This document shows positions 1-45,782 of a DNA stretch of 45,782 nucleotides, piece by piece (position 1 is the first letter of the stretch; each line of letters opens with the position of its first letter). The notes beneath the pieces are model-generated. The model worked only from the letters and a program-made list of their open reading frames with translations. It searched no databases and was not told where the DNA came from. The stretch comes from a virus: positions 1 through 45,782 of the IMG/VR virus record IMGVR_UViG_3300009499_000015; one strand, written 5' to 3'. A program made the position numbers and the translations under genes.

Positions 1-47
1 ACCCGCAATAATCCTCATTCCTTTTGTCTTTTGCACTTTCAAAATTG

Positions 48-120
48 TGGAGGCGACCGGAGTCGAACCGGCGACCTCATCCCTGCCAAGGATGCGTTCT
101 CCCAACTGAACTACGCCCCC
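48..120 (-). tRNA. tRNA-Ala (anticodon GGC), intact
   Basis: Read on the - strand, 73 nt fold into a standard cloverleaf. The acceptor stem pairs GGGGGCG with CGCCTCC and contains the G3:U70 pair that marks tRNA-Ala. The anticodon loop is TTGGCAG with anticodon GGC at 85-87, and the T loop is TTCGACT. The 3' CCA is not encoded. Its 5' 39 nt (82-120) lie inside the attachment repeat, so the 5' half and everything upstream of it are supplied by the prophage, while the 3' half (48-81) is original host DNA. The gene is therefore a hybrid restored by integration. Confidence 0.95.
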
Positions 121-123
121 AAT
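82..123. repeat. Left attachment-site repeat (prophage boundary)
   Basis: A 42-bp sequence identical to 45660-45701. It covers tRNA-Ala nucleotides 1-39 (5' end through the anticodon loop) plus 3 bp upstream of the tRNA. A second block of 14 identical bp lies just beyond (131-144 and 45711-45724), separated by 7 bp here and 9 bp at the right end. The phage therefore carries a copy of both the tRNA 5' half and part of its upstream region. Confidence 0.92.
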
Positions 124-378
124 CCTTTGTTTTATTGAGCTTTCCGACGATTTCAGGTCATTTTCCACCATTTTCAATTTAGTATCGTTTAGTATCGGGA
201 AGTAACAATAAGCTACACGACATATATCACACTTTTTGCACACTTGCTGGATGGGGTCTCTGAAGACTGTCTAAACTATCCAGATTATACTAAAATCTTG
301 GGTACAAGTCAAGATAATTCAAATCGTGAGGATTAGGTCGTCCAGAGAGAAAAATGCCTTAAAACGCAAATTTAAGCC
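124..378. other. Left prophage end, no gene; tandem 10-bp repeat
   Basis: No open reading frame with a ribosome binding site is visible. The stretch contains the phage-derived upstream region of tRNA-Ala and a perfect tandem 10-bp repeat (TTTAGTATCG twice, 178-197). It also has a dyad around 250-285 (TGGAT and ATCCA flanking GTCT-CTGA-AGAC). The repeat could be an arm-type integrase or Xis binding site. No clear terminator for the late operon is seen. Confidence 0.5.
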
Positions 379-642
379 CTATTCTTCAGGACTAACCTTT
401 TTCTCAATCCTTGATTCCCCTACTTTCAAGAAGATACCAATAAGGGCAATAACTATCGTCTGAACCATCTCGGCAAGCTCAACCTTGTCGCTTAACCACG
501 CTATTATTATCCCAAGAATTGTGCTTGCACAGACAAGGTAGGTTTTCTTACCCTGTAAAGCTTTCTTCACTTTCATAGAGAACACTCCCTTCAATACCTT
601 CTTCAATATGAAGGTTATTATCTTTTCCTTTAGCCAATTCAT
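379..642 (-). CDS. Small membrane protein, holin candidate
   Basis: 87 aa. A basic N-terminus is followed by two hydrophobic segments (about residues 34-50 and 58-73) and a charged tail, the architecture of small two-segment phage holins. The start overlaps the upstream stop as ATGA (639-642), indicating translational coupling. A second start at 576 (MKVKKAL) has a better AGGGAG site, so two products, as in dual-start holin/antiholin genes, are possible. It is the last gene of the late operon, close to the M15 endolysin. The holin role is inferred from topology and position. Confidence 0.5.
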   Translation of the reverse strand: MNWLKEKIITFILKKVLKGVFSMKVKKALQGKKTYLVCASTILGIIIAWLSDKVELAEMVQTIVIALIGIFLKVGESRIEKKVSPEE

Positions 643-1013
643 AGTTTCACCGAAAGGTACAGCCCATTCATCCAGTACTTACTCCTGAAGTTATAGCTCA
701 CAGCCCACCCAAAGGTAATCGGTTCGCTAATCTTCATGCTAACTCCCGGAATTAAACTGAGCAAGTTAGGAATGTTTGCACTTAATCCTATCGCTGGGGT
801 TGTTTCCTCAATTACTGTAAGAAAACCGACATCAAGATACAAAACCTCTCGATAACCGGCTACAGGTAGAAACAAACCATCCCAGAAAGAGTCAGTTTCT
901 CCCCAGTCATACATAGATACTGCTCGGGGTCCGGCTGGAAGCAGAATTGGTTCTGCTAATGCTGAACCTACTAACAATCCAACCAAAAGAATCGCTACTA
1001 AAATCTTCTTCAT
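639..1013 (-). CDS. Small exported protein with signal peptide, outer-membrane-like C-terminus
   Basis: 124 aa, not recognised as a known family. The first 20 residues are a clear Sec signal peptide (basic start, Leu/Val core, cleavage near SALA-E). The mature part has alternating beta-like segments and ends in aromatic/hydrophobic strands (SYNF...YLSVKL), compatible with a small envelope or outer-membrane protein. A strong GGAGG site precedes the start. It lies between the endolysin and the holin candidate, so a spanin-like or envelope-disrupting role is possible but not shown. Confidence 0.6.
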   Translation of the reverse strand: MKKILVAILLVGLLVGSALAEPILLPAGPRAVSMYDWGETDSFWDGLFLPVAGYREVLYLDVGFLTVIEETTPAIGLSANIPNLLSLIPGVSMKISEPITFGWAVSYNFRSKYWMNGLYLSVKL

Positions 1014-1049
1014 CTAAATCACCTCCTCCTTTTTAGGTTTTCTTTTCAT

Positions 1050-1469
1050 TCAATACATCCAAAAAACTGGCGATGGTTTCTTGGGGTCAATATCCCAATG
1101 CAAAAAGTCATCGCCTAATCCTATTCTTTTAATTCCTAATTCAACTAATGCTATTATGATTACTGCTCTCTGCCAACTACTCCGAATCGCATAATCTAAC
1201 GCTTCGCATTTCTCGTCTTTATCATCACATTTATGCGAACTATTTAAAGCAACTGTTAAACCCTTTTCCTTTCTGTCTTCTTGGATTTTTTTATCGTATT
1301 CAAAACAATTACAAGCTCTGGTAATATCGGGTTTGAAACCGACAATACCAATTAAATCCTCATCAAGTTTTACAAGTTCATCACTTATATTCAATAATTG
1401 ACAACAAGGACATCTGTAATCGCTTAAAGGTCTTAACATCTCTCTCGCATCCATTCCTTTCTTGCACAT
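1050..1469 (-). CDS. M15-type zinc peptidase, probable endolysin
   Basis: 139 aa. The C-terminal half resembles phage M15 (D-Ala-D-Ala carboxypeptidase-like) peptidases: SSH (H79), ALD (D92) and LHWD (H124) match the three zinc ligands in order. The block RIGLGDDFLHWDIDPKKP is close to the family's terminal signature. These enzymes cut the peptide stems of peptidoglycan. The segment between H79 and D92 is rich in acidic residues and cysteine instead of the usual short Gly-containing turn. The start overlaps the upstream stop as TAATG. There is no signal peptide, so release would need a holin, for which the 379-642 product is the candidate. Confidence 0.7.
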   Translation of the reverse strand: MCKKGMDAREMLRPLSDYRCPCCQLLNISDELVKLDEDLIGIVGFKPDITRACNCFEYDKKIQEDRKEKGLTVALNSSHKCDDKDEKCEALDYAIRSSWQRAVIIIALVELGIKRIGLGDDFLHWDIDPKKPSPVFWMY

Positions 1470-4400
1470 TATTTCTGTTCCCTTAGTCTACTTTCATATT
1501 TATTTAAGAATTCTCTTACTTTTCGAGTCATCTTAGTTTCGACCTCTAAAATTTGTTTACTTTTTTCTTCAGGGGATAAAATTTTTGATTCCCAAATACG
1601 AATTCTTTTTCTCCGCATAGCAGATAAATAAGCTCCTATACCTCGAAATCCTGTAGCAAATCGATACCCTGGATGTGCGATTTTATATTTCTCTGCCAAT
1701 GGGTCATTTTTTTGCTTCTTCAATTCTTTTATTGTTGCTTCAGCCTGTAAACTTTTCTCATATAATTCATAAAATTCATTCAAGGCTTGACTTGCTGAAC
1801 CGACAGGTTCTCTAACTACAAACCCACGAACTAATGGAACATCTGCAAGTGTTGATTTTGGTCCTTTTGGTGGAGAAACTATCCCTGTGCCTTTTAGAAT
1901 TTGGTCAACAGTTTCTAATCCATACCTTCCCAAAGCTCCAAAATAACCTCGTACAAAATAATCAATCTTTGATGGTGAAACCTTTAAGCCTTTACCTATA
2001 ATCTTTGAAATTTCAGTTGTATAGATACTATGTTGCATTTCAGGTAAAAGTCTTTTTAGTCCTGATGAAACTACTGGTCTGTCCAGAAAGAAACTATAAT
2101 TAGTAATAGTCTCTAACGGAGCAAGAAATGCAGTAGGAATTACCCCCGGATTGATACCTCTACTTATAGAATCCCATAGATCCTTGAAAGCTTCAGGATT
2201 CTCATTATAAGTCCGTTCAAGAATCCGTTCTGGAACAGTTCCAAAGAGTAATCCTAAAGTAAATGGTTTAGGAATTCGCCATATTGTTTTCTCTGTGGGA
2301 ATAATCCAGAATATATCCTTTTGCCATTGTGGAATTTCTTTATATCTTTCATCATCTTTATTAGCGAACCATAATAAAACTGATGGGAGAGTTATTCCTG
2401 CTAAAACTTTAAATAAGCTTCTAATAGGTTTATCTTTGAAACCTCGGGCTATTTTATCTAAATCTTGAACATTAGCATTCCAGAAAGCTATAATAGAATT
2501 TACAGCTCTTGTCTTTGCTCCTAATCTGCTAAAGTCAAGAGTTACCTGTCTTGCACTAATTCCTGCTTTTAACATTTTGCTTTTGAGTAGTAAATCTTTT
2601 GGGGTCTTTTCTGCCATCAAGAACCAACGCTTACCGCCACCAAGAACTAATCTATATTCTCCTATTCTTGTAGCTTCTTCTCCCAATTCGGCTAATATCC
2701 GAGCATTTTCCAAAGGATGTTTAACTACATTTTTTAATTTTTTAGACCAAGTAGCAATAAGGTCTCGAATATTCTTCTGTAAATATTCCCTATCAAGCGA
2801 AACCAACATTGAATGTTCTGCGCCACTAATTTTCCACTTCCAATATAACTCATCGTGTTTTACAACTGACCAAAGACCTCGTAATGTATCAAGCCCAGGG
2901 ATAAATCCGCCTTTGGAATAACAGAAGGCAGTAAAGGCATCCCTAACTGGATTCCTTACTACAAATTCAGGAGATAGCGCTACTGCTCCCAATCGTAGCC
3001 ACCTTGCTGGATAACTCAATAATTTAAGAAGTATATTCATTGATTCTCTGTCGGTTGAGGTCAAAGCATCATAAATATCAGGGTCAACTTGATAAAAAGT
3101 TCTTTTGCCTTTCTGCATAACTGTTATGATATTCCTTGCTGGTTTGAAGATTGATGGTCTAAAGATATTCACTACTTCTTTGGCCATATCATCAGGAATT
3201 TCTATGCCTTCTCGTTCTAATTCTTTAGCTAATTCTTTTATAGAAACCTCAGCTATCCGCGCCATTGTCGGTGGTAGCTTCTCAACATGTCTCCCTAAAT
3301 CCTTAGGGTATCTTTGGGCTAACTTAACTAAAGCTAATCCTATTTGATTTCTTTCTGCGGCATCAATAATAGTGTATGTATTTTTAACGATTGATTCAGA
3401 AGGTCGAATTATCTCTCTTTCCGAACCTCTAATCTGCTTAAATATATTAGGGAGATTAACAACCCCTTTCCCTAACAATCCCTTTCGGCCTGCAATTTCC
3501 ATAACTCGATAGAATGGAGCATAATACTTATTTAAACCTCTCATTTTGAAATAAGTTTCTGGACTAATCAATTCAGAATCCCTGGCATATTTCAGAAGCT
3601 TATTTTGATAATCATAGAGTTCTTTCGCCTTTTCCCGAAAGAAAGGATATTTTCTTCTTAGTTCTATCAATGTTCGTCGTGCATCGTCAGGACGAATTCC
3701 TGTTTTAATCCCTCTCCTTTTCAACTCTAAAGTTCTTCGAGCTACCAGAAAAGCGTCAAATTCATCTAAGGCTTTAGCTTCTCCAATTGGTCTATAAATA
3801 TCAGATAAAGGACTCCCGGTCCAATTGAAGTTTGTATCGAAAGTCTTATAACGAAGGAAAGCATCTGCCTTACCGTGCCAACCTCGATGTGCGGTTGCTA
3901 ATATAAATGGGTCATCCTGCTCAAAAACTTTAATCTTTTTCTTTTTAACTATATCTACATATTTTTTTAAAGGATAAAGTTCATCTATCGCTAAACTATA
4001 AAGTCGTTGTATACTTGGCATAGTAGCTTTTTCAGGAGTTGGGGATATATGAGATAGGATTCTGGCAGTTGCCGGTAACTTCAGCCATCTATCATAATCT
4101 TTTCGAGCATTTAACAAAACTTCTTCTACTTCTGGATAATTAGAAATAAAGTTATCAAAGTATTTAGAAAGTTCAGGTAATAATTTTGTAGCAGAATCAG
4201 GATCAGTAACATATAATCTTATGAATTCAGCGAAGCCTTCTTTTTTATTTCTATGTGATGTAGGAAAATCTTTTACAAGTGCCATTAACTCGCCAGAATA
4301 TTTAGATAATTCTGGATTTAACTCATTCTGAATATGATGTCCAACTTCGTGGCAGGCTGTTTCAATATCCGTAGGAGCTTTGAGTCTAACTATTTTAGGT

Positions 4401-6670
4401 TTAACTTTATAAATTCCTTTTGCTCTATGCCGAAAATGTCCAATTCTTATAGGAAGGTCTAACTTTTCCGAAATCATTTTTGCTATCTCACTTCGTTTAA
4501 CTTTGCTTACTTCTTTTGTTGGAATTGGTTCACGGGGTGGAATAGCAGTTATTGGAGGGGCTTTTTCGATTGCTGGTTCGGCAATTTTGGGTTTAACTTC
4601 TGGCGTAGGTTTAATTCTTTGGGGAGATTCCCAAATACTTGTTATGGGATTTCTTATTAAACCTTCTTCGGCTTCTATTTCTCCTGTTCCAGAATTAAAT
4701 GATATATCACGAGGGTCAACTTTTACGCTTAAAATTTCTTTTCCATAACCTTTCGCCCCCATACTGCCAAACGCTGCTTTAGACTTGGCGTGGCTAAAGA
4801 AAGACATTTCTTCAAATCTGCCTTCTTTTAAAATCTTCTTTGCATTTTCTGTAGATGTGCCGTGATAAATTGTAATTGTAGCATCACCACGATTAAATTC
4901 TGCTTTGTAACCATTTTCCTTTAATTCATTTAGTATTTCTTTAGCTGCATCCCATCGTTGATGAAAATTTTCTGTTCCTTTTGGTATCGATCTATAAATA
5001 ACTTCTGGCTTGGCCACTGGCACTTCAAACTTCGGCTTTGCTCCAAAGGGAAGTTCAGGCTGCCCGGGAGTTACTTTTGTTGGCTTGACTTTGGCCGGAA
5101 CTTTCTCTTCTGGCCCAAATAGAGTCTTCTGGACTATTTCACTTGGCTTCTTCCCAAAGATAAGTTTCTTAGCTTTATCTGCAATCGGTCTACCATAAAC
5201 TTCGGTTACTCTATTCATTCGAGCCATCTTCTCATTTTTAAATGCTTCAAGAAGGTCTTTCTCATTTTCTATTCCAAATTGAGGATATTCTTCACTAAAA
5301 GCACTGGCTAATTCATCTAAAGGTCGTCCACCTTTAGGTTCACCTTTTCGACAATGAATTGGAACGATTGTATTATATTCTTCTCTTAATGCACCGGGCA
5401 TTCCCTTTTTATATGAAGCCGCACCGCCAAGTCTTCTAACTGCCTGATAAAAGGTTACTTCACCAGTAGGTTGTAATATTTCTTTCCTTTCTTTTGCCAA
5501 GAAATCTGTTGTTGCTTGCCGAACAGCATCTACATCGCTTATTTCAAAATCTGCTAAAGTTCCAGTTTTATGGGTAACAATTAACTCATCATCAATTACA
5601 TAATCATCTCCTTCTTTAAGTGTATCAATAGCTTTTTCTTCTCTTTCAATTAACTCTCTTCCTAATTGAGTTTCAACATGAGATTTAATTTTAGCAAGTC
5701 CGCTTATAGAAACTACTTCTGGAATTTTAGCTTTAGCAATTGGTGCAGCTGGTTTTGTGATTGTTGGCTTAACTGTTGGTTTTATAACTTGACTTGGAAC
5801 AATTTTCTCTAAAGCATTTTCCATTACTTGGGTTGCTCGTTCCGCAAGTGGCATTTTAATTTTAGCTCCTCTTGGAATTCTAATTCTTTCGCCCTTCAAA
5901 ATCCGACAAAGATTCTTTCCTATGAATCCAGTTTTATCACCAATGTTGAGTATTGTTCCTTCACTAAAAAGTTGTTCTGGTGGTAAACCAGTAGTTCTCA
6001 ATCTTACACGAACTGGCTCAATCGCCTTTTGAACTATCTGATGTTCTGCTTCTGTCATAGGACGAGTAAGAATACCTTTTGCAATTACTGGTGCAAATTC
6101 TAAAGCTAAAATGTCAGGTCTTGTATAAATATCACAGAGAAATCCTACAGTCTGTTTTCTGAATTTAACTTCTCTTTCTCTTAATGCTTTAAAAGGTTCT
6201 CGTTTAGCAATCAATCTCGGTATCAATGTAGGAATAATACCATCTACAAGCCAATCTGGTAATTTTTCTGCTTCAGGAATAAAATCCTCTGCCCCAAAGA
6301 TTCTTTTTCTTGGAAGAGTCATAAAATATTCATACTTCTTGCCAATGAAAGGAAGCCATTCAGTTGTTTCTAAAGGATGAGTTATAGGTCGAGATAAACC
6401 CCCTGTCAATAATTCTAAATAAGGACTTCTAAATGCAGTTTTACCGATTTCTTTAATAGTAGGAACTATCTTTTCTGCGGTAGGTTTAATCTGTTTCAGG
6501 AAGGCTTTTGTTCGGGCAAATCTTTCGGGTTCGGAAGGAACAGGAATTGCTCCTCTTCGGATTAGTTCTGCGTTTATATCTTCTAAATTAAATCCAGTGG
6601 GCGAAACTTGAGATAGGGTTTCCCGTCGTTTTAATTCTTGCTCTATCTTTTCCAAAGTAAAATTTGGCAT
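1469..6670 (-). CDS. Giant virion polyvalent protein (ADP-ribosyltransferase-like, HExxH protease-like and LPD38-like regions)
   Basis: 1733 aa. The N-terminus has short repeated helices (LEKIEQELKRR, LEDINAELIRRG). Pro/Lys/Ala-rich linkers divide the protein. Around residues 598-690 a YHGT...IL..G segment followed by a Ser/Gly-rich block resembles phage ADP-ribosyltransferase folds. Near residue 772, ACHEVGHH is a zinc-protease HExxH motif. From about 1225, ALSPEFVVRNPVRD matches the LPD38 domain of large polyvalent phage proteins, and the end is helical and charged. Such proteins are typically packaged and ejected with DNA to modify the host early in infection. It sits after the tail genes and before the endolysin, the usual place for ejection proteins. 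Individual enzyme activities are inference. Confidence 0.7.
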   Translation of the reverse strand: MPNFTLEKIEQELKRRETLSQVSPTGFNLEDINAELIRRGAIPVPSEPERFARTKAFLKQIKPTAEKIVPTIKEIGKTAFRSPYLELLTGGLSRPITHPLETTEWLPFIGKKYEYFMTLPRKRIFGAEDFIPEAEKLPDWLVDGIIPTLIPRLIAKREPFKALREREVKFRKQTVGFLCDIYTRPDILALEFAPVIAKGILTRPMTEAEHQIVQKAIEPVRVRLRTTGLPPEQLFSEGTILNIGDKTGFIGKNLCRILKGERIRIPRGAKIKMPLAERATQVMENALEKIVPSQVIKPTVKPTITKPAAPIAKAKIPEVVSISGLAKIKSHVETQLGRELIEREEKAIDTLKEGDDYVIDDELIVTHKTGTLADFEISDVDAVRQATTDFLAKERKEILQPTGEVTFYQAVRRLGGAASYKKGMPGALREEYNTIVPIHCRKGEPKGGRPLDELASAFSEEYPQFGIENEKDLLEAFKNEKMARMNRVTEVYGRPIADKAKKLIFGKKPSEIVQKTLFGPEEKVPAKVKPTKVTPGQPELPFGAKPKFEVPVAKPEVIYRSIPKGTENFHQRWDAAKEILNELKENGYKAEFNRGDATITIYHGTSTENAKKILKEGRFEEMSFFSHAKSKAAFGSMGAKGYGKEILSVKVDPRDISFNSGTGEIEAEEGLIRNPITSIWESPQRIKPTPEVKPKIAEPAIEKAPPITAIPPREPIPTKEVSKVKRSEIAKMISEKLDLPIRIGHFRHRAKGIYKVKPKIVRLKAPTDIETACHEVGHHIQNELNPELSKYSGELMALVKDFPTSHRNKKEGFAEFIRLYVTDPDSATKLLPELSKYFDNFISNYPEVEEVLLNARKDYDRWLKLPATARILSHISPTPEKATMPSIQRLYSLAIDELYPLKKYVDIVKKKKIKVFEQDDPFILATAHRGWHGKADAFLRYKTFDTNFNWTGSPLSDIYRPIGEAKALDEFDAFLVARRTLELKRRGIKTGIRPDDARRTLIELRRKYPFFREKAKELYDYQNKLLKYARDSELISPETYFKMRGLNKYYAPFYRVMEIAGRKGLLGKGVVNLPNIFKQIRGSEREIIRPSESIVKNTYTIIDAAERNQIGLALVKLAQRYPKDLGRHVEKLPPTMARIAEVSIKELAKELEREGIEIPDDMAKEVVNIFRPSIFKPARNIITVMQKGKRTFYQVDPDIYDALTSTDRESMNILLKLLSYPARWLRLGAVALSPEFVVRNPVRDAFTAFCYSKGGFIPGLDTLRGLWSVVKHDELYWKWKISGAEHSMLVSLDREYLQKNIRDLIATWSKKLKNVVKHPLENARILAELGEEATRIGEYRLVLGGGKRWFLMAEKTPKDLLLKSKMLKAGISARQVTLDFSRLGAKTRAVNSIIAFWNANVQDLDKIARGFKDKPIRSLFKVLAGITLPSVLLWFANKDDERYKEIPQWQKDIFWIIPTEKTIWRIPKPFTLGLLFGTVPERILERTYNENPEAFKDLWDSISRGINPGVIPTAFLAPLETITNYSFFLDRPVVSSGLKRLLPEMQHSIYTTEISKIIGKGLKVSPSKIDYFVRGYFGALGRYGLETVDQILKGTGIVSPPKGPKSTLADVPLVRGFVVREPVGSASQALNEFYELYEKSLQAEATIKELKKQKNDPLAEKYKIAHPGYRFATGFRGIGAYLSAMRRKRIRIWESKILSPEEKSKQILEVETKMTRKVREFLNKYESRLREQK

Positions 6671-6675
6671 TCATT

Positions 6676-7317
6676 TCACTTCCCAAGTAATTCCTTTTGC
6701 ATTTTAAGTAATTCTTCAACAGTATATTCTTCAATTGGTTTTTCTACTGGTGCTGGTAATGGTTCTCTCCCCGGTATGAATACTTTTGAAAGTTCTAAAT
6801 ATCGTTTTCTTGCAAGGTTAATATCAACTTCTTTTGTATATGGATCAGTAGCTTCCTTTACTGCCTGTTGCCAGATTTTCCAATCTACTGGCAATTCTTC
6901 TCCTACAGGTTTTTCAGGAGGAACATAAGTGCCAATTACTTTATGAAATTGTTTTTCTTTGCCTTTAAATGAAGTTGGAATTTCACCTGTATCTATAAAA
7001 TTCTTTAAAAGTTTTTCTTTATAAGTTGATGGTGTTGCTGTTTCTATCGGTTTCCAAGTTAACCCAGGTAATCCTTTTAAAACTTCTTCAGGAGTAGCTG
7101 GTCGTGTTTCTCCCTCTGCGGTAGTTATCATCGGCTGATTTTTCCCCAACAACGCAGTGAACATTGCCTTTCTCAATTCCTCCTGTGCAATCTGTTTACC
7201 CACCATTCCCTGACCGACTGCCTGTCCAAAAGGTTGAAGGGTAGTCTGCCCGAAAGTTGGAGTGTGTGCTTTTTTGGTTCGTTGCATTAGACCAATCCAG
7301 TCGAGCTTGTTATTCAT
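6676..7317 (-). CDS. Putative virion/ejection protein
   Basis: 213 aa, not recognised. Glutamine/glycine-rich N-terminus (GQTTLQPFGQAVGQGMVGKQ), then a mixed charged body with proline-rich loops and a helical C-terminus. It lies 5 bp upstream of the polyvalent protein and directly downstream of another Gln/Gly-rich gene, suggesting the three make an ejection complex. No signal peptide or membrane segment. Function is inferred from position only. Confidence 0.55.
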   Translation of the reverse strand: MNNKLDWIGLMQRTKKAHTPTFGQTTLQPFGQAVGQGMVGKQIAQEELRKAMFTALLGKNQPMITTAEGETRPATPEEVLKGLPGLTWKPIETATPSTYKEKLLKNFIDTGEIPTSFKGKEKQFHKVIGTYVPPEKPVGEELPVDWKIWQQAVKEATDPYTKEVDINLARKRYLELSKVFIPGREPLPAPVEKPIEEYTVEELLKMQKELLGK

Positions 7318-7318
7318 A

Positions 7319-7807
7319 TTATCCCCCTTTCAACCAATCATATATTTTTTCACCAGCAAAATATCCTACTCCTGGTGCAAGTCCACTAAGAAGTGATTGC
7401 CACCATTTTGGTTTTTCTCCTGCTTGTGCGGTCTGGTATTCCATCATCCATTTAGTAAGGTCTTCTTTTAATTGTCTATCAAGTTCTGATTGCTCTCCTG
7501 TAAACTTCTGCTGTTGAAGTAATGTCTGCCAATTCACATCTGCCTGATATTGAGGCAAGGCAGCACCAAGAGCAATATCAGTATATCCTCTCTCTTTCGC
7601 CTTCAAACCTCCAGTCTGAATATCTCCCATAATATCTCCCATAACAGATGCGCCACCAGGGACTAATCCAAACTGACTGACCGACTGCTGGGCTATTTTC
7701 TTCATCGCCTTTTTCATTTCCTTATCGATAGCCTCGTTAAGATACTCTGCCTGCTTGGAAAAATAATCCTCTCCACCGAATTCAATTGGTTGATAACCAT
7801 TTGGCAT
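7319..7807 (-). CDS. Putative ejection/injection protein
   Basis: 162 aa from the ATG at 7807, chosen because a GGGGG ribosome site lies 9-10 bp upstream; a longer frame to 7852 would overlap the preceding gene. Helical, rich in Gln, Gly and Ala (QSVSQFGLVPGGASVMGD), with a terminal GxGYFAGEKIYDWL segment. Composition resembles small phage injection proteins. Ends 1 bp before the next gene's start. Function is inferred. Confidence 0.5.
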   Translation of the reverse strand: MPNGYQPIEFGGEDYFSKQAEYLNEAIDKEMKKAMKKIAQQSVSQFGLVPGGASVMGDIMGDIQTGGLKAKERGYTDIALGAALPQYQADVNWQTLLQQQKFTGEQSELDRQLKEDLTKWMMEYQTAQAGEKPKWWQSLLSGLAPGVGYFAGEKIYDWLKGG

Positions 7808-7833
7808 TTTATTTAACCCCCTTGTTTTATAAA

Positions 7834-8364
7834 CTATCGAACTGCTTTCCATCCGATTGTGAAACTTGTATTTATGCTTACAAAGTTTATTGTAAATCCA
7901 TCATTATTCATTGAAACATAAACTCCGCTAACTAACCAACTGGATGCAGTACCGTTAATTATACCTATACACTTATCTGATATAATATGAGACGCATTCT
8001 CGGTAGCAGCAGAAGTCCAAGAAATAGTCCTCATATCCCCATTATAATCCATCCAACCCATCCCAGCATAAACATCAACAGTAGAATGCTTACCAACCAT
8101 AAACTCAACATATCTCGGCTTAAATCCAACTCCTGTTACGGAATAATTACCTGTGGCCGCTGGACAAGTGAAAGAGCCGATTTTGACCTTTATTCCTTCT
8201 TCAAGGGTTGCTATCCGTTTTTTAGATGTTCCCGAATCGTGATAGATATTTTCTATCTCGGAGTTCAATGGAGGACTATCGTGAACATACATTTTAGCTC
8301 CGAAACTGAAAAACCCTACAAAAAGTAGTAACAAAATTAGGCAAATTAAATTTAATCTTTTCAT
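7834..8364 (-). CDS. Signal-peptide virion-module protein, fibre-tip-like beta protein
   Basis: 176 aa, unrecognised family. Residues 1-23 form a Sec signal peptide (KRLNLICLILLLLFVGFFSFGA). After a short helix (KKRIATLEEGIK) come beta-rich repeats with Gly/Ser/Thr, typical of phage fibre or receptor-binding tips: a G-F-x-P-R-Y-V-E-F segment, a W-T-S-A-A turn and a terminal TIGWKAVR. It lies downstream of the 948-bp homing-endonuclease insertion. Why a structural protein would be exported is unexplained. Confidence 0.55.
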   Translation of the reverse strand: MKRLNLICLILLLLFVGFFSFGAKMYVHDSPPLNSEIENIYHDSGTSKKRIATLEEGIKVKIGSFTCPAATGNYSVTGVGFKPRYVEFMVGKHSTVDVYAGMGWMDYNGDMRTISWTSAATENASHIISDKCIGIINGTASSWLVSGVYVSMNNDGFTINFVSINTSFTIGWKAVR

Positions 8365-8407
8365 TTTTTCCCTTGACTTCTCCTTTCTAATATGCTATCT
8401 TAAAGTA

Positions 8408-8502
8408 GCTACTGGCGACACGATTTTTTTATGTAAATCTAAGGCAGTGAGTAGGGTAGAAACATTTAATCGTGTTTCCAGTAGCAACCCGAAAACTGCC
8501 TT
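8408..8502 (+). ncRNA. Putative H-type pseudoknot upstream of the homing endonuclease
   Basis: Stem 1 pairs 8408-8425 with 8468-8485: 16 Watson-Crick pairs in two blocks of 8, broken by one G-U and one mismatch. The loop contains AAGGCAGT (8441-8448), which is perfectly complementary to 8495-8502 downstream of stem 1, so the two helices form a pseudoknot. It ends 9 nt before the GAGGAGG ribosome site (8512-8518). Structure was found by eye; function is unknown. Confidence 0.55.
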
Positions 8503-8523
8503 TTTGATTTTGAGGAGGAAATT

Positions 8524-9315
8524 ATGCCATTGCCAAAAGGACATATTCCTTGGAATAAGAATAGAATTAAAAGAATCTGCAAAGTTTGTAAAAAAGAATT
8601 TTTTGTTAATCTTTTCCGTGTTAAAGCAGGAAAAGATAAACATTGTTCTCGGAAATGTCTTGGTATCGCAAGAAAAAAGATGATAAATGGAAAGAAAAAT
8701 CCAATGTATGATAAACATTATTCGAGAAAACCTTGGTCTAAATATTCTGATGATTTTCAAAATAAATGTGTTCAAAAATATCTTCAAGGAGAAAGCTCTA
8801 TTAAAATTGCTTCTCAAGTAAATTGTTGTTATGCTCTTATTTTGAAATGGGTTAGAAAACGAAAAGGAGAAAAATTTATTCGTGGCAGTCCTAAAGACCC
8901 TCAACCATTTATTGATAAACTTACAGAGATTGAAAAAGCTTATATCACTGGCTTGATTGATGGAGAAGGTTCTATTTATATAAGTCTTCGTGCTCACCCA
9001 AATGGAAACCGAATTTATTGTTTTTATGTATCTGTTGTAAATACATATAAAGAAATAATTGAATATTTGAAAAATAAACTTAATGGAAGTATACAATATA
9101 GAAAAGCAAGAGATATTAAAAATAAAGACCTTTGGAGATGGGCTATAGGAGGAGTGGGAACAATAAAAATTATTGAAGCACTTTTTCCTTATTTCATTAT
9201 TAAAAAAGAACAGGCAAAGATTATTTTGCAATTTCATAAAGAACAGTTTAGTTCTTCGAAACGCAAATTCGAGCTTTGGCAGAAAATGCGATTCCTTAAT
9301 AAAAAAGGGAAATAA
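8524..9315 (+). CDS. LAGLIDADG homing endonuclease with zinc-finger, NUMOD3-like and HTH segments
   Basis: 263 aa on the strand opposite to the late operon. The N-terminus has paired cysteines (C19, C22, C41, C45) as in a small zinc ribbon. Next comes a NUMOD3-like NGKKNPMYDKH segment (55-65), then a helix-turn-helix (about 75-112), then a single LAGLIDADG motif YITGLIDGEGS (140-150) with the catalytic acidic residue E148. A single motif implies it works as a homodimer, cutting a long DNA site. A strong GAGGAGG site precedes ATG. It occupies the only large gap in the tail module, so it is a free-standing intergenic invader. Its codons never include TTA, CTA or TCA, leaving the opposite strand open throughout. 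Confidence 0.85.
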   Translation: MPLPKGHIPWNKNRIKRICKVCKKEFFVNLFRVKAGKDKHCSRKCLGIARKKMINGKKNPMYDKHYSRKPWSKYSDDFQNKCVQKYLQGESSIKIASQVNCCYALILKWVRKRKGEKFIRGSPKDPQPFIDKLTEIEKAYITGLIDGEGSIYISLRAHPNGNRIYCFYVSVVNTYKEIIEYLKNKLNGSIQYRKARDIKNKDLWRWAIGGVGTIKIIEALFPYFIIKKEQAKIILQFHKEQFSSSKRKFELWQKMRFLNKKGK

Positions 9316-9342
9316 AAATTTCATATCTATTTTCTCCTATCT

Positions 9343-12300
9343 TTAGGGTTCAGACCAACCTGGTGATTTTTGGAAACCCGCATCGATGCGATAAAGTTCA
9401 AATGGTTCATTCTCACCGCTATTAGAAATTCTAAACTTGAAGAACTTCGCCCGTGCGGTCGCTGGGATGTGGCGTTCGTCAGGCACTATCCCAATCTTTG
9501 ACGGAGGTTCACAGGCAGAACCGCATAACCAGATGTCGTAACTTTCTACGGATTCGTTCAAATTCATTATGTACTCAAGTTTCAAAGGATATGCCCCTAC
9601 TCTTTTACAAACAGTCCAAATCTTCCTCAATGTCTTATCTTTATATGGAATCCCCAAATCATAATCTTTTGACTGCCAGTAAGAATTTATCGGTTGCAAG
9701 TCATCTGAATATCCTATATCCTGTTCGTAAAGCCAACTACCATTTGCTGTCGTTGTTGAACTTCCAGTATAAAACTTCTCATTATAGATAATCGCCGAAC
9801 TTGCCTTAATATCATTTTTAGTCCAAGCACCATCTTTATTGAGAACTAAATCAATATCGTTTACATCCGAACCTGAAGTCATAGCGAATAGATGGTATCT
9901 GTCATCGTAAACTACTGAAGCAGGACTTGAACCTGAAAATGCACCAGCCCACCAGTAAACAGATACATCATCAATGACAGGAGTTTTACTGCCATCAGTA
10001 GTATTTAGAGTAGCCTTCCATTGAACGAAACGATTAACTACTGCAGGAATTAAACCACCGGGAACGACATCATACCAACTTGTGCCATCAATCGCACCTG
10101 ACCAAGTAGAAGAACGAACTTGATAACTTATTGTCTGATTATTTAGAATAGAATTTACTGTGAAATTTCCCCAGAAAGTTATCGCAGTCCCACAATCGTG
10201 AACTTGTGAAATAAAACTACCAGTTGGAGATGTGTAATACTCAATTTTTACATCATAAACTATTGGATTTATTGCACCATCATTTGAAGTTAAAACTATG
10301 TCATATTGAATTTTATCGCCAACAGATAAATTTATTTCATCTCCGTTTGTTACTGTTACCCAACTACTCCAACCAGTACCTGAATATTTTCTTACTTTGA
10401 GAATATAATTTTGCCCTGAAAGATGAGACTCATAAAATTTACCAAAAAGAGAACCCGAATCTATAGTTTTCTCTTGGGAACGAAAATGTCCAGTTGTCCA
10501 TTTTTCTCTCCAAGATTGAAGTTCACAAATTCTGTAATAGTAATAACCATCCGTGTTACAAGGACTAACCCAACGAATTCGAAGTTTAGATACATTCTCC
10601 AATGATAACCCATCCCAAGTTTCTGTCCAAGCAGACCTCCACGCATCTCTATAATCTTTTTTGGGAGCATAACACTTTAATGTCGTACTACTATAAGTAA
10701 CCCAAGCTCCATTATAATATTCTAAATATACAGTCATATCACCACCAGTAACAAGTTTATAATCTGATGGGTGATAAGCCCAAAGATTTATAGATAGTTT
10801 CCTTATAAATTCTGCACCGTCAAGCGTAACAGTATAATATTGAGTTCCTATATCTGGACCTCGGTAATAAGCATAAGTGTTTACATCATCATCGACTCCT
10901 TTTGAATTGTCAGAAAAGCCCAATGCGGGTCGTGTTCGACAAATATTACTTGTATCATCAATCCTTGTGTTTAGTTTTATCTCATTACTACTCGTATCGA
11001 TATTATCTTTTATAAGCCCAGCACCAAAATGAGCAGTAGTCGTTTCTTCCCAAGTAGTCGATGGCAATGCTAATCTTAAAGTTCCTAAAACTGTTGTCGT
11101 ATCTATATTTGTAGAAGTTCCTTCAAAAAAGTTAGTTTCCAACCAAGAATAAGAAGAAGCAAAAGTTGCCTGTTTCAAATCCTCAATAGTATTCTCAATC
11201 TTATCGCCAACAGGAATTACTGCTACTCCATTAGTAGCGTAGACATTATCTTTTCCAAGAAAGAGTTGAACCGTATATCCTTTAAGTCTGAAGTTCTGAA
11301 TAGACCGATAATTAATACAGCCGACTTCTGAAGAGAGATTTACAAGAGAGGGAACAAAATAGACATCTTCTTCAGTACTGACTTGCACTCCGATAACCTT
11401 CCAAACTGAATTAGTCTTATAGACAATAACTGAACCCTGCAACTTTCCTAATCCTGTTATCTCTCCTTCGCCAGGGATATAAACCCAATCCCAAGTAGTA
11501 TCATCTGCTAAATCAGAATAATAAAGTCTGTTTGGATAACCAACTGGATAACCAACCCAGAGTCTATATCCTTCTTCAATTATGAATCTTCCTCTGGGAA
11601 CTGTTGTAACAGCAGCGCAAGAGTCATAGGCAGTAAACTTTTGGGCCCAAGTAGAACCATCTACGCAATAGGCAGAATCTCCTATATTAGCCCAGTTGAC
11701 ATCATAGGTTGTAGACATTCCAGATTTAACAGAAACAAAAGTCCCTGCATCATCTGAACCCCAAATAGTTCCGCTTGAAACCGCCCACATATATTCAGAG
11801 GCATCGGATTTTTTCAACCTATGTAAACTTGTGATTGGGTAATCGAAAAGAGAGGTCGGAGTTGAATACCAGTAAATCGTAACATTGTTAACTACTGGAG
11901 TTTGACTGCCTGTTGAGGTTAAAGTAGAAATCCATTGAGCATAACGATTGACTGGAGCAGTGATATTATTTCCAGAAACGACATTATACCAAGTAGCACT
12001 TGCTAATCCGCCTGAATAAGAGGAAGTCCTGACTGCGTAGGTTATCGTCTGTCCATTGAGAGTATCATTCGCTTCTAATCTTCCCCATTGAAATACATCG
12101 GTACAGTCGTAAGATTGAGAAGTTAAACTACTTGGTACTTTTCCATTTATTGTTACATCGTAAACTACTGGTGTTGCATTACCACTTGCATTTAAAACTG
12201 ACTTCCATTGAACATATCGATTTAAGGTAACCGAGGGAGTAGTATTATTCGTTACTGCTATCCAACCAGTAGGACTGGACATATCACTACTGGAAGAAGT

Positions 12301-13314
12301 TTGAATATACCAATCAATCGTTTGTTCGTTTAAATCTTGTGTTGCTTCAAATGTTCCCCACGCTGTTGGTATTGCCCCTAAATCGCCTATTTGAGAAATT
12401 AAATTAGAAGAAGATTGATAATGTTGCTCGTAGATTTTAAATAAAGTATCTACGCCTGTAAAATGAGAAGTTCCATAATAAAGATTTCCGTTTGCATAAG
12501 TTGGGTCAGTTTCATCAACGCCCCAACGGTGCTGGTTGCTCTCGTCGTCAAACAGACCCCATGCAAAATAAATCCAATATCTTGTATTTGCTATTAAATT
12601 TGTATCTGTTATATTTGCTATTTCCCAATCATAACTTGTTCCAACATCAGAAGCAGATATGGTAGTATTTGCTAATGTATCTCCAGGGGAATTATTATTA
12701 TCCGCTTTTAGATAGACTTTCAAAGATTCAGGAGGCGAGCCAACCTTTTTAATATAAACCTCAATCTTTGTGCAGATACAATCTATAGAGGGTTTAAAAG
12801 ATTGTGCCACGGTTTTCAACATATTGGTTCTATGGTTATCACAACCAGTTGTATATTCTTGTTGCACCGCCTCTGTCGTTAATGCAACCCTAAATGTCCC
12901 ACTTGTTGTTGAAGTATCTATATTTACCAAAGTTCCAGAAGCAAAATCGGAAGCAGAAGTTTGAGTCCAATAGGAAGTCTCTAAGCAGAAAGTATCTACT
13001 ACTGTCGTTGTATCTATGTTTACGAGAGTTCCTGCATTAAAATCTGATGTAGTTGATTGAAGCCAAGAGTTTGAAGTCGTGCCTGTGGAGTTTGCTTTGG
13101 TATAACCTTTCCTTTTCGATATACCTTGCTCGATTTCGTCGATGTAAATGTTTAGAGAATCCGTGCATTCGTTGTCGGCGAGTTTCCAAGACTGGACATC
13201 TGAATTCAGACCTCCGCTAAAATCCTCGATACGAAGCCAGTGAAGTTCGCCTTGTGCAAAGACTAAACTCGGGATAAGAAGTAAAAGAAATAGTATTAGT
13301 CTTATCTTCTTCAT
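9343..13314 (-). CDS. Large tail/DNA-stabilisation protein with signal peptide and internal repeats
   Basis: 1323 aa. After a Sec signal peptide (KKIRLILFLLLLIPSLVFA, cleavage before QG) comes a DFSGGLNSDV...N-I-Y-I-D segment resembling the N-terminus of P22 gp10-like/tail-tubular-B-like proteins that plug the portal. The body carries repeated modules. At least three copies of about 90 aa have the pattern IS-Q-x-x-D...W-G-x-F/L...NxQTI...W..V...NR-x-x-QWK-x-x-L...TPVV-x-x-V-x-x. Several shorter F-x-x-GT-x-x-NIDTTT copies also occur. The repeats suggest beta-sandwich binding modules added to a stabilisation core. A signal peptide on such a protein is highly unusual. It ends 27 bp from the homing endonuclease, which is convergent. 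Confidence 0.6.
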   Translation of the reverse strand: MKKIRLILFLLLLIPSLVFAQGELHWLRIEDFSGGLNSDVQSWKLADNECTDSLNIYIDEIEQGISKRKGYTKANSTGTTSNSWLQSTTSDFNAGTLVNIDTTTVVDTFCLETSYWTQTSASDFASGTLVNIDTSTTSGTFRVALTTEAVQQEYTTGCDNHRTNMLKTVAQSFKPSIDCICTKIEVYIKKVGSPPESLKVYLKADNNNSPGDTLANTTISASDVGTSYDWEIANITDTNLIANTRYWIYFAWGLFDDESNQHRWGVDETDPTYANGNLYYGTSHFTGVDTLFKIYEQHYQSSSNLISQIGDLGAIPTAWGTFEATQDLNEQTIDWYIQTSSSSDMSSPTGWIAVTNNTTPSVTLNRYVQWKSVLNASGNATPVVYDVTINGKVPSSLTSQSYDCTDVFQWGRLEANDTLNGQTITYAVRTSSYSGGLASATWYNVVSGNNITAPVNRYAQWISTLTSTGSQTPVVNNVTIYWYSTPTSLFDYPITSLHRLKKSDASEYMWAVSSGTIWGSDDAGTFVSVKSGMSTTYDVNWANIGDSAYCVDGSTWAQKFTAYDSCAAVTTVPRGRFIIEEGYRLWVGYPVGYPNRLYYSDLADDTTWDWVYIPGEGEITGLGKLQGSVIVYKTNSVWKVIGVQVSTEEDVYFVPSLVNLSSEVGCINYRSIQNFRLKGYTVQLFLGKDNVYATNGVAVIPVGDKIENTIEDLKQATFASSYSWLETNFFEGTSTNIDTTTVLGTLRLALPSTTWEETTTAHFGAGLIKDNIDTSSNEIKLNTRIDDTSNICRTRPALGFSDNSKGVDDDVNTYAYYRGPDIGTQYYTVTLDGAEFIRKLSINLWAYHPSDYKLVTGGDMTVYLEYYNGAWVTYSSTTLKCYAPKKDYRDAWRSAWTETWDGLSLENVSKLRIRWVSPCNTDGYYYYRICELQSWREKWTTGHFRSQEKTIDSGSLFGKFYESHLSGQNYILKVRKYSGTGWSSWVTVTNGDEINLSVGDKIQYDIVLTSNDGAINPIVYDVKIEYYTSPTGSFISQVHDCGTAITFWGNFTVNSILNNQTISYQVRSSTWSGAIDGTSWYDVVPGGLIPAVVNRFVQWKATLNTTDGSKTPVIDDVSVYWWAGAFSGSSPASVVYDDRYHLFAMTSGSDVNDIDLVLNKDGAWTKNDIKASSAIIYNEKFYTGSSTTTANGSWLYEQDIGYSDDLQPINSYWQSKDYDLGIPYKDKTLRKIWTVCKRVGAYPLKLEYIMNLNESVESYDIWLCGSACEPPSKIGIVPDERHIPATARAKFFKFRISNSGENEPFELYRIDAGFQKSPGWSEP

Positions 13315-13321
13315 AAATCTC

Positions 13322-14014
13322 CTACGGGGGATTGAGACCGACCCCGCCTCTCGGTTTGATATACGAAACTTTGCCCTTCACAATAATCTCTGGTTCTGCT
13401 TTCATAAATGCTAAACCTTCTTTCCACATAACCCATAACCTATCCCACGACGCAAATTCTCGGTCTTCCGCTTTAGCCCGCAACACGCAAAAATCCTTAA
13501 TGTAGTCCCAACATTTCTGCGATAGTTCAGGTATCTGGGAATCACTTGTGAAATCTACAAGAGGAAGACAGGAGTAAACTATCCATACGCCATTTGCAGA
13601 TAGCCACGAAGCCGAGGGTGAAGGCACGAAGCCAAGAGTTCCGCCCGGACCCACATAAAACTTTGTCGGAGTTCCGCTTGTTTGCCCTCGCCAATTACTC
13701 AAATCCCTGTCCATCTCACGAGGCATAGTAGGTTCTAATGCCTTCTTACTTGTGCTTGTTCCTGCATAGATACTAAATATCGCAAGGACTTCAGTATTAG
13801 GAATAATAGTCGCCAAGCTTTGCTCGATTGTATCTGCGTTCATCAGGGAAGCGATGTTATTCGTCTGCTTTTGTAAACAATCTGTTCGCCGAGCAATTTC
13901 TCTCTGCCCTTCTGAAGCCCAACCGCGCATCATTGCTTTTGTAAAATGACCAGGGAAGACTGGATCCTTCAAATCAATTTTTGCTTGAGTGATAATATCG
14001 CCTACATTCTCCAC
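13322..14014 (-). CDS. Head-tail adaptor-like protein (P22 gp4/gp6-like)
   Basis: 230 aa from a GTG start with an ideal AGGAGG site. Helical N-terminus (MRGWASEGQREIARRTD), central beta block (TPTKFYVGPGGTLGFVPSP) and helical C-terminus match the family of short-tailed-phage proteins placed between capsid and tail genes. It lies just upstream of the stabilisation protein, the expected order for an adaptor that docks under the portal. No signal peptide. Confidence 0.55.
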   Translation of the reverse strand: MENVGDIITQAKIDLKDPVFPGHFTKAMMRGWASEGQREIARRTDCLQKQTNNIASLMNADTIEQSLATIIPNTEVLAIFSIYAGTSTSKKALEPTMPREMDRDLSNWRGQTSGTPTKFYVGPGGTLGFVPSPSASWLSANGVWIVYSCLPLVDFTSDSQIPELSQKCWDYIKDFCVLRAKAEDREFASWDRLWVMWKEGLAFMKAEPEIIVKGKVSYIKPRGGVGLNPP

Positions 14015-14024
14015 GATTACCTCC

Positions 14025-14354
14025 TTACTGAATCAATTTCTTAACTACAAATAAAACCGTAACCGTTAGGAATCCCCCTCCAAGACTTACAACCATTAGC
14101 CAAAGAAGAGCCCTTTGTAAACTCTTTCGCCACGAGGTATTCTCTGCCACTTCCTTTTTTAAGGGAGTAAATTTTTCAGTAATGCAAAGGTGTAGACTAT
14201 TCAGATTTTCCCATATCTTACTTACAGTGGCAGAAATTCCATTATCTATCCTCTCTTTAATATGTTGAATATCTTTTCCTATTTCTGCCATCTTAATCTC
14301 AACCTTGTCCTGCCTATCTTCTACCTTTTGAACCTTTTCTTCCAACTCAGGCAT
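14025..14354 (-). CDS. Coiled-coil protein with C-terminal membrane anchor
   Basis: 109 aa. Residues 3-60 are a heptad-rich coiled coil (LEEKVQKVEDRQDKVEIK), then a single transmembrane helix near 83-103 (ALLWLMVVSLGGGFLTVTV) with a short basic tail. The topology resembles XhlA-like haemolysin/holin-associated proteins, usually next to lysis genes, though here it sits inside the structural module. It may be an additional holin-like or anchoring protein. Confidence 0.5.
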   Translation of the reverse strand: MPELEEKVQKVEDRQDKVEIKMAEIGKDIQHIKERIDNGISATVSKIWENLNSLHLCITEKFTPLKKEVAENTSWRKSLQRALLWLMVVSLGGGFLTVTVLFVVKKLIQ

Positions 14355-14365
14355 TTTTATTCCTC

Positions 14366-15451
14366 CTATTCAAGAATCAGAATTTGCGATTGAACCTTCG
14401 GTGCTTCTGGCGGTGCTCCTGTCGTAACAATATAATCCGCCCCAATATCCCAATGAACCCTTGTGTCTTTATCATAATCATCTGTAAATGTCGCCGATAA
14501 ATCTACACCAGTTTGATAGCAAGGAGAAGCATTATCAGTTATATGAAAATCATCTCCTGCCTCATCCACATATAATGGGTCTCCTTCTTGACTATTAGCA
14601 TCTTGGCTTGATGCTGTTTGCCAATCGGATAAGGCAGAACAATTTGTTGCACCCCAAACTCCAGTATAAGTCCCAGCATCTTTGAACCAATCATTATAAT
14701 CAGATACAAGTCCTGTCTGCGAATTAGCCTGAATATTTATTTGAGATGGACTATTATTGTGACTGATATTATTCTTAACAGTTGCATAACTTGAAGTAGC
14801 CTGAAGATAAATGCCAGTCAAAGTGCATCCATAAATAACATTGTTATATATCTCCAGATATCTTGCATTATGGACATTTATTCCTACCAATGTGTTATAG
14901 ATAATATTATTTATTATCTTGATATAGGCATTTATTGCAGAAGCATTATAACTTGAAATTCCAATGTTGCCATCGTGAACTATACATCTCTGAATTGTTA
15001 TATAAGTCGCACCAACTTCCCATTGAATATCTGCCCCGCCTGCATCTCGTTTTGCTTCAAAATCCTGAATTGTAATATAGCTTTTGACCTGTATCCCCAA
15101 ACAGCGATTTCTCGTATCTTCCCCATCCACTATCGGTCTTGTTGCCCCATCTCCGCTATCATTTTCTACATCGCCATCGTAGATTATCCTATTATCATCA
15201 TCAGTTCCTGCGTAAGTATCTATATCAACCTGTTCTGCATAAGTTCCTGCTGCCACGTGAATAGTTATAGGCGTTCCGCTGGCAGGATTAGCATTGTCAG
15301 CGGCGTGTTGAATGGTCAACCAAGCGTCGGCCCAACTCGTTCCACCATTGCCATCGTTGCCTGATTTTCTGACATATTTATGTTGTTCTGCCGCTTCAAT
15401 ATGGCATACAATCAAAAAAAGTAATGAAATAACAAGAAGCCACTTTTTCAT
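14366..15451 (-). CDS. Secreted right-handed beta-helix protein
   Basis: 361 aa. A Sec signal peptide (KKWLLVISLLFLIVCHIEA) is followed by KYVRKSGNDGNGGTSWADAW, the classic start of pectate-lyase-like parallel beta-helix proteins. About 200 residues of beta-helix coils follow, with recurrent IT-x-Q and NNI-x-YN turns. Such folds occur in phage tailspikes and in carbohydrate-active enzymes. No catalytic residues can be assigned by eye. The start overlaps the upstream gene by ATGA. A tailspike-like role at the cell surface or in the virion is inferred. Confidence 0.65.
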   Translation of the reverse strand: MKKWLLVISLLFLIVCHIEAAEQHKYVRKSGNDGNGGTSWADAWLTIQHAADNANPASGTPITIHVAAGTYAEQVDIDTYAGTDDDNRIIYDGDVENDSGDGATRPIVDGEDTRNRCLGIQVKSYITIQDFEAKRDAGGADIQWEVGATYITIQRCIVHDGNIGISSYNASAINAYIKIINNIIYNTLVGINVHNARYLEIYNNVIYGCTLTGIYLQATSSYATVKNNISHNNSPSQINIQANSQTGLVSDYNDWFKDAGTYTGVWGATNCSALSDWQTASSQDANSQEGDPLYVDEAGDDFHITDNASPCYQTGVDLSATFTDDYDKDTRVHWDIGADYIVTTGAPPEAPKVQSQILILE

Positions 15452-15816
15452 TTCGGCACTGCCTTTTCCTTTCCGTAGAGTTCATTTTTTATTTCAAGAA
15501 TGCTTCCCTGATTGTTATGACCCACGCATTTACCATCTCGATAAATTGGCAACCATTGTCTTATTGTATCAACTCTCTTATTTAAGGATTCGCTCTGGTG
15601 AACGTGCCTTGTAACATTCATAATTTTATTATCACTGTTTTTTGTCTCTGCCGAATACTCCTGAATGGTAATCTGTTGGTAATCGGGTTGTTGCCTGATT
15701 TGTTCCAGCAATTTCTCTTCTGGTGTCGGTTCTGGGAAAGGCGGACCTTGTGCTAATACAAAATATGTGGTAAATGTCAATAGCAAAGTCAGAACCAAGC
15801 AAAAAATCTTTTTCAT
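15448..15816 (-). CDS. Small signal-peptide protein of the virion module
   Basis: 122 aa, unrecognised. A Sec signal peptide (KKIFCLVLTLLLTFTTYFVLA, cleavage before QG) is followed by a Pro-rich stretch (GPPFPEPTPEEK) and a short mixed domain. A preceding GGAGGA site supports the start. It is coupled by ATGA to the beta-helix gene, suggesting the two exported proteins work together, perhaps as base and spike. Confidence 0.5.
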   Translation of the reverse strand: MKKIFCLVLTLLLTFTTYFVLAQGPPFPEPTPEEKLLEQIRQQPDYQQITIQEYSAETKNSDNKIMNVTRHVHQSESLNKRVDTIRQWLPIYRDGKCVGHNNQGSILEIKNELYGKEKAVPK

Positions 15817-15825
15817 AAATTCCTC

Positions 15826-16719
15826 CTAATCTTTTGAAATTATCCCTCTTAATGTCAATATCTTCACCGGACCGGATACAGAAGTCGGAACTAAATATAG
15901 ACCATAATTAGCAGGAACAGTATAATCACTGACCGCCCCAGTTGTCCAGGTTGTTGAAGAAACTGTTACATCTCCACTCCATATATCAGTCCCTGCATTA
16001 TGAGGAGAAGCGTATGCTCTCTGCTCTATCATTCCTATAAAATTAGTTCCTCCTGTTGTTATCATAGTAATTGTGGTAATAGTAACAGCAAAACTTCTAA
16101 TAGGGGATATGAGAACAGCATCTGTCCCAAGCCAAGTCGGAGTAGTAATAACAACAGCCCAATCATAAACATCAATCAATTTATTTCCATTTGAAGTTAC
16201 CTGTCCAGATGAGGATAGACTGCCGACCGTGGCATTCCCATCACTATCTATTGAGGCGACTTCTATATTATTCTCATCCATAAATGTAACCTTACTATAA
16301 GGGTCATCAATCATATTAAAAACGAAACTATCAAAAACATCATTAAAACCGCATTTGAAGTTTCCGGCAGGATCATAGAAACCAATAAGACCCATCGTCG
16401 AAGCAAAAAGTTTAAGAGTCTGCGTGCCGTATGGCTTTATAATCAAATCTTCACCAACTGGCGAAGTTATAGTGGATACTATTATTTGAGGAACTGTTAA
16501 ATTCCCTGACATCGTATCGCCAGCTTTGTCAACATAATTTAAGTCATCCAGAGTATCAAGTGCCTTCTGGACATCTGTGTCGGAAGTGGAAAGGTTTACA
16601 TCAAAATTGGAAGTGTTGGCTCTAACCTGCGAGGCTCTTGTCTTGATAGGCCAGACTGGGGCGAGAGCAATGGAAGGAAGGAATAAAATAAGAAATAAAC
16701 TTAAAATAATCTTTCTCAT
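15826..16719 (-). CDS. Signal-peptide fibre-like protein
   Basis: 297 aa. Signal peptide RKIILSLFLILFLPSIALA, then a region with SDTDVQKALDTLDDLNYVDKAGDTMSGNL in two adjoining parts. The DKAGDTMSGNL element is a hallmark of phage tail-fibre shafts. Beta-rich repeats (ATVGSLSSSGQVTSNGN) and a compact C-terminal head follow. It is therefore a short fibre protein by sequence pattern, yet carries an export signal. The start overlaps the upstream stop by ATGA. Confidence 0.6.
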   Translation of the reverse strand: MRKIILSLFLILFLPSIALAPVWPIKTRASQVRANTSNFDVNLSTSDTDVQKALDTLDDLNYVDKAGDTMSGNLTVPQIIVSTITSPVGEDLIIKPYGTQTLKLFASTMGLIGFYDPAGNFKCGFNDVFDSFVFNMIDDPYSKVTFMDENNIEVASIDSDGNATVGSLSSSGQVTSNGNKLIDVYDWAVVITTPTWLGTDAVLISPIRSFAVTITTITMITTGGTNFIGMIEQRAYASPHNAGTDIWSGDVTVSSTTWTTGAVSDYTVPANYGLYLVPTSVSGPVKILTLRGIISKD

Positions 16720-17012
16720 TCTTCAACCTCTAACTTTATCGTGAAGGCTTCGTTTCTACTTGCTTCAGAAATTACACAAGTATAAATTCCCACTACTGCC
16801 AAATGCACCTGCTCAACAAGAGACCCTGCCATTTTTTCACTTTCGTAAATGGGCATACCATCACTATCGTTAATAGTAAGAATAAAAGTAGTACTTGCAG
16901 TAGTAAACTTGCAACGAACTGTTGTTAAAGTTCCTTGGATATAAGGAGCATTACCACTATAAGCATTACCGACAGTTGCACCAGGAATTTTAACAGGGTC
17001 AGTTATTTTCAT
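16716..17012 (-). CDS. Small beta-rich virion-module protein
   Basis: 98 aa, unrecognised and without a signal peptide. Predicted beta-sandwich-like pattern (TTVRCKFTTASTTFILTIND, then VEQVHLAVVGIYTC). ATGA overlap with the next gene. Its place between fibre-like genes suggests a small decoration or fibre accessory protein. Confidence 0.45.
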   Translation of the reverse strand: MKITDPVKIPGATVGNAYSGNAPYIQGTLTTVRCKFTTASTTFILTINDSDGMPIYESEKMAGSLVEQVHLAVVGIYTCVISEASRNEAFTIKLEVEE

Positions 17013-17013
17013 A

Positions 17014-17487
17014 TTAAAGCCCTTGAATAATAGCCGAAAGAGTATCCATAGTATTCTTGACCTCTACGGAATTTGTGTTAAGACTTTTCAATAGAGAAGT
17101 AAGAGTTTCCTTCAACCGAGATTTTGCGAGGGCAATCTTCTTCTCATTCTCTTTTTTCTCTTTCTCAACACTTGCTTTCATCTCCACAATTTCTTCCCTC
17201 ATCTTCCCAATCTCTGCAATGTTCTTGTTATGTAACTCGTTGACTTCTGCATTTCTTTTTTCAATCTTATCGAGTTCTGTTTGAGTTCTCTCTTTGACTC
17301 TGTTAAGTCCACTTGCAATCTTATTTCTCTCCCCTTCCAAATTCTCTATCTCTTTAAGAACTATCCGCTTACGGTCTTTGTGCGTTCGGATGTCCCTGAT
17401 AATACTGCCTTTCTCTTGTCCTAAATTACTAATCTGCATTTCAAGAGATTGCCTCCGAGCAATTAGTTTGTCTGTTCCAACACTCAT
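17014..17487 (-). CDS. Coiled-coil protein
   Basis: 157 aa, almost entirely alpha-helical and charged with heptad-like spacing from residue 10 to 140 (LEMQISNLGQEKGS, then KERTQTELDKIEKRN). Strong GGAGG site. It could be a rod-like linker between exported fibres. No enzymatic motif. Confidence 0.5.
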   Translation of the reverse strand: MSVGTDKLIARRQSLEMQISNLGQEKGSIIRDIRTHKDRKRIVLKEIENLEGERNKIASGLNRVKERTQTELDKIEKRNAEVNELHNKNIAEIGKMREEIVEMKASVEKEKKENEKKIALAKSRLKETLTSLLKSLNTNSVEVKNTMDTLSAIIQGL

Positions 17488-17500
17488 AGTTTCACCTCCA

Positions 17501-17866
17501 TTATTCCATTTCTATAACTCTGACATTTACTGGAACATTCGTGCCAGTTGTAAGTCCATAAATCGGGCCAACATAGCCCTCGAAAAACAACTCTTCACCT
17601 GTTTTGAGAGGATACGCATTTGTTGTTGAATAAGCCACGCTAAAAGCCCCAGAAGTTATAAGAACTGTATAACCACCATAGTTTTTAATCCTTGCACCAG
17701 TTGTCCTATTTCCATTCTGAGCAACAATCTGACTAACAGTAGAAGTGGAAACATCAACCGAAGTATTCTTAAACTTCCAAGAAATGCCAGTAAACTCACC
17801 CGCCCAAAGCAGAACTGCCCCTGCGAGAAGCAAGATAACTATACAAAGAGTAAACCTCTTTTTCAT
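17501..17866 (-). CDS. Small signal-peptide beta protein
   Basis: 121 aa, unrecognised. Sec signal peptide KKRFTLCIVILLLAGAVLLWA followed by a compact beta domain (TGARIKNYGGYTVLITSGAFS, YPLKTGEELFFEG). The start has a GGAGGCAAC site. One of a run of exported proteins in this module. Confidence 0.5.
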   Translation of the reverse strand: MKKRFTLCIVILLLAGAVLLWAGEFTGISWKFKNTSVDVSTSTVSQIVAQNGNRTTGARIKNYGGYTVLITSGAFSVAYSTTNAYPLKTGEELFFEGYVGPIYGLTTGTNVPVNVRVIEME

Positions 17867-17893
17867 AGTTGCCTCCTTATTCAGTTTTTTTAC

Positions 17894-18493
17894 TTATTGA
17901 ATATACCTAAGAAAAATCCACCAGTTTGTTGCACCACCGACAAGGCCACCAGCTTTGACCCCTATACAGTCATTAGCAGCGTCCATCCCTGTATAAGTTG
18001 CTGCTCCGTCTATTACTCCTGCAACCCCACCATCTATCGTCAGTGTTCCTGTGTCAACTGCTTTGATGTAATACATTATCCCTTTATTGGTCTCTGCATT
18101 CGGAAGGGTAACGGTAAGGTCTTTATAGCTACTGTTAATAGCTACATACCCAGCCTGCTCGGCAGTCAAAGTAAAGGCTACTGTAGTGGTAATAAGTTCA
18201 TAGTTCTCAATAAAACCTTCCGCTACAGTCAGCTTCCCTGAAACAGTAGCATCATCGCCAACTGCCAAATCGCCACTCATTGTAAGGTCTGCAACTTTCA
18301 AACTGTCGCTACCGATGTTGTAAACATCAGTAACACCGGGAAGTAAATGTCCTGAAGAATCTACTCTCCAGGGCCCAATGTCCCAGTAATCGGTGATTAG
18401 CGCTCCCACTCTCATACTGACTAAACCTAAAGTTAAAACAATAACGAAAATAGCCAGTAAAATCGGAATTCGTAAAGTTAGAAACTTTCTCAT
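17894..18493 (-). CDS. Signal-peptide/anchor fibre-like protein
   Basis: 199 aa from the ATG at 18493, which has an AAGGAGG site; the longer frame to 18574 overlaps the preceding gene. The N-terminus has a hydrophobic segment (LLAIFVIVLTLGLVSM) after basic residues, acting as signal peptide or anchor. Then a shaft-like repeat follows (DVYNIGSDSLKVADLTMSG, DLAVGDDATVSGKLTV), as in phage fibre proteins. A Gly/Thr-rich beta head ends in WWIFLRYIQ. Confidence 0.55.
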   Translation of the reverse strand: MRKFLTLRIPILLAIFVIVLTLGLVSMRVGALITDYWDIGPWRVDSSGHLLPGVTDVYNIGSDSLKVADLTMSGDLAVGDDATVSGKLTVAEGFIENYELITTTVAFTLTAEQAGYVAINSSYKDLTVTLPNAETNKGIMYYIKAVDTGTLTIDGGVAGVIDGAATYTGMDAANDCIGVKAGGLVGGATNWWIFLRYIQ

Positions 18494-18500
18494 TTCTTGT

Positions 18501-18737
18501 TTACCTCCTTTTTTTTGGTCTTCCTGCTTTCTTCTTCTTGACTTCAGGAAGAACTTCTGTCTCTTCTTCTGCAACCTTTACCCCGAGAATCTTACTAATC
18601 TCGCTTTTAGATTCCTCAAAGGTAAATTCTTTCAAGCCATCTGTCGGATCTCTATGGACATTGATTATTGTGCATCCCTCATCATTCTGAAGTTTCTCTG
18701 CAAGTTCCTGATCTTTAGTTGCAAAATTGTCGGACAT
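18501..18737 (-). CDS. Small acidic protein with AT-hook-like tail
   Basis: 78 aa from the ATG at 18737 (AGGGGG site). An acidic helical body ends in KKKKAGRPKKRR, a GRP core flanked by basic residues like an AT-hook that binds the minor groove of AT-rich DNA. It sits just downstream of the capsid genes, so a capsid-interior DNA-binding role is possible. No known family recognised. Confidence 0.45.
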   Translation of the reverse strand: MSDNFATKDQELAEKLQNDEGCTIINVHRDPTDGLKEFTFEESKSEISKILGVKVAEEETEVLPEVKKKKAGRPKKRR

Positions 18738-18741
18738 AACA

Positions 18742-18918
18742 TCACCCCCTAAAAAGTTTCTGGAATTTCTCAACAGCTTTCTGCGTTCCAGCAGAAGCCT
18801 GTAAATCTTCCTGCCATTGACGACAACGTTTACAAAGCTTTTGAGTTCCGCGTTTCTCTAATGGAACACCTGCCTCGCCACAATGGTCGCAAGTGCCTCT
18901 GATGTTTGGGATAGACAT
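18742..18918 (-). CDS. Small zinc-ribbon protein
   Basis: 58 aa. GTCDHCGEAGV and QKLCKRCRQW provide two CxxC pairs spaced 16 residues apart, a small zinc ribbon, followed by a helix. The start has GAGGTGGAG 3 bp upstream and the stop lies 4 bp before the next start. Located between the capsid and fibre genes; function unknown. Confidence 0.6.
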   Translation of the reverse strand: MSIPNIRGTCDHCGEAGVPLEKRGTQKLCKRCRQWQEDLQASAGTQKAVEKFQKLFRG

Positions 18919-18980
18919 ATCTCCACCTCACTGGTCGAGGCAGACTTATTAAAGTCCACCCCGACCAATTAAAACCAAGA

Positions 18981-19955
18981 TTACGCTGAAATCTCACAAT
19001 TACAGCCTACCCAGAATCTCCAGTTGTCAATCTTCAAACCAAAACGAACCCAAATGTTTGCTTTGAAGGCTTTGGTGTCTTCATCCTGGAAGTAGTCTAA
19101 AATGGTGTCTTCCCTGTCCATCGCAATCAAACCCTTATGAGCACAGCCTAAGAACCAAGCCTCAGTGTCCGTAAGGTAAGCATTCCACACAACCAAGTTG
19201 ACAATGTTCCGAAAAACATTTGTCGTGTTAGTGCTTACATACGGCTCTTTCTCGGACTTCAGAATCTCCTCAGCAGTAAACTTTAAGCTCGCTGGAACTA
19301 AGAGAGTATCAGGAATAATTGAAACTGGTAAATCTCTTTCATTCCTGTTATTCGTTACTGTCATAAGTTCGTAGGCAGTCCTCAGGTTTGCTGCTGACAG
19401 AGCCGCTGCTGCTATGGAGTTGTAGTATGTTCCGCCTCCCTTTGAACTTCTCTTGGCACCAACAGGCGTGAACAAACACTTCCCGTCATAGATAAGGTTT
19501 CCTGAAGGGTCAGTAAACCCAGCAACGGAAGCATTGAACATAGGATCTCCAAGAGTATACGCACCTTTGTTGAAGACATCCGCATAGAAAGCTTCCTTTG
19601 TTGCCTGAACTGCTTCGCCCCAAGTTCCAGCTGTGTCTTTCAGTATATTCTCGATGTAACTCTTAGGGAAGTCATCTACTGTCTGTTTGCTGAACTTGAT
19701 ACCATCGGTGAAGGTGTCGTTCTTGCCATACACAGGATAGCCTTCCATCGGGTCTCTATACTGGATTGACTGCATCTCAGGAGTCTTCTGAAGCTTACCC
19801 ATCCCAACTCCTGAAACCGATGCCTCATAGGCTGCTTTCGATTCCTTCTTCCTGAAAATCTTATCGTGAACGGAAGGAAGCGGGTCATACGATTCATAAT
19901 ACCAATCGTATAGCTTCTCCGTTATTGCGTGAGTGTAAGCTGTTCGTATTGCCAT
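18981..19955 (-). CDS. Major capsid protein
   Basis: 324 aa. Placed right after scaffold and decoration genes. Features fit the HK97-fold family used by many tailed phages: N-terminal helical arm (ITEKLYDWYYESYDPLPSVHDKIF), an E-loop-like beta region near 65-90, a spine helix with ATKEAFYADVFNKGA, and a C-terminal P-domain with TEAWFLGCAHKGLIAMDRED. It forms the icosahedral shell after portal-nucleated assembly. A strong GGAGG site precedes ATG. Confidence 0.75.
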   Translation of the reverse strand: MAIRTAYTHAITEKLYDWYYESYDPLPSVHDKIFRKKESKAAYEASVSGVGMGKLQKTPEMQSIQYRDPMEGYPVYGKNDTFTDGIKFSKQTVDDFPKSYIENILKDTAGTWGEAVQATKEAFYADVFNKGAYTLGDPMFNASVAGFTDPSGNLIYDGKCLFTPVGAKRSSKGGGTYYNSIAAAALSAANLRTAYELMTVTNNRNERDLPVSIIPDTLLVPASLKFTAEEILKSEKEPYVSTNTTNVFRNIVNLVVWNAYLTDTEAWFLGCAHKGLIAMDREDTILDYFQDEDTKAFKANIWVRFGLKIDNWRFWVGCNCEISA

Positions 19956-19990
19956 TCCTTATTCACCTCCTTAAAAATTAGCAGGTTTTA

Positions 19991-20506
19991 TCAAACACCT
20001 GCTCCATCAGTCTGAACCAATAGTGGACTAAAGCAAACTAATATCGAATTGGTGTCGCCATCTTCTGGTAAACCAACGACCAAAAGAGCCAAGTTGGTGC
20101 TAGTGGCTGATAAATCTACCGTTTGCATATATGTCGTAGCCACTAATGTATTAACATTACAACCTTCACCGCATCTTGCCTGGGCAGCTGGTGTTACTGT
20201 TGGAGCATACAAAGGAACTCTGAAAACAACATGCAGGTTCGCTGCTGCCACAATTACTGGAAGTTTACTTATACCAATTGCACCTGAAGTCCAGTATCCA
20301 CTGGTAAGGTCAGTTCCTTTAAGTGAACGAGGAGCCATTGCCCAACCAAACAAGCATGTGTGGTTACTCGGTGCCATAGTTACATGTCCAACGTTGTCCA
20401 GATACACAAAAGATGCTCCATTGGGATGGAACTTCTGAGTAGCGGCAACAGGATGCTCGATGGCGAAATAATTCCCTATAACCGGTCCATATCTAACTTC
20501 ACTCAT
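19991..20506 (-). CDS. Capsid decoration protein candidate
   Basis: 171 aa, mostly beta strands with small residues (VTMAPSNHTCLFGWAMAP, AGVTVxAP-like turns), no signal peptide. Size and position between scaffold and major capsid genes are typical for decoration or head-stabilising proteins. GGAGG site before ATG. Not matched to a specific family. Confidence 0.5.
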   Translation of the reverse strand: MSEVRYGPVIGNYFAIEHPVAATQKFHPNGASFVYLDNVGHVTMAPSNHTCLFGWAMAPRSLKGTDLTSGYWTSGAIGISKLPVIVAAANLHVVFRVPLYAPTVTPAAQARCGEGCNVNTLVATTYMQTVDLSATSTNLALLVVGLPEDGDTNSILVCFSPLLVQTDGAGV

Positions 20507-20522
20507 TTATGTTCACCTCCTT

Positions 20523-21320
20523 TTATTTCTTCTCTCTATCCTTCTTTCCTTGCTCCCTGCGTGCCTTGATTGCTCGCAATTGCTCAACCGAAACATGCTT
20601 ATCCTCTGCCTCTTTCTTCTCCGCTTCACTTGGAACTTTCTTTCCTTTTGGCGGAGAAACGCCAGGGGTTTCAATCTTCGGCGCACTGGGACCGGGTGTC
20701 CTTTTGGGTTGCTTCGGCTTAACTCCTAACTTGCCCTCTCGGGTAAGTTGTCCAAGAGTCATATCGTAAACGCTATTCGATATTACTTCAGGGTTGCCAA
20801 CAAGAGATTCAGGCGGAATTTCACGAAGCTTGGAACGAAGAAGAGATTCGGCTTTTGGTTCAAAATCAACCTGCCCCTTCAATCTGCCTATCTGTGCTTC
20901 GATGACATTTTGAGAAGCCATCATCGGACCGACAATCCTTGCCACACTGCGAGTAACTCGATTACCAATTGCATTGGTGAGTTTTTTAATCTCCGCATTT
21001 GTAAGTGGCACATCTGAATCTTCTCTTTCCTTTAAAAAAGTTTCCAAGTCGTCTGCCTCCTCTTGTTTCCCCTGTCCTTCAAGTTCTCGGACTTTGTCTT
21101 GAAGTCTTGCCTCAACTTCCCTTAACTTCCGTTCGTATTCCTTAGCACGATTTTTGTAAGGAACACCATCCTCATCTACCTCTACTTCCGGTTTTACGCC
21201 TCCCGGAGATGGCGATGTTTCTTCTTCAGGAGGCGTTGTCTCCTCCTCTGAAATTTCTTCTTCAGTTTTTACAACTTCTTCCCCTGTAATAGGGTCTACC
21301 ACTTTCTCTGTCTCCTTCAT
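20523..21320 (-). CDS. Scaffolding protein
   Basis: 265 aa from the ATG at 21320, chosen for its AGGAGGAGC site; a longer frame begins inside the upstream terminator hairpin. It has a very acidic N-terminus (EEEISEEETTPPEEE), a central coiled coil (AKEYERKLREVEARLQ), helical middle and Lys-rich C-terminus, the usual build of phage scaffolds that guide shell assembly and bind coat protein through a basic helix. Lies directly upstream of decoration and coat genes. Confidence 0.65.
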   Translation of the reverse strand: MKETEKVVDPITGEEVVKTEEEISEEETTPPEEETSPSPGGVKPEVEVDEDGVPYKNRAKEYERKLREVEARLQDKVRELEGQGKQEEADDLETFLKEREDSDVPLTNAEIKKLTNAIGNRVTRSVARIVGPMMASQNVIEAQIGRLKGQVDFEPKAESLLRSKLREIPPESLVGNPEVISNSVYDMTLGQLTREGKLGVKPKQPKRTPGPSAPKIETPGVSPPKGKKVPSEAEKKEAEDKHVSVEQLRAIKARREQGKKDREKK

Positions 21321-21374
21321 CTTGCTCCTCCTGTTACGCCTCTTACCCTCAGCGATGGGAGTAAGGAGGGCGAA

Positions 21375-21430
21375 ATTAAAAAACCCGATTGGACTGATGG
21401 CTTTCAACAGAGTCATCAATCCTTTCGGGT
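21375..21430 (-). terminator. Rho-independent terminator/attenuator within the head operon
   Basis: On the - strand a hairpin pairs ACCCGA(A)AGGATTGATG with CATCAGTCCAATCGGGT and is followed by TTTTTTAATTT. It lies between the 113-aa gene and the scaffold gene. Termination here would lower or separate scaffold/coat expression from terminase/portal, or a new promoter follows it. Confidence 0.6.
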
Positions 21431-21491
21431 CTTTCACCTCCGCCAGACCCGAGTCGCAGCGGAGGATTTAGCGTTACTACCTATTTTATTT

Positions 21492-21833
21492 TCAAAGTGA
21501 AAACTTTCTTTTAGGTTTCGCTTTGTTTTGCTTTTCGATTAACTTCTGCAATTTTTCTTTCTCTTTTAATGCTTCGTTAACGCCTTTGGTGTAAGATTTC
21601 TCAATATCTCTAATCTCTCCTAAAACTTTTATCTCTCTGGCTATTGATTTAACTTCTGCAAGTTCCCTGTCAGTAGAAATATCTTTATTTATTCCCAAGA
21701 GAATACTATCTCTATATCTTTTTAATGCTTCTATTCTGTCATTTATAATCTTGGTTGCTTCTTTCCACGGCCCAAAGTTTGATAAACCCTCTAATCTCTT
21801 TGCACTTCTGATTATCTCGTTACACTGCTCCAA
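21492..21833 (-). CDS. Small helical protein after portal
   Basis: About 113 aa if started at TTG 21833, which overlaps the end of the portal gene by 14 bp in another frame; the true start is uncertain. Strongly helical and charged (IINDRIEALKRYRDSI, KEKEKLQKLIEKQNKAKPKRK). No domain recognised. Position suggests a scaffold-associated or portal accessory protein. Confidence 0.45.
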   Translation of the reverse strand: MEQCNEIIRSAKRLEGLSNFGPWKEATKIINDRIEALKRYRDSILLGINKDISTDRELAEVKSIAREIKVLGEIRDIEKSYTKGVNEALKEKEKLQKLIEKQNKAKPKRKFSL

Positions 21834-23889
21834 CTTCTTCTGGTGGTCCGGCTCCTGTAATCCCTTCACCTGCACCTCCTGGTGGGGTTGGCGTTGGCGG
21901 AGTCGCACCTGCTACCGGTGGTGTTCCTCCAATGCCTAACACTTGGAAAAGCATTTGAAACCGCTTTTCAATTTCGCCTCTTGCCTCTTCCGATATTCCC
22001 TGCATTCTCTCTTTGACAAGTTCCCTTAATGCCTGTTTTATCATTTTCAGTTTTTCTTTCTCTGCTTGTTCTGGGTCAAGAATAATATCTGAACTAATCT
22101 GTAAACCAGTCTTATCAATCAACTCTCTAATTAAAGCCCACTTTCTTTCAGGGTCTTGAACAACTTCTGGCTGTTGCAATAAAAGACCAGCAATTTCTTT
22201 AAACTTCGCTTCTTCAACCATCTCGTTCATTCCTGTCGTTGAACATCGCAATCCAAACTCCATTCCTTTAATCTTTAATTCCTGTCTTGTTAAGGGATTA
22301 AATTTATACTTATCTCCTGTCAATTCCCTGATTACTGTTCCTTCTCCCTCTTCTTCCTCATCGTTAAACCCAAACTCATAGTAAAGAGATAAAATTTGAT
22401 AAGCAAGTTCGGCAAAGGATGGGTCAAGACAATCTATGTAATCGCTAATCCCGATGTCCTGTTGCTGAAGTAAAGCGAGTGTCTTTGTTGCCGGCGCTCT
22501 CGGGTCAGTCGCCGATTCTTTCCCTGTGGCTGATGTAGTAATCTTTGTCGTCAATTCTCCCATCCTTTCCAACATCTGCTCTTCAGCAATTAAATCTGTA
22601 ATCGGCGCTCCCTGAATTCTTACCTGCTCAAAATCATCTGGATGTTCCAGCCAATAGACTATTCCTTTAGCAAGTTCTAAACGACTTTCTTCTACATCAG
22701 CACCTTTCCGCCCTTTGAAAAATGGAATATTCGCTATCGTTCCCCTGTCAATTCTCTGGTTGTGTGCGGCGTTAGCGTATAAGTTTATATCCCAAAGTTT
22801 CTCGGCAAATCCCTCGCCATCAAATCCATCTCCCTCATCAATCCTGAAAGGAATGAAGAAATCTCTACCATGCCAAAATCCGTAATTCTCGCAACGCAAG
22901 AGATATGTTACATTCTCGTCTTTTATAATAGTTATCAGCAACGCTTCTTCTTTCTTCTTGCAATCGTCAACATCGTATTTGTAAATAGCCTTGACACATT
23001 CAAATCGTTTCTTCGTATAATCAGGATTTTTCTTTTCTTTATCGTCTTTCTCTCCGCCTAATTTTTCTTTTAACGCCTCTAAAGACTCTCCGCCATTATC
23101 CTCTCCGTATTCTCCCGACTCATACCTTGCGACAATCTCATACCAACTCTGCCAGAACCTCTGTCCTTTTACTTTCGCTTTCTCCGGGTCAATAATATCT
23201 TTGTGAATTATAAAATCCCTGCGGTCAATTATGTCTACCCTAACTCCTCTAAATTTATAATCCTCATACTCAACAGGAATTTCAATTCCTGCATCTGAAT
23301 CTTCTTCTAAATCTTTCTTATAACCCCGATATTCCTCTGGTGTCATTCCACCTTCTTTCGCCGATGGAAAATCTTCTTTAAAATCCATCAAAGCATTATC
23401 GCCTTTATAAATTTTTACATCCTTGATAATTTCTTTCTCCTCATCCCAGTATGGATGGGCTATCGCTGTTCCGTGTTTAGCAACTTTCTTGACAAGCCGA
23501 CGGATTGTTCGCTTTAGTTTTATTTCTGTTCTCATAAGAAAATCAATAACCGTTTCAACGCGAGGAGCAAGTTTATTCTGTTCTTCAGTCCCCGGCTTGG
23601 CAACCATCATCTTGCCACGACCAAGAAACTGCTTCATCCATCGAGCTACTCCTCCGCTAACTGCTATCCGAATCATCGGGTGATTGATATTAGAACATCC
23701 GTTCCACGGTTCCGTCTTCTCTGGTAAATCCCCTGCGGCGAGTTTATCGTAACCGTTGATAGTTTCTTCTAAATCAGGATTGCTGTCAATCGCTTCGTCA
23801 AGGTCTTCGATAATGTTATCCAGAATATCTTTCTTGTCCTCTTCATCAAGTTTGAGTTTCTTTTCTTTGAGTAACTTTAACTGGGGCAT
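21820..23889 (-). CDS. Portal protein, P22-like
   Basis: 689 aa, the usual length for portals of short-tailed P22-like phages. It contains the conserved early region with EPWNGCSNINHPMIRIAV and GRGKMMVAKPG, an extended wing and stem, and a Pro/Gly-rich tail (GATPPTPTPPGGAGEG). The portal forms the dodecameric ring for DNA entry at one vertex, binding terminase and the adaptor. Located directly after the terminase cluster as expected. Confidence 0.75.
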   Translation of the reverse strand: MPQLKLLKEKKLKLDEEDKKDILDNIIEDLDEAIDSNPDLEETINGYDKLAAGDLPEKTEPWNGCSNINHPMIRIAVSGGVARWMKQFLGRGKMMVAKPGTEEQNKLAPRVETVIDFLMRTEIKLKRTIRRLVKKVAKHGTAIAHPYWDEEKEIIKDVKIYKGDNALMDFKEDFPSAKEGGMTPEEYRGYKKDLEEDSDAGIEIPVEYEDYKFRGVRVDIIDRRDFIIHKDIIDPEKAKVKGQRFWQSWYEIVARYESGEYGEDNGGESLEALKEKLGGEKDDKEKKNPDYTKKRFECVKAIYKYDVDDCKKKEEALLITIIKDENVTYLLRCENYGFWHGRDFFIPFRIDEGDGFDGEGFAEKLWDINLYANAAHNQRIDRGTIANIPFFKGRKGADVEESRLELAKGIVYWLEHPDDFEQVRIQGAPITDLIAEEQMLERMGELTTKITTSATGKESATDPRAPATKTLALLQQQDIGISDYIDCLDPSFAELAYQILSLYYEFGFNDEEEEGEGTVIRELTGDKYKFNPLTRQELKIKGMEFGLRCSTTGMNEMVEEAKFKEIAGLLLQQPEVVQDPERKWALIRELIDKTGLQISSDIILDPEQAEKEKLKMIKQALRELVKERMQGISEEARGEIEKRFQMLFQVLGIGGTPPVAGATPPTPTPPGGAGEGITGAGPPEEVGAV

Positions 23890-23891
23890 TT

Positions 23892-24062
23892 CTACTCCTT
23901 CGTGAATAATAAATCTCTTTCTTCTGTTCCAAATGTAAAACCGCTACCTTCAAATTTGTATCCAAATTCCTTTGCTACTTTCGCTAAAGCATTGTCCAGT
24001 TTCTCGTCGAAGTCATTGTAAATGATTTTTAATTCTTTCAATTCTTTCTTTACCTTTGGCAT
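23892..24062 (-). CDS. Small hypothetical phage protein
   Basis: 56 aa from ATG 24062, preceded by AAGGAG and starting 1 bp after the upstream stop. Charged N-terminal helix (MPKVKKELKELK) then a KFEGSGFTFGTEERDLLF segment. No family recognised; sits just before portal. Confidence 0.5.
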   Translation of the reverse strand: MPKVKKELKELKIIYNDFDEKLDNALAKVAKEFGYKFEGSGFTFGTEERDLLFTKE

Positions 24063-24063
24063 A

Positions 24064-24237
24064 TTATCTCCTTCGCTTCCTTGCCTTTTTACCTGTCGGT
24101 TTCCATTCTCCTCCCTCAATACCGTGAAGGAGTCTCATCGCACTTTTTGCTTTAGCAACACTTCCGCAGGTTTGTTTCTTTGACCATTTACCACCCTTTT
24201 TATGAAGAATCGTTTTCCCTTTGCGTTTGTAGGGCAT
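24064..24237 (-). CDS. Small basic MPYKRKGK-type phage protein
   Basis: 57 aa. Begins MPYKRKGKTILHKKGGKWSK, has a single cysteine, and ends KKARKRRR. Similar tiny basic proteins beginning MPY.KKGK occur beside phage terminase/portal genes, often called hypothetical. A GAGGAAGAG site precedes ATG. Confidence 0.6.
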   Translation of the reverse strand: MPYKRKGKTILHKKGGKWSKKQTCGSVAKAKSAMRLLHGIEGGEWKPTGKKARKRRR

Positions 24238-24252
24238 TATCTCTTCCTCCTC

Positions 24253-24567
24253 TTAATCATGCGTTCCTCCGGGAAGAAAAATGTTTCTGCCTACTCTCAA
24301 TATCGAAGATTTCTTTTGGGATTGCTTAGTATTCGCCATAACTGTATTCAACGCTTCTATCAAAAGGTCTAAACATTGCTCTCTTGTCTTTCTCTCTTTA
24401 AACTTCTGTAACTCCTCAACCTTTGGACCTGCGATAATCATTCCTCCTGTCTTCTTGGAAACTCCGACGATAAACCAAATATCAACATCGCTGACAGGTA
24501 AACCTGCTAAAGGCTTAACAGTTTCTTGGTCTTTCCCGTTGCCTTTGTCTTTCTCTGGTTCGGTCAT
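24253..24567 (-). CDS. Hypothetical protein of the packaging module
   Basis: 104 aa. Charged N-terminus, central beta block VDIWFIVGVSKKTGGMIIAG, helical CLDLLIEALNTVMANTKQ and a final beta region. ATGA-type overlap with the preceding gene. No family recognised. Confidence 0.5.
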   Translation of the reverse strand: MTEPEKDKGNGKDQETVKPLAGLPVSDVDIWFIVGVSKKTGGMIIAGPKVEELQKFKERKTREQCLDLLIEALNTVMANTKQSQKKSSILRVGRNIFLPGGTHD

Positions 24568-24869
24568 CTGAATACCCCCTCATTATCCTTCAAAACTTGA
24601 TATAATCCGTTTCCTAATCTGGTAATAGTTTCTTCGTCTAATTTATTTGAATTATAAGCTTGGTTAATGCAATGTAAAATCTCGTGAATAACTATTTCCT
24701 CTATTTTCTCTTGATTTCTTCTTATCCCGCCACTATCGAAATATGATATTCGTATTTCCAATACATCGTGGTCTGTCTGCCCTATAGAATCTGAAATTTC
24801 TTTAAATTTATAATTCTTGATTACTTTGTAAGTGAATCCACCGACTTTAAGTTTTGATGGTATTTTCAT
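24564..24869 (-). CDS. Small HExxH metalloprotease-like protein
   Basis: 101 aa. VIHEILHCINQAYN contains an HExxH zinc motif (H82, E83, H86 approximately), and downstream acidic residues could supply the third ligand. The N-terminal beta strands (LKVGGFTYKVI) resemble small phage proteins related to SprT/ImmA-like minimal metallopeptidases. It lies 1 bp after terminase and could act in head maturation or in cleaving a host regulator; neither is shown. Confidence 0.55.
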   Translation of the reverse strand: MKIPSKLKVGGFTYKVIKNYKFKEISDSIGQTDHDVLEIRISYFDSGGIRRNQEKIEEIVIHEILHCINQAYNSNKLDEETITRLGNGLYQVLKDNEGVFR

Positions 24870-24870
24870 C

Positions 24871-26424
24871 TCAATACCCTGCCTTAGAAAATCGTTTCTG
24901 TTCTGGAGTCTGTGCTGGTTTCACTATCTTTACCTTCGGTACTACATAACGAGGACTACTCATCAACCAATAATATAAGAGTTTAGGAAAGCACTGATGT
25001 TTCTCTTCTGGCTTCTCAACAGGGTCTTTGGTTTCTGCGGATCTACCAACCCTATCTCCGATAACCCAATGCTCAAGTGCGTAGATGTGATTGTAGCAGT
25101 GATTTAGAACATGCCAACGAGGATGGATTTTAATAGTACCGTCCTCTCTCTTCTCGTACTTCAAATGCTCGTTCAACTGCTTCCTGGCTGTCTCTTCAAA
25201 CTTCTTGAAGAGTTTTAACTGAGGTCCAAAGACAATCTTTCTCTTGGCATACTCTTGGGCTACTGTCAATTGACTGTTCGGGTACTTGTGCGCATACCAC
25301 CAGGGGTCAAGTATCCTCTCCTGTATCTTCCCATCAATCTTCAAGTCAACCTCTATGTGTTTGATTATCTTGGCTATGTCGTCAAAGTCAAGAGAACAGG
25401 ACTTCATCTTGTGAAATGGTTCGTTAGGCCATTCGTGGATAGTGAACTTATGCCCTTGATAGTTGACTGCTCCCCAACTTATAGCCGGAGGTCTTGCGTC
25501 GTGAGGGTCAAGTATCATGTAGTAGGAGTACAGGTCGCGAGGAAGTTCATCGATGCCGTGAACAGTCCTGTCAAATATCTTATGGACCCGGCCATAGAAC
25601 TTCTGAGGTCTACCGTGAAGTCTTGCCTCTCTCTCATCAGGATCGTATTCCGCCGCCTTGTCCATTATGTCCTCATGCTTCCTTTGTCCTCTAATTCCGT
25701 GTTCAATACAATTCTCTTCTGCATCACCATAGTAAACGACTATCTTCTTCTTGTCTTCCCGGGGAACTATGTCATCAAACACCCAGGCAGAAGCCGAGAG
25801 AGGAGCAAAGCCGATGAAGATAAATCTATTAGTCCTCATTCTTGCTACCGTAGACTTATAAATCCAGTCCAGAGGTTCTTCATCAAGAATAGCCCAGTCA
25901 AGATCCACGCTTTCAAACTCCTTCGCCTTCTGGTCGTAAGTCATAATGTCAAAGTAGCAGCCATTCTTAAAATTCCAAACGCTTTCAAAGTTCCTACCGG
26001 CCTTCCTGGACTTGTAAGTACCTTTGATAAGCCACTTCTGAAGCTCCGGGACTATCTTCTCCTCAACAGTAGTCCCATCGCTTATAATTCTTCCCTTGGA
26101 AGGTCGCTTAAAGTTCTTAAAGAACGGAGTATTAAACCATTCGTTGGTCGGTCCATATATCATATTGCCGACAAAGTTAACCTCTAAAGCCGACTTGCCA
26201 AAGTCATTAGCGGCGGAGAGAATAACAGTATTGGTCTCTGGTTTTACTATCTTGATTACATTCTCTTGACCGCCATTGGGTACAAAGTATTTAAGCCCCT
26301 CTTCAGAATAAAGCCTTAATACTTCCAGTTTAAGGGTCTTCTCTTCTTCATCAAGAGCCTTCAGATTTGCCTTAACTGTCTCCGAGTCGAGTTTATCCGT
26401 CTGTAAATGACCTGAGGTTTGCAT
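24871..26424 (-). CDS. Terminase large subunit
   Basis: 517 aa. The N-terminal ATPase has a deviant Walker A (SAANDFGKS, around residue 70-78) and Walker B WAILDEE (near 173-179). A C-terminal nuclease region includes LDPHD and ILDPWWY with acidic residues of the RNase H-like fold. It drives ATP-dependent DNA packaging through the portal. Base composition and codon choice differ from neighbours: Leu and Ser codons read CTT/CTC/TCC rather than TTA/TCA over a long stretch, leaving a 310-codon antisense frame open. Confidence 0.85.
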   Translation of the reverse strand: MQTSGHLQTDKLDSETVKANLKALDEEEKTLKLEVLRLYSEEGLKYFVPNGGQENVIKIVKPETNTVILSAANDFGKSALEVNFVGNMIYGPTNEWFNTPFFKNFKRPSKGRIISDGTTVEEKIVPELQKWLIKGTYKSRKAGRNFESVWNFKNGCYFDIMTYDQKAKEFESVDLDWAILDEEPLDWIYKSTVARMRTNRFIFIGFAPLSASAWVFDDIVPREDKKKIVVYYGDAEENCIEHGIRGQRKHEDIMDKAAEYDPDEREARLHGRPQKFYGRVHKIFDRTVHGIDELPRDLYSYYMILDPHDARPPAISWGAVNYQGHKFTIHEWPNEPFHKMKSCSLDFDDIAKIIKHIEVDLKIDGKIQERILDPWWYAHKYPNSQLTVAQEYAKRKIVFGPQLKLFKKFEETARKQLNEHLKYEKREDGTIKIHPRWHVLNHCYNHIYALEHWVIGDRVGRSAETKDPVEKPEEKHQCFPKLLYYWLMSSPRYVVPKVKIVKPAQTPEQKRFSKAGY

Positions 26425-26425
26425 A

Positions 26426-26641
26426 TTAGCCTCTTAAAGTTAGATTGCCGACCTTTGACACCTGCCCTTCTGTCAAGACCCGTGCCAAAAACTTTTCAAG
26501 TGTCCAGTTCAAAAAACCAACTCCGAAAAACTGCCAAATATGACTAAATCGTGTTACACCTTTCTTCAGAATAACCCTTACTAATTGAAAATATTCTCCC
26601 ACCAATGTACATATAATTAATATTATGTTAACTTTTCTCAT
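26426..26641 (-). CDS. Small membrane-like protein between terminase subunits
   Basis: 71 aa. The N-terminus is a hydrophobic helix (VNIILIICTLVGEYFQLV); the rest is basic and aromatic. It overlaps the small-terminase gene end by 14 bp in another frame, has an AAGGATAAGG site, and stops 1 bp before the large terminase start. The tight fit supports a real gene, but no family is recognised. Confidence 0.4.
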   Translation of the reverse strand: MRKVNIILIICTLVGEYFQLVRVILKKGVTRFSHIWQFFGVGFLNWTLEKFLARVLTEGQVSKVGNLTLRG

Positions 26642-27098
26642 CTGCCTTATCCTTCTGTAACTGCTTACCCTTACGAGATATGACCCCTTGGGCCTGTTTC
26701 AATATCTTCCGTTGCTCCTGGATATCCAAAAGCCTCTGGTCTATCTCCGGCATACTCAGGCCCACGCGTTCGGTTACATCGCCAACCAGTAGTAACGCCT
26801 TGTCTATTACCGTTGCTATCGAAATGAATAAACTGGAGGCGGCGGTCTTCTGTAATTTCCTATCAGTAATGAAATTAAACATCCGATTTGCCTGATTCCA
26901 AAGCTTTTGTGCCATTTTCCTTTTTTCTATGTCCCTTAACTGTCCTAAGTTATCTATCTCATGCTGAATCTTATTTACCGCATTCTTACCAAGACTAACT
27001 CTATTAGATATAGTTCTAACACTATATCCTTGAGCAGTTAAGATCTTAACTCTTTCTCTTACTTCATCTGGAATTTGCTTATTACCTTTTCTCTTCAT
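26628..27098 (-). CDS. Terminase small subunit candidate (HTH protein)
   Basis: 156 aa. N-terminal helix-turn-helix (VRERVKILTAQGYSVRTISN, then SLGKNAVNKIQHE), a helical oligomerisation region and a charged tail, the plan of small terminases that recognise pac/cos DNA. First gene of the late operon and immediately upstream of large terminase. A GGAGATGG site precedes ATG. Confidence 0.6.
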   Translation of the reverse strand: MKRKGNKQIPDEVRERVKILTAQGYSVRTISNRVSLGKNAVNKIQHEIDNLGQLRDIEKRKMAQKLWNQANRMFNFITDRKLQKTAASSLFISIATVIDKALLLVGDVTERVGLSMPEIDQRLLDIQEQRKILKQAQGVISRKGKQLQKDKADEKS

Positions 27099-27147
27099 TT
27101 AAACCATCTCCTATAATAATCTCTGGTACTAATAAATATATAAATCT

Positions 27148-27179
27148 TATAGTAAGTAATAATATAAATATAGTAAGTA
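27148..27179. promoter_or_regulatory. Direct repeats upstream of the late operon
   Basis: TATAGTAAGTA occurs at 27148-27158 and 27169-27179, spaced 21 bp (two helical turns). The region is AT-rich and lies 50-80 bp upstream of the first late gene, with TATATT- and TATAAG-like -10 candidates on the - strand but no good -35. This layout suggests an activator-dependent late promoter. Confidence 0.45.
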
Positions 27180-27210
27180 GGTTTACGAACCACATGTCCA
27201 TACTCCATAA

Positions 27211-27261
27211 AATAAAAAAGCCGGGTTATCTATGTCTTTAGTAAAAGATAGACAACCCGGC
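27211..27261 (-). terminator. Terminator at end of the early operon
   Basis: GCCGGGTT (27220-27227) pairs with AACCCGGC (27254-27261), with additional pairing TCTAT/ATAGA inside. On the - strand the stem is followed by TTTTTTATTTT. It would stop early transcription before the late operon. Confidence 0.8.
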
Positions 27262-27272
27262 CAATTATTTAC

Positions 27273-27301
27273 TTGACGATTTAGCAAGTCTATGGTAGAA
27301 T
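27273..27301 (+). promoter_or_regulatory. Strong + strand promoter
   Basis: TTGACG (27273-27278), a 17-bp spacer and TAGAAT (27296-27301) form a near-consensus sigma-70 promoter pointing right, against the surrounding operons. The predicted start, about 27308, coincides with the first base of a stem-loop. Confidence 0.6.
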
Positions 27302-27307
27302 TAAAAC

Positions 27308-27357
27308 GCCCAGTAGACATAGCGATCACCTTTGCTATAAGTTTACTGGGCTTTCTT
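27308..27357 (+). ncRNA. Putative short hairpin RNA
   Basis: GCCCAGTA (27308-27315) pairs with TACTGGGC (27344-27351); inner CATAGC/GCTATA can also pair. On the + strand the stem is followed by TTTCTTT, and it starts where the promoter at 27273-27301 should initiate, predicting a transcript of about 50 nt. On the - strand GTTTTAATT follows the stem, so it can also be a second terminator for the early operon. Either or both may be true. Confidence 0.45.
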
Positions 27358-27388
27358 TAACTTGTCAATAAGAAAAATGTAACCCCCT

Positions 27389-27595
27389 TTACATTTTCCT
27401 TCTACTTTTTTTAAGTATATCTCTAATTCTCTGACGACTAATCTTAAAATAGATAGATAACTGTTTGTAAGAAAATCCCTTTTCCTTTAGTTTCACAATC
27501 CAAGTATTTCTTTCAGTTCTAAGCTTTAAGGTTTTAGTTTCCGCTTCCTGATGTTCTTTAATTAGTTCTTCTACTTTGGGGTCTAATTCGTCCAT
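27389..27595 (-). CDS. Small sigma-4-like HTH protein, late-regulator candidate
   Basis: 68 aa. Charged helical N-terminus (EELIKEHQEAETKTLKLR) followed by a helix-turn-helix KGFSYKQLSIYFKISRQRIRDI like sigma region 4 or small phage activators. It is the last early gene, next to the late operon whose upstream region has paired repeats, so it is the best candidate for late activation. Overlaps the upstream gene by 38 bp in another frame. Confidence 0.55.
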   Translation of the reverse strand: MDELDPKVEELIKEHQEAETKTLKLRTERNTWIVKLKEKGFSYKQLSIYFKISRQRIRDILKKSRRKM

Positions 27596-27782
27596 TTGCC
27601 TCCCCTGGATTAAAAATCATCCTAACAAATCTTATCTCTTCTTCTCTCTTCTTAACATCTGCATCAAGAATTACAGTTAAAAGGCTCTCCAGTTGTTTAA
27701 TTCTGTGATTGGTCAATAAACCGCAGATAATAAACCCAAAGATAGCGCCTCCAGATAAACAACCTAAAATTAACCAAATCAT
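27558..27782 (-). CDS. Small membrane protein
   Basis: 74 aa. Single N-terminal transmembrane helix (WLILGCLSGGAIFGFIICGLL) then a charged cytoplasmic-type helix. ATGA-type overlap with the previous gene. Resembles small phage membrane proteins of unknown role. Confidence 0.5.
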   Translation of the reverse strand: MIWLILGCLSGGAIFGFIICGLLTNHRIKQLESLLTVILDADVKKREEEIRFVRMIFNPGEANGRIRPQSRRTN

Positions 27783-28147
27783 TTTTTCACTCCTTTCTTA
27801 ACTTTCCTATAAATAGTAACAGGTTTAACTTCTTCTAAAAATTTGTTTACATCTTTTGGAGTTAATAAAATCCCTACTCTCTCAGTTTGATTAACATATA
27901 ATAAAAAATCAAATTTATACTCTCTGAAACTTATTAAAGTAACTATTGTTCCTTTTGGATACATCCTATCATAATTTTTCTTAAATCTATATTGTTTACC
28001 TAAATCAGTATTAAGAGTTATCTTCAATCTATTCCTCCTTTTATAAAGTCCATCAATATATTTATTACAGCCCTGATTTACTTCCACCATTCGTTCAAAT
28101 AAGCCTTTAGGCCATCCTGCTCCATATAACTTATTCTTTTTCTTCAA
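27779..28147 (-). CDS. Hypothetical basic protein
   Basis: 122 aa, highly basic with Tyr-rich segments (KKNYDRMYPKGTIVTLIS). A TIVTLISFREYKFDFLLYV beta block is visible. ATGA overlaps at both ends show operon coupling. No family recognised. Confidence 0.5.
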   Translation of the reverse strand: MKKKNKLYGAGWPKGLFERMVEVNQGCNKYIDGLYKRRNRLKITLNTDLGKQYRFKKNYDRMYPKGTIVTLISFREYKFDFLLYVNQTERVGILLTPKDVNKFLEEVKPVTIYRKVKKGVKK

Positions 28148-28476
28148 CCCAATCCTCTCTTATAATATTTCTTAATCTGCCCTGGCAACTCTTTCCAATA
28201 CATCATATCAGGATAACCTCGCTTCTTCATTGCTTTAGTAGAGTAATAAAAATCACGATAAAAGCCTTGCACTCGCAAAGGGTTAGCGAAATAAGAAGGC
28301 AGATAATCTCCTATAAACTTTTGTCTTTGCCAATACCGTTTTTTCTTATATTCAAGGAGTTCATAATTCCCAATATATCGTATCGGTTTTCTTGCTAATA
28401 TTTCTTTAGCGGTTTCGTAAAGATAAGGAGGAACTAATAGAATTTGAGGATTTATAACATTAACTTCTTTTTTCAA
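28144..28476 (-). CDS. Hypothetical Tyr-rich basic protein
   Basis: 110 aa, rich in Tyr, Lys and Arg (YLYETAKEILARKPIRYIGN; PDMMYWKELPGQIKKYYKRG). ATGA overlap with both neighbours. No domain recognised. It directly follows the RuvC-like gene. Confidence 0.5.
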   Translation of the reverse strand: MKKEVNVINPQILLVPPYLYETAKEILARKPIRYIGNYELLEYKKKRYWQRQKFIGDYLPSYFANPLRVQGFYRDFYYSTKAMKKRGYPDMMYWKELPGQIKKYYKRGLG

Positions 28477-28946
28477 TCCAATCCTCCCCTTTTTTCTTTC
28501 TCCTTATCTTGAAAGAACACGCCTATTGCCAACGCACTCCACAAGTCCCTTTTGACTCCGTATAATATCCCCGGATTCTTTCTCGTTCCTGGCATACCAA
28601 GTCTATCTATTAAAGCCTGTCTTATATTCGTATCCTTAGCCCGCATAGAATTACAGAAGTGCATTTTAATTTGACTACGATAAACTCTGGTAAAGAATCC
28701 TGGCCAAGCCTCGCAAAATCTGCCTATCCAAAATATCGTCTCGAAAATAGTTTTTCCTACTGCCATCCCAAAACATTGAGGCATCTCTATTACTAAAACT
28801 GTATCAAGTGTTATAGGTATACTTTTTAGTTGCCCTAACAATTCTTCATTTTTCAATATGCTCATATCTGTTATTTTCTCCCCTGTCCAGATTACAGATG
28901 CCGATTGTTCGCTTCCTGGATCTACTGCCCATACTGATTTTATCAT
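28473..28946 (-). CDS. RuvC-like resolvase/nuclease
   Basis: 157 aa. WAVDPGSEQS at the start gives the first catalytic Asp (D9) of the RNase H/RuvC fold, LVIEMP (about 51-56) a conserved acidic residue, and VKRDLWSALAIGV the terminal Asp-containing helix. The segment FGMAVGKTIFETIFWIGRF is typical of this phage family. It would resolve branched DNA during replication or packaging. ATGA overlaps tie it to its neighbours. Confidence 0.65.
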   Translation of the reverse strand: MIKSVWAVDPGSEQSASVIWTGEKITDMSILKNEELLGQLKSIPITLDTVLVIEMPQCFGMAVGKTIFETIFWIGRFCEAWPGFFTRVYRSQIKMHFCNSMRAKDTNIRQALIDRLGMPGTRKNPGILYGVKRDLWSALAIGVFFQDKEKEKRGGLD

Positions 28947-29107
28947 TTCAACGCCTCCCCGGTTACTTTATCAACCGCTTTCTCCATCTCTTCCTCTGTT
29001 GCCTTAATCTTTTTCTTTTCCAGATACTCATTAAGATTTAATTTATAATCAGGATGTTGCATTGATAAAGTCAACCATTCTCCTACTGCTTCTTCTAATT
29101 TAGTCAT
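28943..29107 (-). CDS. Small acidic helical protein
   Basis: 54 aa. Acidic, helical (TKLEEAVGEWLTLSMQHPD; ATEEEMEKAVDKV). It starts within an ATGA overlap of the radical-SAM gene and ends in an ATGA overlap of the RuvC-like gene, so both ends support it. Function unknown. Confidence 0.55.
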   Translation of the reverse strand: MTKLEEAVGEWLTLSMQHPDYKLNLNEYLEKKKIKATEEEMEKAVDKVTGEALK

Positions 29108-29790
29108 TTCGGAAATTCTCTCCTCAGTTTTCCCTTCCAGACTTTTTGTAGATTACCCTTCATAAAGACAGGAATTTTATATTTATCTGCCTGTGTCAAA
29201 ATATTCTGTATCCATTCCGTTTTGGGTTGACATTTCTGACTTCCTGGCCCGGTCATTGCTCCAATAATAATCCATTTTATTCGCCTTAATACTGAATCTA
29301 TAATATATCTTGGTTCTGGTAATTCAATATCGCCCAATAATGGCTCAAAAGAAATATATTTCAAATGTTGCATATCCAAATTCCATTGGTCAAATATATT
29401 CTTTGCTTCTTGACTATTGGTAATCGTAACTCCTAACCAACAGTTCCCGGTCATAATAAACTCAAAATATCTTTTCGGATTTTTGGTAAGAAACTGAAAA
29501 GTATGTTGAGGACAAAATTGAGCTATATCCAAAACATTTTGAACATTGTATTTAGGCATCCATTCGGCAAACAAATCTGTCATTGAACCGACAAATATTC
29601 TCGATGGCTTTTTGAGTTTTAATGGCTCTTGTAGTCGTTCATCATAATTAGTTATCTGCTCATAAGGAATTTCAGGATGGAATCTCTTTCTTATTCTTCT
29701 ACCATAACAATACCAACAGCCATTTTTACAACCTACAACCGGATTCCAAGTATAATCACACCAACCGATAGAATTATTTGGACCGTTCAC
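29104..29790 (-). CDS. Radical-SAM protein of the phage Gp37/Gp68 (DUF5131) type
   Basis: 228 aa. The GTG start at 29790 is preferred: it has a GGGGGAAG site and a GTGA overlap with the upstream stop. GWCDYTWNPVVGCKNGCWYC carries the CxxxCxxC cluster for a 4Fe-4S centre that cleaves S-adenosylmethionine. FEPLLGDI and WIIIGAMTGPGS are family signatures. Members are common in phages and chromosomes but their substrate is unknown. One of two radical-SAM proteins in this element. Confidence 0.75.
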   Translation of the reverse strand: MNGPNNSIGWCDYTWNPVVGCKNGCWYCYGRRIRKRFHPEIPYEQITNYDERLQEPLKLKKPSRIFVGSMTDLFAEWMPKYNVQNVLDIAQFCPQHTFQFLTKNPKRYFEFIMTGNCWLGVTITNSQEAKNIFDQWNLDMQHLKYISFEPLLGDIELPEPRYIIDSVLRRIKWIIIGAMTGPGSQKCQPKTEWIQNILTQADKYKIPVFMKGNLQKVWKGKLRREFPK

Positions 29791-29978
29791 TTCTTCCCCC
29801 AACAATCCGGGCAGAACCACTTCTTGCCCTTGCGTTGCCAACCGTTTGCCTTGAGTTCTTCAGTCAAATATCTCTTTGAACCAAAAAGATAACGAACTGG
29901 AACATCGCTATTTTTTTCAAAGAAAAGAACCTTGCAGTTATTACACCTTCCTTGATATGCGTTCCTTCTCTCAATCAT
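29787..29978 (-). CDS. Zinc-ribbon protein
   Basis: 63 aa from the ATG at 29978 (ATGA overlap with the upstream small gene). GRCNNCKVLFFEK and KWFCPDCWGKK supply two CxxC pairs; the middle holds a conserved YLFGSKRYLTEELKANGW helix. Similar small zinc ribbons accompany phage early genes. Overlaps the radical-SAM start by GTGA. Confidence 0.55.
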   Translation of the reverse strand: MIERRNAYQGRCNNCKVLFFEKNSDVPVRYLFGSKRYLTEELKANGWQRKGKKWFCPDCWGKK

Positions 29979-30109
29979 TTCTTTGCCTCTTTTCTCCCCT
30001 CTGCAAGTTCCATATCTATCATCAGCTTCTTTATTTGTTCTTTGCCCCAAGAGGTTCTTTCTTCAAGTTTTTTCAGTAATTCAATCCATAATTTTTTATA
30101 ATCAGTCAT
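29975..30109 (-). CDS. Small charged helical protein
   Basis: 44 aa (MTDYKKLWIELLKKLEERTS and onward). The start follows the previous TAG directly and is preceded by AAGGAGGGG; the stop overlaps the next start (ATGA). Short but well supported by spacing. No function assigned. Confidence 0.55.
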   Translation of the reverse strand: MTDYKKLWIELLKKLEERTSWGKEQIKKLMIDMELAEGRKEAKK

Positions 30110-30430
30110 CTACTTCCCCTCCTTCACCCGTATCGGTTTAGCAGATGCGATGGCTTTGGCTATTAGCAATGGTCTTGAGGTATCAAAACTAAATCTCTCC
30201 AATTCCTTTGCTAATTTCTTCACATCAATCTCCACATCCGCAAACCTGACAAATCCTGCGTCAAGGATGGCCTGGACAAGTCTTATTACTTTTTTCTTTG
30301 TCCATATTTCACTGGCATACATGCTTCTATATTTACCATCAGTTGTCATTAGAGAAAACCCTTGAGAAGTTTCTTCTTTTATCATTGCTTTCGTAACTAT
30401 TTTCTCTAACTCTCTCTTTGCTTCCATCAT
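30110..30430 (-). CDS. Hypothetical early protein
   Basis: 106 aa. Basic helical protein with SEIWTKKKVIRLVQAILDAG and DVEIDVKKLAKELERFSFD segments. Starts ATGATG with ATGA overlap to the upstream gene and GAGGAGG site. No family recognised. Confidence 0.5.
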   Translation of the reverse strand: MMEAKRELEKIVTKAMIKEETSQGFSLMTTDGKYRSMYASEIWTKKKVIRLVQAILDAGFVRFADVEIDVKKLAKELERFSFDTSRPLLIAKAIASAKPIRVKEGK

Positions 30431-30720
30431 CCCTCCTCTATATTTCCTGTTCCATTACATCTTTCGCAGTCTTGCTTAACTTGTGGTCTACCTTTACAAG
30501 CACAGTGATTAAGGATAGCTTGGACAAGACTATCACAACATATTTCTAACTCCACGCCTGTTCCATTACAGTCTGGACATTCGCTCATTGTTTCCTTCTT
30601 CTTCTCCAACTCTTTAATTTTTTTCTTAATCTTATCTTTACACCAGTCAAACCCTTCCGCATCTCCGCCAAATGAAATCCATAAGGTTGCTACTGCTTCA
30701 ATTATTTCTTTATCTCCCAT
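30427..30720 (-). CDS. DnaJ-type zinc-finger protein
   Basis: 97 aa. SECPDCNGTGVE and QDCERCNGTGNI are two CxxCxGxG repeats as in the DnaJ central zinc domain, with extra cysteines between (EICCDS, HCACKG). N-terminal helix has acidic and Lys-rich stretches. The same CxxCxGxG element occurs in the phage methyltransferase. Likely a small metal-binding adaptor. Confidence 0.55.
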   Translation of the reverse strand: MGDKEIIEAVATLWISFGGDAEGFDWCKDKIKKKIKELEKKKETMSECPDCNGTGVELEICCDSLVQAILNHCACKGRPQVKQDCERCNGTGNIEEG

Positions 30721-30721
30721 A

Positions 30722-30883
30722 TTATCTCTCCTTTTCTATCTTTTCTATTTCAAATTCATTAACGGGAAGTTCTTGATGATTCAACAATTCCTGTAAATAA
30801 TTTCTTACTTCTTCTTCACTTGGTTCTTTTTCCAAATAAGCCATATGTAAATAAGTTGATAGTTTGATATTAAAATCGCTCAT
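30722..30883 (-). CDS. Small acidic protein
   Basis: 53 aa (MSDFNIKLSTYLHMAYLEKE and onward), acidic and helical with repeated Glu. A TTGGAGGAG site precedes ATG. Stops 1 bp before the next gene. Unknown function. Confidence 0.5.
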   Translation of the reverse strand: MSDFNIKLSTYLHMAYLEKEPSEEEVRNYLQELLNHQELPVNEFEIEKIEKER

Positions 30884-30895
30884 TTCTCCTCCAAT

Positions 30896-31129
30896 TCAGT
30901 TTTTTAAGGACAAAAGGAATTCGTATACTTCTTCCAGGCAACTCTGACTCCAAATAGTATCCGGGGCAGGCTCAAAGACATACTGTCTCCATTTACCATA
31001 CCAGTAAATCTTTCCCAGTATTGATTTGTCGTATGCTTGAGAATTGTCGGCAAGGATATGCACAGACAAAACTCCATAAACTTTTGTCTTTGGCTTTTCC
31101 TTTATCACTTCAAATTTAAGATGGGTCAT
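30896..31129 (-). CDS. Conserved-type small phage protein
   Basis: 77 aa. ILGKIYWYGKWRQYVFEPAP and TIWSQSCLEEVYEFL resemble a small protein found widely in phage early regions (LGRI.WYG.WRQY...F.P). Beta strands then one helix. Function unknown. AAGGAG site before ATG. Confidence 0.6.
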   Translation of the reverse strand: MTHLKFEVIKEKPKTKVYGVLSVHILADNSQAYDKSILGKIYWYGKWRQYVFEPAPDTIWSQSCLEEVYEFLLSLKN

Positions 31130-31139
31130 TTGGGTCTCC

Positions 31140-31514
31140 TTAAATCTTTACAAAATCAACTGTTTCTGAATAATAACCATTAGACTCGCCATACCACCTA
31201 ATTGTTACAAATCCTTTAGCCGTAGCAAGTTTGTAAAAAGTCCAAGTAAAACTATCTTGATATTCTGGAATCTTTACCCCTTTTGGGTTAAAATCTTGTT
31301 CGTGTATTACTTCCTCTGCTTGAATAATTGGAGACCCTATTAAATCATTCAAATCACCAATAATTTCTTCAATAGTTACTGATTCACAGCAATCTGATTC
31401 GTGATAAAGTTTATACTTTTCTCCATTAGCCAATGTAAAAATCAATTCTTCATTATCGAGATTTTCAATCTTCGATAAAGTCTCTCCAAGTAAATCTTCA
31501 AATTCTTTTTTCAT
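31140..31514 (-). CDS. DUF7448-like phage protein
   Basis: 124 aa from the ATG at 31514 (GAGAGGAGAGG site). YHESDCCESVTIEEIIGDLN, then TWTFYKLATAKGFVTIRWYG and SNGYYSETVDF, match a phage family annotated by such SNGYYS/DCCE motifs. Function unknown. The two adjacent cysteines and acidic residues could bind metal. Confidence 0.6.
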   Translation of the reverse strand: MKKEFEDLLGETLSKIENLDNEELIFTLANGEKYKLYHESDCCESVTIEEIIGDLNDLIGSPIIQAEEVIHEQDFNPKGVKIPEYQDSFTWTFYKLATAKGFVTIRWYGESNGYYSETVDFVKI

Positions 31515-31650
31515 TTCCTCTCCTCTCATTATCCGGCTCAAAGCTAAAACAGCAAAACTTACCTTCTTTTTCCCTCTCTGGATTACGATGTTGGCAATAT
31601 CCTTTTTTATTGAACCTGCAACCGGTTCTGGTGCAGGGGCGTTTTTTCAT
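31498..31650 (-). CDS. Small Cys/His-rich protein
   Basis: 50 aa. RPCTRTGCRFNKKGYCQHRN plus CC further on gives a zinc-binding Cys/His cluster. It starts at 31650 with a weak GGGGTGAAAC site and overlaps the next gene by 17 bp in another frame. Probability moderate because of the weak start. Confidence 0.4.
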   Translation of the reverse strand: MKKRPCTRTGCRFNKKGYCQHRNPEREKEGKFCCFSFEPDNERRGNEKRI

Positions 31651-31660
31651 TGGTATCGTT

Positions 31661-31828
31661 TCACCCCAAAAATTTCATCAAGATAACGCCTAACACAATC
31701 CCTATCCCAACTACAAATATAACTTCCTGTAACCGAAGGTCACGGACCGGTACATAGATTTCTGTGCCACCAACAGGGGCTTTCCCCTGTTTTATTGTTA
31801 TAGCATGTTCATACTTTTTCTTTGTCAT
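31661..31828 (-). CDS. Single-pass membrane protein
   Basis: 55 aa. Soluble basic N-terminus, C-terminal transmembrane helix (VIFVVGIGIVLGVILM). ATGA overlap with the upstream gene supports it. Unknown role. Confidence 0.5.
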   Translation of the reverse strand: MTKKKYEHAITIKQGKAPVGGTEIYVPVRDLRLQEVIFVVGIGIVLGVILMKFLG

Positions 31829-32013
31829 TTTGCCTCCTCAAATACATCTTTCAAAAATCTCAATAATTTTCTGGCATCTTTTTTAGAATAATAAACCCAA
31901 GTAACTCCTTTCATTTCTCTATTATGTTCTCTTGATTTTAAACAAAGCGGATGCTTATATCCTACTGTCCAATAAAATGCTCTGTTGCCTTCTTCCCATT
32001 TTTTATCTTTCAT
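31825..32013 (-). CDS. Small hypothetical protein
   Basis: 62 aa, basic and aromatic (GNRAFYWTVGYKHPLCLKS; YYSKKDARKLLRFLKDVFEE). GAGGAGG site. ATGA overlap with the next gene. No family recognised. Confidence 0.5.
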   Translation of the reverse strand: MKDKKWEEGNRAFYWTVGYKHPLCLKSREHNREMKGVTWVYYSKKDARKLLRFLKDVFEEAK

Positions 32014-32023
32014 TTCTTCCTCC

Positions 32024-32623
32024 TCACTCCAATAGGCTTTCTAATGTATGCACCATATTCTCCGCTGATGAGATGATTTCTTTGTTGCCTTTGGCTTTAT
32101 AACATTTATCCCAAGAAGAACCTTCGTTCCTACAATTATTACCTGAACGATATAACGGACATTTGGGGCAAGTAAAGATGCCGCTATAATCTTGACATAG
32201 GGGGCAACGAGGATTATCAAAATAAGCGATTATTGGCTGAATCTCTCCCAGCTTTTTGTCGTCAATCCACCATTCGCCCCAACCTTTTACAATCTCAATC
32301 CCCAGCTCATCCGCCAACTTCAACCGAGAGACATTGTCTCTCCAATGGATAATGCTTTCTTTTATGGCTTTGACTTCTTCGGGAGTCCAATCGTGTTTGA
32401 TTTTTTTGGCAGGAAATCTTATGGCTATTAATTTACACTCTTCTCTTTCTTCTACTTCTTCTATCTTTACTATGCCCATCGTTGGCTTGTCATCTTCGAG
32501 CAAGGCATCAATAGTTTCTTTTAAAAAATACCTAAGCTTGAAACCATCTACCATGTCGTCTTCAGGATTGAGTGTTGGCTCAGTTAAATTTTTCAAGGTT
32601 TCTTTAAGTTTTTCCCTGTCCAT
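32024..32623 (-). CDS. Cys-rich early protein
   Basis: 199 aa. The N-terminal half is acidic with a beta region (MGIVKIEEVEEREECKLIAI). Near the C-terminus CPLCQDYSGIFTCPKCPLYR plus two more cysteines forms a zinc cluster. Overlaps the initiator-like gene by 20 bp in another frame and has an AAGGAGG site. Function unknown; position beside the replication protein suggests a role in replication. Confidence 0.5.
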   Translation of the reverse strand: MDREKLKETLKNLTEPTLNPEDDMVDGFKLRYFLKETIDALLEDDKPTMGIVKIEEVEEREECKLIAIRFPAKKIKHDWTPEEVKAIKESIIHWRDNVSRLKLADELGIEIVKGWGEWWIDDKKLGEIQPIIAYFDNPRCPLCQDYSGIFTCPKCPLYRSGNNCRNEGSSWDKCYKAKGNKEIISSAENMVHTLESLLE

Positions 32624-33446
32624 TTTTGCCTCCTTGTTTTTCTCTGATTTCTCTCTTTAATCGTTCGGCATCTTCGTGGATTTGTTTCAATTCCTGTTTG
32701 GTCAATTCAGGCTTTTTCGCTGGTAAATCATCCTTAAATCTATCCTCAGGTATACTGAAAACAGGTTTTTTGTATTTCCGCCAGTCTTTCCAGTTATTGA
32801 ACCAGGTCTTGCCATCTTGAATATACCCCTTTACTGCCACTCTTTCGCTTTGCAAATAGTTTTCCAATGCTTTATTGATGTCTTCCCAGTCCTCTTCTGT
32901 CTTAACAGAGGCATTGAAGTGCCTCAGTGCTTCTTTCTTCCCCACTCTTTCTGGGTATTTAGCCCATATTACTTCAAACTTGGCGGTGGGAGAGGCAGAG
33001 TCAAAGAGAAGTGGCTTTGTTTTCCCCTCAGACTCCCCTTTCCTTTTCTTATCCTTATCCTTATCCTTATCCTTATCCTTAAGGGTTTGGCAACCCTTAA
33101 CTAACCCTTTCATAACCCTTTGCAATAAACCATATTTTTTAAGAAGTTTGATAACGGATTTGTGAGGATTTGCCTCTTTGCTTAAATATCCATATTGAAA
33201 TTCTATAAACTTTACTATCCATAATTTATCTCTATCTAATTCTTCAATCCGTTCTGTAAAATCCTTTAAAATTTCATTAGTTATTTGTTCACCTATACAA
33301 AAACTTGCCAATTCATAATCTATTTTCCAAATACCAGCTACATCGCAACGGTCTAATATAAATAACCAAAAAAGTTTAGATTTTAAAGGAAGTTTCCTAA
33401 ACCAATTATCTTCCCACTTATCGCTTGCAGTAAATCTTTTAGCCAT
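32604..33446 (-). CDS. Replication initiator-like protein with KD repeat
   Basis: 280 aa. N-terminal DNA-binding region (SDKWEDNWFRKLPLKSKLFWL, winged-helix type) is followed by a low-complexity linker of five Lys-Asp pairs. A C-terminal block FEVIWAKYPERVGKKEALRHF... with FNNWKDW is typical of phage replication initiation proteins. It would bind the phage origin and recruit host helicase; no phage helicase, primase or polymerase is seen. The repeat is encoded by tandem TCCTTA hexamers on the + strand (33048-33081), whose copy number can change in frame. Confidence 0.6.
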   Translation of the reverse strand: MAKRFTASDKWEDNWFRKLPLKSKLFWLFILDRCDVAGIWKIDYELASFCIGEQITNEILKDFTERIEELDRDKLWIVKFIEFQYGYLSKEANPHKSVIKLLKKYGLLQRVMKGLVKGCQTLKDKDKDKDKDKKRKGESEGKTKPLLFDSASPTAKFEVIWAKYPERVGKKEALRHFNASVKTEEDWEDINKALENYLQSERVAVKGYIQDGKTWFNNWKDWRKYKKPVFSIPEDRFKDDLPAKKPELTKQELKQIHEDAERLKREIREKQGGKNGQGKT

Positions 33447-33454
33447 AAGGCCTC

Positions 33455-33622
33455 TTATAAATCAGCGGAACCGGACTGAGCAGATTTTTCCTTTACCCCA
33501 TTTTCTTCCTTCACTTTTCCCTTTACCTTATGTTCTTTCCTTTCCTGCTCAGCTCGACGGTTTCGCTTTTTGATAATTAGACTGTAAGGATAATATAGTT
33601 CTTCTCTTTTAGGTTTTGCCAT
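33455..33622 (-). CDS. Small basic protein
   Basis: 55 aa, strongly basic (SLIIKKRNRRAEQERKEHK) with a Ser/Ala tail. It starts 2 bp after the radical-SAM stop. Could bind nucleic acid. No family recognised. Confidence 0.5.
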   Translation of the reverse strand: MAKPKREELYYPYSLIIKKRNRRAEQERKEHKVKGKVKEENGVKEKSAQSGSADL

Positions 33623-33624
33623 CA

Positions 33625-34431
33625 TTAGCCTTTATTCATACTCTTTATTATCGCTGGACGAGTCCACTGTCTTTGAAATTGTTTCCATTGTTTTGTATGT
33701 TGATTGTTATATTCATCTCGATATAACATAGCAAAAGGCAATGTACCTATTTCCCAAGCTTTTCTTAATCTTGTTTCTGCCTTAACCAATATGTCATTAG
33801 AATAGCCAATTAGAACATAACAACGAATCTGATCTTGCCTGAAATATCTTTTTAACCTATTAACCGCCTTTTTTAATGGCTTGTCTGCTCCCGGATAATC
33901 ATAACTTAACCATATCTGGTAAATAGATAAACCTCTTAATCTCTCTACAATGCCATCTGTAATTCTCGATGCCTCTAATCCGCCAGAGAAATCAATCCTC
34001 TTTTGTTTGGATAACATTTGAAATACTTTGTCTATATGAGATTCTGAGGCTGCCAAGAGATTATTGTCTTGAATAATATTCCCTGGGACTATTGGTAACT
34101 CTCTCAATTTGCCCTCTCTTTTAGGCACAAAACAGAACCAACAATTGTGGGGACAACCTCTTGTGGTAATAGTTACTCCTTTTTTAAGATACATTCCTGC
34201 CACAAAATCACCACCAGGATCGCCAAGGGCCGGGCCGCCAACCTTTACTCTTTTAGTATTAGTTTGCCAAGCTTCAGCCAATTTATGACCTCGCTTTATC
34301 GCCCAAGTGAATGTAACTGATATGTGAACTTCATCGTATTTAGGAGTAAATAAATCTGGTTCATTGAAGTAAGTATCCGATGACAACGGACACATATTAG
34401 TCTTTGTGGCAAATACTCGGGCTATTCGCAT
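33625..34431 (-). CDS. Radical-SAM protein next to the DNA methyltransferase
   Basis: 268 aa from ATG 34431 (GAGGGG site; a GTG at 34437 overlaps the methyltransferase stop). TRGCPHNCWFCFVPKREG holds the CxxxCxxC cluster. GGPALGDPGGDFVAGMY precedes it, and FSGGLEASRI and YQIWLSYDYPGADK are later strands of the half TIM barrel. No known family could be named. Direct coupling to the methyltransferase suggests chemistry on DNA bases or on a nucleotide, but the substrate is unknown. Confidence 0.65.
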   Translation of the reverse strand: MRIARVFATKTNMCPLSSDTYFNEPDLFTPKYDEVHISVTFTWAIKRGHKLAEAWQTNTKRVKVGGPALGDPGGDFVAGMYLKKGVTITTRGCPHNCWFCFVPKREGKLRELPIVPGNIIQDNNLLAASESHIDKVFQMLSKQKRIDFSGGLEASRITDGIVERLRGLSIYQIWLSYDYPGADKPLKKAVNRLKRYFRQDQIRCYVLIGYSNDILVKAETRLRKAWEIGTLPFAMLYRDEYNNQHTKQWKQFQRQWTRPAIIKSMNKG

Positions 34432-34433
34432 CC

Positions 34434-36827
34434 TCACCCCTCAAATGGTAAACTTGGAGTGATGTTCTTTATTCTATTGGCGGCCATGGTGCAATATTTT
34501 TCTTTAATATCAATACCAATGAATCCTCTGTTCAATTTCTTTGCTACCACTCCGACAGTCCCTGCCCCTGCAAATGGATCTAATACTATCCCCGAGGTCC
34601 ACCCGGCATTACAACCGCAATCTGTCCAGCCGATGGTTTCTCTGGTAGTGCTTAATGATTCTGTGTAAATATTCGTTAAGGGCCTCGAGGTAGTGGGCTT
34701 CCCTCCTGATTTTAGAACTCCACCGTCTAATCTCTTTTGGTCTACCTCGCCGCCCTGAGGATCTCCAACAATCCTGTCTATTATCCTCACCCTCGCCTTC
34801 CCACACTTCTTACATACCGATTGCGGACATCCTGCTAATATCATCGGGCTTACTAACTTCTCTGGGAATGTGGCAAAGTGGGCTTCCGGGAATGGTTGAG
34901 TGGGGATTTTCCAAACATCGCTTTTCTCCTTGACTTCTTTATCAAAATATGGTATATTTATAGTATGAAAAAAGTCTGTAAAATTAGAGGATGTAGAAAA
35001 TTTGTTGTTTGCCGTTTTCTTTGCAGTAGTCATTATCATAGATTTCTTAGATATGGCATTACTGAAGATATACGCAGAGCAAAGCATACTCTCAATGAAA
35101 AATACTTTAGCAAAATTACTCATCATTCTGCTTATATCTTGGGTTTGCTCCTTAGTGATGGTTGCATTATGAAACGAGGAAAAAGTTATACAATCAGATT
35201 TGCTTCTAAAGATTTGGAGTTGGTTGATTATATCAAAAGACAATGGCAATCCACTCATCCAATTCATCAAGATAAAAAATGGGATGTCTACAATTTTAGT
35301 GTTTATAGCAAAAAACTGGCTCTTAATCTTATTCAACGAGGTATCTCTATTAGAAAAACTTTCACTGCGGAATATCCACCTATTCCTACCAAATTCAATG
35401 CCGATTTCATTAGAGGACTGTTTGACGGTGATGGTTGCGTATGGGTTGCCAGCAACGGAAATAAGATTAGGTTGCATTGGTCTGGCACTCAACAACTTTT
35501 GTCTAAAATTTCTCATATCCTCGCTCAATTCTGTAATATCCGCATTATCATTCCCAAAAGGCATAGTAAAAGAACTATCTACGAGCTTATTTACTATGAC
35601 CGAAACGAAATTAGAAAAATCTTCAAATTCCTTTACCCCAAGAATTGCTGTATGTTCCTCAATCGCAAGTATAGGAAAATCGTTGACTTCTTCAACGCTT
35701 AGGTAATCTCCCGGGTTCTTGCCTGAAGGATGTAGAGGAATAAAAACTCTTTCAGCAGTATCTTTTGTACTAACAGAAGGTCTGCCGTCTTTCATCGTAA
35801 ATTTAGCAACAGGACATTTTTTGTGTCTTTCTATACCTGATGGAGTATAAGGCACTCTCACCGCATCCAAATCAAACCAATAGTCTAATGCTCGCCAAAA
35901 GGAATACTTAATCTTGCCAGTACCTTTACAACGCTTGCACTCTCCTATTTTATCTCTATGATACCTTGCTCTCGGACTGCCCATTTCTTCGGCCATCTCT
36001 TCTTCAATCTTGGTTTCTTTCTCTTTTTCTATCTTTCCCGTTCCTTTACAATTAGGACAATCTCTCCATTCCCAATCAATGTTTTCCTTTGGGTCTTTTG
36101 CCTTTCGGTCTGCCATTAAACCAGTCTTGATATTGTAATAATAAATTGGATTATTATTCTTCGTAAGCATAAACACTGGCTCATAACCATTAGCAAATCT
36201 ATCCTTTACGCTTGAAGGCATATGATTAGGTTTGTTCCAGATAATTGTATTTCTTAATATCCAACCCTGATTATCTATCATTTTGAAGATTAGGCGGAAG
36301 TTTTGGAGATTTAGGGATTTATCAGGAGTGTCATATTTTTTATACGAGGCTTGTGCGTTGGCTGCCGAATCCCTATTGCCAGAGCGCCAAGAACTTTCTG
36401 ACCAATTAACTTCATCTGCTCGTTGCCGAGCACCGTGTGCGTGGTAACTATCCCCTTGATTCCAAAACATAATCCCATCTTTCCTTAATACTCTTTTTAA
36501 TTCTGCTGTTACCTGCAACAAATGGCTAATATACAAATCCAATGTCGGCTCTAATCCTAACTGACCATACCAAGCTCCGCATTTGGAACAAAAGTTACTT
36601 TTTTGAGGTCGTCCTTCTAATCCATAATTTTTAGTCATAGCATCTTTCCATCTGCCAACATTACTTTCTTTTAATGGACGACCGCCTGGAGCAGGTTTTA
36701 TATGCTCTATCCAATTATGCTCGCAATCCTTATCCCCATCCCAAATAGTCTTAGTATCCTCTCCATAATCCCTTAAACCCCAATATGGCGGACTGGTAAT
36801 GATAGTATTAACAGATTCATCATCCAA
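34434..36827 (-). CDS. DNA amino-methyltransferase (beta-class), interrupted in frame by a homing-endonuclease cassette
   Basis: 797 codons, of which 262 (residues 375-636) are foreign; without them it is about 535 aa. TSPPYWGLRDYG (motif IV, catalytic SPPY) is at the N-terminus and DPFAGAGTVG (motif I, SAM binding, about 750) near the C-terminus, the order of beta-class N4-cytosine/N6-adenine enzymes. Two CxxCxGxG zinc elements (about 256-266 and 296-306) form the likely target-recognition region. The insertion falls between NPGD and VWKIPTQPF, a conserved block. The frame stays open across it. The TTG start at 36827 is doubtful, because family-like sequence (IYQGHILEILKS) continues upstream without ATG, GTG or TTG. 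Confidence 0.75.
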   Translation of the reverse strand: MDDESVNTIITSPPYWGLRDYGEDTKTIWDGDKDCEHNWIEHIKPAPGGRPLKESNVGRWKDAMTKNYGLEGRPQKSNFCSKCGAWYGQLGLEPTLDLYISHLLQVTAELKRVLRKDGIMFWNQGDSYHAHGARQRADEVNWSESSWRSGNRDSAANAQASYKKYDTPDKSLNLQNFRLIFKMIDNQGWILRNTIIWNKPNHMPSSVKDRFANGYEPVFMLTKNNNPIYYYNIKTGLMADRKAKDPKENIDWEWRDCPNCKGTGKIEKEKETKIEEEMAEEMGSPRARYHRDKIGECKRCKGTGKIKYSFWRALDYWFDLDAVRVPYTPSGIERHKKCPVAKFTMKDGRPSVSTKDTAERVFIPLHPSGKNPGDYLSVEEVNDFPILAIEEHTAILGVKEFEDFSNFVSVIVNKLVDSSFTMPFGNDNADITELSEDMRNFRQKLLSARPMQPNLISVAGNPYATITVKQSSNEIGIEFGRNRWIFRSESFSNRDTSLNKIKSQFFAINTKIVDIPFFILMNWMSGLPLSFDIINQLQIFRSKSDCITFSSFHNATITKEQTQDISRMMSNFAKVFFIESMLCSAYIFSNAISKKSMIMTTAKKTANNKFSTSSNFTDFFHTINIPYFDKEVKEKSDVWKIPTQPFPEAHFATFPEKLVSPMILAGCPQSVCKKCGKARVRIIDRIVGDPQGGEVDQKRLDGGVLKSGGKPTTSRPLTNIYTESLSTTRETIGWTDCGCNAGWTSGIVLDPFAGAGTVGVVAKKLNRGFIGIDIKEKYCTMAANRIKNITPSLPFEG
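34930..34958 (+). promoter_or_regulatory. Promoter of the embedded homing endonuclease
   Basis: TTGACT (34930-34935), a 17-bp spacer and TATATT (34953-34958). The predicted start falls at about the A of ATG 34965, so the messenger should be leaderless. No ribosome site is present, in agreement. Confidence 0.65.
34965..35702 (+). CDS. LAGLIDADG homing endonuclease (two-motif) inside the methyltransferase gene
   Basis: 245 aa. An N-terminal Cys/His cluster (CKIRGCRKFVVCRFLCSSHY, residues 5-24) is the zinc knuckle common in phage homing enzymes. Two LAGLIDADG helices follow: YILGLLLSDGC (catalytic D65) and FIRGLFDGDGC (D156). Two motifs mean a monomer can cut an asymmetric site. Its codons align exactly with the antisense methyltransferase frame and contain no TTA, CTA or TCA, so that frame has no stop. 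Expression is from its own promoter, antisense to the early operon. Confidence 0.85.
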   Translation: MKKVCKIRGCRKFVVCRFLCSSHYHRFLRYGITEDIRRAKHTLNEKYFSKITHHSAYILGLLLSDGCIMKRGKSYTIRFASKDLELVDYIKRQWQSTHPIHQDKKWDVYNFSVYSKKLALNLIQRGISIRKTFTAEYPPIPTKFNADFIRGLFDGDGCVWVASNGNKIRLHWSGTQQLLSKISHILAQFCNIRIIIPKRHSKRTIYELIYYDRNEIRKIFKFLYPKNCCMFLNRKYRKIVDFFNA

Positions 36828-36892
36828 GGACTTTAAGATTTCTAATATATGACCCTGATAAATCTTTATATCCGGTTCTTCGTAGTAGGGTT

Positions 36893-37408
36893 TTAGAACG
36901 GTAAATCCTCCTCTTTCTCCCCTTCGCCTTCCACCGGTGGTTCTTTCTGAAGTGGCGGTTCCTCTTCCTTCCCAAAAGTCTTTTCTATCTTCTCTTTGGT
37001 TTCCTTGACTTCCTTCCCTGGCTCTTGCTCTTCCAGATAAAGATATTGAGTTATCTTGGAAACAAACCCTTTTCTATAATCATCCCATTTTACCCGGACT
37101 CTAACTCGTAACTCTTGGTCTATCCAATTTGAGGGTTCTATAACCGGTTCGCCTTCGCAAGGTTGGTTCAATACTTTCAATACATGCTTATTCCTTCCTT
37201 TCATCTTCTCGTGAAAGACAATGTGGTCCCAAATAGCACTACCTTTATATTCGCCCTGTGTAATCCGAAATCCAACATTTACCATATTATTCCCACTTTT
37301 AGCCTGAGTTTCCTTTGCCTTCTCCACAATCACAAAGTAAATATCCTCTGGGATATTGGAGAACTCACCTGACTCTGCTTGGACACCTTTAAAGTTTTCC
37401 TTAAACAT
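36893..37408 (-). CDS. SSB-like DNA-binding protein (DUF669 type)
   Basis: 171 aa. N-terminal OB-like beta barrel (FVIVEKAKETQAKSGNNMVN, VGFRITQGEYKGSAIWDHIV) is characteristic of phage DUF669 proteins. The acidic C-terminus ends EEDLPF, like the SSB tail that recruits partner proteins. It would coat single-stranded DNA beside the RecA/Sak4-like ATPase. The gene's last codons include a GAGGAGG that may serve the methyltransferase. Confidence 0.65.
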   Translation of the reverse strand: MFKENFKGVQAESGEFSNIPEDIYFVIVEKAKETQAKSGNNMVNVGFRITQGEYKGSAIWDHIVFHEKMKGRNKHVLKVLNQPCEGEPVIEPSNWIDQELRVRVRVKWDDYRKGFVSKITQYLYLEEQEPGKEVKETKEKIEKTFGKEEEPPLQKEPPVEGEGEKEEDLPF

Positions 37409-37414
37409 TTTTCC

Positions 37415-38533
37415 CTACCTCCTTAACTCTTCAATTTGTAAATTCAACGACCTAATATGTGTTGCGAATGTATCTCTGTGCATTTCCAATTCCTTTATCT
37501 TCTCTTCCTTCTCATCCTTAATATCCGAATGGTCTAATAAATATAATAAGGCTTTCTTAAACACCTCAAGTTTTTCGCGTTGGTTCTCGGAAAAACTTGT
37601 CCTAAATAAAGAATCGCTTTCTAACCAAGGGTCAAATTTTATTATTCCTTTAGGATAAATACATATCCTTCCAGAGTGGTCGGGGCAATTAAAAATACAG
37701 AACATATATCTTTCTTCTCTGGTCAATTCCCTCAAAATATCATCCGCTTCCTTATCCCAACCCTTTACATTCTCAATCCTCTCTTTTATCTCTTGATACT
37801 TTGACATTGTGGCCTCCTCCTTCACATAATTTACTAATGAATCTCTTCCTTCATAACTACAAGAACATTTTATTATATAAGGACAGTTAGAGTCGCCAGT
37901 TAAACCAGTTACTATTGCTTTATGGCAAGATGGGTCGTCTTTGCTTTTTGTTCTATCCCCAACTTGAAACATTTTTACCTCCTCTACCTTTACAAACATT
38001 CCTTGAGGATAAGTGCAAGTAGTGCAAAATCCCAATCTATTTTTAAGTGCAACATCGCCAACTCTATCTATGCGAATAATTTCATAGAATTCTCCGACCT
38101 TTGGGAACGAAAATAGTCTTTGGTCTACGCACTTTATTCTATTCCCTACTTCAAATGTTTCTACAAATCTTCCCTCTTTCCACCAACTCTTATATCCTTT
38201 ATCACACTCAACTTCAAATGTTGAAAATCCCCCTTCTGGACTGTATCCCAAAAGAGTATAAATTTTTCCAAAGGTCAAGCGTTCATCACTGCAAGTAGCA
38301 TTTACACATCTTATCTTACCTCCGATTTCAAACATTCTTTCCTCCTTTACCAATTCAAAATGAGAAGAAAGCCAAGCTGTTCCTTCATCATTATTTAATC
38401 CTACATAAATGCCTTTAACTACAGAAATCGTATAAATATTTCCCTTTATAGGTCTTACTCCTTTTCCTGTATAATACTCACATTCTGAATCAATACACCT
38501 AACTTTATTTCCGGCTTCAAACATTGGGAACAT
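37415..38533 (-). CDS. Tandem MFE-G-K-x-KC repeat protein with internal start sites
   Basis: 372 aa built from about four repeats of 55-65 aa, each starting like MFEAGNKVRCID (4), MFEIGGKIRCVN (67), TFEVGNRIKCVD (127) and MFQVGDRTKSKD (188), SH3-like beta modules. A C-terminal helical domain (from 243) ends in a coiled coil. Three internal ATGs have strong in-frame ribosome sites: AAAGGAGG before 38335, GAGGAGG before 37972 and AAGGAGGAGG before 37807, giving possible products of 306, 185 and 130 aa. No function is known. The start overlaps the ATPase gene end by 17 bp. Confidence 0.6.
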   Translation of the reverse strand: MFPMFEAGNKVRCIDSECEYYTGKGVRPIKGNIYTISVVKGIYVGLNNDEGTAWLSSHFELVKEERMFEIGGKIRCVNATCSDERLTFGKIYTLLGYSPEGGFSTFEVECDKGYKSWWKEGRFVETFEVGNRIKCVDQRLFSFPKVGEFYEIIRIDRVGDVALKNRLGFCTTCTYPQGMFVKVEEVKMFQVGDRTKSKDDPSCHKAIVTGLTGDSNCPYIIKCSCSYEGRDSLVNYVKEEATMSKYQEIKERIENVKGWDKEADDILRELTREERYMFCIFNCPDHSGRICIYPKGIIKFDPWLESDSLFRTSFSENQREKLEVFKKALLYLLDHSDIKDEKEEKIKELEMHRDTFATHIRSLNLQIEELRR

Positions 38534-39662
38534 TTTTCTTCCCCTCCTTTTTGGTTTTAGATTTTTCTTCCTTTGGCTTTTCCTTTTCTTCTTTCTGTAT
38601 CTGGCGACTGACTAAAGTTTCTATATCCTGTATTACAACTTGCTTTATCATTTTCAAGCCCTTCTCCAAATGCTCAACAGGAAGCCCCTCAACCGCTTTC
38701 CAAGAACCAGTAAGGAAGACCTGTTTTAAGCATTCGACTTTACATAACTGGTCAAAGCGTGTTCTATTATCCCATCTCTTCAATAACTCATTCTTAATCT
38801 CTTCCAGGGCAATCTCTTTTTTCTTCTGTCTTTCCCAACCAGAGCCATTGCTATCAAACAATGCTTCGCTGGTTCGGGTTGTATCTACTGCCAAATGTTT
38901 ACCGCCAATATTCAAAAAGTTAATATGAGGCAGAAAATTCTCAAAGACCGCATTGTCAAAATACTTACCATTGATTTTATCGGCTCTATCCTTCAGAACA
39001 TAAGTCCGATACATCAATTCCATTTCAATCTCTGATTTAGTATTTGGTGGTCTAACCTTCATCCTTTCAATCTCAAGCAAGAGAGAAGGTTCATAGCCCA
39101 ATTCGGTTTCTACCCTCATTTTAGTGCCAGTCTTTACTAACTCCTTCTTGCCTTCTTCATTTTCGGAAAGGTCGTATTCCCAACCAGCGCGACCGCAAAG
39201 GATAATATGGAGTTTGGAGTTAAGGTATACATCAGTAAATCTTCTCCATTCAGTCTTAACGGGTAACCAATGTTGAAATAGCATCCGGTTAATCTTTTTC
39301 TTCGTCATATAAGCCTGTTGTAGTTCAGTCCAGAAATGGCTTATACTATCTATGATAAGAATAGAACACTTCTGCTCTGCTTCCTGGACAATCCTCAATA
39401 GGTCAGAAAAGGCCCTCGTTTTAGCAGTGATAAGTTGGATTTTGGCTTGGTCGAAACGAGGGATGGAATAATCCGATCCGTTCTCGGTATCAAGAAAAGC
39501 AACAGGTTTTTTACTTTTCAAATGCTTATGAAGTCCAACCGCCATCTCCGTTGCCAAATAAGTTTTACCCGTTCCACTGAATCCTAAAATTCCACATTTC
39601 AAAAACGCCGAAGTGTTCTCCGCCTTCCTCAACAATCCTGTTTCTTTCGTCGCTGTAACCAT
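38517..39662 (-). CDS. RecA/Sak4-like phage ATPase (AAA_24 type)
   Basis: 381 aa. Walker A GFSGTGKT (about 28-35), Walker B CSILIIDS (about 99-106) and KLHIILCGRAG are the RecA-fold landmarks of phage AAA_24/Sak4 proteins that, with a phage SSB, anneal or exchange DNA strands. The SSB-like DUF669 gene lies two genes downstream, the usual pairing. A Lys-rich tail follows. Confidence 0.7.
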   Translation of the reverse strand: MVTATKETGLLRKAENTSAFLKCGILGFSGTGKTYLATEMAVGLHKHLKSKKPVAFLDTENGSDYSIPRFDQAKIQLITAKTRAFSDLLRIVQEAEQKCSILIIDSISHFWTELQQAYMTKKKINRMLFQHWLPVKTEWRRFTDVYLNSKLHIILCGRAGWEYDLSENEEGKKELVKTGTKMRVETELGYEPSLLLEIERMKVRPPNTKSEIEMELMYRTYVLKDRADKINGKYFDNAVFENFLPHINFLNIGGKHLAVDTTRTSEALFDSNGSGWERQKKKEIALEEIKNELLKRWDNRTRFDQLCKVECLKQVFLTGSWKAVEGLPVEHLEKGLKMIKQVVIQDIETLVSRQIQKEEKEKPKEEKSKTKKEGKKNVPNV

Positions 39663-39667
39663 TTCAG

Positions 39668-40003
39668 TTACCTCCTTTTTCTCTTTCTCTGTTTTGGTTT
39701 TCTGGTCTTACTTCTCTTTCTTTTCTTTTTCCTCTTTTTCCTTTCCCTTAACTCGTCTATTGTATTGTCAATCCTGTTAATACTACCTTCAAGTTTTTCT
39801 CTGTCCATTGTCACCTGCTGGTCAACATTATTTACTATTCCAGCAAGACCCAATAATCTATCGCTAATATTGGCTAAATCCATATCTATTCTTATTTGAA
39901 AAATCATTTTTTGAATATTTATAAACTTCCTTCTAATCTTCAAACACGCCATAACAGTCAAATAGCCGATTGCGAATGCGAAAACCAAAAGAACTAATCC
40001 CAT
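39668..40003 (-). CDS. Membrane protein with very basic tail
   Basis: 111 aa. N-terminal transmembrane helix (GLVLLVFAFAIGYLTVMAC), coiled coil (VDQQVTMDREKLEGSINRID) and a final run of over 25 mostly Lys/Arg residues (ERKKRKKKRKRSKTRK and on). It could tether DNA to the membrane. No family recognised. Confidence 0.5.
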   Translation of the reverse strand: MGLVLLVFAFAIGYLTVMACLKIRRKFINIQKMIFQIRIDMDLANISDRLLGLAGIVNNVDQQVTMDREKLEGSINRIDNTIDELRERKKRKKKRKRSKTRKPKQRKRKRR

Positions 40004-40017
40004 AACTTCCTCCTTTA

Positions 40018-40161
40018 TTATTTTAATAATTCTTCAGTCATAGCAACTAATCCTAACCCTAAAAAAAAGATGCTAAGACCTAAAAGAAGCCAACTACTAC
40101 GAGCCGCATAATACCAAGTTACAATTCCGACAACGCCTACAGAGAAAATAGCCAGTCCCAT
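40018..40161 (-). CDS. Tiny two-segment membrane protein
   Basis: 47 aa with two hydrophobic segments (LAIFSVGVVGIVTWYYAA; WLLLGLSIFFLGLGLVAM). Starts by a TAATG overlap with the upstream gene. Holin-like in topology but located in the early operon; role unknown. Confidence 0.55.
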   Translation of the reverse strand: MGLAIFSVGVVGIVTWYYAARSSWLLLGLSIFFLGLGLVAMTEELLK

Positions 40162-40361
40162 TAAGCCCTCCTTAACTTAATAATCAACCTCTCCCACCAA
40201 ATACCTATCGCAGTCTTGAGACGTTGCCAGGGAGAGATTTTTCTGACTGGATTTACATATTGAGTCTTGAAAGGTTGAATTGGAGCAACATCAGAAACCA
40301 AATAGCGAACACCATTCCTGATAAAAGTTCCCAACCAATTCTGTCTAAATCTTTTTCCCAT
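40161..40361 (-). CDS. Small basic hypothetical protein
   Basis: 66 aa, basic with aromatic residues (RFRQNWLGTFIRNGVRYL; PWQRLKTAIGIWWERLII). Possibly membrane-peripheral through the amphipathic C-terminal helix. Coupled by TAATG to the next gene. Confidence 0.5.
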   Translation of the reverse strand: MGKRFRQNWLGTFIRNGVRYLVSDVAPIQPFKTQYVNPVRKISPWQRLKTAIGIWWERLIIKLRRA

Positions 40362-40363
40362 TT

Positions 40364-40654
40364 TTATTCTCCTTTATTAAGTTCTTCGTAATAATAAATG
40401 CTTTCAATATCACGAATGAGAATAATCTTGAAGATTTTATATTTGTCCTCTACAGCTCTTTCCAATTCGACCTTAATAAGTTTCTTTGTTACTTCAATGA
40501 GTTTGCCATAGGTAGCTTCCCTTGTATATCCGCAATAAATTCCTACTTTCTTGCCAAGTAAAGGTTCAATATCCTCTTTGGTAAATTCTGCAAATAAAGT
40601 GCTAACCAAACATACTACTAATAGGATGGCTAATAAAATTTTTTTCATACTCAT
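40364..40654 (-). CDS. Early signal-peptide protein
   Basis: 96 aa. A Sec signal peptide (KKILLAILLVVCLVSTLFA, cleavage before EF) is followed by a small beta domain (LLGKKVGIYCGYTREATYGK, IKVELERAVEDKYKIFKII). ATGA overlap with the upstream gene. It is the only clear exported protein in the early operon and could act in the envelope. Confidence 0.55.
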   Translation of the reverse strand: MSMKKILLAILLVVCLVSTLFAEFTKEDIEPLLGKKVGIYCGYTREATYGKLIEVTKKLIKVELERAVEDKYKIFKIILIRDIESIYYYEELNKGE

Positions 40655-40848
40655 TTCTTCCTCCCCGAATTAGAATGCTCTAACTTCACTTTCTCCCCAG
40701 GTGTCAAAGCCAAAAGATATATGGAGCATTTTCCGTAGTCGACATTAAACAATTCGCAGTCTACTCCTTCGCATTCGGCGTTAGGTTTCAATGGAGCTTT
40801 CTCTCCGTAATCTCTTGTCCAACTACTAAACTTCAATGGACAAAACAT
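40651..40848 (-). CDS. Small Cys-containing protein
   Basis: 65 aa. MFCPLKFSSWTRDYG...CEGVDCELFNVDYGKCSIY has four to five cysteines in a pattern used by many small phage proteins for a metal site. ATGA overlap with the signal-peptide gene. Function unknown. Confidence 0.55.
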   Translation of the reverse strand: MFCPLKFSSWTRDYGEKAPLKPNAECEGVDCELFNVDYGKCSIYLLALTPGEKVKLEHSNSGRKK

Positions 40849-41034
40849 TTATTTCTCCTTTAACAATCCGCCAGAAGTTTTACCATATCGTTTCTTGTAA
40901 ATTCCTATCTTTCCTTTAAGCGTGATAAAAACTTCAAACCTTGCTCCATAACCTTCAAGCAAAGCACCGATTGCTTCGGCTACTTTCAAAGCGATTGTGT
41001 GTTTTTTCTCTTGCCAATCAGAATCTTTTTTCAT
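40849..41034 (-). CDS. Small hypothetical protein
   Basis: 61 aa, a helix (KKHTIALKVAEAIGALLEGYG) then beta strands ending Lys/Gly-rich. ATGA overlap with the upstream gene. Unrecognised. Confidence 0.5.
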   Translation of the reverse strand: MKKDSDWQEKKHTIALKVAEAIGALLEGYGARFEVFITLKGKIGIYKKRYGKTSGGLLKEK

Positions 41035-41276
41035 TTTTTCTCCTTGCTTTCGTCTATTTTTTTTGTTCCTATTTTTTCAGTTAGATAAATAATTTCATTA
41101 GCAAGAGAACTTATCAATGCCTTGACATCTTTTATATTTAACTCTCCACAGATTGTTTCACTTATTTTTGTTGAGTTAAAAATTTTGGGATTTTCTTCTT
41201 TAATCCTAAAAATAAGTATAAAGGAAAGATTCTCTTTTTCCATTTCTTTTAATCTTTGTTTAATTTTCTCTTTCAT
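41031..41276 (-). CDS. Small helical protein
   Basis: 81 aa, Lys/Glu-rich and helical (EKIKQRLKEMEKENLSFILI; DVKALISSLANEIIYLTEK). AAAGGAAAT site just downstream of the last tRNA-like unit. No family recognised. Confidence 0.5.
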   Translation of the reverse strand: MKEKIKQRLKEMEKENLSFILIFRIKEENPKIFNSTKISETICGELNIKDVKALISSLANEIIYLTEKIGTKKIDESKEKK

Positions 41277-41295
41277 TTCTTATTTCCTTTCAGTA

Positions 41296-41382
41296 CTGAC
41301 GCTGACTTATCGGAAGGCTGACTGAGGGACTTAATGTTTATAGCTTTGGATTTCCCATTCAAAGGTGAGTAGCCAGCGCCAG
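41296..41382 (-). ncRNA. tRNA-sized structured unit 4 of 4
   Basis: 87 nt closed by a 10-pair stem (41296-41305 with 41373-41382, two G-U pairs). Trimmed to GGCGCTG/CAGCGTC it gives a 7-pair acceptor-like stem. A CTTTG/CAAAG hairpin lies inside. No canonical T loop is visible. It follows unit 3 after 12 nt. Confidence 0.4.
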
Positions 41383-41394
41383 TTGAGTTTTGAC

Positions 41395-41494
41395 GGTTGA
41401 TTGGTAGCTGGTTACTACAACAGCGTCTGGAGTCGAACCAGCCTAACCAAGAAACCCGGTTATCCACTATCAGGCTACCATGCCACAATCAACC
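41395..41494 (-). ncRNA. tRNA-sized structured unit 3 of 4
   Basis: 100 nt closed by GGTTGATTG/CAATCAACC (9 pairs); TGGTAGC/GCTACCA pairs further in. A TAACC/GGTTA hairpin has a 9-nt loop and CTGG-TTCGACT-CCAG is a canonical T-arm on the - strand, but the T-arm is not next to the closing stem. It does not fold as a textbook tRNA by hand. Confidence 0.45.
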
Positions 41495-41503
41495 GAAATT
41501 TTT

Positions 41504-41586
41504 GGGCTTGGCATTTACTCCCCAAAGCTCATACAGAGAATGGAGGCACTTTTCAGAGTATTGATTTTGCTCTTGTTACCAAGCCC
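41504..41586 (-). ncRNA. tRNA-sized structured unit 2 of 4
   Basis: 83 nt closed by a perfect 8-pair stem GGGCTTGG/CCAAGCCC. An AGAG/CTCT hairpin sits where a D-arm would be. No clear T-arm. Spacers are 9 nt to unit 3 and 10 nt to unit 1, as in phage tRNA clusters. Confidence 0.4.
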
Positions 41587-41596
41587 GATATTTTGA

Positions 41597-41683
41597 GGCT
41601 AACTGGCAGGATTTGAACCTATCTTGCTGCAAATATTATGCAGTTCCTTTGCGGGAGCGTTTCACAGAACGCCACAGTTAGCC
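41597..41683 (-). ncRNA. tRNA-sized structured unit 1 of 4
   Basis: 87 nt closed by GGCTAACTG/CAGTTAGCC (9 perfect pairs). Inside are a D-arm-like GCGTT/AACGC hairpin, a CTGCA-TAATATT-TGCAG hairpin of anticodon-arm size (5+7+5), and a TAGG-TTCAAAT-CCTG T-arm. U33 is missing and 13 nt separate the D-arm from the next arm, so anticodon identity is not assigned. Confidence 0.5.
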
Positions 41684-41688
41684 ATATT

Positions 41689-41883
41689 TCAAAGACCCTT
41701 CAAACCAACCTTGTGCCTGATATAATACTTTCGGTTTATTTTCGGTATCTTCCCGTCGGTATCAAAAAGTCTGGTTAGGGTATTCTTCATAACTTTAGTA
41801 CACCAATCAGAGCAATAAGGATAACGCCGACTATTCACTTTCACTAACTTGCGACAATTCGGATTTTTGCATTTCTTCTTCAT
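41689..41883 (-). CDS. Small zinc-finger protein
   Basis: 64 aa. KCKNPNCRKLVKVNSRRYPY followed by CSDWC gives a four-cysteine zinc finger; basic C-terminus. Overlaps the upstream gene by 53 bp in another frame. Ends 5 bp before the first tRNA-like unit. Function unknown. Confidence 0.5.
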   Translation of the reverse strand: MKKKCKNPNCRKLVKVNSRRYPYCSDWCTKVMKNTLTRLFDTDGKIPKINRKYYIRHKVGLKGL

Positions 41884-42067
41884 TTAATCGTATTGGGTAC
41901 TCCTTTAATGAAAAAGGCGATGCAGTAAGTTCAGAAATAAACCTACCATCGCCTCTCGCCTGGATCCTTTCTTCCTGTTTACTAACCTTTTGTCCATTAA
42001 GTTCCTTCCTTACTACCTTCTGCCATGCTTCCTTCTCCCTTTTCGATAGTGGGATGTTGCCCCTCAT
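41831..42067 (-). CDS. Hypothetical early protein
   Basis: 78 aa, charged (PLSKREKEAWQKVVRKELNG). It overlaps both neighbours in other frames and starts after AGGAGGAGAGG. Acidic Ser-rich tail. No family recognised. Confidence 0.4.
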   Translation of the reverse strand: MRGNIPLSKREKEAWQKVVRKELNGQKVSKQEERIQARGDGRFISELTASPFSLKEYPIRLNEEEMQKSELSQVSESE

Positions 42068-42245
42068 CCTCTCCTCCTACCTTTAAGGATTTAACAATCT
42101 TTGCCTTATCAAATCTCATTACTTTTCTAACCTTAACATCAGGTTTTAAAATACCTAATTTTATCCATAAATAGACAGTGCTTCTGCTGATTTGTAGCAT
42201 GTTGCAGACTTCTCGAACTGTGAGGAATTCGGTAGAATTTGGCAT
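41997..42245 (-). CDS. Excisionase/MerR-type HTH protein
   Basis: 82 aa. FLTVREVCNMLQISRSTVYL, then WIKLGILKPDVKVRKVMRFD, is a classic winged-HTH of the excisionase (HTH_17) family, followed by a Glu/Gly/Ser-rich tail. It may direct excision with the integrase or repress early genes. It is the only excisionase candidate in the element. Confidence 0.7.
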   Translation of the reverse strand: MPNSTEFLTVREVCNMLQISRSTVYLWIKLGILKPDVKVRKVMRFDKAKIVKSLKVGGEDEGQHPTIEKGEGSMAEGSKEGT

Positions 42246-42246
42246 T

Positions 42247-42423
42247 TTATTTTCTCGGTAAAAGTTCAGGAGTTAATCTTTTATGATGTCCATTCCATTG
42301 TTTATTAGCCAATTCAAGCATTCGTTCCACAAGTCTATCAAGAGTCTCTAAGAAATCTTTTGAAACTTGCCTGTTGTGTTCCCGGGCCCAATCCTTAACT
42401 GCCTTTGATTTGATATATCGCAT
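42247..42423 (-). CDS. Histone-fold-like mini-protein
   Basis: 58 aa from ATG 42423 (AAGGAG site, TAATG overlap). IKSKAVKDWAREHNRQVSKD, then FLETLDRLVERMLELA and HHKRLTPELL, follow the short-long-short helix plan with terminal R/K-x-T-x-x-x-L of archaeal and bacterial minimal histones. Such proteins dimerise and bind DNA. Evidence is pattern only; another short helical fold is possible. Confidence 0.5.
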   Translation of the reverse strand: MRYIKSKAVKDWAREHNRQVSKDFLETLDRLVERMLELANKQWNGHHKRLTPELLPRK

Positions 42424-42635
42424 TATTCTCTCCTTGTTGCTTCCCATCGAATTTTCCATTGGTTAAATTTAGCAAGATTGTTTACATCAAGAAGTGCTTC
42501 AGGATGAGGATCAAAACAGGAATCCAATTTTTCCATAATGTAGGAAGGTGCCTTCTCCAATATCCCATTACCATTCTCCATCAGGATTGCGAATACTACT
42601 GCCTGATACAATTTAGATTTTGTTGTTTCTTCCAT
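42423..42635 (-). CDS. Small hypothetical protein
   Basis: 70 aa, helical (KLYQAVVFAILMENGNGILE) with a Trp-containing C-terminus. GGAGG site upstream; coupled by TAATG to the histone-like gene. No family recognised. Confidence 0.5.
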   Translation of the reverse strand: MEETTKSKLYQAVVFAILMENGNGILEKAPSYIMEKLDSCFDPHPEALLDVNNLAKFNQWKIRWEATRRE

Positions 42636-42651
42636 TTTCTGCCTCCTTTCT

Positions 42652-42768
42652 TTATCCTGTTATTGCTTTATGCCATCTCTTTATTTTCTTTAACCAAAGT
42701 TTTTGAGCATAATTACAGTATTGACAATTTTTTTCTTTATTCTTTTCTTTACAATCTTTACATTTCAT
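42652..42768 (-). CDS. Tiny Cys-rich protein
   Basis: 38 aa. KCKDCKEKNKEKNCQYCNY gives two CxxC pairs, likely one zinc site, then a basic helix. AAGGGAAAG site. It overlaps the previous gene by 11 bp. Confidence 0.5.
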   Translation of the reverse strand: MKCKDCKEKNKEKNCQYCNYAQKLWLKKIKRWHKAITG

Positions 42769-42907
42769 TTTTCTTTCCCTTCTTCAAAAGTTCCTTCATC
42801 TGCTCGATGATTCTTCCTACCATTTGGGTTTCCTCAATTACCTTAATCTGTAGTCTCAAGGCTTCATCGTTTAACTTTTCTTGTTCTGGAGATTGGTAGC
42901 GTGCCAT
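42758..42907 (-). CDS. Small coiled helical protein
   Basis: 49 aa (MARYQSPEQEKLNDEALRLQ and on), amphipathic helix throughout. Strong AGGAGG site and TAATG coupling to the first early gene. Unrecognised. Confidence 0.55.
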   Translation of the reverse strand: MARYQSPEQEKLNDEALRLQIKVIEETQMVGRIIEQMKELLKKGKKNEM

Positions 42908-43170
42908 TATGATTCACCTCCTAAGTTAAGTTCAGTTTGTCCCTTCTGTCCGTTTGGAATGAAATATATAATTGTCCGGGCTTTGAGGTTATGCCTTATC
43001 TTCTCTTCTTCGGTAGGCTGTCTTCTGGCTATTTTTCCTTCTGCTATGAGGAATCGGGCAAGACGAGGTGCGGAGATACAAAACTGTTGACTAAAATATA
43101 AAACCAAATCAAAATTAAATACTTCCTTGCGTTCTTTTATAAATTCGTAGACGAGGGCTTTTTTGTCCAT
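42907..43170 (-). CDS. First early gene, small winged-HTH-like protein
   Basis: 87 aa. LVYEFIKERKEVFNFDLVLY, then SAPRLARFLIAEGKI, resembles a small winged helix-turn-helix. It lies opposite the repressor, the position of Cro-type regulators, although the sequence is not Cro-like. Charged tail with Gly. Confidence 0.5.
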   Translation of the reverse strand: MDKKALVYEFIKERKEVFNFDLVLYFSQQFCISAPRLARFLIAEGKIARRQPTEEEKIRHNLKARTIIYFIPNGQKGQTELNLGGES

Positions 43171-43204
43171 TGATTTTGTGCTTGACTTTCAGATTTTTCT
43201 GTGG

Positions 43205-43321
43205 TTAAATAGAAAGGCGGTCTGGGCAACCCACGCCTCTTGTGAGAGGGCGAAGTATCAAACCGCCTTTTAATTTCCGATAAAAATGATACTTCCTTGC
43301 TGGGCTGCACTTGTAGGTCAA
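43205..43321 (-). CDS. Possible leader peptide ORF of the early operon
   Basis: 38 codons from TTG 43321, with AAGGAG exactly 7 nt upstream. Basic peptide (MTYKCSPARKYHFYRKLKGG and on). It spans a large stem-loop, as in attenuation leaders. Not certain to be translated. Confidence 0.3.
   Translation of the reverse strand: MTYKCSPARKYHFYRKLKGGLILRPLTRGVGCPDRLSI
43213..43270. promoter_or_regulatory. Stem-loop in the early leader
   Basis: AAAGGCGGT (43213-43221) pairs with ACCGCCTTT (43262-43270), with an inner CGCCTCT/AGAGGGCG hairpin. U-rich on both sides (+ TTTTAATTT, - CTATTT), so it may terminate either way. It would sit about 100-160 nt into the early transcript. Confidence 0.5.
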
Positions 43322-43362
43322 AAGTTTTCTCCTTAATGGGTCTTTTGGGTGTCCAAAGGAAC

Positions 43363-43408
43363 TATCACTTTCTGATATATGGTATCATATTTTAAGATAT
43401 TTTGTCAA
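43363..43408 (-). promoter_or_regulatory. Early promoter and repressor operator
   Basis: On the - strand TTGACA (43403-43408) and TACCAT (43379-43384) are 18 bp apart. Half-sites TATCA, TGATA, TATCA start at 43363, 43373 and 43383, an exact 10-bp pitch forming two overlapping dyads across the -10 and start region. This is the likely repressor operator. Confidence 0.6.
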
Positions 43409-43455
43409 GAAAAATCGAATCTTATTTTTTGAGATTGACGCTGTGAGGGTAAAGA

Positions 43456-43851
43456 ATGCCGATTGGCAACCAAATCTTAAAAAAGAGAAATATCTTGAAA
43501 TTGAAGCAAAAAGAACTTGCTGAAAAAGTAGGCGTTAGACAAAATCAATTATCTGGAATTGAAACGGGCAGGATAAAAAGAATTCCTGAAACACTTCTGA
43601 GAAAATTTGCTAAAGCACTCCAAGAAGATGTAAGTTATTTTTATGAAGAAGAACCGAAAGCAATCCTTCCCACAACCCAAAACCTACCACTAATTTTAAT
43701 TCAACTCCACATCGAACCCAAGCACATCGAGATAGTCGAGAAGGCAATAAAAAGATTGGTAAAGGAATTTCATAAGGAGAAGTCTAAAAAAGGAGGTGGG
43801 AATGTTAAAAAAAATTTTGGTCGTTCTACTGATTTCAATGATTCAGATTAG
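43456..43851 (+). CDS. XRE-family lysogeny repressor
   Basis: 131 aa. N-terminal Cro/CI-type HTH (LKQKELAEKVGVRQNQLSGI, residues about 16-35) then a helical C-terminus likely for dimerisation. No protease domain, so induction is probably not RecA-type self-cleavage. Divergent from the early operon with an operator between. GAGGG site. It overlaps the lipoprotein gene by 50 bp in another frame. Confidence 0.8.
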   Translation: MPIGNQILKKRNILKLKQKELAEKVGVRQNQLSGIETGRIKRIPETLLRKFAKALQEDVSYFYEEEPKAILPTTQNLPLILIQLHIEPKHIEIVEKAIKRLVKEFHKEKSKKGGGNVKKNFGRSTDFNDSD

Positions 43852-44239
43852 TTTAATGAGTTGTAAAGGACCGGAAGGAGAAAAAGGAGACACTGGAGAA
43901 CAGGGAAACCCAGGAGGAACAATTACAGAATTTACTGGTTATATCCCTGGAGATGGAAGTTTGGGGACTGTTAGTATTGGAAGCAGTTCTCTTCCTACTA
44001 ACACTACTGTTACAGTTTATTATGCTATCCCAGAGTTCCCTACTGTTTGGATTGAATTAGGACACCCGCAAGTAGATGATGGGTTTTTATTATATCCTTG
44101 GTGTGCTGTGTCTTATGGGTATGCTGGAGTAGCTTTTTATAATTGTTCAACAAGTTGGTTATATAAAATTATTGTCTTTGTCCCAACATCTTCTTCTTTA
44201 GGCTTTGTAAGACCATTTGATTTTTTATTTGGTTATTAA
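43802..44239 (+). CDS. Collagen-repeat lipoprotein, superinfection-exclusion candidate
   Basis: 145 aa from ATG 43802 with AGGAGG 5 bp upstream. Signal peptide with lipobox LMSC, so the mature protein would be lipid-anchored. Immediately after comes a short Gly-x-y collagen-like run (GPEGEKGDTGEQGNPGG), then a beta-rich domain ending in aromatic residues. It is co-expressed with the repressor, the usual position of lysogenic conversion/exclusion lipoproteins. Function is inferred. Confidence 0.6.
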   Translation: MLKKILVVLLISMIQISLMSCKGPEGEKGDTGEQGNPGGTITEFTGYIPGDGSLGTVSIGSSSLPTNTTVTVYYAIPEFPTVWIELGHPQVDDGFLLYPWCAVSYGYAGVAFYNCSTSWLYKIIVFVPTSSSLGFVRPFDFLFGY

Positions 44240-44280
44240 AAATGTCCCCAACAGTCTAAACCTCAAAAAAGTTATTAGAC
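44240..44280. other. Gap after lipoprotein
   Basis: No gene or convincing terminator; leads into the origin-like region. Confidence 0.4.
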
Positions 44281-44550
44281 TTATCCACAAGCGAAATTTG
44301 GTAGTGTTTAATTGGTTATTTCCTAAAAAGCGGTCTTTCAATATGAGAGTTATCCACAGGTTATCCACAAGTAAAGCCAAGTTATCCACTACAGCAAGTA
44401 CCAGCAAGTATCAGAGAACTCCTAAATCGTATAATTTCGTATAAGCAAAAGTCCATATTACTACTACTACTATTCTATATTCTATTAAAGTCAAAGTCTA
44501 TTACTAATACTATATTACTATATTATATATTATATTATTATATTACTATG
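44281..44550. other. Putative DnaA-dependent origin of replication
   Basis: Perfect DnaA boxes TTATCCACA at 44281, 44350 and 44361, with TTATCCACT at 44382 (spacings 69, 11 and 21 bp), all in the same orientation. After short 10-bp-pitch repeats (CAGCAAGTA at 44392 and 44402; TCGTATAA at 44428 and 44438) comes a TAC/CTA trinucleotide run (44458-44474). It reads 3'-GAT-GAT-GAT-GAT-5' on the lower strand, then about 75 bp of almost pure A/T. DnaA boxes, DnaA-trio and unwinding region in this order and orientation match the bacterial basal origin. Confidence 0.6.
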
Positions 44551-44561
44551 TGGGGAATAAA

Positions 44562-45629
44562 ATGAGTCCGACAGTCTACAAACGAGGAAATATCTGGTGG
44601 CTTCAATGGGTCGAGGATGGGAAGCAACATCGGGAATCGGCTCATACTTCCAACAGAAGAGTAGCCCAAACTTTTTTAGGAGAGAAACTTTATAGGTTAA
44701 GTAAGAAGAAGGCAGGACTGCTGAAGGATAAGAACTTCAAAGAGTTCGTAAAAGAGTATTTGGAATACAGCAAGACGAATAAATCTCCCAGTAGTTATGA
44801 AACTGATAAACGAATACTGTATAAATTTACAGTCCTCTTCAAGACAAGAAACCTTTCCGAAGTTACCACGCCTAAATTAGAGAAGTATAAGACTATCAGG
44901 ATAAATCAGGGAGTTACAAAGTCAACAATCAACAGAGAACTGACAGTATTGAAACATACATTGAATAAGGCAGTAGAATGGAATTATCTGGAAGATAGTC
45001 CTGGAAGGTTTGTAAGGAAATTCAGGTATGAAAAAACATCTATCAAGGTAAGGTCTTTGTCTAATGAGGATATAGCCAAACTACTGAATGCCCTTGGGTC
45101 CGAAACTCACAAGCCAGAAGCAATGAGGCAAACTATCAGAAATATAATCCTAATGGCTACTAATACCGGTATGAGATTATCAGAAGTACTAACTGCTAAA
45201 TGGGAAGATGTGAACTTGAAGGAGAAATTGATTGAAACTAAGACTATTAAAGGTGGGAGATTAAGAACAAGGAGAATACCCCTGAACAGGTGCAGTTATA
45301 ATATTATAACAGTATCACGCAGGGTCGGAGAGTATATCTTTAGTCCTAAAAAGAAACCAATTACCCGGGATTATGTTACTCATACATTTCTGAAACTGGT
45401 TAGGAAAACTGGGATCGCCCCAGCCTGTTTCAATGACCTTCGGCATACCTTCGCTTCCCATCTGGGAGAGGCCGGAGCTGATGAGAGGACTATCGCGGAA
45501 CTTCTCGGTCATACATCTACAAGGACTACTTGGATTTATACCCATTTAGGTAGGGAACATTTGAGGAAGGCAGTAGAGAAGTTAGATTTACCTAATCACA
45601 AAATTAGCACAATCTCAAATCACTATTGA
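44562..45629 (+). CDS. int: Tyrosine integrase
   Basis: 355 aa from ATG 44562 (GGGG site; a GTG 12 bp earlier is less likely). N-terminal arm-binding segment ([18 protein letters not shown]), a core-binding SAM-like helical domain (about 60-140) and the catalytic domain with R205, K230, R294, H317 and nucleophile Y326. The usual His three residues before R294 is Asn (N291, FNDLRHTF). It lies 30 bp from the right attachment repeat and mediates recombination at tRNA-Ala. Confidence 0.9.
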
Positions 45630-45659
45630 TTTCAAAGGGTTTTTCTACAAATACCCAAT

Positions 45660-45701
45660 CCTGCCAAGGATGCGTTCTCCCAACTGAACTACGCCCCCAA
45701 T
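45660..45701. repeat. Right attachment-site repeat, broken tRNA-Ala 5' half
   Basis: Identical to 82-123. It carries tRNA-Ala nucleotides 1-39 on the - strand (45660-45698), then unrelated phage sequence instead of the 3' half, so the fragment cannot fold. To its right lies the original host upstream region of the tRNA. This places the host promoter side at the right end and the tRNA 3' half at the left. Confidence 0.92.
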
Positions 45702-45782
45702 TATGCTTACTTTATTGAGCTTTCTATTTAAGTTTCTTAATACCCTGGGAAATCTTCTTTTTCAACGAGGAAGAGGCAGTCT
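45702..45782 (-). other. Host flank upstream of tRNA-Ala
   Basis: Includes GAAAGCTCAATAAA (45711-45724 on the - strand), shared with the phage copy and possibly part of the tRNA promoter. A - strand frame ending in LKKKISQGIKKLK then stop could be the end of a host gene, but it is too short to identify. Confidence 0.35.

Follow-up and report, generated by a model that had tools for sequence, protein, structure and literature searches.

Directly upstream of its integrase gene, a temperate tailed phage carries an arrangement of DnaA boxes, DnaA-trio-like repeats and A/T-rich DNA that resembles the unwinding region of a bacterial chromosomal origin. We give an even chance to the reading that this region is a host-DnaA-dependent, oriC-like origin of the phage, atypical or incomplete as a basal unwinding system (BUS). 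The combination of array, trios and A/T tract lies far beyond chance, the near-host genomes encode a canonical DnaA, and the phage has a gene of the initiator/helicase-loader type, all of which argue for this reading. It also draws on the enrichment of box-then-trio order over the reverse order among viral contigs and on the host dnaA-dnaN spacer, where box-like sites and a brief run of CTA likewise occur. Moreover, other phages carry canonical modules, which makes an origin role plausible.

Prophage and host group

The window analysed here comprises an entire IMG/VR record (45,782 bp). It contains a prophage inserted in a tRNA-Ala(GGC) gene, with a 42-bp attachment core in two copies (Table 1). 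The tRNA gene and its flank (window 1-242) match contig WJOT01000037 of a MAG labelled 'Clostridia bacterium' (G001) at 93%, and the right flank of the prophage matches the same genome at 87%. A second genome, G005, has a 94% identical integrase end with the same right flank, its copy being cut within int. These matches place the host in a small group; only six genomes of its class are in the collection. Searching IMG/VR with the integrase returned no close phage relatives (best 31%). The Sak4-like protein has one IMG/VR relative at 53%, the fetched part of which has no box cluster, and no plasmid relatives of the box/trio region were found. Two minus-strand stretches of the window (41400-41490 and 41600-41690) are tRNA-like without an ARAGORN or Rfam call, and are possibly degenerate phage tRNAs.

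Table 1. Features of the prophage and related stretches; positions refer to the window unless a locus is named.
Feature	Position	Strand	Remarks
tRNA-Ala(GGC)	47-120	-	One attachment-core copy at 82-123
Replication initiator/DnaD-like helicase-loader type protein	32604-33446	-	Contains (CCTTAT)7.8 at 33037-33081
Integrase-start-like fragment, ATGTCCCCAACAGTCT	44243-44258	+	Marks upstream edge of box segment
Integrase-start fragment ATGTCCCCAACAGTCTACAAAAGAGGAAATATCTGGTGGCTTCA, copies	44243-44258; L160 2824-2841, 4270-4287; L161 471-488		
DnaA box 1, TTATCCACA	44281-44289	+	Exact
DnaA box 2, TTATCCACA	44350-44358	+	Exact
DnaA box 3, TTATCCACA	44361-44369	+	Exact; 11 bp after box 2
DnaA box 4, TTATCCACT	44382-44390	+	One mismatch; 21 bp after box 3
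Spacer, box 4 to trios	44391-44457	+	67 bp; no DnaA box with ≤2 mismatches (direct scan)
Block conserved with G001:C39 island	44448-45589	+	80% DNA identity; trio/AT tract and int, not box array
Trio-like run, TTA(CTA)4TTC	44458-44475	+	Lower strand reads as 3'-GAT/AAT-5' repeats
A/T tract	44476-44549	+	Richest A+T of record; TATTACTA-like repeats and second run CTATTACTAATACTA
Tyrosine integrase (int)	44562-45629	+	PF00589, 1.9e-30; ATG 44562, GTG at 44550 also open
Second attachment-core copy (5' half of tRNA-Ala)	45660-45701	-	

DnaA boxes, trios and A/T tract

The initial annotation had described three perfect DnaA boxes and a fourth near-match in one orientation, and the coordinates bear this out. 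No further exact TTATCCACA occurs on either strand of the 45.8-kb window, so that all three lie within 90 bp on the same strand. Measured from start to start, the boxes are 69, 11 and 21 bp apart; the helical spacing claimed for the boxes therefore holds for the last three and fails for the first. When the whole window was simulated 400 times with a first-order Markov model, exact boxes averaged 0.43 per window, and at least two on the same strand within 120 bp were seen in 0 of the 400. Chance is excluded as the source of the cluster. The array (44281-44390) is likely to bind DnaA. An identity as arm repeats of the integrase attachment site was ruled out by the position of the core, about 1.3 kb from the boxes.

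The spacer behind box 4 contains a 10-bp tandem repeat, CAGCAAGTAC/CAGCAAGTAT (44392-44411); apart from these two copies, the boxes were not seen to be flanked by an iteron array. The trios then read TTA-CTA-CTA-CTA-CTA-TTC, with the middle A on the strand opposite the boxes. The window has no second run as long as their (CTA)4 core (44461-44472), and such a run was present in one of the 400 simulated windows. Behind the trios, at about 44483-44550, A+T measured over 55 bp reaches its maximum for the record, and the A/T tract ends at the ribosome-binding site of the integrase gene. Boxes, lower-strand 3'-GAT repeats and A/T tract are thus all present, in the order and on the strand reported earlier.

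A BUS has been defined as a box with at most two mismatches, 0-16 bp from at least three trios, the spacer being most commonly 13 bp (PMC8287927). The boxes may be TTATCCACA or host-specific, and the prophage has the former; it also has six consecutive middle-A trios opposite the box strand (44458-44475). The nearest qualifying box, however, ends 67 bp from the first trio, and a direct scan found no box with two or fewer mismatches at the trios, where candidates such as AAGTCCATA have four. The proposed match to a BUS consequently stands for order and strand and breaks down on geometry. As read from its sequence, the prophage module is an atypical or incomplete BUS from which the proximal DnaA box is missing. 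A loop-back mode has been described for other origins (PMC10797057); such a mode would, we infer, tolerate the distance between boxes and trios seen here.

Host DnaA and phage replication genes

The near-host genomes G001 and G002 each have a gene for a full-length DnaA that includes the domain IV signature; in G001, dnaA adjoins rnpA and dnaN. In their dnaA-dnaN spacers, boxes of the TTATTCACA type occur, and TTATTAACA is followed by a brief run, CTACTA. Tandem exact boxes occur in none of the six genomes of the class, which are incomplete drafts, so that on paper the phage array would be a better predicted DnaA target than the host's own. The same count, together with the different sequence of the dnaA-dnaN spacers, ruled out that the array is a copy of the host oriC. 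The near-host genomes also encode a second protein of 620-627 aa (L138, G002:C44; L139, G001:C27) with a DnaA-type ATPase domain and without domain IV. Its score exceeds the cut-off set for DnaA in NCBIfam TIGR00362, and the name DnaA would be given to it wrongly.

No polymerase or replicative helicase was recognised among the prophage genes, in agreement with the initial annotation. That description was nevertheless incomplete, as the prophage encodes a DnaD/primosomal-type initiator, a DUF669/SSB-like protein and a Sak4-like recombinase. The initiator was not found in the six class genomes by a search that had no positive control. As to GC skew, the box/trio site of the window coincides with a change of gene direction; a clean GC-skew switch was not seen around the modules in 11 other phage stretches.

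A sister island with the same integrase leader

An island of about 9 kb in the near-host genome (G001:C39; L159 4835-13884) lies at the same tRNA-Ala and encodes an integrase 81% identical to that of the prophage. DNA identity between the two begins at 44448, just before the trios, and continues through int. The leader of the island has no DnaA boxes; the box array lies outside the conserved block and is without counterpart. Because the island keeps the integrase and the trio/AT leader without boxes, the two halves of the module are separable. The trio/AT part, which had been taken for one half of a BUS, thus also occurs boxless upstream of the same integrase, and its assignment has to be qualified. 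Either the tract is an integrase leader that resembles trios, or the array was lost from the island or never present there; a single case of each is too little to choose between them.

No phage replication or structural gene was seen in the island. It encodes a DNA methylase, as well as an AAA ATPase with a partner gene that look like defence genes, and has a stretch in common with window 26898-27166. A 17-mer from the conserved leader has five matching stretches in IMG/VR. The integrase-start fragment at the upstream edge of the box segment recurs directly behind unrelated cargo genes, the host genome included. The pattern looks as if cargo had been inserted at, or copied with, the start of int.

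Recurrence in other phages

We searched 2.9 million viral contigs of IMG/VR for boxes followed by trios, with the reverse order as control. The pattern box-N50-80-CTACTACTACT was found in 36 stretches versus 12 in reverse, and a spacing of N0-16 gave 28 versus 5, counts that are not independent since some records are near-duplicates. Forward sites have on average 3.8-3.9 boxes, compared with 1.0-1.25 in the controls. A little over half of them fall outside any long ORF, and the DNA behind the trios is A/T-rich, whereas the controls are mostly coding repeats. Even the search that specified a box at 50-80 bp turned up, for the most part, sites with a proximal box as well, at 4-14 bp. This trio-first search was needed because, in the first 120 tandem-pair stretches, a general association of tandem boxes with trios in phages did not hold. 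Box arrays without adjoining CTA-type trios were seen in Berlinvirus P483, Vibrio phage KIT04 and Lactococcus phage AM1. The array of the T7-like Escherichia phage P483 (L258 2433-2558) comprises five exact and three near boxes in one orientation within a 1.5-kb non-coding gap.

For closer comparison, 25 candidate loci were chosen for multi-box or non-coding context. In 20 of these 25, a box with no more than one mismatch lies 4-14 bp from the trios, and in one more the box at that distance has two mismatches; the distances cluster near 4-5, 9-10 and 12-14 bp. Four loci (L192, L195, L205 and L207) are without a proximal box, like the window. The contigs carry phage genes, including those for terminases, RecT, exonucleases, a phage RNA polymerase, and microvirus Rep and capsid, and the neighbours of the module in most annotated loci are replication, recombination or packaging genes.

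The module is also carried by ssDNA microviruses. In bajarodmic virus 735, tandem boxes are followed after 4 bp by six TTA trios, and in gokushovirus 50Chd433 the box TTTTCCACA precedes five CTA; phi-CA82 carries the module as well. In these three (L275, L277 and L278) and in IMG/VR loci L210 and L227, boxes, trios and an AT tract lie near the Rep gene. Several microvirus modules have canonical BUS spacing despite an encoded rolling-circle Rep. Our search of the open-access literature found neither DnaA-trios described for phages nor any mention of DnaA boxes in Microviridae.

Possible functions of the site

If the site is an origin, host DnaA-ATP would assemble on the box array after excision. 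Bending or bridging of the spacer would then bring DnaA onto the trio/AT strand in the loop-back mode, not as an adjacent filament. The DnaD-like protein of the phage, together with the host helicase, would start replication there. That the site is used in this way, with the phage protein loading the host helicase, has about an even chance of being correct. A link between induction timing and DnaA levels, raised in the initial annotation, is possible but unsupported. The origin reading is weakened by the 67-bp gap, set against a 16-bp maximum, by the existence of the trio/AT leader without boxes in the sister island, and by the phage initiator gene, which could hold the origin instead. In this last case the origin would lie elsewhere, most simply inside the initiator gene, and the array would be a remnant, a titration site or a helper. 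The missing proximal box fits such a degenerate or accessory site, as does the integrase-start scar that bounds the array segment in a cargo hotspot. The tandem repeat within the initiator gene recalls a lambda-O-like arrangement; it encodes Asp-Lys repeats, however, and may be a coding effect, and three exact same-strand boxes are unlikely to survive decay. Overall, we consider a degenerate or accessory site improbable.

The array could instead be regulatory, with DnaA at 44281-44390 controlling transcription of int, and perhaps of the upstream repressor operon, and the trio/AT tract serving as an A/T-rich int leader. Integration or excision would thereby be coupled to the state of replication. 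In favour of this are the position of the array, some 170-280 bp ahead of the int start, the conservation of the trio/AT leader together with int in the absence of boxes, and a TATAAT-like hexamer at 44430. Promoter matches in the region nevertheless number 4 against 4.4 expected, with none on the plus strand between boxes and int, and the modules of other phages mostly lie beside replication or packaging genes rather than integrases. We regard regulation as rather unlikely. It is very improbable that boxes and trio repeats are coincidental and unrelated to DnaA: tandem box pairs do occur in more than 100 viral stretches that show no trio enrichment as a group, but not even two same-strand boxes came together in the simulated windows.

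Taking the host-dependent origin as the preferred reading, we tentatively propose, at somewhat under even probability, that box/trio modules of the chromosomal type form a recurring and functional class of origins or helicase-loading sites among phages, tailed phages and ssDNA microviruses alike. The prophage would then carry a long-spacer variant that competes with a host oriC having weaker boxes. If phages use the origin-melting code of their hosts, DnaA would be a limiting resource common to chromosome and virus, and regulators of DnaA would act on phage replication too. The modules in rolling-circle microviruses are a puzzle, as the Rep nuclease should make duplex melting by DnaA unnecessary. 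The 67-bp gap, in turn, offers a natural case for asking whether DnaA acts on trios from afar.

Comparison with known systems

The overall architecture of the prophage site is reminiscent of the BUS of bacterial oriC (Bacillus subtilis incC; Richardson 2019, PMC6669920; Pelliciari 2021, PMC8287927), with same-strand boxes, 3'-GAT/AAT trios and A/T-rich DNA in common. Unlike the bacterial BUS, it is without a proximal box, has a gap of 67 bp rather than 0-16 bp (PMC8287927), and adjoins int instead of dnaA/dnaN. Box array, trios and AT tract, often in non-coding DNA, also unite the prophage with IMG/VR loci L194, L197, L200, L209, L213, L216 and L226, and the same three elements with phi-CA82, bajarodmic virus 735 and gokushovirus 50Chd433. 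Most of these other phage modules differ in having a box 4-14 bp from the trios, and none of the annotated ones is linked to int.

The putative origin of Pseudomonas phage vB_PseuGesM_254 (PMC11512268) likewise combines predicted DnaA boxes with an AT-rich region. That phage has its own polymerase, and its origin is an Ori-Finder prediction only, in which trios were not considered. When comparing the prophage with the oriV of Salmonella genomic island 1 (PMC7826253) and iteron-plasmid origins, a clear difference is the location of the initiator: these have initiator iterons beside rep, whereas the DnaD-like gene of the prophage lies 11 kb away. The likeness is that all are excisable or extrachromosomal elements with DnaA boxes and an AT-rich region, which in the island and the plasmids, and putatively in the prophage, provide for the element's own replication.
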